Assembly (NCBI RefSeq): GCF_022808915.1
Contig: NZ_JAKZFS010000005.1
Coordinates: forward strand, 186,001-250,000
Direction of reading: 5' to 3'
Length of the DNA stretch: 64,000 nucleotides
Source: Fundidesulfovibrio terrae
GTDB lineage: Bacteria > Desulfobacterota > Desulfovibrionia > Desulfovibrionales > Desulfovibrionaceae
In this document: positions 1-64,000 of the stretch, one piece after another
Position numbering within the stretch: position 1 is the stretch's first letter
Layout: every line of letters starts with the position of its first letter
Program-made: the position numbers and the translations under genes
The notes under the pieces: generated by a model
Databases searched by the model: none
What the model saw: the letters and a program-made list of their open reading frames with translations, nothing else
Told to the model about the DNA's origin: nothing

Positions 1-215
1 TCGATGTCCTTGTAGGTCTTGAAGTTGAAGAGGTAGGTTGCGCTCTGGATGAAGAAGTTGCGGATGTTCTTCTCCTGGCTGCCGGGAAATATGAGCGTGG
101 CGCCGGGGTAGAGCTTGCTGGCGGCGATCATGGCGGCCAGGGCGTCGAAGTCGGCGTTTATGTGCGCGGTGATGACCGTGGGAGCGGCCAAACCCTTGTG
201 GGGCTTGGGGATCAT
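1..215 (-). CDS. CCA tRNA nucleotidyltransferase / poly(A) polymerase-like protein with N-terminal DHH domain (5' part only)
   Basis: Only the first 71 codons are inside the window; the gene runs off the left edge. The N-terminus contains TVITAHINADFDALAAM, a DHH-type phosphoesterase motif in which the His and the Asp pair would bind metal. In Desulfovibrio-like bacteria this start is typical of long proteins that join DHH, two CBS and a class II poly(A) polymerase/CCA-adding domain, but the downstream domains cannot be seen here, so the product name is inferred from the family. The ATG at 213-215 overlaps the xerD TGA at 212-214 (ATGA), so it is probably translated by coupling to xerD. It could instead be a stand-alone DHH exopolyphosphatase-like protein. 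Confidence 0.6.
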   Translation of the reverse strand, partial: MIPKPHKGLAAPTVITAHINADFDALAAMIAASKLYPGATLIFPGSQEKNIRNFFIQSATYLFNFKTYKDI

Positions 216-1162
216 GAACCCTTCCTTGTGGAGCTTGAGCGGGGATGGTGGCTGCGGTGGACGGCCGTCAGCCGGTCGGCCTGCACGTGGGTGTAGATTT
301 CCGTGGCCGAGATGTCGGCGTGTCCCAAAAGCATCTGCACGGTGCGCAGGTCGGCCCCGCCCTCAAGCAGGTGGGTGGCGAAAGAGTGGCGCAGGCTGTG
401 GGGGGATATCTCTTTGCGGATGCCGGCAAGCAGGGCGTAGCGCTTGATGAGCTTCCAGACCCCCTGGCGCGAGAGCCCCTTGCCCGAGCGGTTCAGAAAC
501 AGGAATTCCTTCACCGGCTTGAACGCCGGACGGATGGACTGCATGTAGCGGGCGAGCAGGTCCTGTGCCAGGTCGTGGATGGGCACCAGGCGCTCCTTGT
601 CGCCCTTGCCGAACACCCGCAGCACCCCGGCCTGGGCGTCGAAATCAAGGGGCGTCAGCGTGATGAGTTCCGTCACCCGAAGCCCGGCGGCGTAGAGCAG
701 TTCAAGCATCGCCCGGTCGCGAAATCCCAGGCTGGTCTCCATGTCCGGGCGTGCGAGCAGTCCCTCCATCTCGCCCTGAGAGAGCACGTCCGGGAGCTTG
801 CGGGGCAGCTTGGGAGCCTCGATGAGTTCGGCCGGGCTTGCGTCGATCCATCCCTCGGCCACGGCGTGGGCGAAGAATCCCCGCATGCTGGAGAGATGCC
901 GGGCCAGCGACCGGCTGGTCAAACCCTTCTGGCGCAGGTACATCAGATAGAGAAAGATGGTCTGGTCGGAGACGTCCTCAATCGCGGAGGAACGCTCCGT
1001 CAGGAATACCTGGAAGTGCAGCATGTCCTGCGCGTAGGCCGCCAGGCTGTTTTCCGAGAGTCCCTTCACCACCAGCAGGTGTTCCAGCCATGCGTCCACC
1101 CAGGGATGGGCGGGAGGAGGGGAGGAGGGCGCGTCGCGCTGCTGCTTGGTTTTTATTGACAC
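212..1162 (-). CDS. xerD: Site-specific tyrosine recombinase XerD
   Basis: A 316-residue tyrosine recombinase, probably the XerD half of the XerCD pair that resolves chromosome dimers at dif with FtsK. An N-terminal SAM-like core-binding domain lies at about residues 20-105 and the catalytic domain at about 125-300. The expected catalytic residues are all present: R162 in GLRVTEL, K186 in GKGDKE, H255 and R258 in HSLRHSFATH, H281 in LLGHADI and the nucleophile Y290 in EIYTHV. The start is GTG at 1160-1162; no ATG start fits the family length. A second Xer recombinase is at 28527-29504. I call this one XerD because its ALLEGGADLRTVQ-type C-terminal region and overall length fit XerD better, but XerC/XerD assignment from sequence alone is not certain. 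Confidence 0.88.
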   Translation of the reverse strand: MSIKTKQQRDAPSSPPPAHPWVDAWLEHLLVVKGLSENSLAAYAQDMLHFQVFLTERSSAIEDVSDQTIFLYLMYLRQKGLTSRSLARHLSSMRGFFAHAVAEGWIDASPAELIEAPKLPRKLPDVLSQGEMEGLLARPDMETSLGFRDRAMLELLYAAGLRVTELITLTPLDFDAQAGVLRVFGKGDKERLVPIHDLAQDLLARYMQSIRPAFKPVKEFLFLNRSGKGLSRQGVWKLIKRYALLAGIRKEISPHSLRHSFATHLLEGGADLRTVQMLLGHADISATEIYTHVQADRLTAVHRSHHPRSSSTRKGS

Positions 1163-1185
1163 TTCCAGGGGCCTCTTTTTATGAC
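1156..1185 (+). promoter_or_regulatory. Putative sigma-70 promoter of the dapL operon
   Basis: A perfect TTGACA -35 box (1156-1161) is followed, after 18 bases, by TATGAC (1180-1185), a four-of-six match to the -10 box. Transcription would start near 1192 and leave a leader of about 50 bases before dapL. The -35 box overlaps the start codon of the divergent xerD gene. Confidence 0.5.
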
Positions 1186-1242
1186 CTCGTGGCCTGTTAT
1201 TCCATTTCTTGCGTTTACGCGCAATCGCCCAAGGAGCCTATC

Positions 1243-2415
1243 ATGCCTCAGTTCAAGATGGCCGATCGCCTGGCCGCGCTGCCTCCCTACCTGTTCGCCG
1301 AGATCGACCGCGTGAAGAACGAGGTCAAGGCGCGCGGCGTGGATATCATTAGCCTTGGTATCGGGGACCCCGACATGCCCACCCCCGACTTCATCGTGGA
1401 CGCCCTCTACGCTTCCGCCAAGAAGCCCGAGAACCACCAGTATCCGTCTTACGTGGGCCTGCGCACTTTCCGCGCAGCCGTCTCCACCTGGTACAAGGGC
1501 CGCTTCGGCGTGGACCTGGACCCCGACAACGAGGTGGTCAGCCTCATCGGCTCCAAGGAAGGCATCGCCCACTTCCCCCTGGCCTACGTCAACCCCGGCG
1601 ACCTGGTGCTGGTGTGCACCCCCAACTATCCGGTGTACAACGTGGCCACCGGCTTCGCGGGCGGCACCACCAAGTTCCTGCCCATGACCGACGCCAACAA
1701 CTTCCTGCCTGACCTGGACCAAGTCACCGACGCCGAATGGGACAAGGCGAAGATGATCTTCACCAACTTCCCCAACAACCCCACCTCGGCCTGCGCCCCC
1801 AAGAGCTTCTACGAGAAGCTGGTGAAGAAGTGCCGCGAAACCAATACCATCCTGGTGGCCGACGCCGCTTACACCGAGATGTATTACAACGAGGCGGCCA
1901 AGCCCATCTCCGTGTTCGAAATTCCCAGCGCCAAGGACGTGGCCATCGAGTTCCACTCCTTGTCCAAGACCTACAACATGACCGGCTGGCGCATCGGCAT
2001 GGCCGTTGGCAACTCTGACCTGGTCAAGGGCCTGGGCAAGATCAAGGAGAACGTGGACTCCGGCATCTTCCAGGCAGTGCAGGAAGCCGGCATCGCCGCC
2101 CTGGAAAAGGGCGACGCCTACGCCGAGAAGTTCCGCGCCGTCTACAAGGAGCGCCGCGACACCCTGGCCGCGGGCCTCAAGAAGATCGGCATCGACTTCC
2201 GCCTGCCCGAGGCCACCTTCTACTTCTGGTGCAAGGTGCCCAACGGCCAGGACTCCAAGGGCTTCGTCACCAAGGTGCTCCAGGAGACCGGCGTCGTGGT
2301 CACCCCGGGCAACGGCTTCGGCTCCCCCGAGGCGGGCGAGGGCTACTTCCGCATCGCCATGACCGTGGGCAAGGAAAAGATCGAGGAAGCCCTCTCGCGC
2401 CTGGCGAAGATGTAA
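1243..2415 (+). CDS. dapL: LL-diaminopimelate aminotransferase
   Basis: A 390-residue class I/II PLP aminotransferase that converts tetrahydrodipicolinate directly to LL-diaminopimelate for lysine and peptidoglycan synthesis. Recognisable segments include SLGIGDPDMPTP near residue 37, TNFPNNPTSA near 174 and SKTYNMTGWR at 241-250, in which K242 is the Schiff-base lysine and the Arg binds the substrate carboxylate. The start is set by AAGGAG at 1231-1236, six bases before the ATG. DapB, the preceding enzyme of the pathway, is at 17865-18650. Presence of DapL implies the aminotransferase variant of the lysine pathway, as is usual in Desulfovibrio. First gene of the plus-strand run dapL-folK-YHS protein-transaldolase. 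Confidence 0.95.
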   Translation: MPQFKMADRLAALPPYLFAEIDRVKNEVKARGVDIISLGIGDPDMPTPDFIVDALYASAKKPENHQYPSYVGLRTFRAAVSTWYKGRFGVDLDPDNEVVSLIGSKEGIAHFPLAYVNPGDLVLVCTPNYPVYNVATGFAGGTTKFLPMTDANNFLPDLDQVTDAEWDKAKMIFTNFPNNPTSACAPKSFYEKLVKKCRETNTILVADAAYTEMYYNEAAKPISVFEIPSAKDVAIEFHSLSKTYNMTGWRIGMAVGNSDLVKGLGKIKENVDSGIFQAVQEAGIAALEKGDAYAEKFRAVYKERRDTLAAGLKKIGIDFRLPEATFYFWCKVPNGQDSKGFVTKVLQETGVVVTPGNGFGSPEAGEGYFRIAMTVGKEKIEEALSRLAKM

Positions 2416-2424
2416 GGCGAGAAC

Positions 2425-2988
2425 ATAACTCGGCATACTGAACATACGGCTCTGGTCGCCCTGGGCTCCAACCTGGGCGAACCCGCGGCCACGCTTCACC
2501 GGGCCGCCGGACGCATGCACGGGATTCTCCCCGGCGTGCGCCTGGCGGCCCGCTCGCGCGTTTGGCACACAGCCCCCCTGGGAATGGCGGCCATGGAATA
2601 TCCCCGGCCGGAGTGCCAGCGGGAGGTAGTAACCGGGCCCGCAGCGGCGGCGACTTCCCCCTGGTACGCCAACATGGCCGTGCGCCTGGATTGCCCGCCG
2701 GACGTCACCCCGGAGGCCCTGTTCGAGGCGCTCATGGCCCTGGAGGCGGAACTCGGGCGCAACCGGGTGATGGAAACCCGCTGGGGGCCTCGCGTCATCG
2801 ACATCGATCTGCTCGCCTTCGGAGCCGAGACCCGTGCCACCCCTCGCCTGACCCTGCCGCATCCGCGCATGTTCGAGCGGGCGTTCGTGCTCCTGCCCCT
2901 GGAGGAAGTCGCCCCCGAGACCGCCACGCCGGAGCGGATCGACTGTTTGTCATTTACAGCGTCTGGAACTATGATATTCCAACTCTAG
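2425..2988 (+). CDS. folK: 2-amino-4-hydroxy-6-hydroxymethyldihydropteridine pyrophosphokinase (HPPK), start codon unclear
   Basis: HPPK transfers pyrophosphate from ATP to the pterin precursor of folate. Family signatures are present: ALGSNLGEP at the N-terminus, WHTAPLG, and the signature RWGPRVIDIDLLAFG followed by LPHPRMFERAFVLLPL. The frame is open from directly after the dapL stop, but it contains no ATG, GTG or TTG before the conserved ALGSNLG. The best candidate is ATA at 2425-2427, just after a GGCGAG sequence and at the place where ATG would be expected; it may be a mutated ATG, a rare AUA start, or a sequence error. The first ATG, at 2515, would cut off the glycine-rich N-terminus. 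Between WHTAPLG and the SPWYANMAVRL strand there are about 20 extra residues compared with usual HPPKs. Confidence 0.75.
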   Translation: MTRHTEHTALVALGSNLGEPAATLHRAAGRMHGILPGVRLAARSRVWHTAPLGMAAMEYPRPECQREVVTGPAAAATSPWYANMAVRLDCPPDVTPEALFEALMALEAELGRNRVMETRWGPRVIDIDLLAFGAETRATPRLTLPHPRMFERAFVLLPLEEVAPETATPERIDCLSFTASGTMIFQL

Positions 2989-3006
2989 AAAAGGATCGTG
3001 CGGACC

Positions 3007-3279
3007 ATGTGGAAATTCGTTATTTTCGCCGTCGCGGCCTTCATCCTTTGGAAGATGTTCGCCGGCGACATGAACCGCCGCAAGCAGGAGACCAAGAAGG
3101 AGCAGGAGACCCTCATCGCCAAGGGCGAGATGGTCAAGGACCCTATCTGCGGCTCCTACGTGTCCATCGAAAATTCCGTGAAAGCGCGTGACGGCGGAAC
3201 CGTCCGGCATTTTTGCAGCTACGAGTGCCGGGACAAGTTCCTGAAGCAGATCGAAGCTTCGAAAACCAAAGAGGGGTAA
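3007..3279 (+). CDS. Membrane-anchored YHS/TRASH-like metal-binding protein
   Basis: A 90-residue protein with one N-terminal membrane segment (VIFAVAAFILWKMFA, residues 4-18), a charged linker rich in Lys and Glu, and a C-terminal YHS/TRASH-like module. That module contains DPICGSYV and a later HFCSYECRDKF, so three Cys could bind a metal. The family is usually annotated as PP0621-like or as YHS domain proteins and is often found beside respiratory or folate genes, with no firm function. An ATG start at 3007 is chosen because AAGGA (2991-2995) lies 11 bases upstream; an in-frame GTG at 2998 is too close to that site. Same-strand gaps to folK and to the transaldolase gene are very short, so it is co-transcribed with them. 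Confidence 0.75.
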   Translation: MWKFVIFAVAAFILWKMFAGDMNRRKQETKKEQETLIAKGEMVKDPICGSYVSIENSVKARDGGTVRHFCSYECRDKFLKQIEASKTKEG

Positions 3280-3282
3280 CGG

Positions 3283-3930
3283 ATGAAATTTTTCCTCGAC
3301 AGCGCTAGCCTCGATGAGATCAAGGCGGCCAAGGACATGGGCATGCTCGACGGCGTGACCACCAACCCCACGCTGTTTTCCAAGGAAAAGGGCGACTGGC
3401 ACAAGACTGCCGAGGCCATCTGCAAGGAAGTCGACGGACCGGTGAGCCTCGAGGTGGTGGGAACCAACGCCGAGCAGATGCTGGCCGAGGCCAAGGAACT
3501 CATCAAGTTCGGCCCCAACGTGGTGGTCAAGATCCCCATGGTCTTGGAGGGACTCAAGGCCGTACGCCAGCTCAAGGCGCAGAACATCCCGGTGAACGTC
3601 ACCCTGGTCTTTCAGCCGCTGCAGGCCCTCATGGCCGCCAAGGCCGGGGCCACCTTCGTGAGTCCGTTCGTGGGCCGCATCGACGCCATCGGCGGCGACG
3701 GCATGGCCATGGTGGAGGAGATCGTCACCATCTTCCGCAACTACGCCTACGAGACCGAGGTTCTGGTGGCCAGCATCCGCAATCCCACTCACATCGTACG
3801 CGCCGCCCTCATGGGTGCGGACGTGTGTACGGTGCCGTTTTCCGTGATCAAGGAGTTGGTGAAGCACCCCCTTACCGACGCGGGCCTGGAGACATTCCTC
3901 AAGGACTGGGGCAAGGTGGAGAAGGGCTAG
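3283..3930 (+). CDS. tal: Transaldolase / fructose-6-phosphate aldolase (short TalC/MipB type)
   Basis: A 215-residue protein of the short transaldolase subfamily, which carries out the transfer of dihydroxyacetone units in the non-oxidative pentose phosphate pathway. It begins MKFFLDSASLDEIK and has GVTTNPTLFSK. The Schiff-base lysine lies in VVVKIPM, and the late strand VLVASIRNPTHIVRAAL is typical of the subfamily. The stop of the YHS gene is three bases before the ATG and GAGGGG serves as ribosome binding site. Whether it acts mainly as transaldolase or as fructose-6-phosphate aldolase cannot be decided by eye. A strong terminator follows at 3989-4030. Confidence 0.9.
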   Translation: MKFFLDSASLDEIKAAKDMGMLDGVTTNPTLFSKEKGDWHKTAEAICKEVDGPVSLEVVGTNAEQMLAEAKELIKFGPNVVVKIPMVLEGLKAVRQLKAQNIPVNVTLVFQPLQALMAAKAGATFVSPFVGRIDAIGGDGMAMVEEIVTIFRNYAYETEVLVASIRNPTHIVRAALMGADVCTVPFSVIKELVKHPLTDAGLETFLKDWGKVEKG

Positions 3931-3988
3931 AGGAAACCCGCCCGTCCGGATTCCACAGAAATTCCGGACGGAGAAGCGTGTATGCGTG

Positions 3989-4030
3989 AACGCCGGGAGC
4001 GGTCCGAAGACTGTTCCCGGCGTTTTTTTT
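3989..4030 (+). terminator. Rho-independent terminator of the dapL-folK-YHS-tal operon
   Basis: AACGCCGGGA (3989-3998) pairs with TCCCGGCGTT (4014-4023) and the stem runs into eight T residues (4023-4030). The T tract lies only on the plus strand. A second inverted repeat (GTCCGGAATT-type arms, about 3946-3972) lies just before it. Confidence 0.85.
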
Positions 4031-4033
4031 GCG

Positions 4034-4789
4034 TCAGTCGTCCGCGCCGCCGGGCTGCCGGGCGCAGAGCTTGACGATCGAGGCGTTTATTCGCTCCACG
4101 ACATCTTCGGGGACGCCCTTGCCGCATATGATGTAGCGGCTGTTCCGGTTCAGGATGACATCCTCAAGGGGCGACACCACGAACGCTTCCTTGGGTTTTC
4201 CGGACATGTGGATGATCTCATCAATTTCGGATTCCCTGGCCAGGGTGTATGAAAATCGCTCCAGAGCCAACATCAGAGCTTGCTGCTTTCTTTCAGGAAT
4301 TTCAACCAAACGTGTGCCGTTGTTTTTGAACACCGCGTCAACATGCTCGCCGTAGGTCCATCCCCGCACGAGGCCGACGGACAGATTCGTATTGGCGGCC
4401 AAGGTCTCGAGGCGGAGGCCCAGCGGCTGAATATTAAAGTTATTCTTTAAGAATACGGCGACGAGGGGGGTGTCGCGAATGATGGGCAGGGTATATCTGA
4501 CGTAATATTCCCGCTCAGGCGTTTTGAACCAACCGAAAGAACACAGGGTGCTCCCGTCCTTCTGTATCTCGGCGAGGATTCTCTTCGAGGGCATTTCGAC
4601 AAAGGTCGCATCGATACCCGCTTCGGCAAGGATTTTCCTGGTCAACTCCACAAGGGTTCCGACGGCGTTGCCGTTCTCCGTGTAGTTGTATGGAGGGCGT
4701 TCAGGGTACGCGAACAGGAGGGACTGGCACGAAGCAGCATTGGGCATGGTGAGCATGCATAGAGCGATCAAGAAAGAGAATATTCTCAT
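4034..4789 (-). CDS. Periplasmic substrate-binding protein, family 3 (amino-acid binding type)
   Basis: A 251-residue secreted protein. Residues 1-21 form a signal peptide (MRIFSFLIALCMLTMPNAAS). The mature part begins LLFAYPERPPYNYTE and continues with GTLVELTRKILAEAG, the pattern of bacterial family 3 solute-binding proteins. Such proteins bind amino acids for an ABC importer or serve as sensory domains; no permease or ATPase gene is beside it, so it may be an orphan. It uses more A/T-ending codons than its neighbours and flanks the AT-richer interval 4790-5629, which suggests later acquisition. The start is ATG at 4787-4789 with only a weak AGG upstream. It converges with the transaldolase operon. 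Confidence 0.8.
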   Translation of the reverse strand: MRIFSFLIALCMLTMPNAASCQSLLFAYPERPPYNYTENGNAVGTLVELTRKILAEAGIDATFVEMPSKRILAEIQKDGSTLCSFGWFKTPEREYYVRYTLPIIRDTPLVAVFLKNNFNIQPLGLRLETLAANTNLSVGLVRGWTYGEHVDAVFKNNGTRLVEIPERKQQALMLALERFSYTLARESEIDEIIHMSGKPKEAFVVSPLEDVILNRNSRYIICGKGVPEDVVERINASIVKLCARQPGGADD

Positions 4790-4872
4790 GCCGAACCTGC
4801 TGGCACTGAGTTGAAGGGGGCTGCAGTTCTCGTCCGCTTGCAGTCAGTTATGATGATGCTATGAATTTAACT

Positions 4873-5152
4873 AACAAAAATATGAAACAAATCAAGCGCT
4901 ACGATTTTACAAAACAGAGGATGGCGGGGATAATGAGGAGCTGACTGCAATCACTTGGGGCGTCTTTGGTTCTGTGAAAGAGGTGCCGGTTACGGTGACT
5001 GACGACCTGCGTCAACGAGTGTCCAAATTTATTCGACCGCCCAGGATCGTCTGAGATCGATTTCAAGGGGCTTTCCCTTGGATGAGTTTGCGAAACAGGC
5101 TCAATTTGATCCTGGGGCATTTATGGGGAAATATTCTGTTTTAGGTCAATTT
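4873..5152 (+). pseudogene. Decayed gene fragment in an AT-richer island
   Basis: Two overlapping plus-strand frames together look like the remains of one protein. The first is open from about 4873 to the TGA at 5052-5054 and reads ...EELTAITWGVFGSVKEVPV...DDLRQRVSKF. The second is open from about 5003 to TGA at about 5150 and reads ...STAQDRLRSISRGFPLDEF...FMGKYSVLGQF. A single frameshift near 5030 would join them. No start codon with a ribosome binding site is visible, and base composition is much more AT-rich than the surroundings. I do not recognise the family. This may be the relic of a horizontally acquired gene; the two-frame reading is an inference from how protein-like the segments look. 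Confidence 0.4.
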
Positions 5153-5154
5153 TG

Positions 5155-5440
5155 AGCTTCAGACTGGGCCACTGAGGCGTGGTCGGCGAAAGATTGGGTA
5201 GAGAGGGTCGACGAGCTTCCGAGTGGAATTCATCCAGGGCGCAGATCTGACGTCGCATGTATGTGGCGAGAGCTACGGGGTGCGGCCTGGAGCTAGAGTG
5301 GGTGGCTCCGCAGAGACTTGCCGTTATGTGGGACCTTGCAGGCGGGAGGTCTGTTGTGAGCCGGAGGCGCCCTCTTCGGGCATATCCGTCTGTGTCTCAT
5401 AATGTAAATTATGTAAACTTTAAGAACGGGGCTGCCCCCG
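5155..5440. other. Intergenic stretch without a recognisable gene
   Basis: Between the decayed fragment and the adenine deaminase terminator I see no supportable gene. A possible 80-codon plus-strand frame at 5257-5499 has no ribosome binding site and no recognisable domain. The motif AATGTAAATTATGTAAAC at about 5401-5418 is a direct repeat of ATGTAAA-like units and is strongly AT-rich against a GC-rich background. It may be a regulatory site or part of an old mobile-element end; nothing more can be said. Confidence 0.4.
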
Positions 5441-5443
5441 CCC

Positions 5444-5489
5444 TGCCAAACGAAAGGGCGGCCCAGGCTTTCAAACCTGAAGCCGCCCT
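5444..5489 (-). terminator. Putative terminator downstream of adenine deaminase
   Basis: On the minus strand AGGGCGGC and GCCGCCCT form the outer stem, CAGG and CCTG an inner stem, and the 3' side runs into TTTCGTTT. It lies about 140 bases after the ade stop codon. Confidence 0.55.
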
Positions 5490-5629
5490 GAAGCGTTGAT
5501 AGGGTCTCCTGGGCCTATTCCGCGCCAGGCGTCATTATGGATGGCCGAGGCATGAACCGCAGCAGTTAACTTGTAGCGTCGGACGGTCAGAGTTCGTTCC
5601 GTTCGGCGGTCCCGCGCGCATCATGAGTT

Positions 5630-7387
5630 TCATCCCACCCACAAGTCGACCATGGAGAACGTTCCTACGTCCACCAGGCCCTTGTCCGTGAGCTTCAGTT
5701 CGGGGATCACGGCCAGGGACGAGAAAGACATGGCCATGAATGGATGCGTGTACTCGTCCGGGTTGATGGCCACCGACCTGAAGGCTTCGATGAGTTCCCT
5801 GCACCCGACCACGACCTCCTCCATGGGCTTCAGGCTCATGAGGCCGGCCAGAGGCAGGTCGACCAGCGCCAGCACTCTGCCGTCGGCCACAATGCAGTAT
5901 CCACCGCCAGCTTCCGCCAGGGTGTTCCCGGCCAGGGCCATATCCGCGTCGGACACCCCCGTCACGATGAGGTTGTGCGAGTCGTGGGCGATTGTCCCGG
6001 CCAGGGCTCCGCGCCCCAGGCCCAGGCCGTGGATGAATCCCAGAGCGATGTTGCCGTTCTTGCCGTGCCGCTCCACAACGGCGAGCTTGGCCAGGTCCTT
6101 GGCCGGGTCGCCCATGGCCAAGCCGTTTTCGAAACGCGGCGTCACCACAAGCGACTGGGTGATGATCTGCCCGGTCACGGCTCCGATGCAGCGAACCTTA
6201 TCTTTCACTTTAACTATTTCGAAGTCGGAAGCCCTGAGCTTTCCGCCGAGAACGTTCAATTTTACAGTGTTTTCTGCGTGAACCGCACCGCTCGGTCCGA
6301 AAGAGATGCCCGCCACATCCTGACCGTTCAGGATGGATTTCCAGACGGTGAACCCCTCCAGGTCGTCCAGGATCACCATGTCCGCCCTGTATCCGGGGGC
6401 CACTGCCCCCCTGCCCCGCATGCCGAAGTGACGGGCGGTGTTGATGCTGGCCATCTGGATGGCCCGAACCGGGTCCATACCCAGGCTCACGGCCATGCGC
6501 ACATTGTGGTCCATGTGGCCGTTGGTGGTCAGGTCCACGGGGTCGCGGTCGTCGCAGACCATGGAAATATTCTGGGAATTGAACTTGTTGCAGACCTTGA
6601 TCAGGTCCTTGAGGTTCTTCTCGTCGCTGCCCTCGCGCATGAAGAGGTGCATGCCCTTGCGCAGCTTCTCCATCGCTTCGTTCACGTCCGTGCATTCGTG
6701 ATCCGAGCTGGGACCAGCCAGGATGTAGGCATTGAGCGCCTTTCCGGACACCAGCGGCGCATGCCCGTCCACCACCGCGCAGGAGCAGGCCACAATCTTG
6801 GCCAGCACGGATGGGTCCTTGGCCAGCACGCCGGGATAGTTCATGAGCTCGGCCAGCCCAAGCACCCTATCCAGGTTCTGCAGCACCAACTGCTCCACGT
6901 CCTCGGCTGTGACCTCCGCCCCCGATGTCTCCATATTGGTGGCCGGCACGCAGCTCGACACCATGATATAGAAGCTCAAGGGACAATCCTTCGTCAGGTC
7001 AAGCATGTGCTCGATGCCTTCACGCCCGAGCACGTTGGCGATCTCGTGGGGGTCCCACACCACGGCGCAGGTGCCCCGCGGCGCCGCCGCACGGGCAAAC
7101 TCCCAGGGGGTGAGCAGCGTGGATTCGATATGAATGTGACCGTCGATGAGTCCGGGGCAGACGTATCGGCCCTGGCAATCGATGACCTTTTTGGCCTCAT
7201 AGTCTCCGAAGCCGACGACGATCCCGTCCGAGACGGCGATGTCCGCCTCGTGGATGTCGCCCGAGAGCACGTTCACCAGGCGGGCGTTCTTGAGCAGCAG
7301 ATCCACCGGCCTCTCGCCCAATGCCAGGGCGATCTTTCCGGCCAGGGCCGCCACAGGCGCGCTGAAATTCATGCATTCCTCCGTCAT
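5630..7387 (-). CDS. ade: Adenine deaminase
   Basis: A 585-residue amidohydrolase that deaminates adenine to hypoxanthine in purine salvage. Metal-binding and family motifs are clear: VCPGLIDGHIHIEST, VWDPHEIANVLG, DGHAPLVSG, SDHECT and a C-terminal SHDSHNLIVTG-type segment. Length matches bacterial Ade. The start ATG at 7385-7387 is preceded by AAGGAGG at ideal spacing; the next Met, five codons in, has no such site. The gene stands alone on the minus strand, divergent from yedF, with about 100 bases between the two start codons that must hold both promoters. Confidence 0.95.
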   Translation of the reverse strand: MTEECMNFSAPVAALAGKIALALGERPVDLLLKNARLVNVLSGDIHEADIAVSDGIVVGFGDYEAKKVIDCQGRYVCPGLIDGHIHIESTLLTPWEFARAAAPRGTCAVVWDPHEIANVLGREGIEHMLDLTKDCPLSFYIMVSSCVPATNMETSGAEVTAEDVEQLVLQNLDRVLGLAELMNYPGVLAKDPSVLAKIVACSCAVVDGHAPLVSGKALNAYILAGPSSDHECTDVNEAMEKLRKGMHLFMREGSDEKNLKDLIKVCNKFNSQNISMVCDDRDPVDLTTNGHMDHNVRMAVSLGMDPVRAIQMASINTARHFGMRGRGAVAPGYRADMVILDDLEGFTVWKSILNGQDVAGISFGPSGAVHAENTVKLNVLGGKLRASDFEIVKVKDKVRCIGAVTGQIITQSLVVTPRFENGLAMGDPAKDLAKLAVVERHGKNGNIALGFIHGLGLGRGALAGTIAHDSHNLIVTGVSDADMALAGNTLAEAGGGYCIVADGRVLALVDLPLAGLMSLKPMEEVVVGCRELIEAFRSVAINPDEYTHPFMAMSFSSLAVIPELKLTDKGLVDVGTFSMVDLWVG

Positions 7388-7484
7388 TGGCCGCCTCCTT
7401 GGAGACCGGCCTTATGTATCAGGGGATACTATTTGACCCCCGTGCCCGTGTCCATGCTAATCACCGGGGAAAAGGACAGACACA

Positions 7485-8108
7485 ATGAGCGTGAAAACAC
7501 TGGATTGCCTGGGCATGACCTGCCCCCAGCCCCTGATGGCCTGCCGGGCGTGCCTCGAGACCGAAGCGCCCGAGGCCCTCACGGTGCTGGTCGACGACGA
7601 GGCCGCCCTGGAGAACGTCACCCGTTTCCTCACGGCCAGCGGCTACCAGCCTTCCTCCGCCAAGGACGGACGCACCTGGATCATCAGCGCCGCGCGCGGC
7701 CCCGAGGCGGGCAAGGCCCCCGCACCCGCCGTGGAGGACTTCCCCTGCCCCGTCCCCAGACCCGGCGAACGGACGCGCGTCGTGGTGTTTCTCACCGCCG
7801 AGACCATCGGGCGCGGCGACGACGGCCTCGGCGGCAAGCTCATGGGTAATTTCCTGAAGACCTTGCCCGAACTCGGCCAGGACCTCTGGCGCGTGGTCAT
7901 GGTCAACGGCGCGGTGAAGCTGGCGGCGCTGGACAGCCCGCATCTGGATGCTCTCAAGGTACTGGAAGCCCAGGGCGTGGACATCCTGGTGTGCGGTACC
8001 TGTCTGGAGTTCTTCGGCCTCATGGACAAGCGCGCCGTGGGCCAGACCACCAACATGCTGGACGTGGTCACAAGTCTGCAACTGGCCACCAAGGTGATCG
8101 ACCTGTAG
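7485..8108 (+). CDS. yedF: YedF-type sulfurtransferase-like selenium metabolism protein
   Basis: A 207-residue two-domain protein. Residues 1-70 are a TusA/SirA-like domain with LDCLGMTCPQP, the CPxP motif around the reactive cysteine. Residues from about 98 to the end are a DsrE/DsrF-like domain containing a GTCLEFF motif. The family is named from comparative genomics because it accompanies selenium-use genes such as selD; its biochemical role is not settled. The start is supported by AAAGGA nine bases before the ATG. Its presence is relevant to the candidate selenoprotein at 25752-25970, which appears to have a related TusA-like fold. Confidence 0.88.
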   Translation: MSVKTLDCLGMTCPQPLMACRACLETEAPEALTVLVDDEAALENVTRFLTASGYQPSSAKDGRTWIISAARGPEAGKAPAPAVEDFPCPVPRPGERTRVVVFLTAETIGRGDDGLGGKLMGNFLKTLPELGQDLWRVVMVNGAVKLAALDSPHLDALKVLEAQGVDILVCGTCLEFFGLMDKRAVGQTTNMLDVVTSLQLATKVIDL

Positions 8109-8150
8109 TGGGCGATGGAGAACCCGCCGGGTAATCGAAGCCCGGCCAAG

Positions 8151-8190
8151 GGGATCCCGGGGCCAAAGGGCTGGCGCCCTTTGGCATCCC
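8151..8190. repeat. Hairpin repeat copy between yedF and rluB
   Basis: The palindrome GCCAAAGGG...CCCTTTGGC is flanked by GGGATCCC and CATCCC, the same CCA-arm-loop-arm-TGG layout seen at 16141-16200, 21430-21475, 28373-28432 and in dprA. It lies upstream of the chosen rluB start, an argument against the longer rluB frame that begins at 8115. Confidence 0.7.
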
Positions 8191-8261
8191 GTATTATGGG
8201 TCCGGGGATGCGCTCCAAACAACCAACTTCTGCAAACTCCGCCCCGGAAGCCGATGCTCCC

Positions 8262-8990
8262 ATGCGTTTGAACAAGGCCCTGGCGCAAGCCGGGGTCTGT
8301 TCGCGCCGCAACGCCGACGAACTCATCCGCTCCGGACGCGTCACCGTGAACGGCCGTCCTGCCGACCTGGGCACGGCCGTGCGCCCTGGCATCGACGACA
8401 TCCGCGTGGACGCAAGGCCCGTGGGTGCCCCGGACGCACGCGAACACCTCTATTTTATTCTCAATAAGCCCATAGAGACCGTGACCACCGCAAAGGACCC
8501 CCAGGGGCGCAGGACCGTCCTGGACCTGATGCGTCCCCAGGCGGGCGGGCGCAGGCTCTTTCCGGTGGGACGCCTGGACTATTTCTCTGAAGGGTTGCTC
8601 ATCCTCACCACGGACGGCGATCTGGCCAACCGCCTCATGCACCCGCGCTGGCACCAGCCCAAACTCTACCGGGTCACGGTGCGGGGCGATGCCGGTGAAA
8701 GCACCCTCGCGGCCATGCGTGGGGGCATGACCCTGGCCGAAGGCGAGACACTGGCCCCGGTGAAGGCCCGGCTGGTGCGGAAAGACGCCCGGTCGAGCGT
8801 GCTGGAGCTGGAGCTGATCCAGGGTGTGAACCGCCAGATCAGGCGCATGTGCCGCGATCTGGGGCTGACCATCCTGAAGCTCGTCCGGGTGGCGCAAGGG
8901 CCGCTCAAGCTCGGGACCTTGGCCACCGGGGCGTCGCGTCCGCTGACGCCGGACGAGGTGGAGGCGCTCAAGCACTCGGTAAACTTGTAG
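8262..8990 (+). CDS. rluB: Pseudouridine synthase, RluB/RsuA family
   Basis: A 242-residue RNA pseudouridine synthase, probably acting on 23S rRNA. An N-terminal S4 RNA-binding domain starts at MRLNKALAQAGVCSRR. The catalytic domain has the family motif VGRLDYFSEGLLILTTDG, where the Asp is the catalytic residue, and the C-terminal VNRQIRRMCRDLG. The frame stays open upstream to 8115, but that part would translate the hairpin repeat at 8151-8190 and is not conserved-looking, so I use the ATG at 8262, at the S4 domain boundary, with GGAAG upstream. An in-frame ATG at 8208 is the alternative. RluB versus RluE or RsuA cannot be separated with certainty. Confidence 0.85.
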   Translation: MRLNKALAQAGVCSRRNADELIRSGRVTVNGRPADLGTAVRPGIDDIRVDARPVGAPDAREHLYFILNKPIETVTTAKDPQGRRTVLDLMRPQAGGRRLFPVGRLDYFSEGLLILTTDGDLANRLMHPRWHQPKLYRVTVRGDAGESTLAAMRGGMTLAEGETLAPVKARLVRKDARSSVLELELIQGVNRQIRRMCRDLGLTILKLVRVAQGPLKLGTLATGASRPLTPDEVEALKHSVNL

Positions 8991-9009
8991 AAAAGAATGT
9001 CTCCGGCTG

Positions 9010-9190
9010 CCAGAGAGGGCCTGTCCTCTCTGGACTCTCCCGCCAGGGGATCATCCCCTGGACTCGTAAATAGCTTCGCGCCCTTGAGCGTCGGAACGCT
9101 CAAGGGCGCGAAGCTATTTAAAAGTTTTTGAGAGAGTCCAGAGAGAACTTTTTTCGAAAAGTTCTTTCTGGCCGCCGGAGGCATCTTCCT
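9010..9190. repeat. Cluster of four hairpin elements
   Basis: Four consecutive inverted repeats fill the gap between the convergent rluB and the lipoprotein gene: CCAGAGAGG/CCTCTCTGG (9010-9033), CCAGGGGA/TCCCCTGG (9043-9061), a perfect 25-base-pair palindrome with a four-base CGGA loop (9067-9120), and AGAACTTTT/AAAAGTTCT (9144-9165) followed by TGGCCGCCGGAGGC. The third is followed by AAAGTTTTT and may terminate rluB transcription. The tail motif is shared with other copies in the window. Confidence 0.75.
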
Positions 9191-9196
9191 CTCATA

Positions 9197-10171
9197 TCAT
9201 AATGGCATCTTCGACGCTTCACGCCCCAGCGCCGCCATGCGCTTGATCCGGGCGGCGCTTTTTTCCACGCTGGTCCTGACCTGGTTTTCGCGTATGTTGA
9301 GCTGGACGGTGTCCACGGCGGTGGCCGCTTCTTCCAGGCGTTCGGCAAAGCGCTGCATCTCCGCTCTGGAGTCATTGGCCTGCGCCCTGCCGATCACCTC
9401 GGTCAGCCCGGCGCAGGCTTCGAGGGCCTTGTTCACGGCTTTGACGTAGGTGGTCCCGATGAATCCTTTTTCCTGGGCCGTGAGCCCGGCCGCCGCACCC
9501 GCCCAGGAAGCCGTTTCGGCGGCGAGGCGGGTGAGGCCGTTCTTTTCGCGCTCCAGGGCGCTTGCATATGTCTTACGCAGATAGGCGGCGGTGTCGCCCG
9601 ACTGGGCCGGGTTGAAACGGGCTTTCTCGGCGATGTTCAGGGACGTGAACATCTGGTTGAAATCCTTCATGTACTTGGCGGTCGTCCCGGCCTGAGCCAC
9701 GCCGATCATCTCGACCCGGCCGTATCCAGTGAGTATGATGCAGCCGTAGTATTCCAGGTCCTGCCCGTCGCGCGGCACTACCCAGTAGGACAGCACGCGA
9801 GAGGTTTCGTCCAGCAGGGCCTGCTTGAGCTGGTATTTTTCCGGGCTCACGGTCCAAAGCTCGGAGAAATCGAGCTTTGTGTCCTTGGTCATGATGTCCA
9901 GGACGCCCTGGGGGGTGGGGTCGAGAACCTGCCGGATCACCATGGTGGGATAGCCCTTGCCTGTTGCAGCGGCGTCCTTGTGGGCCAGGATGCTGACCCG
10001 CCCTCCCTCGCCTCCTCCCTTCTGCTTCACGGTCCAGCCTGCGGGCAGCTTGAGGGTGAAGGAGGCGTCGGCGGCGGTGAGGGAATCCTCGGAATCGCCG
10101 CCGGGCATGAGCGGAACCCCGGCGCAGGCGGTGAGTGTCAGGCAGATGATAAGTGCGGTGAGCGTACGCAT
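9197..10171 (-). CDS. Predicted lipoprotein of unknown function
   Basis: A 324-residue exported protein. The signal sequence MRTLTALIICLTLTAC ends in a lipobox-type LTAC, so Cys16 is probably lipidated. Residues about 35-170 resemble a PsbP/DUF1795-like beta-rich domain (FTLKLPAGWTVKQKGG). The second half is helical and rich in Ala, Glu and Arg, with coiled-coil character (residues about 185-320). I do not recognise a named family. It is divergent from rtcB; the 84 bases between them must hold both promoters. No neighbour suggests a function. Confidence 0.75.
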   Translation of the reverse strand: MRTLTALIICLTLTACAGVPLMPGGDSEDSLTAADASFTLKLPAGWTVKQKGGGEGGRVSILAHKDAAATGKGYPTMVIRQVLDPTPQGVLDIMTKDTKLDFSELWTVSPEKYQLKQALLDETSRVLSYWVVPRDGQDLEYYGCIILTGYGRVEMIGVAQAGTTAKYMKDFNQMFTSLNIAEKARFNPAQSGDTAAYLRKTYASALEREKNGLTRLAAETASWAGAAAGLTAQEKGFIGTTYVKAVNKALEACAGLTEVIGRAQANDSRAEMQRFAERLEEAATAVDTVQLNIRENQVRTSVEKSAARIKRMAALGREASKMPL

Positions 10172-10255
10172 TGTTTCGTCTCCTCGGGATAGGGGGAATG
10201 CGCCCGCGCGGGGGATTTTGTCAAGCGCGCCGGAGTGCGGCGCACGGGAGGCATC

Positions 10256-11686
10256 ATGGACGTGGGCATGCTCGAAAAGATGGATTCATGGAGATGGATG
10301 CTGCACCCGCGGGGGGGCATGCGCGTCCCCGCCGTGATGATCGGCTCACGTGAACTCGTGCGATCCCTGGACGACACGGCGTCCAAACAGATCGCCAACG
10401 TGGCCTGCCTGCCGGGCATCGTGGGCGCGGCCTACGCCATGCCGGACGCCCACATGGGCTACGGATTCCCCATCGGCGGCGTGGCCGCCTTCGACCCGCA
10501 GGAGGGGGGGGTCGTTTCGGCCGGAGGCGTGGGCTACGACATCGCCTGTGGCGTGCGGACCCTGACCACGGGCATCCATAAAGATGACATCCGTCCGGTG
10601 CTGGAGCGCCTGGCGGACCGGCTGTACTCCGCTATCCCGGCCGGAGTGGGGAAAACGGGGGATCTTGCACTCAAGGGACGGGACATGGACGCCATGCTGG
10701 AAGGCGGCGCGGTCTGGGCGGTGAAGCAGGGCTACGGGGAAAAGGCCGATCTGGAACACATCGAGGATGGGGGCCGCGCGTCGGGAGCCGATCCCTCCCT
10801 GGTGTCGGACCAGGCCAAGAAACGGCAGCTGGCCGAAACCGGCACGCTCGGGTCGGGCAACCACTATCTGGAGGTCCAGGTGGTTGAGAGCGTCCACGAC
10901 AGCAAGGCGGCGGCGGTCTACGGGCTTGTCGAGGGAGAGGTGGTGGTGAGCATCCACTGCGGTTCGCGCGGGCTCGGGCATCAGGTGGCCTCGGACTACC
11001 TGACGCGCATGCTCCACAAGGCCCCTAAATACGGAATCAAGCTGCCGGACCCGGAACTGGCCTGCGCGCCCATCGAGTCGGGCCTCGGCAGGGAATACCT
11101 GGCGGCCATGCGCGCGGGCATCAACTGCGCCCTGGCCAACCGGCAGGTGCTCACCCATCTGGTGCGTGAGGTGTTCGCGGAGTTCTTTCCGAATAACTGG
11201 CTCTGGCTCCTCTACGACGTGTCTCACAACACCTGCAAGGAGGAGACGCATCTGGTGGACGGCAAGCCCCGGCGGGTCTTCGTGCACCGCAAGGGGGCCA
11301 CGCGCGCCTGGGGGCCGAACCATCCGGAGCTCCCCGCATGGCTTCGCGGCGTGGGCCAGCCCATGCCTGTGGGCGGCAGCATGGGAACGGCCTCGTACGT
11401 GCTGGCCGGGACCGATCTGTCGCTTGAGCGATCGCTGGGATCGTCGTGCCATGGCGCGGGCCGCAGCCTCTCCAGGTCTCAGGCGCTCAAGCGCTGGAAA
11501 GGGCGCGACGTCCTGGAGTCCCTGGCCCGGGACGGCATCATCGTGCGATGCCACGGATACAAGGGAGTCAGCGAGGAGGCTCCCGGAGCGTACAAGGACA
11601 TCGACGCCGTGGTGGAGAGTTCCGTGGGTGCGGGAATAGCCGCCACTGTGGCCAGGATGCGTCCCCTTGCATGTGTGAAGGGATAG
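10256..11686 (+). CDS. rtcB: RNA-splicing ligase RtcB
   Basis: A 476-residue RtcB ligase, which joins 2',3'-cyclic phosphate or 3'-phosphate ends to 5'-OH RNA ends using GTP and Mn2+. Conserved blocks: GGVGYDIACGVR (metal-binding Asp and Cys), GTLGSGNHYLE, SIHCGSRGLGH, HRKGATRAWG, GSMGTASYVL, SSCHGAGR (with the guanylated His) and GAYKDIDAVVE. The start ATG is selected by GGGAGG five bases upstream; an in-frame GTG at 10235 lacks a site. In E. coli rtcB is controlled by RtcR with sigma-54. No rtcA or rtcR gene is adjacent here, so regulation is unknown. Confidence 0.93.
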   Translation: MDVGMLEKMDSWRWMLHPRGGMRVPAVMIGSRELVRSLDDTASKQIANVACLPGIVGAAYAMPDAHMGYGFPIGGVAAFDPQEGGVVSAGGVGYDIACGVRTLTTGIHKDDIRPVLERLADRLYSAIPAGVGKTGDLALKGRDMDAMLEGGAVWAVKQGYGEKADLEHIEDGGRASGADPSLVSDQAKKRQLAETGTLGSGNHYLEVQVVESVHDSKAAAVYGLVEGEVVVSIHCGSRGLGHQVASDYLTRMLHKAPKYGIKLPDPELACAPIESGLGREYLAAMRAGINCALANRQVLTHLVREVFAEFFPNNWLWLLYDVSHNTCKEETHLVDGKPRRVFVHRKGATRAWGPNHPELPAWLRGVGQPMPVGGSMGTASYVLAGTDLSLERSLGSSCHGAGRSLSRSQALKRWKGRDVLESLARDGIIVRCHGYKGVSEEAPGAYKDIDAVVESSVGAGIAATVARMRPLACVKG

Positions 11687-11729
11687 TGGGTTGCAATAGC
11701 TCCTGGAATTGGTATTGGGGATGAAATCC

Positions 11730-14009
11730 ATGATGCACCAGTACCAAGACAAAAAGCCGATGCGCCTGCTGGTGATTGACCCGTCGCCGGAGTTCACCGT
11801 CTCGCTGGCCAACCGGCTTCAGGGCCTCACTCGCATCCAGGCCGAATGGAGCATGGCGGGCACCGTGGGCGAAGCCTGGGAAGCCATCGCCCTGCGGCAC
11901 TTCGACGTCATTCTGGCGGGGCTGCCCCTGCCCGCCCCCCATGGTCCCGATACCGGCGAGCTGGCCACCGTGTTCTCCGGCCTGCCCGTGGTGGGATTCT
12001 GCGACACGGGCTCCAGCCTCTTTCTGCACTCGTCGCTTTCCGAAAACGTGGTCATCGTCCTGCCGAAATCCAGGCTCGACAACTCGCTGCTGGAACAGAG
12101 CCTGCTCTGCGCTACGGACAGGGCACAGCTCTGCCGCCAGCTCGAAAACGCCCAGGAATCACTGGCGTCGTCCGAGAAGCGCTTTCAGAGCATCATCGCC
12201 AGCAACGCGGACGGCATCGTCGTGGTGGGCATCGACGGACTCATACGCTTCGCCAACACCAGCGCCGAGCAGCTGTTCGGCGCCACGGCCCAGCAACTGG
12301 CCGGGGAGCGTTTCGGACACGCGCTTATCCCCGGCGGCACCATGGAAATCGAAGTGCTCTCCCGCGACGGCGTGCTCAAGACAGTGGAAATGCGGGTGGT
12401 GCAGTCCCGGTGGGAAAGCGGCGAACTCGTCTACCTGGCGTCACTCCGCGACATCAGCGCGCGAAAACGCCTGGAGCGCGACCTGACGACCATGAAGGAA
12501 GCCGCTGAAGCAGCCAACCGGGCCAAGAGCCAGTTCCTGGCCAACATGAGCCATGAGATCCGCACGCCCATGAACGGCATTCTGGGCATGAGCGAGCTGC
12601 TCCTTGCATCCGATCTCACCGACAAGCAGCGCGACTATCTGGACATGGTGCGCCAGTCCGCGTCGTCGCTCATGGAAATTCTCAACGATATCCTGGATTT
12701 TTCCAAGATCGAGGCCGGGAAGCTCGAACTGGAAGAGCACGTTTTCGACCTGCACTCCACCATCCGCAGCGCTGTCGGCATCTTCACGGCGTTGGCCCAG
12801 AACAAGGGGCTCACGCTGGAGTGTTCCGTGGCCCCGGACGTACCCGTGCGAGTGAAGGGCGATTCCGGACGCCTGCGCCAGATCATCGTCAACCTCGTGG
12901 GCAACGGCGTGAAGTTCACCAGCCAGGGCCGCCTGTCCGTCAGGGCGGAATGCGTGAAAGCCTGTTCAGGCCCGGCGATTATCCGCATCGAGGTGGCCGA
13001 CACCGGCACGGGCATACCCACGGACAAGCTCCACACCATTTTCGAGAGCTTCACCCAAGCGGACAACTCCTCCACCAGAAAGCATTATGGAACGGGCCTG
13101 GGCCTGGCCATCTGCAAACACCTGGTGGAACGCATGAGCGGGCGGATATGGGTGGAAAGCCTCGAAGGCCGTGGGAGCACGTTCTTCTTCGAAGTGATGC
13201 TGCCCATGGTGGACGAGGCTCCGCAGTTGCCCACGCCCAAGCCCGCCCCGAAAACGGACATCGGGCCGCTGACCATACTGCTTGCCGAAGACAACCTGAT
13301 CAATCAGATGTTCGCAATCGAGATACTCGAGCAGGACGGTCACACCGTGATCGCCGTGGCCAACGGGGCCGAGGCTCTGGCCACGCTTGCCAAGACGCGT
13401 GTGGACGTGGTGCTCATGGACATCCAGATGCCGGAAATGGACGGGGTGGAGGCCACGCGGCGCATCCGCTCCGGCGAAGTTCCCGGCATCTCCCGTGAGC
13501 TGCCCATCATCGCCATGACCGCGCACGCTCTCAAGGGCGACCGGGAGCGTTTCCTGCAATCGGGTATGGACGGATACCTCTCCAAACCCGTAGGGTCCGA
13601 GGACATCCAGACGGCGCTCCATCAAGTGCTTTGCGCCAAAGACGAATCTCCGGAGGTCTGTGTGTCCGGTTCGAGCATTCTCAATGAACAGTGGCTGTTG
13701 GACAAGGCGCGGGGCAACAGGGATTTCCTGAAGAAACTTTTCGCGGTCTTCGTTGATCAGCAGCCCGGCAAGATCGCCGAAATGCGCCTGGCTCTCGACG
13801 ATGGCGACCTGGAGCAGGTGGGATTCATGGCCCATACGCTCAAGGGCGGCGCGGCCACCATGGGGGCGGAGGTACTCAAGGACCGGGCCTTCGAAGTGGA
13901 AAAGGCGGCCAAGGCTGGAGACGCCGGGCTGGCCGGACGCGAGGTCGAACTCCTGGTGGGCGAACTCGACCAGACCATCCGTGTCATGAAGGAGTTCATG
14001 ACCCGCTGA
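11730..14009 (+). CDS. Hybrid sensor histidine kinase with PAS, receiver and HPt domains
   Basis: A 759-residue cytoplasmic phosphorelay protein without membrane segments. Order of domains: a receiver-like N-terminus (residues about 10-130), in which the expected phospho-acceptor Asp is replaced in the strand VILAGLPLP; a PAS domain (about 150-255); HisKA with [12 protein letters not shown]; HATPase_c with [17 protein letters not shown] and YGTGLGLAI; a true receiver with ILLAEDN and [13 protein letters not shown]; and a C-terminal HPt with [14 protein letters not shown]. All steps of a phosphorelay except the output regulator are therefore on one chain. Three possible starts exist (TTG 11709, ATG 11721, ATG 11730); the last has GGGGA eight bases upstream. 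The signal sensed is unknown. Confidence 0.9.
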
Positions 14010-14113
14010 CGCCTTCCGAGCGTCGCACGGCGTTTGCCTCCAGGGCTTTTTCGAAGTATGGCGGTGACCCGCGAGGCCGGACGTCCCGCGCATAGGATAC
14101 TGCGAACCACTCC

Positions 14114-16126
14114 ATGCATTCCAGCCGCCTTTTTCGTTACGCCCTCCCCGCCCTGTTCCTCGCGCTGGGGTTGTGGCTCGTGCCCATGGCCATCCTGGGC
14201 ACCGGTTTTACGCGCATGCCAGGTGAACCCTGCGACGCCGGGTTTTCCAACTACGTGTTGGAGCACGGGTACCGCTTTATTCGAGGGCTAGAGCCGTCCT
14301 TTTTCAGCGCGCCTTTCCTCTATCCGTTCAAGGACGCCATCGCCCTCTCGGACAACTTCCTGGCCACCCTGCCTGTCTATTCGGCCTTTCGGCTGGCGGG
14401 CTTGGACCGTGAAGGAGCCTATCAGCTCTGGTTTCTTTCGCTTTTCATCCTGAACTACTGCTGCGCCTGGTTCGCCTTTTCCCGGCTGCGCCTTCCCGCC
14501 GTGCCGGCCGCGCTCGGAGCATATCTTTTCGCCTTCATGGCTCCTGTGCTGGAGGAAGTCACCCACCCGGCGCTTCTGCACCTGTTCCCCATCCCGCTGG
14601 CCGTCTGCGGGTTCGTGCTCTGGGCCGAAAGCGGCTCCGTCCGTGCTTTCGCGGGCATGAGCCTGGCGGTGGCCCTGCAGTTCTACGGCGCGTTCTACCT
14701 GGGCACCTTTCTGGTCCTGGCGCTGGCGCTGTACGGGATCGCCTGGCTGTGCATGAACCGCGGCATAGGCGGCGCCTGGACCGAACCCAGGACGTTCTCC
14801 CTCCTCGGATGCCTCACGGGCGCGGGCGTATTGCTCTGGCCGTTGGCCTCGCCTTACCTGGCCGTGGCCGAAGCCAATGGTTTCCAGCGCTTCTGGAGCG
14901 AAGTCGCGTCGCAGCTGCCCACCCTGCCCGACCTTTTCCGGGCCAGCACCGGCAACTTCTTCTGGGGCTGGACCTCGAAAGCCGGGGACATCGAGTCCTT
15001 CAACAACGCCATGCACGTGGGGCTCGTTCCCTGGCTCTGCCTTGGAGTATTTCTCTACCTGCTCTTCACGCGGCGCGGCGACAAGCGCCTGGCCGCGGCC
15101 CTGGCCACCTGGGCTCTGTTGACGGCGCTCACCCTGAACATCGGCGGAGTAAGCCTTTTCAGGCTCCTGCAGGGGCTGCCGGTGTTCCAATCCATGCGGG
15201 CGCTTACGCGCGTGGTGCTAGTGGAGTCATTCTTCCTGGTGCTGATCTGCGCCGGTACCATGACCGCCCTCGCCCAGGCGGTGAAGACGCCATGGATCCG
15301 CAATGCCCTGCTGGCTCTTTTCTGCCTCGTCGCGGTGCTGGACCAGTACGACACCCTGCTTGACCATTACGGCTACGAGAAGGTCGACCGGGCCAAGGAG
15401 ATAGCCCAGGTCCGGGAAGACATCCTGCGAGACGCTCCCGAAGCCGGGGTCGTGGCTTACCTGCCCGCCCCCAGGGATGCGTCCATGGACTGCCGGGTGA
15501 CGGTGGCGGCCATGCTGGCCGGTCAGGATATGGGCAAGGCCGTAGTCAACGGCTACACCAGCTGGTTCCCGAGGGGATACGGCTTCTTCAGGCATTCGGA
15601 CTGCCCGGAGCTGGAATCGTGGATGCTGCGGAACCAATCCCGCTCCGGTTCTCCCCTCTTCCAGGGTTTCGCACAGGCCGGTCCGGGCGCGGCTCAAGCC
15701 TGCGCCCTCCCTCCCTCCAGCCGTGAAGAGGCTCGAAACGGACTTCTGCGCTTGTTTTCCTCCTCCGGCTCCAAGGAAGACCTCATCTGGGCGCTTGGCA
15801 TGAAAGGCTTTTCCGTACTGGGAAATGGCGAACTCTGGATGGGCCGGCGGGCGGAATTCTCGCTGCGTTCGGGGGAGAGCCTGGTGCTTGAAGGCGTGAG
15901 CCTTTCCCCTCTCGAGGTGCGGATGTACGTGGACGGCAAGGACGCGGGCAAGCTGTCGTTCTGGGGGCTGCCCAACCGGGTGACGCTCTTCGCGCCGGGC
16001 CGGGACGTGCGCTACACGCTGGTTGCGGACAAGTCCTTCACGGCACCGATAGGCAGCCTGCTCCCCGAATTTCCGGAGGTGAGCGTGATATTCACCAAAG
16101 TGGCCTTTCGGCCCGCCTCGAGCTGA
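14114..16126 (+). CDS. Polytopic membrane protein, GT-C glycosyltransferase-like
   Basis: A 670-residue protein with about ten to twelve hydrophobic segments in the first 440 residues and a soluble C-terminal region of about 230 residues. The first periplasmic loop contains GEPCDAGFSNYVLEHGYRF and later SAPFLYPFKDAIALSDNF, an arrangement reminiscent of YfhO-like and other GT-C fold enzymes, in which acidic residues in the first loop take part in catalysis with lipid-linked sugars. This is a fold-level guess. No cell-surface biosynthesis genes flank it, so the substrate is unknown. The ATG has no good ribosome binding site; it is the first start in the frame. Confidence 0.65.
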   Translation: MHSSRLFRYALPALFLALGLWLVPMAILGTGFTRMPGEPCDAGFSNYVLEHGYRFIRGLEPSFFSAPFLYPFKDAIALSDNFLATLPVYSAFRLAGLDREGAYQLWFLSLFILNYCCAWFAFSRLRLPAVPAALGAYLFAFMAPVLEEVTHPALLHLFPIPLAVCGFVLWAESGSVRAFAGMSLAVALQFYGAFYLGTFLVLALALYGIAWLCMNRGIGGAWTEPRTFSLLGCLTGAGVLLWPLASPYLAVAEANGFQRFWSEVASQLPTLPDLFRASTGNFFWGWTSKAGDIESFNNAMHVGLVPWLCLGVFLYLLFTRRGDKRLAAALATWALLTALTLNIGGVSLFRLLQGLPVFQSMRALTRVVLVESFFLVLICAGTMTALAQAVKTPWIRNALLALFCLVAVLDQYDTLLDHYGYEKVDRAKEIAQVREDILRDAPEAGVVAYLPAPRDASMDCRVTVAAMLAGQDMGKAVVNGYTSWFPRGYGFFRHSDCPELESWMLRNQSRSGSPLFQGFAQAGPGAAQACALPPSSREEARNGLLRLFSSSGSKEDLIWALGMKGFSVLGNGELWMGRRAEFSLRSGESLVLEGVSLSPLEVRMYVDGKDAGKLSFWGLPNRVTLFAPGRDVRYTLVADKSFTAPIGSLLPEFPEVSVIFTKVAFRPASS

Positions 16127-16140
16127 GGCGTCCCCGACGC

Positions 16141-16200
16141 GAAGCTATCGGGGGATTCCAAAGGGAGGCTCTCCCTTTGGCCGCCGGAGGCTCTTCTCCC
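16141..16200. repeat. Hairpin repeat copy between two convergent genes
   Basis: Contains GGATTCCAAAGGGA, a loop, and TCCCTTTGGCCGCCGGAGGC; the arms CCAAAGGGA and TCCCTTTGG pair perfectly. This is the clearest full copy of the family and may also act as a bidirectional transcription barrier between the membrane protein gene and nadE. Confidence 0.75.
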
Positions 16201-16203
16201 TCT

Positions 16204-17868
16204 TCAATATTCTATCCTGCACGCAACGGGCATCCGCCACCCGGTCCCGAACGCCCGATCCGTGATCTTAAGCCCCGGTGCTGCCTGGCGGCGCTTGAAC
16301 TCGGCGGATTTCACCAGCCTGCACACCTTCTCCACCATGGCCCGTTCGAATCCGGCGGCTGCGATCTCGTCCACCGAGGCGTGCAGTTCCACGCGCAGTT
16401 TCAGGATGGCGTCCAGCACCTCGTAGGGCGGCAGGCTGTCCTGGTCCTTCTGGTCGGGCCTGAGCTCGGCAGAGGGGGCCTTGTCTATGATGGCGCGGGG
16501 GATGGGCTCGCCGTGGCGGGCGTTCACGTACTCGGCCAGGCGGTAGACCATGGTCTTGGGCATGTCGGAGATGACGGCTAGGCCGCCGGACATGTCGCCG
16601 TAGATTGTGCAGTAGCCCACGGCCAGCTCGGACTTGTTACCCGTGGTCAGGAGCACCTTGCCGGACTTGTTGGAGATGGCCATGAGCAAATTGCCCCGGA
16701 TGCGCGACTGGATGTTCTCCTCGGTGACGTCGGGGGGCAGGCCCGCGAAGGACTCGGCCAGTCCCCGGTCGAAGGCCTGCATGATGTCCGCGATGGGGAT
16801 GGTCCTGTGGGCGATCTTCAGGCGGCGGGCCAGCTCCAGGGAGTCGTCAAGGCTGCCTTGGCTGGAATAGGGGCTGGGCATGAGCACGCCCAGGACGTTT
16901 TCCGGTCCCAGGGCCTCGGCGGCGATGGCGGCGGTCAGGGCCGAGTCGATGCCGCCGGAGAGCCCGAGCAGCGCGCCCTTGAAGCCGCACTTGGCCGCAT
17001 AGTCCTTGACGCCCAGCACCAGGGCGCGCCAGGCCTCGGCCTCCTCGGAGAAGTCGTCGTCGGCCAGGCTCGGGGAGGCTTCGCCGTTCCCCTCCATCAG
17101 GTTGTCCAACTCCACCACGAGGACGTCCTCGCCAAACCCCTTGGCGCGGGCCGCGAGCCTTCCCGATGCGTCCAGGGCCATGGAGCGACCGTCGAATATG
17201 AGGTCGTCGTTGCCGCCCACCTGGTTGCAGTAGAGCACGGGCAGGCCGTACTTGCCGGCGACGCTGGCGAGCATGCGCTCGCGCATGGGCTGCTTGCCCA
17301 GAATGAATGGCGAAGCGGACAGGTTGAGGATGGCGTCGAGGCCTTCCTCGGCCAGCTTCTCCACGGGGTCGGATGCGTAGCGGCGCTTGTGCCAGAAGTC
17401 CTTGTCGTTCCAGATGTCTTCGCAGATGGTCACGCCCAGGCGCCTGCCGCCGATTTCGACGAACCCGGGACAGGTGCCGGGCTGGAAGTAGCGGTCCTCG
17501 TCGAAGACGTCGTAGGTGGGTAAAAGGCTCTTGGGGAACAGGGCCCCCACCTCGCCCTTAAATAGCAGCGCAGCACAGTTCTGCAAGGGCCTCCCGTCCG
17601 GCAGGACCGTCCTGGCGGCCGTTCCCGCCAGGATGGGCGGAGCGTCTTCCAGGCGCTTGGCCAGATGGTCCAACTCGCGGCGGGCCTTGTCCACGAACGC
17701 GCCGGAGAGCAGCAGGTCGCGCGGCGGATAGCCGGTGAGGGCCAGCTCCGGCGTGATGCACAGCTCCGCCCCTGCCTCGGCAGCGAGGCGCGCGGCATGG
17801 GCGATGCGTCCGGCATTGCCAGCCAGATCGCCCACCACGGTGTTCACCTGCAAAAGGCCGATCTTCAT
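16204..17868 (-). CDS. nadE: Glutamine-dependent NAD+ synthetase
   Basis: A 554-residue two-domain enzyme that amidates deamido-NAD+, the last step of NAD synthesis. Residues 1-260 are a nitrilase-like glutaminase: the catalytic triad Glu in [11 protein letters not shown], Lys in [14 protein letters not shown] and Cys in [10 protein letters not shown]. The C-terminal ammonia-dependent synthetase has the P-loop [12 protein letters not shown] and the motif [15 protein letters not shown]. The true start is the ATG at 17866-17868; the longer open frame upstream translates dapB in the wrong frame. That ATG overlaps the dapB stop (ATGA), so the two genes are translationally coupled. Confidence 0.95.
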
Positions 17869-18650
17869 TGCAGCATGTCGGACATGGTGTGCAGCTTGCC
17901 GCCCTTCTGGCCCTTGAGCCAGAGTGCGGCGCGCATGGCCCCGCGCGCGAAGGTCTCGCGGGAGTGGGCGCGGTGGGTCACCTCGATGCGCTCGCCGGGT
18001 CCGAGGAAGTAGACGGTGTGGTCGCCCACCACGTCGCCGCCTCGAACGGCCATGAGGCCGATCTCGCGGGGGGTGCGAGGGCCGATGATGCCGTCGCGGG
18101 AGCACTTCTTGACGTCGTCGAGCTTTTCCCCGCGCGCTGCCGCGATGGCCTGGCCCAGTTTGAGCGCAGTGCCGCTGGGGGAGTCGGCCTTTTTGTTGTG
18201 ATGAATCTCCATGATTTCGAGGTCATAGGCAGGACCCAGGGCTTCCACCAGCTTGGGCAGCACCTGCAGCAGGGCGTTGACGCCCACGCTCATGTTGGGA
18301 GCCCAGAAGATGGGGCCGTTGTGGGCGGCGGCCTCCAGCTCCTTCATTTGCGCGGCGGTGAAGCCCGTGGTGCCGATGACGGCGGGATTTCCCAGGCGCG
18401 CGGCCAGGTTGGCCACCTTGAGGCTCGATTCCGGCGCGGTGAAGTCGATGATCACCGCGCCCGGACATTTGGCGAACACGTCCTCCATGGAGGTTCCCCT
18501 GACGCAGTCGTAGCGGGCCAGCGCCGCTTCGCTCTGGGGGCGTTCCACCACACCGGCCAGCCGGAAGGCAGGGTCGTCCATGGCCAGTCCGGCCAGGGTC
18601 GCGCCCATGCGCCCACCAGCGCCCATGATGATGACATCGCACACGCTCAT
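17865..18650 (-). CDS. dapB: 4-hydroxy-tetrahydrodipicolinate reductase
   Basis: A 261-residue NAD(P)H-dependent reductase of the lysine/diaminopimelate pathway, acting just before DapL (1243-2415). It has the Rossmann motif MGAGGRMG, the segment IGTTGF, the catalytic [15 protein letters not shown] motif with the His pair and Lys, and the late GDHTVYFLG. Length is normal. It ends in an ATGA overlap with nadE, and its start is 15 bases after the ligA stop, so DUF3431 gene, ligA, dapB and nadE can form one minus-strand transcript. Confidence 0.95.
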
Positions 18651-18665
18651 ATTCTCGTCCTCATT

Positions 18666-21400
<2,735 letters not shown>

Positions 21401-21429
21401 AGCGATCGATCCCGGCCGTGCCCATTACA

Positions 21430-21475
21430 CGGGATTCCAAAGGGACTCGTCCCTTCGGCCGCCGGAGGCGTCCCA
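21430..21475. repeat. Hairpin repeat copy
   Basis: GGGATTCCAAAGGGACTCGT is followed by CCCTTCGGCCGCCGGAGGC. The arms CCAAAGGG and CCCTTCGG pair with one change. It fills the gap between the K+ channel stop and the DUF3431-like gene start. Confidence 0.7.
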
Positions 21476-21480
21476 ACCCA

Positions 21481-22542
21481 TCACGCCAGCTCGTTCTGCA
21501 TGGCGGCGAGGTTCTGCTTGCCGCCAACCAGGATCAGGGTGTCTCCGGCCTCAAGCACCGCCTGGGGCTGCGGGTTGAACAGCAGCTTGCCGTCGGCCTT
21601 CTTGATGCCGATGACGATGATGTTGAAGCGCTGGCGCAACTGCGACTCGATCAGGTCCTTGCCGGCCACGGGCGATCCGGGGGCGATGGTGAGCTGCTCC
21701 ATCTGCAAGTCCTCGATGTCGCCGCGCATGGCCAGGTCCATGAACCCGAGCACCGTGGGGCGCAGCACGGACTGGGCCATGCGGATGCCGCCGTAGAGGT
21801 GCGGGAAGAGCACCTGGTTGGCCCCGGCCCGGATCAGGCGCTGGGAGTGGTCCGGCGATTCGCTCCGGGCCACGATGTAGATGTCCGGGTTGAGCTGGCG
21901 CGCGGTGAGGGTGACATAGACGTTGGCCGATTCGTCCGTAAGGGCAGAAACCAATGATTTTGCCCTGTTGAGCCCGGCAGCCAACAGGACCTCGTCCTTG
22001 GTGGCGTCGCCGGGCACGAAGGGCAGATCCTTTTGCTGCAGCTCGTCGATGAGCTGCTGGGAGCGCTCCACCACGACCACGTCGTGGCCCTCGGCGTCGA
22101 TCTCCCGGGCCACGATGGCCCCGATGCGGCCGTATCCGCAGACGATGGTGTGCCCATGCATTTTGTCGATGGCCCGCCGCATCCTGCGCCTCCCGAAAAT
22201 GTTTTGGATATGCCCCTCGATGACCAGCTGCACGAAGGCGCCCGCCAGGTAGAAAAACGTGCCCACCCCGAACAGGATCACCAGGGAGGCGACCACACGG
22301 CCCGCGCGCGATAGGGGATGCACCTCGCCGTAGCCCACCGTGGAGAGGGTGATGAGCATCATGTAGACGCTGTCGAACAGGTCCCAGCCCTCGATGACCA
22401 TGAAGCCGGTGGTGCCCATCACGAAGACCACCACCAGGGAGCACAGGCCCGCGATCACCGGCCACAGGACCCCGAGCCTTTTTCTCAACGCGGCGAACCG
22501 GCCGGCCGCGCCCTTCATGCCTTTGGGGCCCCGGCGCTTCAC
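21481..22542 (-). CDS. Potassium channel with TrkA-N/TrkA-C regulatory domains
   Basis: A 353-residue two-membrane-segment K+ channel. The first helix is at about residues 22-42; the pore contains [11 protein letters not shown], a selectivity filter of the TVGYG type, followed by a second helix ([21 protein letters not shown]). An RCK/TrkA-N domain follows, with the nucleotide-binding [15 protein letters not shown], and a C-terminal TrkA-C domain ([18 protein letters not shown]). The start is GTG at 22540-22542, preceded by AAGGAGG, and it overlaps the uvrB TGA as GTGA. The internal ATG at 22516-22518 has a weaker site. Similar to MthK/Kch-like channels gated by ligands on the RCK domain. Confidence 0.88.
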
Positions 22543-24578
22543 GCGCCCTCCTTTCCGTGCTTCACCTTGAGGGTGGTGATGGCGTCGCGCAGTTCGGCGG
22601 CGCGTTCGAAGGCCAGGTCCTTGGCGGCTGCCCGCATGTCCTTCTCCAGACGTTTGATGAGCTTTTCCACGGTGCCGGCGTCCTGGGCGCGCTGCATGAT
22701 CTCGTCGATGAAGCTCGCGCCCTTGGCCTTCTGCCCCTTTTCGGCCTTGCCCTGGGCGTAAATGGCTTCCAGGACGTTGTCCATCTCCTTGCGGATGGTC
22801 TGGGGGACGATGCCGTGCTCCAGGTTGTGCGCCTCCTGCTTGGCGCGACGGCGCGAGGTCTCGTCCATGGCTTCCTGCATGGAGCGCGTGACCGAGTCCG
22901 CGTACATGATCACCTTGCCGGAAACGTTGCGCGCGGCGCGGCCGAAGGTCTGGATGAGCGAACGGGCGCTGCGCAGGAACCCTTCCTTGTCCGCGTCCAG
23001 GATGGCCACCAGCGACACTTCGGGGATGTCCAGCCCCTCGCGCAGCAGGTTGATGCCTACGAGCACGTCGAACTCGCCCGCACGAAGGGCCTGGATGATG
23101 GCCACCCGCTCCAGGGTGTCGATGTCGGAGTGCAGGTAGCGGGCGGTGACGCCGAACTTGTTGAAATAGTCGGTGAGCTCCTCGGCCATGCGCTTGGTGA
23201 GCGTGGTCACGAGCACGCGTTCGCCGGCGGCCATGCGCTTCTTGCACTCGGAGAGCAGGTCGTCCACCTGTCCCTTGGTGGGGCGCACTTCGGGCTGGGG
23301 GTCGAGCAGGCCCGTGGGACGGATGATCTGCTCCACCACCAGGCCCTGGGCGCGCTCCAGCTCCCAGGGGCCGGGCGTGGCCGAGACGTAGATGGTCTGG
23401 CCGATGCGCTCCTGGAACTCCTGGAAGTTGAGCGGCCGGTTGTCCAAGGCCGAGGGCAGGCGGAAGCCGTAGTCCACCAGGGTGGACTTGCGGGACCGGT
23501 CGCCGTTGAACATGCCCCCGATCTGCGGCACCGTTATGTGCGATTCATCGATGAACAGGATGAAATCCTTGGGGAAATAGTCGATGAGCGTGGCCGGGGG
23601 CTGGCCGGGCCTGCGGCCGTCCAGGTGGCGCGAATAGTTCTCGATGCCGTTGCAGTAGCCCAGCTCCTCGATCATCTCCAGGTCGTAGAGGGTGCGCTGC
23701 TCGATGCGCTGGGCCTCCACATGCATCTGCCGGTCCTTGTAGAAGACCAGGCGCTCGCGCAGTTCGTCACGGATGTCGCTCATGGCCCGCGAGAGGTTGT
23801 CGCGGTCAGACACGTAGTGGGAGTTGGGGAAGATCACCGTTTTTTTCAGCCGGCCGAACACCTCGCCCGTAAGCGGGTCCGTCTCCAGCATGGATTCGAT
23901 CTCGTCGCCGAAGAACTCCAGGCGCAGCGCCCGCTCGCGGCTGTAGGCCGGGATGATCTCCAGCACGTCGCCGCGCACCCGGAACACGCCGCGGTGGAAG
24001 TCCACGTCGTTGCGCTCGTACTGCACCTCCACCAGCCGGGTGATGACCTCCTCCATGGAGACGCGCTGGCCTTCCTCCAGGGGAATCACCATCTTGGCGT
24101 AGTATTCGGGCGAGCCCAGGCCGTAGATGCAGCTCACCGAGGCCACTATGACCACGTCTCGGCGGGTGAGCAGCGCATGGGTGGCGCTATGGCGGAGCTT
24201 GTCGATATCTTCGTTGATGGACGAGTCCTTCTCGATGTATGTATCCGTGCGGGGCAGGTAGGCTTCCGGCTGATAATAATCGTAGTAGCTGACGAAGTAT
24301 TCGACGGCGTTGTCCGGGAAGAGGCCCCGAAACTCGTTGAAGAGCTGGGCCGCCAGGGTCTTGTTGGGGGCCATGATCAGCGCCGGGCGGTTGGACTTGG
24401 CTATCACCTGGGCCATGGCGAAGGTCTTGCCGGTGCCCGTTGCCCCGAGCAGCACCTGGTCGCGGATGCCCGTGGCCAGGTTGGCCGTGAGCTCCTCGAT
24501 GGCGCGTGGCTGGTCGCCCTGGGGCGAATAGGGGCTGGAAAGCGTGAACCCCGATTGACTTTTGTCCAGAATTTTCAA
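22539..24578 (-). CDS. uvrB: Excinuclease ABC subunit B
   Basis: A 679-residue damage-verification subunit of nucleotide excision repair. It has the Walker A motif GATGTGKT at about 45-52, the beta-hairpin [12 protein letters not shown] that inserts between strands, the Walker B-type DESH, helicase motif [21 protein letters not shown], the QTFGRAARN motif, and a C-terminal UVR motif that binds UvrC. The start is TTG at 24576-24578 with GAGGGAAAGA upstream; no ATG fits because the residues directly after this TTG ([10 protein letters not shown]) are already family-typical. The stop overlaps the GTG of the K+ channel gene. Confidence 0.96.
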
Positions 24579-24650
24579 ATCTTTCCCTCGCGGTTACGAA
24601 CAGGTAGATTCTACGGCCTTGAAGGCCATAAAACAAGCTCGGAGGCATCC

Positions 24651-25139
24651 ATGTTGATCGATATCGTCCCGGCCCTTGAAAAACTGCCCGTGGACAGGGC
24701 TTGGTCCATGTCCATCGTCATCAAAAGCTTCAAGGGGCGCAAGGACGTGGAGGTCCATCTCTTCCGCCCCGAATGGGACTGCCTGGAGGAGGAGAGCTAC
24801 GACTGGGACGTGGTGCTGGGCGATCCCATGCACCCCGACATGGACGCCGACATCGGCTCCGGCCGCAAGCTGGTGATGGAGTCGTTCACCCCCGAAGAGC
24901 GCGACATGATGGTGGCCTACTTCCAGGAGCGCTACAAGGGCAAGCTCGAGGCCATACGCTCCTGCCCCATCGACTTCCCCGTGCCTCTCGGCATCCCGGC
25001 CCTGTGCGACATCACCGAAGGCAAGGACATCGGGTTCATCCTCTTCGACAAGATTCCCAACTACACCCTGCCCTTCCCCATCCGAGGCTTCTTTGACCTG
25101 AGCCAGCACCCCCCCATCGTGGAGGCACAACAACAATGA
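24651..25139 (+). CDS. Conserved hypothetical protein
   Basis: A 162-residue soluble, acidic protein with no signal peptide. It begins MLIDIVPALEKLPVDRAW and is rich in Asp, Glu and aromatic residues; no catalytic motif is evident and I do not recognise the family. The start is firm: GGAGG (24641-24645) lies five bases before the ATG. The stop overlaps the ATG of the following LOG-family gene as ATGA, so the two are probably translated together. It is divergent from uvrB, and a small inverted repeat (GGCCTTGAAGGCC, about 24616-24628) lies in the shared upstream region. Confidence 0.75.
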   Translation: MLIDIVPALEKLPVDRAWSMSIVIKSFKGRKDVEVHLFRPEWDCLEEESYDWDVVLGDPMHPDMDADIGSGRKLVMESFTPEERDMMVAYFQERYKGKLEAIRSCPIDFPVPLGIPALCDITEGKDIGFILFDKIPNYTLPFPIRGFFDLSQHPPIVEAQQQ

Positions 25140-25717
25140 AAAGCGTCTGCGTGTTCCTCGGGTCCAACCCCGGCACGTCGCCCGGGTACACCCAGGCGGC
25201 CGAAACCCTCGGCGGCCTCTTGGCCGCCCGCAAGATCACCCTGGTCTACGGCGGGGCCAAGAACGGCTTGATGGGCATTCTGGCCAGATCCGTGGCCGAT
25301 GCCGGAGGCCGTGTGGTAGGCGTGCTGCCGGGATTCCTCAAAGCCAAGGAACTGGCCTTCGAGGGCTTGGCCGAAATGTTCGAGGTGGAGTCCATGCACG
25401 AGCGCAAGGCAAAGATGGCCGAACTCTCTGACGGGTTCATCGCCATGCCCGGCGGCCTGGGCACACTGGAGGAGATTTTCGAGGTGGCCACCTGGGGACA
25501 GCTGGGGCTGCACGCCAAGCCCGTGGGATTCTACAACGTCCAGGGCTATTACGACAAACTGGCCGCCTTCCTGGACCACATGGTGGAACAGGGATTCTTG
25601 AAAGGTCCGCACCGCAACAACCTGATCCAGGGCGACAACCCGGCAGAACTCCTGGACATCATGGCCGCGTTCAAGCCCGCTGTTCTGGGCAAATGGTTCG
25701 GGCTGGAGAAAAGCTAG
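25136..25717 (+). CDS. LOG family protein (TIGR00730), nucleotide 5'-monophosphate phosphoribohydrolase
   Basis: A 193-residue Rossmann-fold protein with the LOG signature: VYGGAKNGLMG near residue 40 and MPGGLGTLEEIFEV near 100, in which the PGGxGTxxE motif binds the phosphoribose. Members release nucleobases from nucleoside 5'-monophosphates; in plants they activate cytokinins, and in bacteria the physiological substrate is generally purine or pyrimidine nucleotides. Translationally coupled to the upstream hypothetical gene. A palindrome at 25725-25755 follows. Confidence 0.88.
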   Translation: MKSVCVFLGSNPGTSPGYTQAAETLGGLLAARKITLVYGGAKNGLMGILARSVADAGGRVVGVLPGFLKAKELAFEGLAEMFEVESMHERKAKMAELSDGFIAMPGGLGTLEEIFEVATWGQLGLHAKPVGFYNVQGYYDKLAAFLDHMVEQGFLKGPHRNNLIQGDNPAELLDIMAAFKPAVLGKWFGLEKS

Positions 25718-25724
25718 ATTTATT

Positions 25725-25755
25725 GTGAAAGGCGGGGCGCTGCCCCGCCTTTCAC
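25725..25755. terminator. Shared palindrome between convergent genes
   Basis: GTGAAAGGCGGGGC (25725-25738) and GCCCCGCCTTTCAC (25742-25755) pair perfectly around a GCT loop. It lies between the LOG gene and the small selenoprotein candidate and overlaps the latter's stop codon. There is no separate T tract, but the arms end in AAA/TTT, so weak bidirectional termination is plausible. Confidence 0.5.
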
Positions 25756-25970
25756 CTCACAAAGCTGAACCGCACCGCCCCGTCGATCTCTTCCCGCTCA
25801 AGCCGCCACTGTGAGAACGTGTGCGCCAGTTCCTCGAAAATCGAGGCCTGGCCGGCGTTGGCCCACACGTCCACGCGCGAGGCCCCGACGAACCGGAGGT
25901 GCCACCCGACCTCCGCGCCCACGCCTCAGCACTTGCCGCGAACGTCCAGCACGATCCGCTCACCATCCAT
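25752..25970 (-). CDS. Candidate small selenoprotein with TusA-like fold (in-frame TGA = Sec)
   Basis: The frame from ATG 25968-25970 to TGA 25752-25754 encodes 72 residues if the TGA at 25926-25928 (codon 15) is read as selenocysteine. AAGGAG lies ten bases before the ATG, which overlaps the aat stop. Before the TGA it reads MDGERIVLDVRGKC, and after it GVGAEVGWHLRF...SRVDVW, then FEELAHTFSQWRLER and AVRFSFVR. Third codon positions after the TGA are almost all G or C, as in the neighbours. LDVRGxC is like the start of TusA/SirA domains (compare LDCLGMTC of YedF at 7485-8108), and the strand-helix-strand order and length also fit. The Cys-Sec-Gly triad would be a redox or sulfur/selenium-transfer centre. 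A SECIS-like hairpin follows (25894-25915). Alternatives are a nonsense-mutated pseudogene or a base error. The function is unknown. Confidence 0.7.
25894..25915 (-). promoter_or_regulatory. Putative bacterial SECIS hairpin
   Basis: On the minus strand CGGAGGT (25915-25909) pairs with ACCTCCG (25900-25894), a seven-base-pair stem closing an eight-base loop CGGGTGGC. The loop starts 18 bases after the in-frame TGA and has G as its second base. This agrees with the general bacterial SECIS model, in which SelB binds a short hairpin inside the coding region directly downstream of UGA with a G near the 5' side of the apical loop. The element was found by eye; its thermodynamic rank against random GC-rich sequence was not computed. 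Confidence 0.5.
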
Positions 25971-26691
25971 GATGCAGATGCTCCTTGCGTTTGTCCGGGT
26001 CGCTCCACCACGCGGGCGTGAGCCAGCCGTCCGGTTCCTCATTCATGGCCGACGCGGCCTCCACCATGCGCGTGAACAGCTTTCGGGGAATCTCGCGGGC
26101 GCCGAAGCGGACCACATGCGGTGTGGCCTGTTGGCAATCCATAAAGTGATACTTTAATTCTTTGAGCAGCCAGACCAGATGGACGAAGGCCACCTTGGAG
26201 GCCTGCGGAACCTCGTGGAACATGGATTCACCAAAAAACGCCCGCCCCACGGACACGCCGTAGATGGCCCCCACGAGGCGTCCGTCCAGGCGGCACTCCA
26301 CGCTGTGGGCATGCCCGGCCTGGTGCAGGCGCACATAGGCCCGGATCATGTCGTCGGTGATCCAGGTGCCCGCCTGTCCAGGGCGGTCCATGACGGCGCA
26401 GGCGCTGATCACGGCCTGGAAGTCGGTGTCCACGCTCACCCGGAAGGGATGGTTGCGCAGGTAGCGCCGGAAGCGGGAATCCAGGACGAGGTCCTTGGGG
26501 AAAAGCACAGGCCTGGGGTCGGGCGACCACCAGAGGATGGGATGCTCGTCGTTGTACCAGGGGAAGATGCCGTGGCTGTATGCTTCCATCAGCCGGGCCA
26601 CGCTCAGGTCGCCGCCCACGGCCAGAAGCCCCCCGGGATCGGCTGATTCCGGGTCGGGGAAGCGGATGGCGGTGGTCAGAAGCGATATCAC
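25960..26691 (-). CDS. aat: Leucyl/phenylalanyl-tRNA-protein transferase
   Basis: A 243-residue aminoacyl transferase of the bacterial N-degron pathway; it adds Leu or Phe to proteins with N-terminal Arg or Lys so that ClpS/ClpAP can degrade them. Family motifs: FPDPESADPGGLLAVGGDLS, YSHGIFPWYN, WWSPDPRPVL, SVECRLDGRLVGAIYGVSVG, FFGESMFH and FMDCQQATPHVVRFGA. The start is GTG at 26689-26691, five bases after the stop of the upstream gene; no clear ribosome binding site is visible, so coupling to upstream translation is likely. clpA and clpS, common neighbours elsewhere, are absent here. Confidence 0.93.
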   Translation of the reverse strand: MISLLTTAIRFPDPESADPGGLLAVGGDLSVARLMEAYSHGIFPWYNDEHPILWWSPDPRPVLFPKDLVLDSRFRRYLRNHPFRVSVDTDFQAVISACAVMDRPGQAGTWITDDMIRAYVRLHQAGHAHSVECRLDGRLVGAIYGVSVGRAFFGESMFHEVPQASKVAFVHLVWLLKELKYHFMDCQQATPHVVRFGAREIPRKLFTRMVEAASAMNEEPDGWLTPAWWSDPDKRKEHLHHGW

Positions 26692-26696
26692 GGGCG

Positions 26697-27413
26697 CTAT
26701 TTGACCGGTTTGGCCTCCAGCACCTGAAGGACGTTGCCGGGCTTGACCACGCCGGTCACTTGCAGGCGCGTGCCCACATGGTCCTTGGGGTGGAAGCAAA
26801 GATCGTCGATGCAGCCGTAGAAGGTGCCATCGTCGGCCTTGAAGCGCACGCAATAGTAGAAGGGCTCGTCCTGGCCGCCCCAGCTGGAGCTGGAGCGCGA
26901 GCGCACGCAGCCCTCATAGCGGCCGGTGATCGTCACCTGCTGCTCGGCGGGGTCGTAGCCCTCGAAGGAGACGCGTGACAGGTAGGGAACGCTGGAGGCC
27001 GAGCCGGCGTAGACCTCCGAGACGCTCAAGCGCACTGCGGAGCCGCGCCCGGTGAGCGTGATGGTCTGGGGCTTGTCGGTGTCCTTGAGGGTGACGGTCT
27101 GGGTGCCGCCGTCGTCGAAGGCCAGCACGGCCGTGCGGATGCGCCCGTATTGCCTGAAGGACCCGTGCGCGGCCCAGCCGTTGACCACCGTCATGCGCGT
27201 GACCACCACATGCTTGGAGAAGCCGAATTCGATCCACTGCCCCACGGCTACGCCGGTGGTGTTGGCCGGGTCCACCAGCCGCGACAGGTTGCCGCCGGGT
27301 TCGGTCTGGGCCGAAGCGTCGATCTGGATGGCCAGGGGGCTGGAGACGGCCGGTTTCCCGGCCCAGGCCGGACAGGCGGCTGCGAGGGCGAGGAGCAGTA
27401 TGAGAAGGCGCAT
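26697..27413 (-). CDS. Exported protein with discoidin-like domain
   Basis: A 238-residue protein with a signal peptide (MRLLILLLALAAACPAWA). Residues about 30-150 look like a discoidin or F5/8 type C-like carbohydrate-binding domain of the kind found in NAD-glycohydrolase translocation proteins: WIEFGFSKHVVVTRMTVVNGW, then SFRQYGRIRTAVLAFDDG. The last 80 residues have an OB-like pattern with Cys pairs (GCVR...YYCVRF...GCIDDLCF) that may form disulfides in the periplasm. The ligand is unknown. It lies 15 bases after motB and five bases before aat in one apparent operon. Confidence 0.7.
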   Translation of the reverse strand: MRLLILLLALAAACPAWAGKPAVSSPLAIQIDASAQTEPGGNLSRLVDPANTTGVAVGQWIEFGFSKHVVVTRMTVVNGWAAHGSFRQYGRIRTAVLAFDDGGTQTVTLKDTDKPQTITLTGRGSAVRLSVSEVYAGSASSVPYLSRVSFEGYDPAEQQVTITGRYEGCVRSRSSSSWGGQDEPFYYCVRFKADDGTFYGCIDDLCFHPKDHVGTRLQVTGVVKPGNVLQVLEAKPVK

Positions 27414-27428
27414 GTAGGCTCGCTTCCG

Positions 27429-28193
27429 TTAATAGAGGTTGGCCATTTCCTGCGAATGATAGAGGAATTCCACCCGTCGGTTGATGGCGCGGTTCTGATC
27501 GGAGGTGTTTGGGGCTATGGGCTGGCTGTCGGCGTAGGCGGCTGCCTTGACCCGTGTGGAGGGGATGCCCCCTTTTTCGACGATGTAGCGTACGCACGCG
27601 GCGGAGCGAAGCGCCGAGAGTTCGAACTTGGACAGGCCATTGCCGGACTCGATGTCGTCGGTGTGGCCGCGGACAACCAGGTCCACCTTGATCTTCTTGA
27701 GCACCCCAACCACGTCGTCCAGGAGCTTGAAGGCTTCGGGCTTGAGCACTGCCGACCCCGGCTGGAACATGACGGCGTTGTTGACGTGGAGCAGCACGCC
27801 GACCTTGTCCGAGCTTATGCCGGAGTTCTGCTTCATGTTGGGGTTGTTGTCCATGAGCTGCTTGATGAGCAGCGCGACCTCGTACTTGAACTTCTCCTCC
27901 TGGGAGAGCTTGAACTGGGGGGTGCCCTGCTGCACGTCCTTGGCCACGTAGGTGGGCAGGACAACCGTCTCCTGCGGGCGTTCGCGCTTGGGGAGGTCCT
28001 GGTCCTGGAAAAAGGCCGAGAGCTGTTCCTTCTGCTGGGGCTTGAGCGCCATGGTCAGCCACATCAGCAGAAACAGGGCCATCATGGCCGTCACGAAGTC
28101 GGCGTAGGCCACCTTCCAGCTGCCGCCGTGGTGGGCCGCGTGGCCGTCTTCTTCGCGTTTGACGATGATTGGAGCGGGTTTGTTTTTCGACAT
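27429..28193 (-). CDS. motB: MotB-type flagellar stator / OmpA-family protein
   Basis: A 254-residue stator subunit. A single membrane helix near residues 32-46 carries the proton-conducting Asp in VAYADFVTAMMALFLLMWL. A plug-like linker follows, and then an OmpA-like peptidoglycan-binding domain (residues about 125-250) with VVRGHTDDIESG, LSALRSAACVRYIVEKG and NRAINRRVEFLYH. No motA gene is adjacent, which is unusual because motA and motB are normally paired; the partner must be elsewhere, or this is a MotB paralogue. First gene of the motB-discoidin-aat-selenoprotein transcript. Confidence 0.88.
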   Translation of the reverse strand: MSKNKPAPIIVKREEDGHAAHHGGSWKVAYADFVTAMMALFLLMWLTMALKPQQKEQLSAFFQDQDLPKRERPQETVVLPTYVAKDVQQGTPQFKLSQEEKFKYEVALLIKQLMDNNPNMKQNSGISSDKVGVLLHVNNAVMFQPGSAVLKPEAFKLLDDVVGVLKKIKVDLVVRGHTDDIESGNGLSKFELSALRSAACVRYIVEKGGIPSTRVKAAAYADSQPIAPNTSDQNRAINRRVEFLYHSQEMANLY

Positions 28194-28231
28194 GAGGATA
28201 ACTCGGGCGGCAATCGCACGCCCAGCAAAAG

Positions 28232-28260
28232 TATATAAAGAGTCGAGCCGGGGATTTCAA
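28232..28260 (-). promoter_or_regulatory. Putative sigma-70 promoter of the motB operon
   Basis: On the minus strand TTGAAA (28260-28255) is separated by 17 bases from TATATA (28237-28232). Both boxes are close to consensus and stand out in a GC-rich region about 40 bases upstream of motB. A TTGACA at about 28276-28281 lies further upstream without a matching -10 box. Confidence 0.55.
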
Positions 28261-28526
28261 CCGTGTAATGGCGCGTTTTGTCAAGCCGGATGGGAGAGGC
28301 CCTTCTGGAGCAGTGGGAAGCCAGGCATGGAGAGGCTTGCGCGGTGAAAGGCTGGAAGAAGAGCAAGATTGAAGAGCCTCCGGCGGCCAAAGGGACCAGT
28401 CCCTTTGGAATCCCCCTTCGCTTCGCATCGGGGGCGGAAGTACGGAGGATGCGTGAGGTGATGGCCGAAGTCGGATGATAGGCCGTTGGCCTCCGGAGCC
28501 AAAGGCCAGAGGAGCGGGAGGCTGGG
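28261..28526. repeat. Intergenic region with hairpin repeats
   Basis: No gene is supportable between the motB promoter and xerC. It holds an inverted-orientation copy of the hairpin repeat family at 28373-28432 (GCCTCCGGCGGCCAAAGGGA, loop, TCCCTTTGGAATCCC) and a shorter GGCCTCCGGAGCCAAAGGCC-like hairpin at about 28480-28510, close to the xerC stop, that could serve as a transcription barrier. Confidence 0.6.
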
Positions 28527-29504
28527 TTAGCTGTCGGGTTCTTCAGGCGCCGGGCGCGACTTGGCCCGGGGATGGGCCTTGTCATAGGCCCGGGTCAGCT
28601 GCGCCAGGTCCAGGTGGGTGTAGCGCTGGGTGGTGGAGAGCCGCGCATGCCCCAGAAGCTCCTGCACGGCGCGCATGTCCGCCCCGCTCTGCAGCATGTG
28701 GCTGGCGAAACTGTGGCGCAGCACGTGCGGGCTCACGGCCGTGGGCAGCCCGGCCCTCTTGCTCATGGCCTCGAGAATCCGATTGGCCTGGCGGCGCTGC
28801 AGGGGCCCTCCGCGCTGGCCCAGGAAGAACGCCTGCTCGGAGGGCTCGGGCGCGAAGGCGTGGCGAACCAGCAGATAGGCTTTGAGCGCGGCCATGGCGG
28901 TGTCCGACAGGGGGGCAAGGCGTTCCTTGCTGCCCTTTCCCGTCACCCGGGCCACGCCGGAGGCGATGTCCACGTCGTTGAGTTCAAGTCCCAGGGCTTC
29001 GCTCACGCGCAGGCCCGACCCATAGAGCAGTTCGGCTAAGGCCGCGTCGCGGACGGCTTCCGGGTCGCCTGTCCCGCCGGCCCCTCCCTCTCCGGCCGGG
29101 GCGTCAAGCAGGGAGAACGCCTGGTCCACATTGAGGCTTCTGGGGTGCGGCTTGGAGAGCTTGGGGTTGGAGAGCCCCTGGGCGGGATTGAGGACCAGCA
29201 CTCCACGGCGGATGAGGTGTTTGAAGAACCCCCGCAGGCAGGAGAGCCTGCGCGCCATGGACGTCTTGGCCTGGCGGGCGCGGTGCTGTTCGGCCATGAA
29301 TCCCTGGATGTCGCGGCGCGTGAGCGTCTTGGGGGCGGCCAGGGTCTTGCCCTTACCCTTCAAGTATTGCTCGAAGTATTGCAGGTCCGACTCATAGGCT
29401 TTGAGCGTGGCCCCGGCGTAGCCCTTCTCCACGGAGAGCCAGGCCAGGAAGCCGAGGGCGGTATCGGGAAGGGGGGCGTCAGGCTTGGCGTTTGTCGAGG
29501 ACAT
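28527..29504 (-). CDS. xerC: Site-specific tyrosine recombinase XerC
   Basis: A 325-residue tyrosine recombinase, the second Xer protein in this window. The N-terminal core-binding domain lies at about residues 12-105. The catalytic residues are R166 (GSGLRVSEAL), K190 (VTGKGSKER), H260 and R263 (PHVLRHSFASH), H286 (LLGHARLS) and the nucleophile Y295 (TQRYTHL). A Gly-rich insert at about 137-148 lies in the catalytic domain. Together with XerD at 212-1162 it should act at dif. The start overlaps the end of the GGDEF gene by 26 bases, so it belongs to the long cpoB-dprA-HDOD-GGDEF-xerC transcript. Confidence 0.9.
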   Translation of the reverse strand: MSSTNAKPDAPLPDTALGFLAWLSVEKGYAGATLKAYESDLQYFEQYLKGKGKTLAAPKTLTRRDIQGFMAEQHRARQAKTSMARRLSCLRGFFKHLIRRGVLVLNPAQGLSNPKLSKPHPRSLNVDQAFSLLDAPAGEGGAGGTGDPEAVRDAALAELLYGSGLRVSEALGLELNDVDIASGVARVTGKGSKERLAPLSDTAMAALKAYLLVRHAFAPEPSEQAFFLGQRGGPLQRRQANRILEAMSKRAGLPTAVSPHVLRHSFASHMLQSGADMRAVQELLGHARLSTTQRYTHLDLAQLTRAYDKAHPRAKSRPAPEEPDS

Positions 29505-30435
29505 AGGAGCTCTTGGGGTTCTCCTTGGCCTTCTTCTTGAGCGTCATGGCGATCTGGGAGGCCTCGCCGTAGTGCTTGAGTCGGCCGTCCACGTTGAAGA
29601 CCACGGCGATGGAAATGGCCATGAGCGGGAAGGTGCGCATGTTGCCCTCCCTGTCCGTGGACTGGATGTAGCCCTTGGCCCGGTCGTCTTCGTCGTAGAA
29701 GTGCGGCACGATGGAGTCGAAGTTCTCGACGATCCGCTGGCAGGCCAGCTCCACTTTGTCCGGGGGCAGGATGAACACGAAGTCGTCGCCTCCCACGTGG
29801 CCCACGAAGGAACGCACGCCCGAAAAGCCCCGGATGGTGTTCACGATGACCCGCGCGCTCATCATGAGCACCTCGTCGCCGCGGGAGAAGCCGTACTTGT
29901 CGTTGAAGCTCTTGAAGTAGTCCAGGTCGGCGTAGGCCAGGGCGAAATCTTCCCTGCGGTCGATCATCTCCTGGATGCGCTGGATGATGGAGGTGTTGCC
30001 CGGCAGCTTGGACAGGGGGTTGGCGTCGAAGGCGCGCGACGCGCGGGTGATGGTCAGGTAGATGCGGGCCTTCATCCGGGCGGGGCTCGAGGGCACGATG
30101 ATGAGGTCGTCCACCTCGGCCGAGCACCAGGCCGCCCCCTCCAGGAGCCTTTCCTCGCGGATGGCCAGGATCACCGGCAGCTGGCGGTAGACGTTCTCGC
30201 TCTTGACCAGGTTCACCACGTCCAGGCCGGGCATGTCCGGCAGATCGTTGTCCACGATGAGCAGATCCGGCAGTTCGTTGAACAGAACCTCGATGGCCCC
30301 CCTGCCCCGGTCGAAATGGACGATTTCCAGCTGTCCGTCGTCCCACAGGTTCGCGAGGGTGTCCTTGAGATTCTTGTCCGCGGAGAGAAGATAAACCTTC
30401 TGGGGGCGCGGCAGGTGGCAGGCTTGGGCGTTCAT
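29479..30435 (-). CDS. Diguanylate cyclase-like protein with N-terminal receiver-like domain
   Basis: A 318-residue cytoplasmic protein. Residues about 11-135 have receiver topology with DLLIVDNDLPDMPGLDV, so a phospho-acceptor Asp is present. Residues about 145-310 form a GGDEF domain whose signature reads VGGDDF, an accepted active variant; YADLDYFKSFNDKYGF carries the metal-binding Asp. There is no RxxD inhibitory site five residues before the signature, so product inhibition is probably weak. A proline-free linker with an unusual insert DEDDRAKGYIQSTDREG is inside the GGDEF domain. It follows the HDOD gene by 24 bases. Cyclic di-GMP synthesis is likely but not proven. Confidence 0.85.
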   Translation of the reverse strand: MNAQACHLPRPQKVYLLSADKNLKDTLANLWDDGQLEIVHFDRGRGAIEVLFNELPDLLIVDNDLPDMPGLDVVNLVKSENVYRQLPVILAIREERLLEGAAWCSAEVDDLIIVPSSPARMKARIYLTITRASRAFDANPLSKLPGNTSIIQRIQEMIDRREDFALAYADLDYFKSFNDKYGFSRGDEVLMMSARVIVNTIRGFSGVRSFVGHVGGDDFVFILPPDKVELACQRIVENFDSIVPHFYDEDDRAKGYIQSTDREGNMRTFPLMAISIAVVFNVDGRLKHYGEASQIAMTLKKKAKENPKSSYVLDKRQA

Positions 30436-30459
30436 TGTGAATATTCCCGTAATGCGGCG

Positions 30460-31299
30460 CTAGACGAAGCTCAGGTCCGCGATCTCCAGGAACTGCTCCG
30501 AGAGCTGGTCCAGGATGGCTTCCAGGTCGGAGGGCTTGAGCTTGAGCTTCTTGAGGGCTTCGGGCTCCAGGTAGAGCACGTTGTCATCGCCGCCCGAGCC
30601 GTATTCGAACACCCGGACCATGAAATCGCCCAGGTGCACGCAGCAGGCCACCTCGGGGTAGAGCCGTGCCAGCTGGGGCTTGTGGTGGTAGCTCATGCCC
30701 TCCTTGATGCTGGGCGGCAGTTTCCAGTGGTCGGCGATCCAGGCGTTCACCCGGTCGTGCCCGAAACCCATGAATTCCTTTTCGGCGTCCAGGTAGGTCA
30801 GATCCTTGGCCTTGACCAGGGAGTCGATGCCGGACTTCATGTCCGGCAACTGCACCGCCGTGACCACCTTGCCCAGATCGTGAAGCAGGCCGGCCACGGA
30901 CACATCTTCCACATCCTTGAGGCCCACGTGCCGGGCGATGGTGGAGCTGGCCAGGGCGCAGCCCACTGAGTGCTCCCACAGGCCCACCATGGCCTGGTTC
31001 ATCATGTCCATGACCGAGGTGGAGACGATCACGCCGCGCAGCACGTTGAAGCCCAGCAGCACCAACGCGTGGTGGATGGAGCTTATGCGCCCCGGAAAGC
31101 CGTAGATGGGCGAGTTCACCATTTTGAGGACCTTGGCTGAAAGCACCTGGTCCATGGAGATGAGCTTGGCGATCTGTTCGGTGGAGGAATCCGGGTCCCT
31201 GACCAGGCGCGACACCTCGTCGAGCACCTTGGGCAGCGTCGGCAGATCCTTCACCGCCAGGATCTGGTCCTTGCGTTCGAGTTTCAGGTCCTCGACCAT
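30460..31299 (-). CDS. HDOD domain protein
   Basis: A 279-residue protein formed mainly by one HDOD domain (LPTLPKVLDEVSRLV, then ISMDQVLSAKVLKMVNSPIYGF, ALVLLGFNVLRGV). HDOD domains are HD-related but usually not hydrolytic; here AGLLHDLGKVV retains an HD pair and DHWKLPPSIKEGMSYHH has further His, so some metal binding is possible. Such proteins often act with cyclic di-GMP enzymes, and a GGDEF gene follows directly. The ribosome binding site GGAG is eight bases before the ATG. Confidence 0.85.
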   Translation of the reverse strand: MVEDLKLERKDQILAVKDLPTLPKVLDEVSRLVRDPDSSTEQIAKLISMDQVLSAKVLKMVNSPIYGFPGRISSIHHALVLLGFNVLRGVIVSTSVMDMMNQAMVGLWEHSVGCALASSTIARHVGLKDVEDVSVAGLLHDLGKVVTAVQLPDMKSGIDSLVKAKDLTYLDAEKEFMGFGHDRVNAWIADHWKLPPSIKEGMSYHHKPQLARLYPEVACCVHLGDFMVRVFEYGSGGDDNVLYLEPEALKKLKLKPSDLEAILDQLSEQFLEIADLSFV

Positions 31300-31384
31300 G
31301 ACGTATGCTCCTGCCGCGGCCAGCAGCCAGCGGAACCAATGGTTTGATTTCCGAAACCTGTTCCGGGTTTTCGAAAACGCGGCG

Positions 31385-31711
31385 TCATCCGGCCTTGGAG
31401 GCCACCTTCATCTTGAAATAGTTGGTCAGGAGCGACTTGACCTGATTCATCCATTGATCCTGCGCATGGTGGCGGAAGAGATGGTCCAGGCGCGCCAAGC
31501 GCGTGTCGTAGTTGGTGCCGGAGGCCACTCCCTCGGTCTGGATGGGCTCGCCCTCCACCACCACCTGATCCACGCCCATCATGTCGAACTTGTCCAGGAG
31601 CGCCTCGGTGAGCTCGGCCCCCTGCGGGGCCACCACCATGCCGTCGGCGCGCGCCACGGGCTTGGCCAGCACGAAACCGGGCTTGGCGAGGTTGAGCGGT
31701 ATTTTCTGCAT
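31385..31711 (-). CDS. Small conserved hypothetical protein
   Basis: A 108-residue protein that starts MQKIPLNLAKPGFVLAKPV; the ATG at 31709-31711 is preceded by AAGGAG at ten bases. The first 60 residues form a beta-rich module of the kind seen at the N-terminus of some HD-GYP and HDOD-associated proteins (LAKPGFVLAKPV, followed by VVAPQGAELTEALLDKF), and the remainder is helical. I cannot name it. It sits 23 bases after dprA and 85 bases before the HDOD gene, which suggests a link to the HDOD/GGDEF pair. A longer open frame upstream only translates dprA in another frame. Confidence 0.7.
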   Translation of the reverse strand: MQKIPLNLAKPGFVLAKPVARADGMVVAPQGAELTEALLDKFDMMGVDQVVVEGEPIQTEGVASGTNYDTRLARLDHLFRHHAQDQWMNQVKSLLTNYFKMKVASKAG

Positions 31712-31734
31712 GCCCTGGGGGCTCCTTCCGGTGT

Positions 31735-33084
31735 TTATGCCGTGAGATAGTATCCGCCGGGCAGCCTGCGCACAACCCCTTTCAGCTCCAGCACCACCAT
31801 GGTGCGGCTCATTTCCGAGGCGTCGCGCCCGAACACCCGGCAAAGCGAGTCGATGTGCGTGGCCCCCATGGCCGCCAGATGCCCGGCCACGTCGGTTTCG
31901 AAAGGCGTGGAGGTGGTGGGGGCAGACGGCGAAGAGCCGGTGACGGGGGGCGGGGTGGCTTCGTTGAGGGGCGAAGGCGTGAGGGGGAGGATGCCTTCGG
32001 CGGCCAAAAGGCGCTGCCCTTTGGAAACCCGTTTCGGCTTCGCGGGTGCCGCAGGCTGGCCGGAGTCGGCTCGAGGGGTCTTGGAGCGTTTGGGAGCGCG
32101 CGATGCGGGAGAGGCGCCGGGCAGAAGGCGAGCCTGTTCGGGTGCCGGCGTGAGCCGAGCGATGGGACGGGGCAGTCCCCGATTGGCCAGGAAGGCCTCC
32201 AGCTGGGGTTTGAGTTCCACGAGGATTTCCTCGGCACCGTGCACCAGCTTGGCCCCCTTGTTGATGATCTCGTGGCATCCCCGGTAGCTGGGCAGGGACA
32301 CCGGCCCAGGCACCGCGAACACCTCCCTGCCCTGCTCCATGGCCAGCCGGGCCGTGATCAGGCTGCCGGACTTGGTGGTGGCCTCAACCACCAGAACGCC
32401 CAGCGAGAGGCCGCTGATGATGCGGTTACGCAGAGGAAAATTGCTGGCCAGCGGCTTGGTTCCAGGCGGAAATTCGGAGAGGATGAGCCCCTTCTCGGAC
32501 AGTTCCCGCCAGATGTCCCGGTTGGACGCGGGATAGATGAGGTCCGGCCCCGTGCCCATCACCGCGATCGAGCTTCCAGGCCCCGTGAGGCCGCCCATGT
32601 GGGCCTCGCGGTCGATACCGTAGGCCAGCCCGGAAACCACGGTGACCCCCGTCCCGGAGAGGTCCGTGGCGATGCGGTGGGCCAGCTCGATGCCGTAGCG
32701 GGTTGAGTCGCGCGAGCCCACCATGGCCACTCCCGGATTGTCCAGAAGCCCCAGGTCGCCAACCGCGTAGAGAAACACCGGCGGATCGGGGATTTCGCGC
32801 AGCCGCTCAGGATAGCGCGCGTCCGGCCACGGCAGCACGGCAATGCCCTTGTCCTCGGCCGTGGCCAACTCCTCCTCGGCGTTTTTGCGCCAGGATTCGG
32901 CCAGAAACGCCTGCACCTGCGTGGAGGACGCAAGCCCCAGGTCGTGCCAACTCCTGGCCCGCTCCACGGCCTTGGCCGCGCAGCCGAAGCGTTCGAGGAT
33001 CTTTTTGGACGTGCGAGGGCCGAGCCCCGGCGCGTGCTTGAGGCACAGGCTGGCCCAAAACTCCTGGCGCTGGGGATCGGTCAC
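31735..33084 (-). CDS. dprA: DNA-processing protein DprA
   Basis: A 449-residue protein that loads RecA onto incoming single-stranded DNA in transformation. It has an N-terminal SAM/HhH region (HAPGLGPRTSKKILERFG), the Rossmann-like DNA-binding core with VAMVGSRDSTRYG, VVSGLAYGIDREAH, and SEFPPGTKPLASNFPLRNR, and a C-terminal winged-helix (residues about 390-449). A long Pro/Ala/Ser/Thr-rich linker (about 310-390) separates core and tail; part of it (VSKGQRLLAAEGIL) is encoded by a copy of the hairpin repeat family. The start is GTG at 33082-33084, four bases after the upstream stop; an in-frame ATG is lacking at the N-terminus. Confidence 0.92.
   Translation of the reverse strand: MTDPQRQEFWASLCLKHAPGLGPRTSKKILERFGCAAKAVERARSWHDLGLASSTQVQAFLAESWRKNAEEELATAEDKGIAVLPWPDARYPERLREIPDPPVFLYAVGDLGLLDNPGVAMVGSRDSTRYGIELAHRIATDLSGTGVTVVSGLAYGIDREAHMGGLTGPGSSIAVMGTGPDLIYPASNRDIWRELSEKGLILSEFPPGTKPLASNFPLRNRIISGLSLGVLVVEATTKSGSLITARLAMEQGREVFAVPGPVSLPSYRGCHEIINKGAKLVHGAEEILVELKPQLEAFLANRGLPRPIARLTPAPEQARLLPGASPASRAPKRSKTPRADSGQPAAPAKPKRVSKGQRLLAAEGILPLTPSPLNEATPPPVTGSSPSAPTTSTPFETDVAGHLAAMGATHIDSLCRVFGRDASEMSRTMVVLELKGVVRRLPGGYYLTA
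31983..32045. repeat. Hairpin repeat copy inside the dprA coding sequence
   Basis: GCCTTCGGCGGCCAAAAGGC, a short loop and GCCCTTTGGAAACCC match, base by base for most positions, the intergenic copies at 16141-16200 and 28373-28432, including the flanking CGAAG and CTCCCCCTC-like sequences. Here the element is translated as part of the DprA linker. Confidence 0.6.
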
Positions 33085-33088
33085 GGCG

Positions 33089-34150
33089 CTACTGGCCCAG
33101 CTGTTTGAGCTTCTGCTTGGCCTTGCCGGAGAATTCGGAGGACGGGTGCTCGTCTACGAGCATTTTCAGGTGGAAGGCGGCGTTGGCCTTGTCCCCCAGT
33201 CGCTCGTAGGCGTCCGCGATGCGGTACAGGGCCTCGGCTGATTTGGAGTCCTTGGGGAAGCGGGTGGTCACTTCCTTGAAGCTCAAGATGGCCTGGTTGT
33301 AGCTCTTGTCGCCCATGTAGCTCTCGCCGATCCAGTAAAGGGCCTCGGGGGTCTTGGGGGAGCTGGGATACTTGGCCAGAAAGTCGTTGAATTTCCGGCG
33401 GCCTTCGTCGTTGTGGTTGGCGGAGACAGCGCGAAGCGCCTCGGTGTAAAGCAGCTGCTCCTGGACGTCCGCGGCCTGCGGTGCGGCCGTCTGAGCTGCA
33501 GGCGCGGCGGGTGCCGGTTGCGGCGTGGTGCCCTGCGGCTTGGCCGGAGTAGTGGAGGGTGCGGCGGAAGAAACGGGCGCGGGCTGGGCCGCGGAAGCGA
33601 GAGGTTGAGGCGTGCGGGCCGCCTGCTTGCCCTTGGCGAACCTGGAACCTTCAACGGCTGGAGCTGCCATGGGCACGGGCTGCTTGGCTGATTCGCCGAG
33701 CGTCACCACCGGGGGCTGCAAGACGGGCAGCGGCTGGGGAGCGGGCGTCGCGGGAACCGGTTGCGCCTGCGGGGAGGGCTGCGCTGCCGTGGCGGCGGGA
33801 GCGCCCGGCGCGCCCGAAGCGAGAGAGGAATACGGGATCACCTGCCCGTACGCCACCGGCTGGCGGGAACCGGCCACGGGTGCGGGCTTGTGGTCCTTGC
33901 CCTTCTGGGTCTTGGAGGGGACGGCGGGTTGGCCCTGGCCAAGGCGGTCCAGGCGGCTGGCGATGTCTCGCAGCTTGTAGTCGATGTCGGCGTCCCGGGC
34001 CCGCTGCTGTTCCTGGAAACGGGAGAATCCGGCCTCGAGGTTGTCCAGCCGGGAAGCCTGGGTGGCCTCCTGCCCGGCCTTGCCCTTGTTCTGGGCGCAA
34101 CCGGAGACGGCGAGCGCAAGTGCCAGGACGGTCAGGCCGAATCGTTTCAC
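33089..34150 (-). CDS. cpoB: CpoB/YbgF-like lipoprotein with tetratricopeptide repeats
   Basis: A 353-residue exported lipoprotein: the signal sequence MKRFGLTVLALALAVSGC ends in VSGC, so Cys18 is probably lipidated. A short coiled-coil region follows (residues about 28-75, LEAGFSRFQEQQRARDADIDYKLRDIASRLDRL-like, split here into DNLEAGFSRFQEQQ and YKLRDIASRLDRL), then a long Ala/Pro/Gln-rich linker, and C-terminal TPR repeats (LLYTEALRAVSANHNDEGR and two further units) as in YbgF/CpoB of the Tol-Pal system. No tol or pal genes are adjacent. The start is GTG at 34148-34150 with GGAGG five bases upstream; an in-frame TTG at 34162 is less likely because it would overlap that site. Confidence 0.8.
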   Translation of the reverse strand: MKRFGLTVLALALAVSGCAQNKGKAGQEATQASRLDNLEAGFSRFQEQQRARDADIDYKLRDIASRLDRLGQGQPAVPSKTQKGKDHKPAPVAGSRQPVAYGQVIPYSSLASGAPGAPAATAAQPSPQAQPVPATPAPQPLPVLQPPVVTLGESAKQPVPMAAPAVEGSRFAKGKQAARTPQPLASAAQPAPVSSAAPSTTPAKPQGTTPQPAPAAPAAQTAAPQAADVQEQLLYTEALRAVSANHNDEGRRKFNDFLAKYPSSPKTPEALYWIGESYMGDKSYNQAILSFKEVTTRFPKDSKSAEALYRIADAYERLGDKANAAFHLKMLVDEHPSSEFSGKAKQKLKQLGQ

Positions 34151-34351
34151 CGCATCCTCCAAGAGTTTTCATTGCGATAATCGAGCCTTGCCGTGAAAGC
34201 AAGCTCCCCGGGCCGGAAAATCGCTTGGTCGAACACAAACTTCCGGTTTTCCGGTAAGCCGGTCCAAGCGCGTTGCATCGCGGGCGTTTTTCAGGCACAT
34301 AACCGGCGCCGCGCCTGCGCGGTCACAAGTCCACAAGGAGTCCGGTCCAGC

Positions 34352-35278
34352 GTGAACGAGAACCTTCTCTTCGCGGCCATAACGGCCCTCGTCTGCCTGC
34401 CCCTTTCCCTGGCCCTGGCCGCAGCCGGCCTGCCCCTGGCCAGTGCGTCGATGCTCCTGAACCCGCCCAAGCGGGTGAAGGTCTTCCGGGACAAGTACGG
34501 GCAGCAGACCGCCACCTTCTGCCTTCTGGCCGGGATCATCGCCACGGCCTGCCTGGGGGCGGCGGCGGGCTTCCTGCCCATGGTGTTCCCCGCCGCGGCC
34601 TCCTTCTGGCTGGGCTGGCCCCTGCCCCTGGCTCCCCTGGCCGCCCTGCTCGTCTTGTGCGCCGTCCTGGCCGTGGCCTACCGGGCCACCTGGCAGATCC
34701 TCAAGGAGAACCGCCCCGCCCATGCCGCCATGGGAATGGCCGCCACCGTCTGCGGCTGGGGCCTGGGCTACCTGTTCCTGTCGTTCTTCAGGCATTTCGC
34801 CGTCAGCTCCGCCGACCCTGCCGCCGACCCGACCCTCTTCCTTCCGCCCCTGGACTCCGCGTCCTGGCTGCTTCTTCCGAGCGTGCTCGCCCTGACCCTG
34901 GCCATGGCCGGAGCATCCGCCCCGCTCTACCTGATCTACCGCCGGGAAAAGGATGACTTCGGGCGCGACTACTACAACTACGCCCTCAAGATGGCCGGCA
35001 AGTGGGCCCTGGGCGGCAGCGCCGGAGCCTTGGCCTCCCAGGGCGCGCTTTTCGCCCTGCTCTGGCCCGTGGTCAGGGACATGCCCATCCGGGCCTCGTT
35101 CTTCTGGGGCGAGGCCGTGGCCCTGACGGCCTTCGTCATGGCCGGACTGCTCTGGAGCATGGTGCTCAAGAACCAGAACCCGCTTCGCCTGAAACTCCAC
35201 TGCGTGACCGGATACGCCCTGGCCGTGGCTGGGCTTTCGGGCATGGCGGTGGCCGTCTCCCGTTTCTTTTTCGGCTAG
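34352..35278 (+). CDS. Multi-spanning membrane protein of unknown function
   Basis: A 308-residue protein with about seven to eight hydrophobic helices and few charges. The first is ENLLFAAITALVCLPLSLAL-like at the N-terminus. Between helices there is the segment KVFRDKYGQQTATF and later YRREKDDFGRDYYNYALKMAGKWA, a charged loop probably on the cytoplasmic side. I do not recognise the family. The start is GTG at 34352 with AAGGAG eleven bases upstream; the open frame further upstream has no site and codes for no hydrophobic region. It is divergent from cpoB and followed 110 bases later by the SnoaL-like gene. Confidence 0.7.
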   Translation: MNENLLFAAITALVCLPLSLALAAAGLPLASASMLLNPPKRVKVFRDKYGQQTATFCLLAGIIATACLGAAAGFLPMVFPAAASFWLGWPLPLAPLAALLVLCAVLAVAYRATWQILKENRPAHAAMGMAATVCGWGLGYLFLSFFRHFAVSSADPAADPTLFLPPLDSASWLLLPSVLALTLAMAGASAPLYLIYRREKDDFGRDYYNYALKMAGKWALGGSAGALASQGALFALLWPVVRDMPIRASFFWGEAVALTAFVMAGLLWSMVLKNQNPLRLKLHCVTGYALAVAGLSGMAVAVSRFFFG

Positions 35279-35388
35279 GCAGGCCTTCCCCCGTTTCTTT
35301 TCCGGCCGGAGGGTGTAGGATGCCTCGTCCCTCCCGCATATGACCGGGCCGCATGTCGCGGCCCTCGGTCCGGGGGAAAGGAGGCTCC

Positions 35389-35772
35389 ATGCCCGAGCAT
35401 TCTTCGCAGGATCTGTTCTCGGCCCTGTGTAAAGCCCTCAAAAGCGGTGATCTCGACGCAGCCGCGGGCCTTTATGACGACGAGGCGGTCTTCGTGGTTT
35501 CCCCCGGGCGGATAGCCCGGGGCAAAGAAGAAGTCCGCAACGCCCTGGCCGGGTTCATTGCCCTGAAGCCCACCCTGGTTATCGATCCGGTTGAGGTCGT
35601 AAGCACCGGAGACATTGCGCTTGTATTGGGTTCCTGGACGTTGTCGGGCACCGGGGCGGACGGTACGCCGGTCCTCATGAGCGGCCGGTCCGCGGATGTC
35701 CATCGCCGCCGGGACGGTGTCTGGCGCATCCTGGTGGACAACCCGTGGGGCACGGGCGTCCTCCCCGGCTGA
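35389..35772 (+). CDS. SnoaL/NTF2-like (DUF4440-type) protein
   Basis: A 127-residue single-domain protein with the cone-shaped NTF2-like fold: DLFSALCKALKSGDLDAAAGLYDDEAVFVV at the N-terminus (helices that form the pocket), then GKEEVRNALAGFIALKP, and C-terminal strands IALVLGSWTLSG and RSADVHRRRDGVWRIL. Members include ketosteroid isomerases, limonene epoxide hydrolases and many small ligand-binding proteins; no catalytic pair can be named from the sequence. The ATG is supported by AAAGGAGG six bases upstream. Confidence 0.8.
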   Translation: MPEHSSQDLFSALCKALKSGDLDAAAGLYDDEAVFVVSPGRIARGKEEVRNALAGFIALKPTLVIDPVEVVSTGDIALVLGSWTLSGTGADGTPVLMSGRSADVHRRRDGVWRILVDNPWGTGVLPG

Positions 35773-36190
35773 CGGGCTTGCGGGGATACCACCCACGAAA
35801 AAGGACGGCCCCCCATGAGGAGCCGCCCGTTCGTTTCTTCGTGAGAAAAGCGCTACATGCCCGACGGCCCGCGCATGTCGAACTCGGAGCGCGAAATGTT
35901 AGTGCCGTTAAGCATCCCGACAGGCGTCTGGATGCTTAACAGCCTGGTGTCGCGTTATGTTCCGCCTTGTTTGACCCGGGTCGAATCGGCGGAATAATTC
36001 GAGAGTTATTTCCTGACCTTTTCCTTTCCTTGGCAAGAAGCACGCAAGCGGAACGGATGTTGCTTGCTAAGATTTCACTCGTCCTCTTTTTCACCTACTC
36101 CTCTCCCGCCAGTCAGTACCGTTCTTACTTGGCGGCAAGTACGGATTTCCGTCTGTTCCTGCAATCATGTTACCGCATGGAGGATTATCC
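35773..36190. other. Intergenic region with inverted repeat upstream of the PEP-CTERM gene
   Basis: About 420 bases without a gene. It holds a hairpin at about 35799-35836 (GGACGGC/GCCGCCC followed by GTTCGTTTCTTC) that could terminate the SnoaL-like gene, a perfect 11-base inverted repeat GTTAAGCATCC/GGATGCTTAAC (35907-35940, loop of 12 bases), and a possible sigma-54 promoter at 36031-36046. The interval 35990-36190 is AT-richer than average. Confidence 0.5.
36031..36046 (+). promoter_or_regulatory. Possible sigma-54 promoter of the PEP-CTERM gene
   Basis: TGGCAAGAAGCACGCA has the essential GG and GC dinucleotides of the -24/-12 elements at the right ten-base separation, but only a partial match in the TTGC half. 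PEP-CTERM genes in several bacteria are controlled by PrsK/PrsR with sigma-54, which makes the match worth noting. The leader would be about 130 bases. Confidence 0.35.
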
Positions 36191-37785
36191 ATGAAAAAAG
36201 GAATGCTTATCCCAGGATTATTCCTACACGGTCTCATTGTTGCCCTGTCCCTGTCTTCCGTTGCGTTCGGGCAGGTTTCAGCCATTCAGATTCCCGTGAT
36301 CGTGAACATTACCCCGATGCGGGGATGACCCCAGACGGCGCCAAGGACGCCATCAAGGAGGCCAACAAGGCTCACAAGCAGGCCAACATGCAGCTCGTGG
36401 TGGTCAAGGTGCAGAACGCCACCGAAGGCGATGCCGGAAATGACGGGGAATTCAACAAGGATGAACGAAAAGCCGTGCGCACCTTCGGCGGCAAGGAACT
36501 CGAAAAGCTCCCCAACCAGAAGGGGCTCAAGATCTGTTTCGGCAAGACGCCCACAACGGAATCGCCCACCAACCCGGGCATCAGCGTCCACAAGGACCCG
36601 ACCCTTATCGTGAAGAACCGTGCCACTGCGGCCGAAACCGGCCAGACCATCGCCCACGAGATCGGCCATGTGATGACCCTGGGGGCGGGACACACGGTCA
36701 CATCCACTCAGAAGGCCAACGCCGGCGGCCACACCCCCAATACGCCGGGCGAGACGGGGAAAGAGAACCTGATGGCCCCCAGCAACTACCGGACGGATAC
36801 CAAGCTGACCGCGGACCAGATCGCGGAGATGCAGACCCGCAAGTACTTCGTCGGCAAGTGCTCCACGCAGTTCAACTCCGCCTTTCCGGCAGTCAAGGAC
36901 AAGCAGCAGTTCGGCGCCAACACGGATGCCGGCAACGACCAGGGTGGCGCGCCGGCCATTTTCGACCTGCACCAGATGTTCTTGGCATCGCTGGAATCCT
37001 CGGGGGTCATCCAGTCGCAGATTTCGGTGCAGACCCCCCTGCCAGGCAGCGCCATCGGCGCGACCTACACACTGGGGTTCGACTCCGACCAGAACGCCGC
37101 CACGGGCGTAGCCTACAGCGGCCTGCCCGGAGTGGACAGGGTCGTCAAGATCTCGGCCAGCGGCGTTTTCGGAACCCCCGGATTCTCCCTGACCGGTTCC
37201 GTCATCGATGCGGTAACATTGACGGTCGTCAGCCCCCTCAGCTCACTCCAGGCCGTGATAGCCGACTCGCTAGTCGATATCGACTAACCCGGTATCCCTG
37301 CCGAAACCAACTACCTCTTCGACATACCCAAGGCTGCCCTGGCCATCCCTTCCTTGGCCACGGACCTGCCCTTGGTGGCCACGGCCGGCGACGGTGTGTC
37401 CATCTTCGACGACAGCATTTTTGATTTCGACCTGATCCGCTGGCTGGAAGACCCCACCCTGGAAACCTTCGGGGACGGCGTGCCCAAACCCGGGGTTTCC
37501 TACCCGTTCAGCGTCTCTGGACTTGAGTCCCTGAGTCCCTTCGATCTGCTTCTGGACGGGCAAGTGATGCTGAGCGCGTCCCTCGACGCCACGGGCAGCT
37601 TTGCCGGCAGCTTCATCTTCCCGAATATCCCGGTGAACACCCTCCACTTCATCACGGCCCAGGACAGCACCGGCGAATTCGCCTACAGCATGACCTGCCC
37701 CACCCCTGAACCCACGTCCCTCCTCCTTCTCGGCTCAGGGGCCGGTCTGCTGGGCTTGCGCAAGCGCCGCCGGGCCGGCCGGTAG
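36191..37785 (+). pseudogene. PEP-CTERM metzincin-like metalloprotease gene broken by a frameshift and an in-frame stop
   Basis: The signal peptide (MKKGMLIPGLFLHGLIVALS...VAFGQVSA) starts at ATG 36191 with GGAGG seven bases upstream. Its frame hits TGA at 36326-36328, while the rest of the protein continues in the -1 frame from the C run at 36312-36315; adding one C would restore it. The body has TIAHEIGHVMTLGAGH, a zinc-protease HExxH with a third His, and ENLMAPSNYRTDTKLTADQI, like matrixin-type proteases. A TAA at 37285-37287 interrupts the frame again. Beyond it the frame continues to PTPEPTSLLLLGSGAGLLGL followed by RKRRRAGR, a complete PEP-CTERM sorting signal. Two lesions could mean decay or two sequence errors. 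Exosortase is not in the window. Confidence 0.8.
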
Positions 37786-37809
37786 TGCCAACCGATTGTT
37801 GAATACGAG

Positions 37810-37850
37810 CAAGGCTGCCTCGGAAACCCCGGGGCAGCCTTGTCGTTCTC
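37810..37850. terminator. Hairpin between the PEP-CTERM gene and cheA
   Basis: CAAGGCTGCC (37810-37819) pairs with GGCAGCCTTG (37833-37842), and inner CGG/CCG adds three pairs. TCGTTCTC follows on the plus strand; on the minus strand CTCGTATTC follows. It can serve both convergent genes. Confidence 0.6.
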
Positions 37851-37878
37851 GTGTCGCGCCGCACTATCCGCCACGCGT

Positions 37879-40782
37879 TCAGCGCTGCGAGGTGGACATG
37901 AGGTATATTTCGTGGGGGTCGAGGATGAGCACCACCGAGCCGTCGCCCATGATGGTTGCGCCCGAGAGACCGCGCGTGTCGAACTCCGAGAGATAGCTGC
38001 CCAGGGGCTTGATGACCACTTCCTGCCGCTCCAGCAACTTGTCCACGATGACCCCCAGGCGGCGGTCGTTGTCGTGGAGGATGACCATGGACACGATCTC
38101 CTTGTCGTCTTCCGGGGCGGGAGGGAGTTCGAGCACCTCGCGCAGCTCGATAATGCCCAGGACCTCTCCGCGAAGGGTCACGGCCTTGCGCTTGTTGACC
38201 TCGGTCATGCGCTTGACCTCGATCTTGGTGGTCTCTGACACCGCGTCCAGGGGGATGGCGTAGGTCTGGTCGCCCACCATGACCATGAGGGCGTCGATGA
38301 TGGCCAGGGTCAGGGGAAGGGCCATGGTGAACTTGGTGCCCTTGCCCACCTCGCTGGTCACGCTCACGGTGCCCTTGAGATTCTTGATGTTGGTGCGCAC
38401 CACGTCCATGCCCACGCCGCGCCCGGATATGTCGGTGATCTTCTCGGCCGAGGAAAAGCCCGGCATGAAGATGAGTTCCAGGGCGTCCCGGTCGTCGAGG
38501 TTCTTGGCCTCCTCGGGGGTGATGAGCCCCTTGCGGATGCCCACCTCGCGCATCTTGGCCGGATCGATGCCCTTGCCCTCGTCCTCCACTTCGATGGCCA
38601 CGGAGTTGCCCCGGTGGTAGGCGCGAAGCCAGACCTTGCCCACGGGGCTCTTGCCAGCCGCGAGGCGGGCTTCCTCGGTCTCCAGGCCGTGGTCCACGCT
38701 GTTTCGGATGAGGTGCACCAGGGGATCGCCGATGACCTCCACCACCGACTTGTCCAGTTCGGTCTCTTCGCCTTCCATGATCAGCTCCACTTCCTTGCCC
38801 GACTTGCGCGACAAGTCGCGCACCAAGCGCGGGAAGCGGGAGAACACCGAAGAAACGGGCACCATGCGCACTTTCATGATGGTGTCCTGGAGGTCGTCGG
38901 ACAGCCTGGCCATGGCATAGGTGGTTTCGGTGAGCTGCTGGGCGATTTCCTGCACGTCGAGCTTGCCCTCTTCCAGGGAGCGGGCCAGCAGGGCGTACCG
39001 GTTTCTGTTGATGATGAGCTCGCCGATCAGGTTCATGAGGTGGTCGAGTTTCTCATGATCCACGCGGATGGTGGAGGACACCTTGGCCGCACCTGGAGCC
39101 GAGGGAGCGGCAGGCGCGGGGGCGGCCGCCTCCGGCTTGGGGGCGGGTTTCGGCTCGGCTTTAGACGCGGGAGCGGCGGCCTGGGCCGGTTCGGCCTTCG
39201 GCTGCGCCTTGGGAGCTTCTTCCTTTTTGGGCTTGGGGGCGGGTTCCGGTTTGGCCGCCTCTTCTTTCGCGGGAGCAGGCGTGACGACCGTCTCGGCCTT
39301 CTCGGGTGCGGCAGGCTGCGCGGCCTTCACGCCGCCCATGAGCGCGGCCAAGGCGGCCTTGATCATGTCCTCGAGGATGCCGCACTCCTGGCGCAGGATG
39401 TCGAGCATCATCTCGAAATCCATGCCGGTCTTCCGGGCCTGGTCCACGAGCCCGGCGGTGCGCTCGGCGTAGGTTTTGAGCTCACCGAAGCCCATGTAGC
39501 CTGTTGAGTTGCGTAGCGTGTCCAGCGAACGGTAGAGCCCGTCGATGTATTCCTTGTTGGTGCCGTCCTTGGCCAGTTCGTCCAGGGCCAGATGGATGTT
39601 GGCCAGCTGCTGGGTGACGGTTTCCTCGAAAATTTCCTTATCCTCGTCGTCCAGGCCGGAGTCGCCGGACGACGAGGCCGTTTCGTCCGCGGGGGCCGGA
39701 GCTTCCGGCTTGGGAGCGGCTTCCGGGGCCTGCGCCGCTTCGGGTTCGGGCGCGGCCTCATCAACAGACTCGGACGACTTGAGCGGTTCGGCCTGCACGG
39801 CCATGTCCCCGAAATCCACGTCGCCCGTGGCCACGGCCTGCTGGAGCTTGTCCACCAGGAAGGAGATATCCATGGGCGTGGCCTGGTTGTGCTTGGCGTC
39901 GATTTTGGAGACCAGGGTCTCCATCATATCCACGGTGCCGAGCAGCAGGTCGATCATGCGCGGGGTGGCGGTCATTTCCCCCTTGCGCACCTTGTTGAGC
40001 AGGGTTTCTGCCTCGTGCGTGAGGGAGTTGAGCTCCTTGTGGCCGATGATGCCGGAGTTGCCCTTGAGGTTGTGGAAGTAGCGGAAGGTGTCGTTGACCA
40101 GATCGCCGCCCGCGCCCGCGGGATCCTTCTCCAGTTCGAGAAGAGAGGCGTTCAGGTTTTCGATGATCTCCTGGGCTTCCTCGAGGAAATCGTTCAGGTG
40201 GCCCTCGCCGATGGCCTGAAGCCCGTAGGACGGGCCGGTCTCAGTGGCTTCCGGCATGATGAAGCCGCGTGATTCTCCTCCGGGGGTCTTTTCCGGTCTG
40301 GGCACGTCAACCTCCTCGGAGGAACTGGCGGCAGTCTGTTCGGACGCGGGCGCGGTCTGCCCGGAAGGGGCGGCCGCAGGCAGTTCCTCGCCCGCCAGGA
40401 TGGCTTCGATGCGGTGGATGATGGAGGCGGTCTCGACCTCGCCCTCGTAGCCGTGGGTTTCCAGGCTGTCGATCATGGTCCGCAGGGCGTCGGTGGCAGC
40501 CAGGATAACGTCCATGATGCCAGCGGTGACGCCGATCTTGCCCTTGCGCAGTTCGTCGAGGATGTTTTCCGCCTTGTGGGCCAGGCCGTTTATCTGGTTG
40601 AGCCCCAGAAATCCCGACGCGCCCTTGAGCGAATGCATGGGCCGGAAAATTTCGTTGAGCAGGCCAAGGTTCTCCGGGTTCTTCTCGAGCTCAAGCAGGT
40701 TGGGCTCGATGGTCTCCAGGTGCTCCTTGGCTTCGACGATGAAATCGGCGAAGAGTTCCGGATCCATGAAATCCTGGCTCAT
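37879..40782 (-). CDS. cheA: Chemotaxis histidine kinase CheA with three HPt-type domains
   Basis: A 967-residue CheA, longer than the usual 650-750. The first HPt has H50 (FRPMHSLKGASGF), the second H237 (RYFHNLKGNSGI). A third HPt-like unit at about 385-475 (YRSLDTLRNSTGYMGFGE) has D421 where the phospho-accepting His should be, so it cannot be phosphorylated. An Ala/Pro/Glu/Lys-rich linker (about 475-575) precedes the dimerisation helices, the ATPase domain (NSVDHGLE, DEGKGID, SGRGVGMDVV, GKGTKF) and a C-terminal CheW-like domain. It phosphorylates CheY and CheB from receptor input. Last gene of the operon; AGAGG precedes the ATG. Confidence 0.95.
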   Translation of the reverse strand: MSQDFMDPELFADFIVEAKEHLETIEPNLLELEKNPENLGLLNEIFRPMHSLKGASGFLGLNQINGLAHKAENILDELRKGKIGVTAGIMDVILAATDALRTMIDSLETHGYEGEVETASIIHRIEAILAGEELPAAAPSGQTAPASEQTAASSSEEVDVPRPEKTPGGESRGFIMPEATETGPSYGLQAIGEGHLNDFLEEAQEIIENLNASLLELEKDPAGAGGDLVNDTFRYFHNLKGNSGIIGHKELNSLTHEAETLLNKVRKGEMTATPRMIDLLLGTVDMMETLVSKIDAKHNQATPMDISFLVDKLQQAVATGDVDFGDMAVQAEPLKSSESVDEAAPEPEAAQAPEAAPKPEAPAPADETASSSGDSGLDDEDKEIFEETVTQQLANIHLALDELAKDGTNKEYIDGLYRSLDTLRNSTGYMGFGELKTYAERTAGLVDQARKTGMDFEMMLDILRQECGILEDMIKAALAALMGGVKAAQPAAPEKAETVVTPAPAKEEAAKPEPAPKPKKEEAPKAQPKAEPAQAAAPASKAEPKPAPKPEAAAPAPAAPSAPGAAKVSSTIRVDHEKLDHLMNLIGELIINRNRYALLARSLEEGKLDVQEIAQQLTETTYAMARLSDDLQDTIMKVRMVPVSSVFSRFPRLVRDLSRKSGKEVELIMEGEETELDKSVVEVIGDPLVHLIRNSVDHGLETEEARLAAGKSPVGKVWLRAYHRGNSVAIEVEDEGKGIDPAKMREVGIRKGLITPEEAKNLDDRDALELIFMPGFSSAEKITDISGRGVGMDVVRTNIKNLKGTVSVTSEVGKGTKFTMALPLTLAIIDALMVMVGDQTYAIPLDAVSETTKIEVKRMTEVNKRKAVTLRGEVLGIIELREVLELPPAPEDDKEIVSMVILHDNDRRLGVIVDKLLERQEVVIKPLGSYLSEFDTRGLSGATIMGDGSVVLILDPHEIYLMSTSQR

Positions 40783-40812
40783 GAGTACCTCTGTAAGGCG
40801 AATTGAAGCCGT

Positions 40813-41181
40813 CTAGCCAAGCAGCATCTTGACATTCTTGACCATTTTCTCGGGCTGCGCCGGCTTGACCATGTACATGTTGGCGCCGATGGAGAGCCCG
40901 GCCTGGATGTCCTTCTCCTGCCCTTCGGTGGAGAGCACCACGATGGGTATGTCGCTGTAGGCATCCTGTTCCCGCACGCTCTTGATGAACGTGAAGCCGT
41001 CCATGCGGGGCATGTTGATGTCCGAGATGATCAGGTCGATCTTCTCGGAGGAGTAGAGCTTCTCCAGGCCATCGAGACCGTCCTCGGCCGTGACCACCTT
41101 GAAACCTTCCTTTTTCATGATGAAGGCCACAAGGTTGCGAACGGTTTTGGAATCGTCCACGATAAGAATCGTCTTTGGCAT
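40813..41181 (-). CDS. cheY: CheY-type single-domain response regulator
   Basis: A 122-residue receiver domain. The acidic pocket is D9 and D10 (IVDDSKT), the phospho-acceptor is D54 (DLIISDINMPRMDG), the Thr/Ser switch is in VVLSTEG, and the conserved Lys is in MVKPAQP. Length and lack of an output domain fit CheY, the diffusible flagellar-switch regulator, and position between cheA and cheW supports it. GGAGCCC provides the ribosome binding site. An adaptor role within the CheA relay, other than switch binding, cannot be excluded. Confidence 0.9.
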   Translation of the reverse strand: MPKTILIVDDSKTVRNLVAFIMKKEGFKVVTAEDGLDGLEKLYSSEKIDLIISDINMPRMDGFTFIKSVREQDAYSDIPIVVLSTEGQEKDIQAGLSIGANMYMVKPAQPEKMVKNVKMLLG

Positions 41182-41190
41182 AATGGGCTC

Positions 41191-41865
41191 CTAGCTCTTG
41201 AGCACTTTCTGGAAGAGACGGCTGACCGACAGTATCTTGATCAGCCTGTCGCCGGCCTTGAGCAGGCCGGCCATGAGTTCAGCGTTCACGCCCACCTGGG
41301 ATTCGATGTTCCATTCTATATCGGCACGCGGGGCCTTGTACATGGTGTCGATGGCTCGAACTCGCAAGCCTATCTGCATGTCGCGCAACCGGCAGACGAT
41401 GAGGAAATTGTCCTCCTGCCCGTCTTCGGCCGGCACGTCCAGCAGGCAGGCCAGGTCGATAAGCGGCGTCACCCGGCCCCGCAGGTTGGTCACTCCGGCG
41501 AGAAACGGCGGAGCTGCCGGGAGCTTGGTGGCCGCCACGGCGCGAAGCACCTCCTGCACCAGCATGATGGGCACGGCGAAGACCTGTCCCGACACGTAAA
41601 AGCTCACCAGCCTGAGTTCTTCCTCGGCCATGAGGCTCGACTCGAGGTCCACGCCGGACTCGGGTGCCTCCTGGTCCGTGGCGGCTCCCATGACCTGCTC
41701 GGCCTGGACGGGGCTTTTGAGGGCCCTGCCTTCCGGAGTGTTTTCCCACCCTGCCCCGACGTATTTTTCCAGGAACGCGCGTTCGGAACCCGTCAAGTCT
41801 GCGGACCGCTGGCCCGATTCGGGGAGAGCCACGTCGTGCTCAAAGTAGTTTTCCAGCGTTTTCAT
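41191..41865 (-). CDS. cheW: CheW-like coupling protein with N-terminal extension
   Basis: A 224-residue protein. The C-terminal 145 residues are a CheW domain (RLVSFYVSGQVFAVPIMLVQ, ATKLPAAPPFLAGVTNLRG, TPLIDLACLLD), which links receptors to CheA. The first 75 residues are an acidic, probably flexible extension that ordinary CheW lacks (ENYFEHDVALPESGQ...GWENTPEGRALKS), perhaps a partner-binding segment for the ParA-like ATPase encoded just upstream. The ATG overlaps the parA stop as ATGA. Otherwise in the family range. Confidence 0.88.
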   Translation of the reverse strand: MKTLENYFEHDVALPESGQRSADLTGSERAFLEKYVGAGWENTPEGRALKSPVQAEQVMGAATDQEAPESGVDLESSLMAEEELRLVSFYVSGQVFAVPIMLVQEVLRAVAATKLPAAPPFLAGVTNLRGRVTPLIDLACLLDVPAEDGQEDNFLIVCRLRDMQIGLRVRAIDTMYKAPRADIEWNIESQVGVNAELMAGLLKAGDRLIKILSVSRLFQKVLKS

Positions 41866-42632
41866 GCGGGCAGTATTTCCTTGGCCAAGGCCATGTATTC
41901 CTTGGCTCCCCGGGACTCCGGGGCCACGTCGTAGATCACCTGTCCCCTGGCGCTGGCTTCCCTGAACTGCGTGTCCATGTCGATCACCGTCTCGAACATC
42001 TTGGAGCCGAGTTTCTTGCGCAGAAGCTCAAGCACCCTGCGGCACGCCCCGGCGCGCCGGTCGAACATGGTGGCCAGGGCCTTCCAGGCCACGGGCCTCG
42101 GGAGCACCTTGTTCAGCAGGCGGATCGAATCGAATATCAACCGCAATCCGTGCAAGGCCAGAAACTCAGTCTGGATGGGGATGATGAGCAGATCCGAGGC
42201 CACCATCGCGTTCACCAGAAGTACTCCCATGTTCGGCGGACAATCGAGGATCACGAAGTCGTACCCCAGCGCCGCCTCGGCCAGCAGGTTCTTGAGCAGA
42301 AGCCCCTTGTTCTCGCGTCCCTTGAGGTCGATATCCAGCTCCGAAAGCCTGACGTTGCTGGCCACTATGTCCACGCCCCCCTGCGGGGCCAGGATCACGG
42401 CCTTGTTCCAGAGCTCGCGGTCGAACGACTCGGCCAGCAGCAGGTCGTAGGCCGATATGGGCACGTTCTCTGGAAACATCCCCAGATGGACCGAAGCGCA
42501 ACCGTGCGGATCCAAGTCCATCAGCAGGACCTTTTTGCCCAGCCTGGCCAAGGCTCCCCCCAGCGACAAGGCCGTGGTCGTCTTGCCGACGCCTCCCTTT
42601 TGGTTGGCGATGGCCACTACGCTTGCTCCCAC
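41862..42632 (-). CDS. ParA-family ATPase of the chemotaxis operon
   Basis: A 256-residue deviant-Walker ATPase: ANQKGGVGKTTTALSLG is the P-loop with the signature first Lys, and LLMDLDPHGCASVHLG and FVILDCPPNMGVL are the following motifs. ParA proteins encoded in chemotaxis operons (ParC and PpfA types) position chemotaxis clusters in the cell so that both daughters inherit them; this role is inferred from context. No parB is adjacent. The start is GTG at 42630-42632. It couples to cheW through ATGA, in keeping with a physical link to the chemosensory array. Confidence 0.85.
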   Translation of the reverse strand: MGASVVAIANQKGGVGKTTTALSLGGALARLGKKVLLMDLDPHGCASVHLGMFPENVPISAYDLLLAESFDRELWNKAVILAPQGGVDIVASNVRLSELDIDLKGRENKGLLLKNLLAEAALGYDFVILDCPPNMGVLLVNAMVASDLLIIPIQTEFLALHGLRLIFDSIRLLNKVLPRPVAWKALATMFDRRAGACRRVLELLRKKLGSKMFETVIDMDTQFREASARGQVIYDVAPESRGAKEYMALAKEILPA

Positions 42633-42706
42633 GCTCGCTCACCACCGTTTCCGGCGGGAAAGGGCTGGGCCATCATGATATTTCTCGGCCAACATGCGGA
42701 TTTTCT

Positions 42707-43585
42707 TTATCCTTCTTTCAAATAAATGATGGCGCCCGGGTAGTGTTTCGGCTTGAAGGCGCGCGATATGTTGTGCAGCGACTCCGAGTGGCCGATGAGC
42801 AGGAATCCTCCGGGAAGCAGGTTGTCGTAGAACGACCCGATGACGTTCTTTTTCATCTCGTCGTCGAAGTAGATGATGACGTTGCGGCAGAACACCAGCT
42901 GGGAGCGGTCCACGCGCTTGAGCATGGCCTTGTCGCTCAGGTTGATCTGCCCGAAGTTGACCAGGCGCTTCACCTCTGGCTTGACCTTGAACTTGCCGTC
43001 CTCCGCTGAGAAATACTTGGTCACGATCTCCTTGGGAGTGGTGCGCAGGGTGTAGTCGTTGTAGACCCCGTTGCGGGCCGAGGCCAGGACCGCTTCAGAC
43101 AGGTCGTTGGCCGTGATCTTGATGTCCCAGGAGTTGATCTCGCTTTTCAGGACCTCGTGCAGGATGATGGCCAGGGTGTACGGTTCCTCTCCGGTGGAGC
43201 ACCCGGCGGACCAGATGCGCAGCTTTTTTCCGCCCAGCTTGCGCTGCTTATCGAGGACCTCGGGGAGGACGTTGTTCTGGAAGACCGCCAGTTGGGGCGG
43301 ATTGCGGTAGAAACTGGTCTCGTTGGTGGTGACCACTTCGAAGAGGCGGTTGAGTTCCTGGCGCTTGCCGGGGTCGTACTGCAGGAAATGGTAGTACTCT
43401 GCGAAGCTCTTGAGGTTGAGTTCCTTGAGACGGTTGGCCAGCCTGTTCTCGAGCAGGTATTTGCGGTTATCCGCGATGTAGATGCCCGATTGCTGGTAAA
43501 TGTAGTCCCTGAGTTGCACGAACTCGGAATCCGCAATCTTGAGCTCCTTTCGCAAGGAGATGGTCTTGGAGAAAAGCGAGGACAT
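42707..43585 (-). CDS. cheR: Chemotaxis protein methyltransferase CheR
   Basis: A 292-residue S-adenosylmethionine-dependent methyltransferase that methylates receptor glutamates. The N-terminal helical domain (SEFVQLRDYIYQQSGI) is followed by TTNETSFYRNPPQL, the SAM-binding IWSAGCSTGEEPYTLA and the late LVFCRNVIIYFD motif. The length is normal and no TPR extension is present. Its ATG directly abuts the stop codon of the HEAT-repeat gene (TAAATG), which suggests coupled translation. Confidence 0.94.
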   Translation of the reverse strand: MSSLFSKTISLRKELKIADSEFVQLRDYIYQQSGIYIADNRKYLLENRLANRLKELNLKSFAEYYHFLQYDPGKRQELNRLFEVVTTNETSFYRNPPQLAVFQNNVLPEVLDKQRKLGGKKLRIWSAGCSTGEEPYTLAIILHEVLKSEINSWDIKITANDLSEAVLASARNGVYNDYTLRTTPKEIVTKYFSAEDGKFKVKPEVKRLVNFGQINLSDKAMLKRVDRSQLVFCRNVIIYFDDEMKKNVIGSFYDNLLPGGFLLIGHSESLHNISRAFKPKHYPGAIIYLKEG

Positions 43586-45562
43586 TTAGTGACCCACACC
43601 CTGTTCTTCTTGAATCTTCGAGATCGCGTCCTCCGCTGCTGCCGTCAGTTCCGGGTCGCTTCCGTTGAGCACTTCCAGCAAAGCGCGGAAAGCGACATTG
43701 CCGCCGATTTCTCCTAGCGTCTCCACCACCTTGAGAGCCACCAGTTTGTTGGGGCTCTCAAGAAGCTCCACCAGCCTCGGTGCGGCTTCGCGGGCCGTGC
43801 GCATGCCGAGCGCCTCCAGGGCGCGGATGCGTACCCAGTCGTCCGGGTCGTCCAGCGCCTGCACGAGGTAGGTGGTGCCCTCGCTCAGGGAGCAGCAATG
43901 GCCGATCTGCTCAACCACGGCGATGCGCACCTCCCGGGACTCGTCAGAAAGCCGGGAAACCAGGAGTTTCAGACCCTCGCCGTCCGGGGCGCACAGGCCT
44001 GCCACGGCTTCGATGGCGACCTTGCGGATGTCGGGGATTTCGTCTTCAAGGGCGGCCTTGAGTTCCACGAGGTTTTTCTCAGGCTCGATCTTGCCCAGGG
44101 CAAAGACGGCCATGAGCCGGTCGATGGGCTCGTCCGACCGGGCCATCTCCTTGAATCGAGAGGCCATCTCGGGCGTCCCCAGGGCCACGCACGCGTCAAG
44201 GGCCGCCTCCTTCACGTCGTCATAGGGGTGGCTCAGCAGGGCGAAAATGGCGTCGGACGCGCCGACCACGCGCATCTTCTGCCCCAGGAAGGCCAGGGCG
44301 CCCTTCAGCACGGTCCCGTCCGCGTTGCGGGCCAGCACGTCCTGGAAGAACTCTACGGCTTCGGCCCCGCCGACCTTGAGCAGCGCCTGCACGATTTCGC
44401 GCTGCACGTCCCGGTCGCGTTTCCAGAAGACTGCCATGAGCAGGCTTGAAACCTCGGGGCCGCCTATGCGGGAGAGGACCTCCACGGCGATCATGGACAG
44501 GGCGTGTTCGCCGGAAGTCAGCGCGTTCTTCAGGGCTTCGGAGAGTCCCATGGCAGTCAGGGTGGTTATGGCCAGCTCGAGGCGGTCCTGGTCGCGGTCC
44601 GGGTCGAGGGCTCCGGCAAGCTCCAGAATGGCCTGGGATGAGGTGGTCCCGCCCACGAAGGCCAGCCCGTGCACCGCCGCGTCCTGGATTTCCGTATCCT
44701 CGTCTGAGAGCGCCGCCAGCAGGTAGTCACGGAATTTGACCCGTTCGGCGTCGGACAGCAGGGTCAAGGACTTGCCGCCCAGGATCTTCACCACGGATTT
44801 GCAGATCTTGTTGCGAAGCGCCGCCGGGGAGTCGTCCAGGCGCTTGATGAGCATGGTCACGGCCTTGACGTTGCCGATCTCGCCCAGGGCGTCCACGATC
44901 ATGGAGGCCACCAGGTCGGAGGATTTTCCGAGCGCCCCGATGAGCGCGCTCACGGAGGATTCGTCGCGTATCTTGGCCAGGGCCTCGATGACCGCGAACT
45001 GCACCCACTCGTCGTCGGCCAGGGCCTTGTTGAGGCATTTGGCCGCCTCGGGCTTGCCGAGCGCCCCCAGGCTGACCGCCGCCTGGTAGCGGACGTTGAC
45101 TTCGGGGTCCTTGAGCAGGGCTTCGCAGAGCGGGTCCACGGCCATGAGGTTGTCCGTGGAGCCGATGATGTCGGAGGCGAATATGCGCATGTCCGGGTCG
45201 TCATCGTGCAGAAGGGCCACGAGGGTCGGGAAGTCCTGGTCTCCGACCTCGCGCATGACGTCCATGGCGATGTTGCGGGCGGGCGGGTCGTCGGAGCGCA
45301 GAAGAGGAGCAACGGCACGCACCACGGCCGGGCCGCCGATGCGGCGTAGCGCCCTGTCGGCCGCCTCCTGTACGCCCAGGTTCTGGCTCTGCACCAGCTT
45401 GGCGAGCAGGGGGACCGCTTCCTCGATTCTGGCTTCCCCGGCGGCGAAAGCGGCTTCGCGTTCCTGCTCTACGTCTCCGGACTGCAGTTGGCCAAACAAT
45501 TCGTCGTGCTCACCCATAAGCTCCCCGGCTGCCGTCCCTTTTCCGGACGGCTCGCTGCTCAT
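43586..45562 (-). CDS. HEAT-repeat protein of the chemotaxis operon
   Basis: A 658-residue protein built almost entirely from helical HEAT or PBS-lyase-like repeats. The motif LxxALxDxxxxVRxxAAxALGxLG recurs at 30-40 residue intervals; clear units include VNVRYQAAVSLGALG, DWVRIRALEALGMR and REVRIAVVEQIGHC. There is no catalytic motif and no signal peptide, so it is probably a scaffold or adaptor. HEAT proteins in chemotaxis operons of related bacteria are of unknown function. Its ATG overlaps the cheB TGA (ATGA) and its stop abuts cheR, so it is embedded between the two adaptation enzymes. Confidence 0.85.
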   Translation of the reverse strand: MSSEPSGKGTAAGELMGEHDELFGQLQSGDVEQEREAAFAAGEARIEEAVPLLAKLVQSQNLGVQEAADRALRRIGGPAVVRAVAPLLRSDDPPARNIAMDVMREVGDQDFPTLVALLHDDDPDMRIFASDIIGSTDNLMAVDPLCEALLKDPEVNVRYQAAVSLGALGKPEAAKCLNKALADDEWVQFAVIEALAKIRDESSVSALIGALGKSSDLVASMIVDALGEIGNVKAVTMLIKRLDDSPAALRNKICKSVVKILGGKSLTLLSDAERVKFRDYLLAALSDEDTEIQDAAVHGLAFVGGTTSSQAILELAGALDPDRDQDRLELAITTLTAMGLSEALKNALTSGEHALSMIAVEVLSRIGGPEVSSLLMAVFWKRDRDVQREIVQALLKVGGAEAVEFFQDVLARNADGTVLKGALAFLGQKMRVVGASDAIFALLSHPYDDVKEAALDACVALGTPEMASRFKEMARSDEPIDRLMAVFALGKIEPEKNLVELKAALEDEIPDIRKVAIEAVAGLCAPDGEGLKLLVSRLSDESREVRIAVVEQIGHCCSLSEGTTYLVQALDDPDDWVRIRALEALGMRTAREAAPRLVELLESPNKLVALKVVETLGEIGGNVAFRALLEVLNGSDPELTAAAEDAISKIQEEQGVGH

Positions 45563-46638
45563 TTATAGAGACCGTGCATGATGGCCTGGGCCATTTCGTC
45601 GATGTCCACGATTTCGTCGGCAAGTCCCGCGTCCACGATGGCCTTGGGCATGCCGTAGACCACGCAGGAGGAATCGGACTGGGCCAATGCGCGACCGCCT
45701 TTCTGCTTGAGAATTTTGACGCCTTCGAGGCCGTCCGAGCCCATTCCCGTGAGGATCACCCCCAGGGCGCGCTTGCCCACGGCTTCGGCGGCCGAGCCCA
45801 CGAGCACGTTGGCCGAAGGCTTGTAAAGGGCGTCGGCGGGGTCGGTGGTGATTTCGATCTCCACCCGGCTCACCTTCTGGATCAGCTTCAGGTGCTTGCC
45901 TCCGGGCGCGATGAACACCTTCCCGGGGGCGAGCCTGTCTCCCGTTTCGGCCTCCTTGACCGACACCTGGCACACGCCGTCCAGGCGCTTGGCGAAGGGG
46001 CCGGTGAAGGCCGCGGGCATGTGCTGGGCGATGACGATGGAGGCGGGAAAATCCTTGGGCAGGGCCGAGAGCACCTTCTGCACGGCCGGAGGCCCGCCGG
46101 TGGAAACGCCGATGGCCACCACGTCGCGCGTAAGCGACCCGGAAGGCCTGACGAAATCCTTGCGGGCCTCGTGCTCCCCAGGGGCGCAGGGGGCGCTCAA
46201 CGTGGGCACGCAGGTCTTGCGGAAGGCCATGGGCGGCCTGAACTTGCGCCGGGCGATCTGCTTGACCTTGGCCTGGAGGTCTTCCTCGATCTTGACGATA
46301 TCCAGGGAGACCTTGGAAAGCTGCTTGGGGATGAAATCGACCGCGCCGAGCTCCATGGCCTTGAGCGTTGCCTCGGCCCCTTCCACGGTGAGGGAGCTGA
46401 CCATCAGCACGGGCTTGGGCATCTCCATCATGATGTGCTTGAGCGCGGTGAGACCGTCCATGCGGGGCATCTCGATGTCCAGGGTGATGACATCGGGATT
46501 GTGCTTGCGGATAAGCTCGAGTCCTTCCTGCCCGTCGCGGGCCGTGGCCACGACATGGATCTCGGGATCCTTTTCGAGCATGGAGGCGAGCGCCTTGCGC
46601 ATGAACGCGGAATCATCGACGACGACGACACTGATCAC
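45559..46638 (-). CDS. cheB: Chemotaxis response regulator protein-glutamate methylesterase CheB
   Basis: A 359-residue enzyme that demethylates and deamidates receptor glutamates. The receiver domain (1-125) has VVDDSAFMRK and D54 in ITLDIEMPRMDG. The methylesterase domain (about 170-355) has the catalytic Ser in IGVSTGGPPAVQ, His in IAQHMPAAFTGPFA and Asp in TGMGSDGLEG. First gene of the seven-gene operon; the start is GTG at 46636-46638 with AAAGGA eight bases upstream. Phosphorylation by CheA is expected. Confidence 0.95.
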   Translation of the reverse strand: MISVVVVDDSAFMRKALASMLEKDPEIHVVATARDGQEGLELIRKHNPDVITLDIEMPRMDGLTALKHIMMEMPKPVLMVSSLTVEGAEATLKAMELGAVDFIPKQLSKVSLDIVKIEEDLQAKVKQIARRKFRPPMAFRKTCVPTLSAPCAPGEHEARKDFVRPSGSLTRDVVAIGVSTGGPPAVQKVLSALPKDFPASIVIAQHMPAAFTGPFAKRLDGVCQVSVKEAETGDRLAPGKVFIAPGGKHLKLIQKVSRVEIEITTDPADALYKPSANVLVGSAAEAVGKRALGVILTGMGSDGLEGVKILKQKGGRALAQSDSSCVVYGMPKAIVDAGLADEIVDIDEMAQAIMHGLYK

Positions 46639-46774
46639 GATGAAAATCCTTTGACGGTTAGCGTGCCGGCCGGGATTCCGGCCGAAGAGACGAGCAGCCG
46701 TATAACATTAGAGGATGACATGACAGCTCAAAGGATACGTGAAAACTCGATGTTTTGACAATATGAAATCGTGC

Positions 46775-46803
46775 TTGCCAAAGCTGCTCCACTCGTTTAG
46801 AAC
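46775..46803 (+). promoter_or_regulatory. Putative promoter of tRNA-Pro
   Basis: TTGCCA (46775-46780) and TAGAAC (46798-46803) are separated by 17 bases, and transcription would begin about ten bases before the mature tRNA end. Both boxes match consensus at four or more positions. Confidence 0.45.
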
Positions 46804-46818
46804 GCCTTCCTCGCACAT

Positions 46819-46896
46819 CGGGATGTAGCTCAGCATGGCTAGAGCGCTGCGTTCGGGACGCAGAGGCCGGAGGTTCGAATCCTCTCATCCCGACCA
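46819..46896 (+). tRNA. tRNA-Pro, anticodon CGG
   Basis: The acceptor stem CGGGATG pairs with CATCCCG. The D arm is GCTCAGCATGGCTAGAGC, the anticodon stem-loop is CTGCG-TTCGGGA-CGCAG with anticodon CGG, and the T arm contains GGTTCGAATCC. The 3' CCA is encoded. All arms pair well. No integrase gene lies beside it, although such tRNA ends are frequent integration sites. Confidence 0.95.
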
Positions 46897-46904
46897 AAGA
46901 CTCC

Positions 46905-46942
46905 GGGGCATTACGAGATGATCGTAATGCCCCGATTTCGTT
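46905..46942 (+). terminator. Rho-independent terminator of tRNA-Pro
   Basis: GGGGCATTACGA (46905-46916) pairs perfectly with TCGTAATGCCCC (46922-46933) around a five-base loop, followed by GATTTCGTTT. A third partial copy of GGGGCATTAC occurs directly after it. Confidence 0.85.
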
Positions 46943-47205
46943 TGGGGCATTACTTAAGAAAACGGTTTTACGACGGCCATGGACCGGCGCTGCCGCATGA
47001 CCTGCAGCGCCCCTCCTTCTGCGGCTATATGCGCGCCCGTATTTTTGGCGCACGACAGGAAGCCTTATTCCCTTGCCTGATTCGCCCGCCTCTTGTTAAG
47101 CACACGCCCATGTAGGAAATATCGCACTTCCATGAATATGTGGCCAGTCGATCGATCCGGCGCGCCCGCGCCGCAGCCGAGTCCGTCGATCAAGGAAACA
47201 CCTCG
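46943..47205. other. Intergenic region before the EAL-HDOD gene
   Basis: No gene is supported here. It contains the leader of the EAL-HDOD gene and is of mixed composition; I see no clear promoter boxes, repeats or attachment-site duplications of the tRNA end. Confidence 0.4.
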
Positions 47206-48492
47206 ATGATCATCGTCAACAACGAAGTTTCCCAGCCCATCTGCGTCGCCCGCCAGCCCATCTATGACGCGGGCGGCAACGTCTACGGATACGAGCTCCT
47301 GTTTCGTCAGAACACCGGGGCGGGAAACTCCCTCTTCAATGACGGTGACTTGGCCACCCAAAAGGTGATCGCCGACGGATTCCTGCTGGCTCACACCGGG
47401 CCTTTTCACAATAAATCGAGATATTTCATCAATTTTACAGAACGCCTGCTCATGGAGGACTTCGCCCACGCCCTGCCCCCCAAAAAGACCGTGGTGGAAA
47501 TCCTGGAGATGATCGACCCCACCACGGACGTCCTGGAGAAATGCCGCGAGCTGAAAAGGAACGGCTACATGATCGCCATCGACGACTACGTGGGCGGCCC
47601 CAGGTTCCTGCCGTTCCTCGATGTGGCCGACATCGTCAAGGTCGACGTGCTGGGCAGAAGTCACAGCGAGATTTTCGCCATGGCCGAACCGCTCCTGAAG
47701 AAGAACATCACCCTGCTGGCCGAAAAAGTCGAGAACGCGGAGGTGATGCAATACACCAGGTCGCTCGGTTTTGCGCTGTTCCAGGGATTCTATTTCTCGC
47801 GCCCGGAAATGATCTCGGGCAAGAAAATCGGCTCGTGCGACACATCGCGCATGCGCATTCTTGCGGAAATCTGCAAGGAGGACGTGGAGCTGGGGCGCTT
47901 GGCATGCATCATCAGTAGCGATGTCTCCCTTTCGTACCGGCTTTTGCGTTATCTGAATTCGGCCACGTTCGGATACAGCGTGAAAATCGGATCGATAGAA
48001 AGGGCCGCCACGGTTCTCGGGGCCAAAAACCTCAAGAAGTGGCTCCTGGCCGCCGTCCTTTCGGACCCGGAACAGACCAACAAAGCCATGGAGGCGTCCT
48101 GGATTTCCGTGCAGCGGGCCTTTTTCCTCCAGATACTCTCGAGCAAATTCCAGGTGGGGTTGTCCGCGGACGCGCTTTTCCTGGTGGGCCTGTTCTCCAA
48201 GATAGACACGATCCTGGACATGCCCCTCGAGGAAATTCTCGCCCAGCTGCCCCTGTCCTCCGGCGTCAAGAACGCCATCCTGGACAAGGACCACCCCTGC
48301 CACCGCATCCTGGAGTTCATCGACAGCATCGAGGCGGGAGACTGGGACGCGACCGAGAAATACGCCGCCAGCCTGGACCTGGACGTCAAGCACGTGGGGG
48401 ACGCCTATCTTGAGGCGCTCAAGCATTCCGGCGAACTGATGAGCGACGCTTCGCCCAGCAAGTCCGACAACCGGAACGTTGAGCTGTTCTAG
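47206..48492 (+). CDS. EAL and HDOD domain signalling protein (YuxH type)
   Basis: A 428-residue cytoplasmic protein. The N-terminal EAL domain (about 12-205) has YGYELLFR (an ExLxR-type motif), IDDYVGG in place of DDFGTG, and LLAEKVE, so several metal- and substrate-binding residues are kept while the loop around the Asp pair is altered; phosphodiesterase activity cannot be judged by eye. The C-terminal HDOD domain (about 225-400) has LACIISSDVSLSYRLLRYLNS. Such EAL-HDOD proteins often modulate motility and surface behaviour. ATG 47206 is supported by AAGGAA eight bases upstream; the upstream frame has no site. Confidence 0.85.
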   Translation: MIIVNNEVSQPICVARQPIYDAGGNVYGYELLFRQNTGAGNSLFNDGDLATQKVIADGFLLAHTGPFHNKSRYFINFTERLLMEDFAHALPPKKTVVEILEMIDPTTDVLEKCRELKRNGYMIAIDDYVGGPRFLPFLDVADIVKVDVLGRSHSEIFAMAEPLLKKNITLLAEKVENAEVMQYTRSLGFALFQGFYFSRPEMISGKKIGSCDTSRMRILAEICKEDVELGRLACIISSDVSLSYRLLRYLNSATFGYSVKIGSIERAATVLGAKNLKKWLLAAVLSDPEQTNKAMEASWISVQRAFFLQILSSKFQVGLSADALFLVGLFSKIDTILDMPLEEILAQLPLSSGVKNAILDKDHPCHRILEFIDSIEAGDWDATEKYAASLDLDVKHVGDAYLEALKHSGELMSDASPSKSDNRNVELF

Positions 48493-48524
48493 CTCACGCG
48501 TATCCCGCGAAGCCACAGGGAAGT

Positions 48525-48566
48525 CCAGGGGGCGGCAGCCCTTCGGCCGCGAAGGCTTCCCCCTGG
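48525..48566. repeat. Hairpin repeat-like element between convergent genes
   Basis: GTCCAGGGGG and CCCCCTGGCGGC form an outer stem, with the inner GGCGGCAGCC and GGCCGCGAAGGC adding partial pairing. The CCA/TGG borders match the layout of the dispersed family, although the sequence is more divergent. It separates the convergent EAL-HDOD and relA/spoT genes. Confidence 0.5.
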
Positions 48567-48608
48567 CGGCACGTCCCCCCTCTCGGCGCGTCCACCCCGC
48601 AGCCTCGC

Positions 48609-50792
48609 TCAGCCCGCCGTTTCCTCCACCATGCGCTTGACCTCGATGATCTCCTTGAGCTTCTGGACGTGCTCGATGGCGCGGTAGAGGTGGCTCGCGT
48701 CCTTCACCTCCACGGTCATAACGATCTCGGTGCGGCCGTCCACGTTGGAGTTGAAGGTGCCGGAATCGATGTTCACCCCGTCGTCGGAGAGAATTGCCGA
48801 TATCTTGGCCAGCACGCCCTTCTTGTTGTGGGCCAGGATGGCGATCTTGGCCGGATAGGGCTTGTCCTCCTGGCCCTCCCAGGAGACCTGCAGCAGGCGT
48901 TCGGGTTCGAGGCTGGACAGGTTGGGGCAGTCGTGGGTGTGCACGATGACCCCCCTGCCCCGGCTGATGTAGCCCACCACCGGGTCGCCCGGCAGAGGGG
49001 TGCAGCAACCGGCGAAGCTCACCAGGACGTTGTCCACGCCCTTGATGCGGATGGATTCGCCCACCTTGCCCTTGGCCGTTTCGGCTGCCTGCGCGTCCTT
49101 GGCGGCCTGGGCCTCGGCCGTGGCCGCCTCGGCCTTGCCCGGTTCGGGCTTGGGCAGGAAGGCCCTCAGGATGCGCCGGGGGGTGAGCTTGGAGTAGCCC
49201 ACGGCCACGTACAGGTCTTCCATGCCGGGGAAGTTGTACTCCGCCAGCACCGGGGCGAAGCCGTTCTCCTTGGCCACCCGGGCCACGTTCACCCCGAGCT
49301 TGCGCCCTTCCTTCTCCAGGATTTCCTTGCCGAGCGTGATGGCCTCCTCGCGCTCCTGGTTCTTGACCCAGTGCTTGATGCGGGTGCGCGCCCTGGCGGT
49401 CTTGACGAACTTGAGCCAGTCCTTGCTTGGAGTGCGGTTCTTGTCGGTGATGATCTCCACGGTGTCGCCATTTTTGAGCGGCGTGGAGAGCGGCACCAGC
49501 TTGCCGTTGACCTTGGCCCCGGAGCAGTGGCTGCCCACCTGGGTATGGATGGAGTAGGCGAAGTCGATGGGGGTGGCGCCTTCGGGCATTTCCTTGACCT
49601 CGCCCTTGGGCGTGAAGACGTAGACCTCGTCCTGGAAAAGATCGTAGCGCAGCGAGTGCATGAACTCCTTGGAGTCGGTGGCCTCGCGCTGCCAGTCCAT
49701 GATCTGCCGCAGCCAGGTGAAGCGCTCGGCGTCCTTGGCGGCCATCTTGCCGCTCTTGCCGCGCTCCTTGTAGGCCCAGTGCGCGGCCACGCCCAGTTCC
49801 GCCAACTGGTTCATCTCCTCGGTGCGGATCTGTATCTCGATGCGCTCGCCGTCCGGGCCTATCACCGTGGTGTGCAGGCTCTGGTACATGTTGGCCTTGG
49901 GCATGGAGATGTAGTCCTTGAAGCGCCCGTGCACCGGCTTCCAAAGCGAGTGGGCCAGGCCCAGCACGGCGTAGCAGTCCTTGAGGCTGCCCACGATGAT
50001 GCGGAAGGCCACGATGTCGTGCACCTGGTCCAGGGCCAGGCCCTGGGCCTTCATCTTGTTGTGCACGCTCCACAGGTGCTTCTTGCGCCCGAGCACCCTG
50101 CCCTTGATGCCGTTCTCCTCCATGAGGCTACGGATGATGGTGATGACCTTCTCGATGTAGGTCTCGTCCAGCACCTCGTGCTGGTCCACACCCTGCTTAA
50201 GCTGTTCGTAGATTTCCGGCTTGAGGTGCTTGAAGGCCAGATCTTCAAGTTCGACTTTAACTCTGTGCAGGCCCAGGCGGTTGGCCAGGGGCGCGTAGAT
50301 GTCCATGGTCTCCTGGCTGATGAGCTGGCGCTTGATGGGCTTCTGGAAGTCCAGGGTGCGCATGTTGTGCAGGCGGTCCGCCAGCTTCACTAGGATGACC
50401 CGGATGTCCTCGGCCATGGCGAAGACCATCTTGCGGATGTTCTCGGCCTGGGCCTCCTCCTTGCTCTCGAAGGACATGAGGCTGATCTTGGTCACGCCGT
50501 CGACGATGTCGGCCACTTCCTCGCCGAACTGCTCCTCGATCTCGTCGATGGTGGCCACGGTGTCTTCCACGGTGTCGTGGAGGAGCCCCGCGGAGACGCT
50601 GGGGGCGTCCAGGCGCATTTCGGCCAGGATGTTGGCCACGGACAGCGGGTGCGACAGGTACGGCTCTCCGGAGAGCCGGGTCTGCCCGGCGTGGGCGGCC
50701 GCGGAATACACGTACGCCTTGGTGATGAGGTCCTGGCCGGCCTGGTCCATGTAGGGCGCGACCTTGTCCATGATTTCGTTAATGCGGATCAT
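48609..50792 (-). CDS. relA: Bifunctional (p)ppGpp synthetase/hydrolase, RelA/SpoT family
   Basis: A 727-residue long RSH enzyme of the stringent response. The hydrolase HD domain has AAAHAGQTRLSGEPYLSHP and H72-D73 in LLHDTVEDT, so it should be able to hydrolyse (p)ppGpp. The synthetase domain has GRKKHLWSVHNKM and DIVAFRIIV. A TGS domain follows (VYVFTPKGEVKEMPEGATP), then zinc-finger (FAGCCTPLPGDPVVGYISRG, HTHDCPNL) and ACT domains. With no second long RSH visible, it is probably a bifunctional Rel. The ATG at 50790-50792 overlaps the stop of the peptide-binding lipoprotein gene (ATGA); no Shine-Dalgarno sequence is clear, so coupled translation is likely. Confidence 0.94.
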   Translation of the reverse strand: MIRINEIMDKVAPYMDQAGQDLITKAYVYSAAAHAGQTRLSGEPYLSHPLSVANILAEMRLDAPSVSAGLLHDTVEDTVATIDEIEEQFGEEVADIVDGVTKISLMSFESKEEAQAENIRKMVFAMAEDIRVILVKLADRLHNMRTLDFQKPIKRQLISQETMDIYAPLANRLGLHRVKVELEDLAFKHLKPEIYEQLKQGVDQHEVLDETYIEKVITIIRSLMEENGIKGRVLGRKKHLWSVHNKMKAQGLALDQVHDIVAFRIIVGSLKDCYAVLGLAHSLWKPVHGRFKDYISMPKANMYQSLHTTVIGPDGERIEIQIRTEEMNQLAELGVAAHWAYKERGKSGKMAAKDAERFTWLRQIMDWQREATDSKEFMHSLRYDLFQDEVYVFTPKGEVKEMPEGATPIDFAYSIHTQVGSHCSGAKVNGKLVPLSTPLKNGDTVEIITDKNRTPSKDWLKFVKTARARTRIKHWVKNQEREEAITLGKEILEKEGRKLGVNVARVAKENGFAPVLAEYNFPGMEDLYVAVGYSKLTPRRILRAFLPKPEPGKAEAATAEAQAAKDAQAAETAKGKVGESIRIKGVDNVLVSFAGCCTPLPGDPVVGYISRGRGVIVHTHDCPNLSSLEPERLLQVSWEGQEDKPYPAKIAILAHNKKGVLAKISAILSDDGVNIDSGTFNSNVDGRTEIVMTVEVKDASHLYRAIEHVQKLKEIIEVKRMVEETAG

Positions 50793-52477
50793 TGTGAGTA
50801 TGCGTTTCTTTGCTGGCTCGCAGGAATCCACCAGCGGATGAAGTTCCAGGAAATCCCGGCCGGGGCCGGCTCCACGCCGTGAATGCGCTCCGCGAGGATG
50901 GGCAGGGCGTAGGGGGTGTACAGGAAGCAGTAGGGCTGGTCATCGTGGAGGACCTCCTGGAAGCGGTCGTAGACCGGCTTGCGCAGGGCGGGGTCCACCA
51001 TGTTGCGGCCCTGTTCCAGCAGGGCGTCTGCCTCGGGGTTGGCGTACCCCACGAAGTTGAGCCCGGGCTTGGCGATCTTGGAGGAATGCCACACGTCGAA
51101 GGCGTCGGGGTCCTGGGGGATGGACCAGCCCAGCACGATGGCCTCGAAGCGGCGCAGGTCCACGAATTCCTTGATGAAGGTGGCCCACTCGATGGTGCGT
51201 ACCTTCACCTGGATGCCGATGCGGGCCAGCTGGTTCTGAATGATGGCGCAGGTCTTTATGCGCTGCTCGTTGCCCTGGTTGGTGATGATGGTGAAGGCGA
51301 AGGGCTTGCCATCGCGCATGAGGGGCCCGGAGGTGGTCTCGCGCTTCCAGCCGAGCTCCGCGAGCATCATAAGTGCCTTGCCGGGATCGTACTCGTAGTC
51401 CTGGATGTCGTGGTCGTAAGCCCAGGAGTCGGGCTTGAAGTGCCCGATGGTGGGCACGCCCAGGCCCATGAGCGCCCCCTTGATGATCTCTTCCTTGCCG
51501 ATGGCGTGGGCCAGGGCCTGGCGGGCCTTCCGATCCTTGAACAGGGGATGCTCGAGGTTGTAGGCCAGATAGGTGTAGGCCGAGGCCAGGTATTTGTATT
51601 TGCGGAAGCCCTGCTCCCACTTTGGGCCGCCCGTCAGGAAAAGGTATTGCGGCGGGGTGAGCCCGATGTAGTCCAGGTTGCCTGCCTTGAGTTCCATGAA
51701 CTGGGTGGTCTGGTCGGGCACGGAACGGTACACCACCTCGTCGATGTAGGGCCTGCCCTCGAAGTAGTCCGGGTTGGCTTCCAGGACCACGCGCTGGTTC
51801 TCCACCCACTCCTTGAGCTTGTAGGGCCCGGCCCCCATGGGCTGGCGGGCGTACTTGGTGTTGGTCAGGTCCTCGCCCGAAAGCGCGTGCCTGGGCAGGA
51901 TGTCCGAAGCCCAGGTGGCCACGGCCCGGGCGAAGGGCTTTTCGTAGAACACCTCGAAGGTGTAGGGCCCGGTGAGCCTGAACTCCTTGATGGCCAGGAA
52001 GTCTCCGGCGTAGGCCGTTGGGGTGCCCGGGTCGATCATGAGCTTGTAGGTGAACTCAACGTCCGCGGCCGTGAGCGGCGTGCCGTCGAACCAGCGGATG
52101 TCCTCGCGCAGCTTGAACTTGAGGTGACGGCCTCCGTCGAGGATCTCGAAGGACTCGGCCGCGTAGGGCTCGATCCTGATGTCCTTGTCGTAGCGCAAGG
52201 GCGAAACGTACATGAGCGAGGCCACCTCGTGAGATGCCGAGTCCGTGGACAAAGGCGGAATGAGGTTGGACGGCTCGCCGATGGTGGCCATGACGATGCG
52301 GCCGCCGTGCACGGGGCGCCCGTCCTCGGCCTGGGCCGTGGTTGCGCTCCCCCCGCTCTCCTGCCTTTGGGAGTCGCACCCGTACACGAACAGGGCGTAA
52401 AGGCAGAACATCGCTCCTAAAATCTTGAAAATCCTCCCTTGGCGGGGGAAATGCTTGCTTTGCTGATGAAAATGCAT
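50789..52477 (-). CDS. Oligopeptide/dipeptide ABC transporter substrate-binding lipoprotein
   Basis: A 562-residue family 5 solute-binding protein. The N-terminal segment with ILGAMFCLYALFVYGC is a signal with a lipobox-like VYGC, so the Cys is probably lipidated. The mature protein has GRIVMATIGEPSNLIPPLS, LREDIRWFDGTPLTAADVEFTYK and MGAGPYKLKEW, the typical DppA/OppA course. No permease or ATPase genes are adjacent; the gene instead overlaps relA by four bases. It may work with a transporter encoded elsewhere. The first ATG at 52477 gives an 18-residue polar stretch before the hydrophobic core, so a shorter start is possible. Confidence 0.88.
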   Translation of the reverse strand: MHFHQQSKHFPRQGRIFKILGAMFCLYALFVYGCDSQRQESGGSATTAQAEDGRPVHGGRIVMATIGEPSNLIPPLSTDSASHEVASLMYVSPLRYDKDIRIEPYAAESFEILDGGRHLKFKLREDIRWFDGTPLTAADVEFTYKLMIDPGTPTAYAGDFLAIKEFRLTGPYTFEVFYEKPFARAVATWASDILPRHALSGEDLTNTKYARQPMGAGPYKLKEWVENQRVVLEANPDYFEGRPYIDEVVYRSVPDQTTQFMELKAGNLDYIGLTPPQYLFLTGGPKWEQGFRKYKYLASAYTYLAYNLEHPLFKDRKARQALAHAIGKEEIIKGALMGLGVPTIGHFKPDSWAYDHDIQDYEYDPGKALMMLAELGWKRETTSGPLMRDGKPFAFTIITNQGNEQRIKTCAIIQNQLARIGIQVKVRTIEWATFIKEFVDLRRFEAIVLGWSIPQDPDAFDVWHSSKIAKPGLNFVGYANPEADALLEQGRNMVDPALRKPVYDRFQEVLHDDQPYCFLYTPYALPILAERIHGVEPAPAGISWNFIRWWIPASQQRNAYSQ

Positions 52478-52551
52478 AGAGTGTGGGGTTAGGCAATGGG
52501 TACTTGGGTGTAATCGAACCTTTTCTTGTTTCGAACGGAGTACGGATTCAC

Positions 52552-55500
52552 ATGGCCCTCACCAGCGAGGAGAGCAAAGCCAAGCAACTTCTCCAGGAGT
52601 TCGTCCGGGAGACGATCCCCGAATATATCATTGACGGATCGCATTCAATCGTCGCGCAGGACGGCGTCCAGAAAATCGACGTCAAGAAGCGGGAACAATA
52701 CTGGGATGTGGAGGGACAAGTCCAGGGGGAAGACTTCCAGGTCTACACTTCCGAGCTTGGCCTGAACCTCGAGGACGAGACCGTCACCTTCTTCTGCAAC
52801 TGCCCGGATTCATTCTCCGGCGTGTGCCGCCACGTGGGCGCCACGGCGCTCAAATACATCAAGGGCCTCGAGGCTAAGAAGAGCCCGGAAAGCGAAGCCC
52901 TGGCCAAGGCCAACGTGGAGTGGCGCCAGAGTTTCCGCCATTTCTTCGCCACCGCCTTCGAGCCGGAGGCCGGCCGGCACTACATCATCTACCGCTTCTA
53001 CCCCGAGCCGGGACGCCTGCAGGTGGCATTCTTCCGGGGGCGCCAGAACAAGTCCGGGCTCTCCCAGGTGCATCAAGAAATCACCCTGGACCAGATCATC
53101 CAAAACCCCGACTGGTGCGAAACCGCTCCCAGCCTGCCCGCCATCGCCGAACAGATCGGCCACTTCCTGGACTACCGGGGCCACCGGGTGGACATTCCGG
53201 CCGGACTCGTCTCCTGGTTCCTCTGGGCCGTCGGCCGCGAATACTACCTCTACTGGCAGGACACCGACAGCCCCGTGCGCGTGGAACGCTCCACCATGCG
53301 CCTGCAGCTGCGCCCCATCATGGAGGAGGAGCAAGGCCTCAGGTTCGACATCTACCTGGCCCGCCCCGGCAAGGCGCCCTTCTCCATCCAGGGACAGGAA
53401 ACCTATTTCTACGGCCAGCTGCCCCTGTGGGTGTGCTGGAACAAGAGCTTCTACCCCGTGCAGACCGGCCTGCCCGCACCCTTCATCCGGGAGATGGTGG
53501 AGAATCCGCCGCTCATCCCGTCGGGCGACGTCTCCGAGTTCCTGGACCGGGTTTGGACCAAGTTCCCCGCCTCGGACCTGCACGGCCAGCAGGAATTTTT
53601 GGACCGCATGAAGCCCAACTTCCTGCCCGCCAATTACAGCCCCAAGCTCTATCTGGACGAGGAAGGAAGCCTGCTCACCCTGCAGGTGCAGAACGTCTAC
53701 GAGACCGAGCACGGCGAGGTCTTCCAGGAAGGACCCAACCCGGAGCTCCAGACCGGCTCCTACTCCTTCGAGGGCAAGAGCTTCCTCCTGGCCCGCGACC
53801 AGGACGCCGAGGCCGCCCTCATCGCCCAGCTCCAGGAGATGAACTTCCAGCCGCGCAACAACGCCAATTGGTTCCTGGAGCCCGAGGAGGCCATCGTCTT
53901 CCTCCTGGACGCCTATCCCAAGCTGGTGGAGAAATACCGCGTCTACGGCGAGAAGAACCTCACCCGCTACAAGGTGCGGCTGTCGCAGCCGGTCATCGTG
54001 GCCGAGGTGGAGTCCGACGAGAAGGAAAAGTGGTTCGACCTGGAGTTGGCCGTGCAGTACGACGACCAGCGCGTGCCCATCGACAAGATCTGGAAGGCCT
54101 GGACACAGGGCAAGCGCTATGTGCAGCTCAAGGACGGCTCCTACACGAGCCTTCCCGAAAGCTGGCTCAAGCGCATCGGCCACAAGCTGCGCGCCCTGGG
54201 CTACGACCCGGACAAGCCGCCCCAGAGGCGCTTCAAGCAGTTCGAAGCCCCGGTGCTGGACAAGATCCTCGAGGACCTGCCCGAGGCCCACACCGACTCG
54301 TTCTGGAACAGCCTGCGCGAGAAGATCCACAGCTTCAAGGAGATCGTGCCCCTGAAGGCGCCGTCGCACCTGAACGCATCCTTGCGCCCCTACCAGCTCC
54401 AGGGCCTGTCGTATCTCAACTTCCTGCGCGAGTACGGCTTCGGCGGCATCCTGGCCGACGAGATGGGCCTGGGCAAGACCGTGCAGACGCTCTCCTTCAT
54501 CCAGCATCTGGTGGAGCGCGGCAACAAGGCCCCCAACCTCATCGTGGTGCCCACCTCGGTCCTGCCCAACTGGGACCGCGAGGCCGAGAAGTTCGTGCCG
54601 CAGCTCAAGCGCCTCATCGTCTACGGGGCCAAGCGCGAGGGCATGTTCAAGAAGATCGCCGAATCGCAGCTGGTGGTCACCACCTATGCGCTGCTGCGCC
54701 GCGACCTGGACGAGCTTTTGAACTTCGAGTTCAACTCCATCATCCTGGACGAAGCCCAGAACATCAAGAATCCCAATACGATCACCGCCCGCTCGGTGCG
54801 CCGCCTGAACGGCAAGATGCGCCTGTGCCTCTCGGGCACGCCCATCGAGAACAACCTCTTCGAGCTGTGGAGCCTCTTCGAGTTCCTCATGCCCGGATTC
54901 CTCGGCAGCCAGAACTCCTTCCAGCGCGGCATCGTCAAGCCCATCAAGGACGGCGACGAAGAGACCCTCGACTACCTGCGCGGGCGCGTGAAGCCCTTCA
55001 TCCTGCGCCGCACCAAGGCCGAGGTGGCCAAGGACCTGCCGCCCAAGGTGGAGAACGTCCAGTACTGCGCGCTCATCGACGAACAGGCCGAACTGTACTC
55101 CCAGCTGGCCAAGAAGCTCCGCGACCAGGTTCTCAAGGACGTGGACGAAAAGGGCATGGCCAAGTCGCAGATGTCCATCCTGGACGCTCTGCTCAAGCTG
55201 CGCCAGATCTGCTGCCACCCGAGGCTCCTCAAGCTCGACATGCCCGGCGTGAACACCAACCTGCCCTCGGGCAAGTTCGACACCTTCAAGGACCTGGTCA
55301 CGGACATCGTGGAGGAAGGCCACAAGGTGCTGGTGTTCTCGCAGTTCGTGCAGATGCTGCACATCATCCGCAGCTGGCTGCAGATCAACCAGACCCCCTT
55401 CTCCTACCTCGACGGCTCCAGCAAGGACCGCTTCGAGCAGGTGGACCGCTTCAACGACAGCCCGGACATCCCCATCTTCCTGATCTCGCTCAAAGCGGGC

Positions 55501-55773
55501 GGCACCGGCATCAACCTGACCAGCGCCGACTACGTGATCCACTACGACCCGTGGTGGAACCCGGCGGTGGAAAACCAGGCCACGGACCGCACGCACCGCA
55601 TCGGCCAGAAGCGGCAGGTGTTCAGCTATAAGCTGATCTGCTCCAACACCGTTGAGGAGAAGATCCTGAAGCTCCAGGAGATGAAGAAGGGCATCGCGGA
55701 TGCGATTATTCCTGGGCAGGATGCCTGGAAGAGCTTGACCAGGAACGATCTGGAGATGTTGTTTGAGGTCTAG
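52552..55773 (+). CDS. SNF2-family ATP-dependent helicase with SWIM zinc finger
   Basis: A 1073-residue DNA translocase. A SWIM zinc finger lies at the N-terminus (C82, C84, C92, H94 in FFCNCPDSFSGVCRHV), followed by an about 500-residue middle region of the bacterial SNF2-associated type, and then the two RecA-like lobes: Walker A DEMGLGKT near residue 640, DEAQ, LSGTPIENN, and in lobe 2 LISLKAGGTGINLTSADYVI and ATDRTHRIGQ. Such bacterial SNF2 proteins remodel RNA polymerase or DNA-bound proteins (RapA-like) but the exact role is unknown. Start ATG 52552 is preceded by CGGAG; the frame extends upstream without a site. Confidence 0.92.
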   Translation: MALTSEESKAKQLLQEFVRETIPEYIIDGSHSIVAQDGVQKIDVKKREQYWDVEGQVQGEDFQVYTSELGLNLEDETVTFFCNCPDSFSGVCRHVGATALKYIKGLEAKKSPESEALAKANVEWRQSFRHFFATAFEPEAGRHYIIYRFYPEPGRLQVAFFRGRQNKSGLSQVHQEITLDQIIQNPDWCETAPSLPAIAEQIGHFLDYRGHRVDIPAGLVSWFLWAVGREYYLYWQDTDSPVRVERSTMRLQLRPIMEEEQGLRFDIYLARPGKAPFSIQGQETYFYGQLPLWVCWNKSFYPVQTGLPAPFIREMVENPPLIPSGDVSEFLDRVWTKFPASDLHGQQEFLDRMKPNFLPANYSPKLYLDEEGSLLTLQVQNVYETEHGEVFQEGPNPELQTGSYSFEGKSFLLARDQDAEAALIAQLQEMNFQPRNNANWFLEPEEAIVFLLDAYPKLVEKYRVYGEKNLTRYKVRLSQPVIVAEVESDEKEKWFDLELAVQYDDQRVPIDKIWKAWTQGKRYVQLKDGSYTSLPESWLKRIGHKLRALGYDPDKPPQRRFKQFEAPVLDKILEDLPEAHTDSFWNSLREKIHSFKEIVPLKAPSHLNASLRPYQLQGLSYLNFLREYGFGGILADEMGLGKTVQTLSFIQHLVERGNKAPNLIVVPTSVLPNWDREAEKFVPQLKRLIVYGAKREGMFKKIAESQLVVTTYALLRRDLDELLNFEFNSIILDEAQNIKNPNTITARSVRRLNGKMRLCLSGTPIENNLFELWSLFEFLMPGFLGSQNSFQRGIVKPIKDGDEETLDYLRGRVKPFILRRTKAEVAKDLPPKVENVQYCALIDEQAELYSQLAKKLRDQVLKDVDEKGMAKSQMSILDALLKLRQICCHPRLLKLDMPGVNTNLPSGKFDTFKDLVTDIVEEGHKVLVFSQFVQMLHIIRSWLQINQTPFSYLDGSSKDRFEQVDRFNDSPDIPIFLISLKAGGTGINLTSADYVIHYDPWWNPAVENQATDRTHRIGQKRQVFSYKLICSNTVEEKILKLQEMKKGIADAIIPGQDAWKSLTRNDLEMLFEV

Positions 55774-55793
55774 CACGAGCCCACTTGAAGAAC

Positions 55794-55833
55794 AAAACGG
55801 CCGGTTCGCGCGATGCGGACCGGCCGTTTTTTC
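55794..55833 (+). terminator. Terminator of the SNF2 helicase gene
   Basis: AAAACGGCCGG (55794-55804) pairs with CCGGCCGTTTT (55820-55830), and the stem runs into more T residues. The A/T arms allow function in both directions, which suits the convergent dienelactone hydrolase gene. Confidence 0.85.
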
Positions 55834-55862
55834 ATTTCATCTGGAGGGGGTATGCCGTTTCG

Positions 55863-56522
55863 TCACCATGCGACGAACGATTCTCCTGGGGACGGCGAAG
55901 CGGGTTTGCCAAGAAATTCTTCAACCAGCTTTTCAGCGACTTTGCTCGACTCATCGAAGTAATTCTCCGAGAACCTGTCACAGAATCCATGCTTCCCCGC
56001 AAGGACATGGACATCGACCGCGCCGCTTTTCAGTTGCTCAGCCAGCCGGTGCGCGTCGAAAGATTTTTCGCCCTCCGCGAACAGCAGCAAGACCTGGCAC
56101 GTGGCCGCCAAATCGACATGGTCACGGATTCTTGATCCGTAATGGCAGACCACCGCGTCGCACAGGCCTTCCTCGCCGGCGCACAGCCAGGCCACTGTCG
56201 CCCCGACGCTGTACCCGACAAGTATTATCTTCCTGTATTTTTCCTTCTGTTTCCTGAGGAGATCACTCACGGAATTCGCTGCAGACGCAAACCCGACATT
56301 GTTCATGAAATGGTTGTAGGCGTCCGTTTTCGCGTCGTATGGAAAACAGTGCTCCAGCCCGGTCATGTTCGGGCAGACAACGTCATATCCCTTGCGGAAA
56401 TATGCTTCGCACGTTTCGACTACGTGATCGTTTATTCCATAGATCTCATGCAGCACACAGACCAGCGACTCGTTGCCTGCCTTGAACTCCATGCACGTAT
56501 CGACCTGATCAAAATTGAGCAT
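55863..56522 (-). CDS. Dienelactone hydrolase family protein
   Basis: A 219-residue alpha/beta hydrolase. CVLHEIYGINDHVVETC is the typical DLH opening, VGYSVGATVAW contains the nucleophile elbow GYSVG with Ser (classic dienelactone hydrolases have Cys), and the late AGKHGFCDRFSE supplies the catalytic His. The substrate is unknown. It has more A/T-ending codons than the adjacent AlkA-like gene. ATG 56522 is chosen because GAGGA lies eight bases upstream; an in-frame GTG at 56537, three bases after the AlkA-like stop, is the alternative. Last gene of the thiM transcript. Confidence 0.8.
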   Translation of the reverse strand: MLNFDQVDTCMEFKAGNESLVCVLHEIYGINDHVVETCEAYFRKGYDVVCPNMTGLEHCFPYDAKTDAYNHFMNNVGFASAANSVSDLLRKQKEKYRKIILVGYSVGATVAWLCAGEEGLCDAVVCHYGSRIRDHVDLAATCQVLLLFAEGEKSFDAHRLAEQLKSGAVDVHVLAGKHGFCDRFSENYFDESSKVAEKLVEEFLGKPASPSPGESFVAW

Positions 56523-56540
56523 GCCGTAAGTCCTCACGCC

Positions 56541-57275
56541 CTACTCTACGGACAACGCCCACAGATACAGCGACGCCACTGATCCGTGCGGCGAGTACCG
56601 CCTGCGGTAGCGCTCGAACTGCTCCCTGCTCAGGGTCTTCAGCCCATAGAGCCGCATCATGCCCCGCCGGATGGCCAGGTCGCCCCAACTGACCACGTCG
56701 GGGCGGTGAAAAGAATGGATCAGGAGCATCTCGGCCGTCCACACGCCGACGCCCGGCAAGGACGCCAGCCTGGCGATGACATCCTCGTCCGACATCTCGC
56801 CAAACCGTGAAAAGTCGATGTCGCCGCGAAACACCGCCTCCCCGACCCCCTTGATGTACCTGGCCTTGCGCATGGACAGGCCACACTTCTGGATGGCCTC
56901 CACGTCGGCACCGGCCACCGAGGCGGGCGTGACCCCGGACAGCGCCTGGTCGAGCCGTCCGTAAACCGTCTCCATGGCCTTGCTGGAAACCTGCTGGCCC
57001 ACGATGCTCTTCGCCAGCGCCGGGAACGGTTCGGGCATGACTTTTCTTCGAATCATGCCCAGCCGGTCGATGGCCGCGCCGAGCTTTTTGTCGCGTCGTT
57101 TCAGGTAGTCTATCTCGGCCGCCCCATACTCGAACGTGGGCAGTCCGCGTTCGATCCCCGGTGGCGTTTCCACCGGGGATGATACTTTCGAGACCGTTGG
57201 ATTCTCCCCCGGACACGCGCCCTGCCCGGACGCTCCCTCTTCCCTGCCTTCGCCGCCTTGCGGAACGCTCGTCAC
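56541..57275 (-). CDS. alkA: DNA-3-methyladenine glycosylase II-like (AlkA/HhH-GPD) protein
   Basis: A 244-residue base-excision repair glycosylase. [19 protein letters not shown] opens the HhH-GPD domain, [17 protein letters not shown] is the helix-hairpin-helix with DNA contact, and [11 protein letters not shown] contains the catalytic Asp. There is no Fe-S cluster Cys set, which argues for AlkA-like rather than Nth or MutY. The first 45 residues are Gly/Pro/Glu-rich and probably disordered. The start is GTG at 57273-57275, overlapping the thiM stop (GTGA), which puts a DNA-repair gene under the thiamine riboswitch unless it has an internal promoter. Confidence 0.85.
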
Positions 57276-58069
57276 AACACCCTCACTCGGCTTTTCAGGT
57301 CGGTCTGGGTCAGGCCGTACAGAAAATCCAGGAAACGAACCTGCATGCTTCCGGGGCCGGCCGCGCCCTCGGCGGCCATGGCCCCGGCGCAGCTCATGAC
57401 CGCCATGGCCTGGAGCGTGGCCTCGAAGGGAGACTCCGTGACGGCCAGGAAGGCCCCGACAAGGGCCGTGGCCGTGCAGCCGAACCCGGTCACCCTGGTC
57501 ATGAGCGGATGGCCTCCAGCCAGGCGCACGGTCTTCTCGCCATCGGTCACCACGTCAACTGCCCCGCTCACGCACACCACGCAGCCGAGCCTATGGGCCA
57601 GCCGCGTCGCCGCCTCTTCGGCCGCGTCGCTTTCATGGGCGCTGTCCACACCCTTGGACGCGGCGTCCTCGCCAGCCAAGTGCAGAATTTCCGAGGCGTT
57701 GCCGCGCAGCACGGCCACTTTCACCTGGGCCAGCAAGGTTTCCGCAAGACTCCGGCGATAGGGGGTGGCCCCGGCGGCCACAGGATCGAAGGCCACTGGC
57801 ACGGCCGCCCTGTTGGCCGCCGCGCCCGCGGCCAGCATGCTGGCGGAGATGGCTTCGTCCGGGGTGCCCATGTTGAGCACCACCGCGCCGGCTAGGGCGG
57901 CGAGGCTCGCGGCATCGGCTGGAGCGTGGGTCATGGCCGGGGAGGCTCCCAGGGCCAGGAGCGCGTTGGCCGTGCTGTTGGTGACCACGTTGTTGGTGAT
58001 GTTGACCACGAGAGGACCCCGCTCGCGGATACGGCTCAGGCTTGCGAAAGCGGACGAAGCAATGGGCAT
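57272..58069 (-). CDS. thiM: Hydroxyethylthiazole kinase
   Basis: A 265-residue ribokinase-like enzyme that phosphorylates 4-methyl-5-hydroxyethylthiazole in thiamine salvage. Motifs: [20 protein letters not shown] near the N-terminus, LVLNMGTP-type [32 protein letters not shown] and the anion-hole/catalytic [14 protein letters not shown], in which Cys replaces the usual Ser or Gly region. The ATG at 58067-58069 has GAGG six bases upstream. The open frame further upstream covers the TPP riboswitch and is not coding. ThiE and ThiD, the usual partners, are not adjacent. Confidence 0.93.
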
Positions 58070-58128
58070 GGCGGCCTCATGAATGTTGGCGGAAACGCGG
58101 CGGGGAAGGAATACGGGGAAGCAGCGGG

Positions 58129-58213
58129 CATCCGAATTCCCTCCGGCGGTTCGAACCGCGTCAGGTTCCATGGGTGTGATCTCAGCCCCGGCCCCAGGCC
58201 GGCGCACCCCAAT
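58129..58213 (-). promoter_or_regulatory. TPP riboswitch (THI element) of the thiM operon
   Basis: On the minus strand GGGGTGC is followed by the two conserved boxes CTGAGAT and GAACCTGA, then CCGCCGGAGGGAATTCGGAT, the characteristic THI box order and spacing. It lies about 60 bases upstream of thiM, where thiamine pyrophosphate would switch off expression, most likely by sequestering the GAGG ribosome binding site or by termination. Confidence 0.93.
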
Positions 58214-58275
58214 CGGATGACCAAATCATAACCGGATGCCCGCGCACCTGCAAGGCGCGGACTAAGCCCTTTCCC

Positions 58276-59172
58276 CTACGCTCCACTCCCCCCGATCGTG
58301 AACTTTCGGTTGATGCTCACCACCGGGCACAGCGCCCGAAATGCCACGTTCACCACTGTGGATCTCTCGAAGGCGCATTCGGGGTCCGACTCCCTGGTGT
58401 GGTGCGCCATGACGATGACATCAGCCCCACGCAGTCTGGCCAGCTTGAGAATCTCCACCGCCGTCTGGCCTTCATGGCACACGTACTCCACGTCGGCCGC
58501 GCCCTGCGCCAGGACGCCGTACTCGGCCGCCATCCTGTCCATGCGCTCGCTGATGACCCGCGCGATTTCCTCCTGCGGCATGTTCGCCGCCACGCTGTCG
58601 GTGTCCAGCACGTTGAACAGGGTGAGACCCGCATTGCATTTTCCGGCAACCTGGGAGGCATAGTCGATGCAGAAACCGTCCTTTGCGGAAAATCCCGTGG
58701 CCGCGATGACGCGCCGGAACACCCCCGCGCCGTGCGGGGCCGGGTGGCTCACCATCATCACCGGGCAGGATGCGTCCTGAAGGACGCGTTCCAGGGTGTG
58801 CCCGACCCTGGGCTGCTGGAGATCGTGCATCGTCGGCAATTGCTTTGCGGATGGACACATGACGATGAGATCCGCATTGATTTCCCGCGCCTTGCGCAGG
58901 ATTTCCACGTGGGGAACCCCCTGTTCCGCCGCGATCACGTGGTTGGGCACGCCCTGGAGTTTGCTGGCATAGTGGCTGGTCATTCCGGCCTTGATCCGGT
59001 CGAGTTCGCCGGGCAAGGCCAAAAGCTCCGCCTCGCCCCAGAGGTGCTCGAAACCATAGACGTGCAGAAGGGTCAGTGTGGATCCGAAGCTCTGCGCAAA
59101 GGAGATCGCCGCGTCAGCGGCCTGTTCGCAGTAGGACGACGGGGTGATGGGGACCAGGATGTTCTTGAACAT
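58276..59172 (-). CDS. Tandem universal stress protein (UspA family)
   Basis: A 298-residue protein with two Usp domains: residues 1-145 (FKNILVPITPSSYCEQAADAA, ending in the region RVLQDASCPVMMVSHP) and about 150-298 (FRRVIAATGFSAKDGFCIDYASQ, GADVIVMAHHTRESD, ALCPVVSIN). The ATP-binding GxGxxxxS pattern is only partly kept. Two-domain Usp proteins are common in sulfate reducers; the physiological role is stress survival. The ribosome binding site AAGGAGG is at good distance from the ATG. Monocistronic, with the serB terminator region upstream and thiM leader downstream. Confidence 0.9.
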   Translation of the reverse strand: MFKNILVPITPSSYCEQAADAAISFAQSFGSTLTLLHVYGFEHLWGEAELLALPGELDRIKAGMTSHYASKLQGVPNHVIAAEQGVPHVEILRKAREINADLIVMCPSAKQLPTMHDLQQPRVGHTLERVLQDASCPVMMVSHPAPHGAGVFRRVIAATGFSAKDGFCIDYASQVAGKCNAGLTLFNVLDTDSVAANMPQEEIARVISERMDRMAAEYGVLAQGAADVEYVCHEGQTAVEILKLARLRGADVIVMAHHTRESDPECAFERSTVVNVAFRALCPVVSINRKFTIGGSGA

Positions 59173-59391
59173 GAAGCGCCTCCTTACCCGAGAAGATCGA
59201 CTTCATCTTCCGGACTGGTTGATTTTGGGAAGGACGCTACCACGGCGCAAAGGAAAGGGGGAGGACTCAGGCGAGATTTCGGAGGGATTTTTTCCCTCAG
59301 GCGGCAAAATTGCGGCTCACGGGTCGCACTGGCGAAAAGGCCGGTCCGAGTGAACGAACCGGCCATGAGTTAACATGCAGATCTGACCGGG
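59173..59391 (-). terminator. serB terminator and upstream region of the universal stress gene
   Basis: On the minus strand GGCCGGT (59364-59358) pairs with ACCGGCC (59345-59339) and is followed by TTTTCG, a terminator for serB. The rest (59173-59330) is the upstream region of the stress protein gene; I see no gene in it. Confidence 0.65.
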
Positions 59392-60603
59392 TTACTCGAT
59401 GTCCCTGTCCCGGAAGCCCAGCAGGTAGAGCACCGCGTCCAGCCCCAGGGTGGAGATGGCGTGTCCGGCCCCCTCCTTCACCACGGGCTTGGCCCGAAAG
59501 GCTATCCCTAAGCCGGCCAGGTTGAGCATGGGCAGGTCGTTGGCCCCGTCGCCCACGGCGATGGTCTGCTTGAGGGAAATGTTCTCGCTCTGGGCGATGC
59601 TCTTCAGAAGTTCGGCCTTGCGCTGGGCGTCCACGATCTCGCCGTCCACTTCGCCGGTGAGCTTGCCGTCTTCGATCTTGAGCTTGTTGGCGTGAACGTA
59701 GTCGATGCCGAGCCGTGCTTTGAGCTTTTCCCCGAAGAAGGTGAAGCCGCCCGAGATCACGGCGGTCTTGTAGCCAAAGCGCTTGAGGTTGCGCACCAGT
59801 TTTTCCGCACCGTCGTTTAAGGGGATATGCTCCGCCACCTTTTCGAGCATCTCCACCGGGAAGCCTTTGAGCAGGCTCAGGCGCTTGGCCAGGCTCTGGC
59901 GGAAATCCAGCTCGCCGCGCATGGCCGATTCCGTGATGGCCGACACCTGCTCCCCCACCCCCCATGCCTTGGCCAGCTCGTCGATGACCTCCACACGGAT
60001 GAGCGTGGAGTCCATGTCGAAGGCCACCAGCCTGCGGTTGCGGCGGAAGGCGTTGTCTTCCTGCAGGGCGATGTCCACGCCCATTTCGGCGGCGATGGCC
60101 AGAAACGACTTGCGCATGGCCTTGACGTCGCCCGGGTTGCCGCGCACGGAGAATTCGATGCAGGCCGGGCGCAGCGTATCCGAGTCGTTCAGGGGCGGGC
60201 GGCCGGTGAGCCTGTTCACCGACTGGATGTTCAGGCCGTTGGAGGACACCACCTGGGTCACGGCGGCCACCTGGGCGGCGCTTATGGTGCGCCCCAGCAG
60301 GGTCACGATCCAGCGCGGCTTGCCCGCGGCTTCGACCCAGCTGGTGTAGCCCGCGGGGCTCACCGGGGTGAACTTGCAGCTGATGCCCATTTCATGGGCG
60401 GCGTAGAGCAGGTCCTTGACCACTGCGGCGGACTCGCCCCCCTCGGGGATGCGCACGAGCAGGCCCAGGGACAGGGCGTCGTGGATCACGGCCTGGCCCA
60501 TGTCCAGGATGTCCACGCCGTACTCGGCCAGGAGCCCCGAGACGGTGGAGGCTATGCCCGGCCGGTCGGTGCCGGATATATGTACGAGCATGAGGTCTTT
60601 CAT
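59392..60603 (-). CDS. serB: Phosphoserine phosphatase with two N-terminal ACT domains
   Basis: A 403-residue protein. Residues 1-165 contain two ACT-like units (LMLVHISGTDRPGIASTVSG and RWIVTLLGRTISAAQVAAV), which suggests allosteric control by serine. The haloacid dehalogenase domain (about 185-395) has the nucleophile pair in VAFDMDSTLI, VISGGFTFF, Lys in VDAQRKAELL and VGDGANDLPML. It performs the last step of serine synthesis. The start ATG at 60601-60603 is preceded by AAGGA; an upstream in-frame ATG at 60642 has no site. It is divergent from the glycerophosphodiesterase gene. Confidence 0.94.
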   Translation of the reverse strand: MKDLMLVHISGTDRPGIASTVSGLLAEYGVDILDMGQAVIHDALSLGLLVRIPEGGESAAVVKDLLYAAHEMGISCKFTPVSPAGYTSWVEAAGKPRWIVTLLGRTISAAQVAAVTQVVSSNGLNIQSVNRLTGRPPLNDSDTLRPACIEFSVRGNPGDVKAMRKSFLAIAAEMGVDIALQEDNAFRRNRRLVAFDMDSTLIRVEVIDELAKAWGVGEQVSAITESAMRGELDFRQSLAKRLSLLKGFPVEMLEKVAEHIPLNDGAEKLVRNLKRFGYKTAVISGGFTFFGEKLKARLGIDYVHANKLKIEDGKLTGEVDGEIVDAQRKAELLKSIAQSENISLKQTIAVGDGANDLPMLNLAGLGIAFRAKPVVKEGAGHAISTLGLDAVLYLLGFRDRDIE

Positions 60604-60696
60604 GTATGGTCCTTGGCGGGTAAAGTCGTCTGATGTTTCCATAAAACGCGTCCGGGGTAAATGCCCGCGTGAGGCCCCGCGCCACAGGAGACCATC

Positions 60697-61743
60697 ATGA
60701 GGATTCCCAGCGCACTTCTGGCCGCGCTCATTCTTTTCGCATCATTTACGGAGGATATCGCCCTGCCAGCCGCCAAATCACCCATCATAATCGGCCACCG
60801 GGGAGCCTGCGGCTACCGTCCCGAGCACACCCTGGCATCCTACGAACTGGCTGTGGAGCTGGGAGCGGACTTCATCGAGCCAGATCTGGTTTCCACCAGT
60901 GACGGCGTGCTGGTGGCCCGCCACGAGAACGAGATATCCGGAACCACGGACGTCGCCGTGAAATTTCCGGAGCGAAAAGCCATGAAGACCATCGACGGCC
61001 AGCCGGTGGAGGGCTGGTTCACCGAGGACTTCACCCTGGCCGAACTCAAGACCCTGCGGGCCAGGGAGCGCCTGGAATTCCGGGACCAGTCCTTCAACGG
61101 AAAATTCGAGATACCCACTTTCCGGGAAATCATCGCGCTGGCCAAGCGCAAAAGCGCCGAAACGGGTCGGGTGATCGGCATCTACCCCGAGACCAAGCAT
61201 CCCACCTATTTCCGCTCCATCGGCCTGAACCTGGAGGAGCCGCTCGTCAGGGAACTCAAGGATGCCGGATGGGACAAGGCGGATTCGCCCGTGTTCATCC
61301 AGTCCTTCGAGGTTGCCAACCTCAAGGATTTGAAAAAGATGATCGACGTCCCCTTGATCCAACTCTTCGAGGAACCGGACATGCGCCCGTACGATTTTGT
61401 GGTCTCGGGCGACCCGCGCACCTACGCCGACCTGTGCAAGCCTTCGGAACTCAAAGGCATGGCCGCATACGCGGCGGGCATCGGCCCTTGGAAGCGCCTC
61501 ATCGTGGGCGAGACCCCGGACAAGTCCCTCAAGGCCCCGTCAACGCTCGTGCGCGACGCCCACGCGGCCGGGCTCCTGGTGCATCCCTACACTTTCCGCA
61601 ACGAGGCGCGTTTCCTGGCTGCCGAGTACGGAGGCGATCCCCGGGCGGAGTACATCCAGTTCTTCGAGTTGGGCGTGGATGGGCTCTTCTCGGATTTCTC
61701 GGATACCTCCTTCGCGTCGCGGGAGAAGTTCCTGAAGAGATAA
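60697..61743 (+). CDS. glpQ: Glycerophosphodiester phosphodiesterase, periplasmic
   Basis: A 348-residue GDPD-family enzyme with a signal peptide (ALLAALILFASF). Catalytic motif IIIGHRGACGYRPEHTLASY: H34 and the following Arg, with E43 for metal binding; FIEPDLV and the later ETKHPTYF supply further metal ligands, and VDGLFSDFSD closes the barrel. It hydrolyses glycerophosphodiesters to glycerol-3-phosphate and alcohols. AGGAGA lies at suitable distance before the ATG. It stands alone; the usual transporter genes glpT or ugp are not adjacent. Convergent with the sensor kinase gene. Confidence 0.93.
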   Translation: MRIPSALLAALILFASFTEDIALPAAKSPIIIGHRGACGYRPEHTLASYELAVELGADFIEPDLVSTSDGVLVARHENEISGTTDVAVKFPERKAMKTIDGQPVEGWFTEDFTLAELKTLRARERLEFRDQSFNGKFEIPTFREIIALAKRKSAETGRVIGIYPETKHPTYFRSIGLNLEEPLVRELKDAGWDKADSPVFIQSFEVANLKDLKKMIDVPLIQLFEEPDMRPYDFVVSGDPRTYADLCKPSELKGMAAYAAGIGPWKRLIVGETPDKSLKAPSTLVRDAHAAGLLVHPYTFRNEARFLAAEYGGDPRAEYIQFFELGVDGLFSDFSDTSFASREKFLKR

Positions 61744-61840
61744 CTGCCTGATCGAAGGAGCAGCGCACGGCATGAATCGGAGGAACGTCCAGAAGGATTG
61801 GCCTGTCGGAAGGGGCGTCCAGACGAGCCGCACGGAGGAA

Positions 61841-63943
61841 TCAGAAAGTCGTTGTTTTGGAGCCGTCGTCGCCAAGCGGAAGCCGGATGATGAACGTGGT
61901 GCCCTGCCCAGGCTTCGAGACCACCTCGAAGGTCCCTTTGTGGTTCGAGGTGATGATGTAATAGGACACGGACAGGCCGAGCCCGGTACCTTCTCCGGGC
62001 GGTTTGGTGCTGAAGAAGGGCTCGAATACTCGCTTGCGCACGTCTTCAGGCATGCCCGGACCGTTGTCCTCCACTTCGATTCGGACGTACTCTCCGTCCA
62101 GGCGCGTGCGCAGCGCGAGTCTGGACGGAGCCACGCCCTCCGTGCAGCATTTCATGGCCTGGGCGGCGTTCTTGAGCAGGTTGAGCACCACCTGCTCCAC
62201 TTGATTGGCCGTACAGGGAACCGGCGGCAGTGACGTGTCATAGTCCTTCTCGACGAGCACCTTCCTGAAATCGTATTTTTTCTTGAGGTCGTAGTCGTTC
62301 AGGCTGAGTTCCAGAGCCCTGTCCAGAAGGCCGTTCAAGTCCGTGAAAGTCTTTTCCCCGCTGGTCTTGCGGCTGAATTCCAGCATGTTGGACACTGTCA
62401 CTGCGGCCCGCTTGGCCGAATCGCGGATGCCTCGCAACAGCGCGTAGGCGTCTCGTCGCCGCAGGTAGCTCCAGACGGTCTCGAGCTCGCAACCGGATTC
62501 GAACGCCGCAGCGCGGTTGACGGGGGTGTCGTTCTCCAGCCTGTTCGCCAATACCTGGGCGTTCTGCAGGATACCGCTCAAGGGGTTGTTGATTTCGTGC
62601 GCCATTCCGGCAGCAAGACCGCCCAGGCTCATCATCTTTTCCGTCTGAACCATGATCTCCTGCATGCGGGTCTTTTCGGAGATGTCCGCGATGATCAGGA
62701 GCAGGTAGAGCACGGAATCCGCCTCGATGCGGGCCAGCAGGCAGTCGATCATGACCTCCTTGCCGAAGTTCGACGTCATGCCGATATCCATGCGGGATGG
62801 CTCGCCGCTCGAGAGCACGCGTTCAGACAGGGCGAGCAGCCCAGAGTTCCTCCAGGAGGCAAGGTCCCTGAAATTCTGCCGCCGCAACTCTTCGAGCGTC
62901 CCTCCCATGAGGTCGGCCATGGTCCGGTTGGCGGCAACGCAACGACCCGAGACCGCCTCGTACACCCCGATGCCAGCCGGGGAATGCTCGAGAATCATGC
63001 GGAAGCGATGTTCGCTGGTCGTAAGCGCCCGCTCCCATGTCCGGTGTTTCCACTGCAGATATCCGGCCATGGCCAGCAGTATGGCGATGCACGAGACCAT
63101 CCAGGGTGTTTCCGGATGGTCCCGGAAGTAGCCGAGCACGCCCACCTGCCTGGGCATGAGCGCCAGGATGGTCAGGCCGCTGCTTCTGGATTCGAGCACT
63201 CCGGCCAGGTACTCGAGGCCCTCGAACCTGACGGAAGGAAAGTCGCCCTTGGCGTCGACCTCCAGCAGGCTCGGCGCCTGTTCGCGAACGGCCTTGCCGA
63301 GCAAGCCGGCGAACGGCCCGGTGGCGTAGTTGACTTGGCCCGACTGACCGTAGACCACCAGCGACGGTTTGACGGACGCGGCCAGTTCGTCCCATCTGGC
63401 CGAAAGCGCCGAGAAATGGATGGATGCGCCGACGAGGCCGTTGAATTCTCCGCTGTCGCCGGTCAGAGGCACGACAACTCCCGTGACCATTTCTCCAGTG
63501 ATGGGACCCTGGTGGGGCTGCATCACCGCTAGAGGAGCTCCCTTTGCCACTCGTTGGAAGAATTCCTTGCCGGAAATGCATTGCGGCGGAACGGAAAGGG
63601 GTTTGGCGGAGGCGAAGAAACAACCGTCCTTTCCGGTAGCGGCGATGTTCTCCGCTTCAGGAAAGGACTGCTCCAACTGCCGGAAATAGTCTCCTGATGC
63701 GGCCGCATCGTGGGAACGGACCGCGGGGATTCGGGCCACCCCGGTGAACAACGCCACATAACGGTCCACGAACGCGCTTGCGGCTTCGTCGGCCAGGAGG
63801 CTGGCGTTGCGGCATTCGGTCCAACGTTGCCGGAGCTCATCCTGCCGGTGCCAGGACACGCTGTGGACGAGATAAACCCCCATCCCCACGGCAACGGCCA
63901 GGAGGGTCGCAAGCATGCGTCTGCTGTGGGAACCGGTAACCAT
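61841..63943 (-). CDS. Membrane sensor histidine kinase with extracytoplasmic sensor and PAS domain
   Basis: A 700-residue kinase. A first membrane helix (MLATLLAVAVGMGVYLV, residues about 10-28) and a second at about 285-305 (WMVSCIAILLAMAGYL) enclose a periplasmic sensor of about 250 residues, dCache-like in the pattern VDRYVALFTGVARIPAV...GLVGASIHFSALSARW. A PAS domain follows (FRMILEHSPAGIGVYE), then HisKA of the GMAHEINNPLSGIL type and HATPase_c with NLLKNAAQAMK, EDNGPGMPEDV and GEGTGLGLSV. No regulator gene is in the window. ATG 63943 is chosen (AGAG upstream); TTG 63961 is the alternative. Confidence 0.9.
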   Translation of the reverse strand: MVTGSHSRRMLATLLAVAVGMGVYLVHSVSWHRQDELRQRWTECRNASLLADEAASAFVDRYVALFTGVARIPAVRSHDAAASGDYFRQLEQSFPEAENIAATGKDGCFFASAKPLSVPPQCISGKEFFQRVAKGAPLAVMQPHQGPITGEMVTGVVVPLTGDSGEFNGLVGASIHFSALSARWDELAASVKPSLVVYGQSGQVNYATGPFAGLLGKAVREQAPSLLEVDAKGDFPSVRFEGLEYLAGVLESRSSGLTILALMPRQVGVLGYFRDHPETPWMVSCIAILLAMAGYLQWKHRTWERALTTSEHRFRMILEHSPAGIGVYEAVSGRCVAANRTMADLMGGTLEELRRQNFRDLASWRNSGLLALSERVLSSGEPSRMDIGMTSNFGKEVMIDCLLARIEADSVLYLLLIIADISEKTRMQEIMVQTEKMMSLGGLAAGMAHEINNPLSGILQNAQVLANRLENDTPVNRAAAFESGCELETVWSYLRRRDAYALLRGIRDSAKRAAVTVSNMLEFSRKTSGEKTFTDLNGLLDRALELSLNDYDLKKKYDFRKVLVEKDYDTSLPPVPCTANQVEQVVLNLLKNAAQAMKCCTEGVAPSRLALRTRLDGEYVRIEVEDNGPGMPEDVRKRVFEPFFSTKPPGEGTGLGLSVSYYIITSNHKGTFEVVSKPGQGTTFIIRLPLGDDGSKTTTF

Positions 63944-64000
63944 ATCGTGCTCTTCGCGCAATCCGCCCTGAAGGCGGGAGAGAACTGTTCGGGTTGCCCA

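Follow-up and report, generated by a model that had tools for sequence, protein, structure and literature searches.

We have found that a short open reading frame on the minus strand of a 64,000-nucleotide stretch of the Fundidesulfovibrio terrae genome (the whole of the DNA analysed here, referred to as the window) is, judging from its sequence, very probably a real selenoprotein gene, and we are highly confident that its product is a selenoprotein of TusA-like fold with selenocysteine (Sec) at the position of the catalytic cysteine. The selenoprotein reading, first raised in an earlier note on this DNA, is strongly supported because the in-frame TGA is conserved, a SECIS-like hairpin follows it, the Sec machinery is present and paralogues carry Cys at the Sec column. 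A 2026 table of 119 selenoprotein families (Table 1, PMC13188914) has no TusA/SirA entry, neither TusA nor SirA is mentioned in the main text of that paper, and the gene would therefore add a selenoprotein family on a fold absent from the table. No TusA- or SirA-type selenoprotein is named in the accessible portions of PMC12013277, PMC9312934, PMC5322559, PMC2432076, PMC4607533, PMC1794560 and PMC8318568, the relevant portion of PMC1794560 listing eight selenoproteins for D. vulgaris and seven for D. desulfuricans without this family among them, and we found no printed description of such a protein in the open-access literature. HgcA, SaoL, SaoC, MbdU and KCU-star (PMC13188914) likewise have a Cys directly before Sec but are other families, and their NCBIfam models, where these exist, miss the three members that we scanned.

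The gene and its conservation

The gene spans 25752..25970 on the minus strand, from an ATG at 25970 to a TGA stop at 25754-25752, and with the internal TGA translated as U it encodes 72 residues, MDGERIVLDVRGKC-U-GVGAEVGWHLRFVGASRVDVWANAGQASIFEELAHTFSQWRLEREEIDGAVRFSFVR, that is 14 codons, the TGA, 57 codons and the stop. Sec is residue 15; its codon (25926..25928, minus strand) is preceded by TGC (Cys14) and followed by GGC (Gly16). A Shine-Dalgarno-like AAGGAG lies ten bases upstream of the ATG (25981..25986, minus strand), and similar 4-mers are found upstream of the start in 91/107 family homologues. The readthrough frame described in the earlier note is confirmed; the note had not named the strand, which is minus, and a plus-strand reading of the same coordinates was rejected as giving no sensible protein. 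The G/C-rich third positions that it reported after the TGA correspond to a third-position GC of 0.89. The palindrome that it placed near the gene end is a perfect 14-nt inverted repeat with a 3-nt loop (25725..25755, no strand assigned; arms 25725-25738 and 25742-25755), which covers the stop codon and is probably a terminator between converging genes. The open reading frame upstream (25960..26853, minus strand; these are mechanical limits and the true start may be further in), which we take to be aat, encoding leucyl/phenylalanyl-tRNA-protein transferase, ends at 25960 and so overlaps the start of the gene by 11 nt. Elsewhere the window contains a TPP riboswitch (58120-58221, minus strand) and a tRNA (46819-46893, plus strand).

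Searching with the TGA written as X, as the earlier note had proposed, gave homologues in 107 of the 199 genomes sampled from the window's family (25 of 44 genera), far more than chance would give, four weak second rows (E 0.0015-0.009, two to five stops each) being excluded, and in 107/107 of these copies TGA stands at the identical column with TGC or TGT before it. An order-wide search with a 54-member profile (A3) gave matches in 158/297 genomes, including three other families, some of the matches being weak (e.g. G060 and G083) and probably the Cys paralogue described below. TGA is present in 35/35 further loci that were fetched, 32 of them from the three other families; of the 35 other-family genomes with a match, G586, G598 and G630 were left out, as were family genomes new in the A3 search, and G108, G057 and G141, missed by the first family search, were included. 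Hence all 142/142 fetched copies, from four families, have TGA at the same column, and the expectation that homologues would show either TGA or TGC/TGT there held for TGA; a Cys codon occurs in none of the 142 and is found only in a separate paralogue clade. According to the deep-Sep paper, in the portion available, Cys homologues now seem to exist for all known selenoproteins, and its method may overlook any that lack them; the only Cys relatives we see for this gene are a distant paralogue clade. Although the gene occurs in four families of the order, none of the family models matched it. The residue before Sec is Cys in 141/142 copies, the exception being L214 (G057), where Gly stands instead; the vicinal Cys is therefore not an absolute requirement.

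Conservation extends to both sides of the TGA: among the 107 family copies, D (107/107), R (96/107) and C (107/107) are conserved before it and G (104), E (104), L (107) and R (103) after it. Beyond the hairpin the gene evolves as a protein, with a median dN/dS of 0.224 and values below 0.5 in 193/217 pairs (highest 1.29; 258 pairs were compared, 217 had a usable dS, and the pairs are not independent). A phylum search with the first profile matched 6/395 genomes, all in the window's own family, a result that understates the range because the better profile A3 reached other families of the order; G618 is among the carriers (L197). A scan of viral contigs found no relative, and a scan of genome contigs with a single pattern in which Cys codons replaced the TGA gave one match, L046, which proved spurious. 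We note two divergent copies, L078 (G147) and L138 (G197), the latter of which has lost several conserved residues, keeps the TGA and hairpin, and is perhaps decaying or specialised.

The presence of selABCD, which the earlier note had named as a check, was borne out: the genome encodes selA, selB, tRNA-Sec (anticodon TCA) and selD, and selD and two fdhA (formate dehydrogenase) genes themselves contain TGA. Within the family the gene occurs in 99/167 SelB-positive genomes versus 8/32 SelB-negative ones (Fisher p 4e-4, uncorrected for kinship), and the 8/107 carriers without a SelB match above the cut-off are all assemblies of at least 180 contigs or at most 84% complete. At one locus (L102, on C6 of G031) some 1.1 kb separates the gene from selB.

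Predicted fold and relation to TusA and SirA

An AlphaFold model built from 30 sequences (pLDDT 90.5) is arranged strand-helix-strand-helix-strand-strand, with strand 1 preceding the TGA. The best structural match in the PDB is the SirA-like 3hz7 (TM 0.75/0.73, with a weak E of 0.0025), with TusA 3lvj at rank 6 (TM 0.69/0.65); Foldseek returned no match with E < 0.001, and fragments of methyltransferases score nearly as well as SirA and TusA, whose matches span almost the whole length of both proteins. Likeness to TusA/SirA, with its beta-alpha-beta-alpha-beta-beta arrangement, is supported by the predicted fold only, and it is in this form that the resemblance suggested in the earlier note survives. 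None of 30 members scanned is matched by the Pfam TusA model (PF01206), matches with E up to 1 being allowed, and comparison with a TusA profile (from which five of 29 loci without the expected motif were dropped and a thirtieth, L167, was left out) gave a probability of 45 and E 2.2e-4 over 70 columns in the expected register, against a probability of 67 for the best of 40 column-shuffled controls. With no match to the Pfam model, we regard the protein as a relative in the TusA fold and not as a proven TusA member. Pfam, NCBIfam and PDB sequence searches found no relative, NCBIfam models matching none of three members scanned; such matches as Pfam gave, UL148 and DUF6578 among them, were weak and scattered and were set aside.

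The alignment pairs U with the Cys of TusA and Gly with its Pro, the additional Cys coming one residue earlier. In LDxxGxxCP the Cys lies six residues past the Asp, and that same residue is Sec here; the proposal of Cys-Sec in place of Cys-Pro was thus off by one in register. The CPxP motif is absent, its place being taken by UGVG, with U-G in 104/107 family copies. The protein therefore shares with TusA/SirA (PF01206; 3hz7, 3lvj) its size, its predicted fold, an LDxxGxx-C/U start and a reactive residue before helix 1, but it has Sec where they have Cys and Gly where they have Pro, carries an extra Cys one position earlier, and lacks both CPxP and a Pfam match. The YedF homologue that the earlier note pointed out in the same window by its LDCLGMTC (7485..8108, plus strand; LDCLGMTCPQP) likewise has a TusA-type domain in a selenium-using organism, but it combines TusA and DsrE domains in 207 residues, has Cys-Pro and contains no in-frame stop. 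The C-terminal DsrE-like domain of YedF (TIGR03527) is missing from the 72-residue protein, which is one small domain, and the features of a DsrE-like selenoprotein (PF02635, UxxC) are absent, there being no DsrE match in 30 members and the motif being CUGVG.

Gene neighbourhood and possible function

At 59/107 family loci the gene stands between upstream nitroreductase and metallo-hydrolase genes and downstream genes for a flavoprotein and a protein that we take, by label only, to be ComF-like (neighbour domains were assigned from one representative each). Taken singly, the hydrolase is upstream at 73 of the 107 loci and the flavoprotein downstream in the same direction at 79, both being present at 72, and among 34 scored further loci the hydrolase was found at 33 and the flavoprotein at 34. 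A GDT1-type gene lies upstream in sixteen loci. The hydrolase resembles glyoxalase II and, less so, persulfide dioxygenase, both below curated cut-offs. Four Cys are present in 115/115 aligned flavoproteins; 99/115 fit the pattern CX2CX2CX5-7C, which the accessible part of PMC3164229 gives as the motif of Isf (iron-sulfur flavoprotein), and the others differ in the last gap. The seven loci of the window's own genus have aat upstream and not the hydrolase and flavoprotein genes.

We infer a Cys-Sec redox or sulfur-relay protein. Conservation and genome content suggest that SelB inserts Sec by means of the SECIS-like hairpin just past the UGA; in the predicted structure and alignment Sec takes the place of TusA's sulfur-carrying Cys, just before helix 1, where the vicinal Cys-Sec pair could form a selenenylsulfide. 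The following mechanism appears to us the most likely one, though we advance it tentatively. Sec would accept sulfane sulfur donated by a persulfide, and resolution by the vicinal Cys would release sulfide or hand the sulfur to a further acceptor; re-reduction of the pair would fall to the Isf-like flavoprotein, whose gene usually follows directly downstream. The aat context in the own genus and the Gly of L214 weaken this proposal. It is conceivable, if rather doubtful, that an obligately Sec-dependent TusA-fold relay for sulfur (or selenium), the Isf-like flavoprotein and the glyoxalase-II-like hydrolase together form an undescribed sulfane-sulfur/selenide pathway in this order of anaerobes, with Sec in every orthologue examined, and that homology-based finders, which depend on close Cys homologues, overlooked it for that reason. 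A Sec-containing TusA-like protein makes the need of a sulfur-relay fold for selenium directly testable.

Two other functions would leave the selenoprotein itself as described. The protein might be a glutaredoxin-like thiol-disulfide reductant in which the Cys-Sec pair does no more than pass electrons from the flavoprotein on to disulfides or peroxides. Mammalian thioredoxin reductase has vicinal Cys-Sec as its redox motif, the Cys is nearly invariant in the present family, and the flavoprotein and nitroreductase-like neighbours would suit such a role; the model, however, is not thioredoxin-like, no thioredoxin is among the 50 structure matches listed, and the vicinal Cys is not conserved in the Cys paralogues, and we accordingly hold this function to be questionable. 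We think it unlikely that the protein instead carries selenium or a metal, for example as a supplier of selenide to SelD or as a binder of mercury or arsenic. Such a role is suggested by the CU motifs of mercury-related HgcA and SaoL and of metal-binding MbdU (PMC13188914), by the proximity to selB in G031, and by the link between selenium use and the TusA+DsrE protein YedF that is drawn in the accessible part of PMC5322559, but the recurrent neighbours we see are hydrolase and flavoprotein genes.

The SECIS-like hairpin and the cysteine paralogues

The TGA and the SECIS-like hairpin together occupy 25884..25928 on the minus strand, as located by cmsearch and pair counts, with a stem GGAGGU/ACCUCC in the window copy. 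In the family the hairpin begins 11-12 nt after the TGA and has a seven-pair stem and a six-nt loop (GGAGRUA-GGUUGG-UAYCUCC); the innermost pair fails in 25/93 distinct sequences, including the window copy, where it is C-C and does not form. Against the window the covariance model scores 55.5 bits (E 4.2e-14; next best E 0.87) at this site, the window copy being one of its 93 training sequences. Across those sequences 95.4% of 651 cells are paired versus 89.4% after shuffling, double changes number 44 versus 7.4, four pairs have changed on both sides, and sliding the partners breaks the pairing. The pairing also couples two codons: the first base of a Val/Ile codon covaries with the silent third base of a Tyr/His codon (A with T 39/39, G with C 51/68; Fisher p 5e-16, uncorrected for kinship), and GTA or ATA is used at the Val/Ile position in 73/107 copies, whereas the neighbour genes use them for 9% of their Val and 16% of their Ile codons. 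Bacterial SECIS elements are described, in the accessible part of PMC1088965, as hairpins that directly follow the TGA and carry a G in a small apical loop, and a G is found in the apical loop here in 140/141 copies (L214 was left out of the loop counts and of the tree below).

The covariance model matches 31/32 loci from the other families, and in each of them the match begins precisely with the TGA (E 2e-14 to 0.26), although it also scores coding sequence, so that these matches are not independent of protein homology; three are weak (E 0.1-0.26), and for L190 no match was listed. Of the 32, 15 form at least six of the seven pairs. In the remaining 17, all of one family, the register is shifted by two with the loop in place (e.g. 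GACGCC-GGUU-GGCGUC), and this register, recognised post hoc from those same sequences, gives 6/6 pairs in 8 loci, 5 in 8 and 4 in 1.

Could the TGA be a true stop, with the downstream part translated by restart or by selenium-free readthrough? An open reading frame with a GTG start at 25922 is present in the window, ATG, GTG or TTG occurs within five codons past the TGA in 72/107 copies, and in 37/107 a start codon lies four codons past it with the GAGG of TGAGG seven bases upstream, a possible ribosome site. Such a start codon is, however, missing in 35/107, and GGAG, AGGA and GAGG are found in 0/107 within the stretch formed by the TGA and the ten bases preceding it. On either side of the TGA, moreover, the residues are conserved as one domain whose first strand precedes it in the model, and the apical G is kept nearly throughout. 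We therefore consider translation by restart or selenium-free readthrough very improbable.

Selenocysteine insertion is also the reading to which the paralogues point. A family with the motif DLRxVxCGLVPA and Cys at the Sec column occurs in 58/199 family genomes (stop-free rows, E < 1e-4; any match was found in 64 genomes, some of these being the Sec gene), and hhalign aligns the Sec and Cys profiles with a probability of 97.6, against 5.2 for the best of 40 shuffles. These unnamed paralogues (L047-L066) resemble the Sec protein in length and, by model, in topology (pLDDT 76.6; the top three PDB matches are SirA-like and TusA twice), and one member scanned has no Pfam or NCBIfam match. They differ in having Cys, a GFGxGG motif, no conserved vicinal Cys and no 7-bp hairpin. 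An uninterrupted stem of at least 7 bp is formed by 104/107 Sec copies versus 0/20 Cys paralogues; in the latter the same stretch folds no better than shuffled sequence (mean z -0.43 against -2.53), and a 6-bp stem arises by chance in 7/20. In a tree built from 141 Sec rows and 20 Cys rows (82 columns) the two form separate, fully supported groups, with long branches flagged, and within the Sec clade we see no change from Sec to Cys. That the gene is a pseudogene or a sequencing error, in which a former Cys codon like the TGC/TGT of the paralogues became TGA, is extremely unlikely given the TGA in every copy from four families, the low dN/dS after it and this separation of the groups. By eye, hairpins are also seen in fdhA and selD of the same genome.
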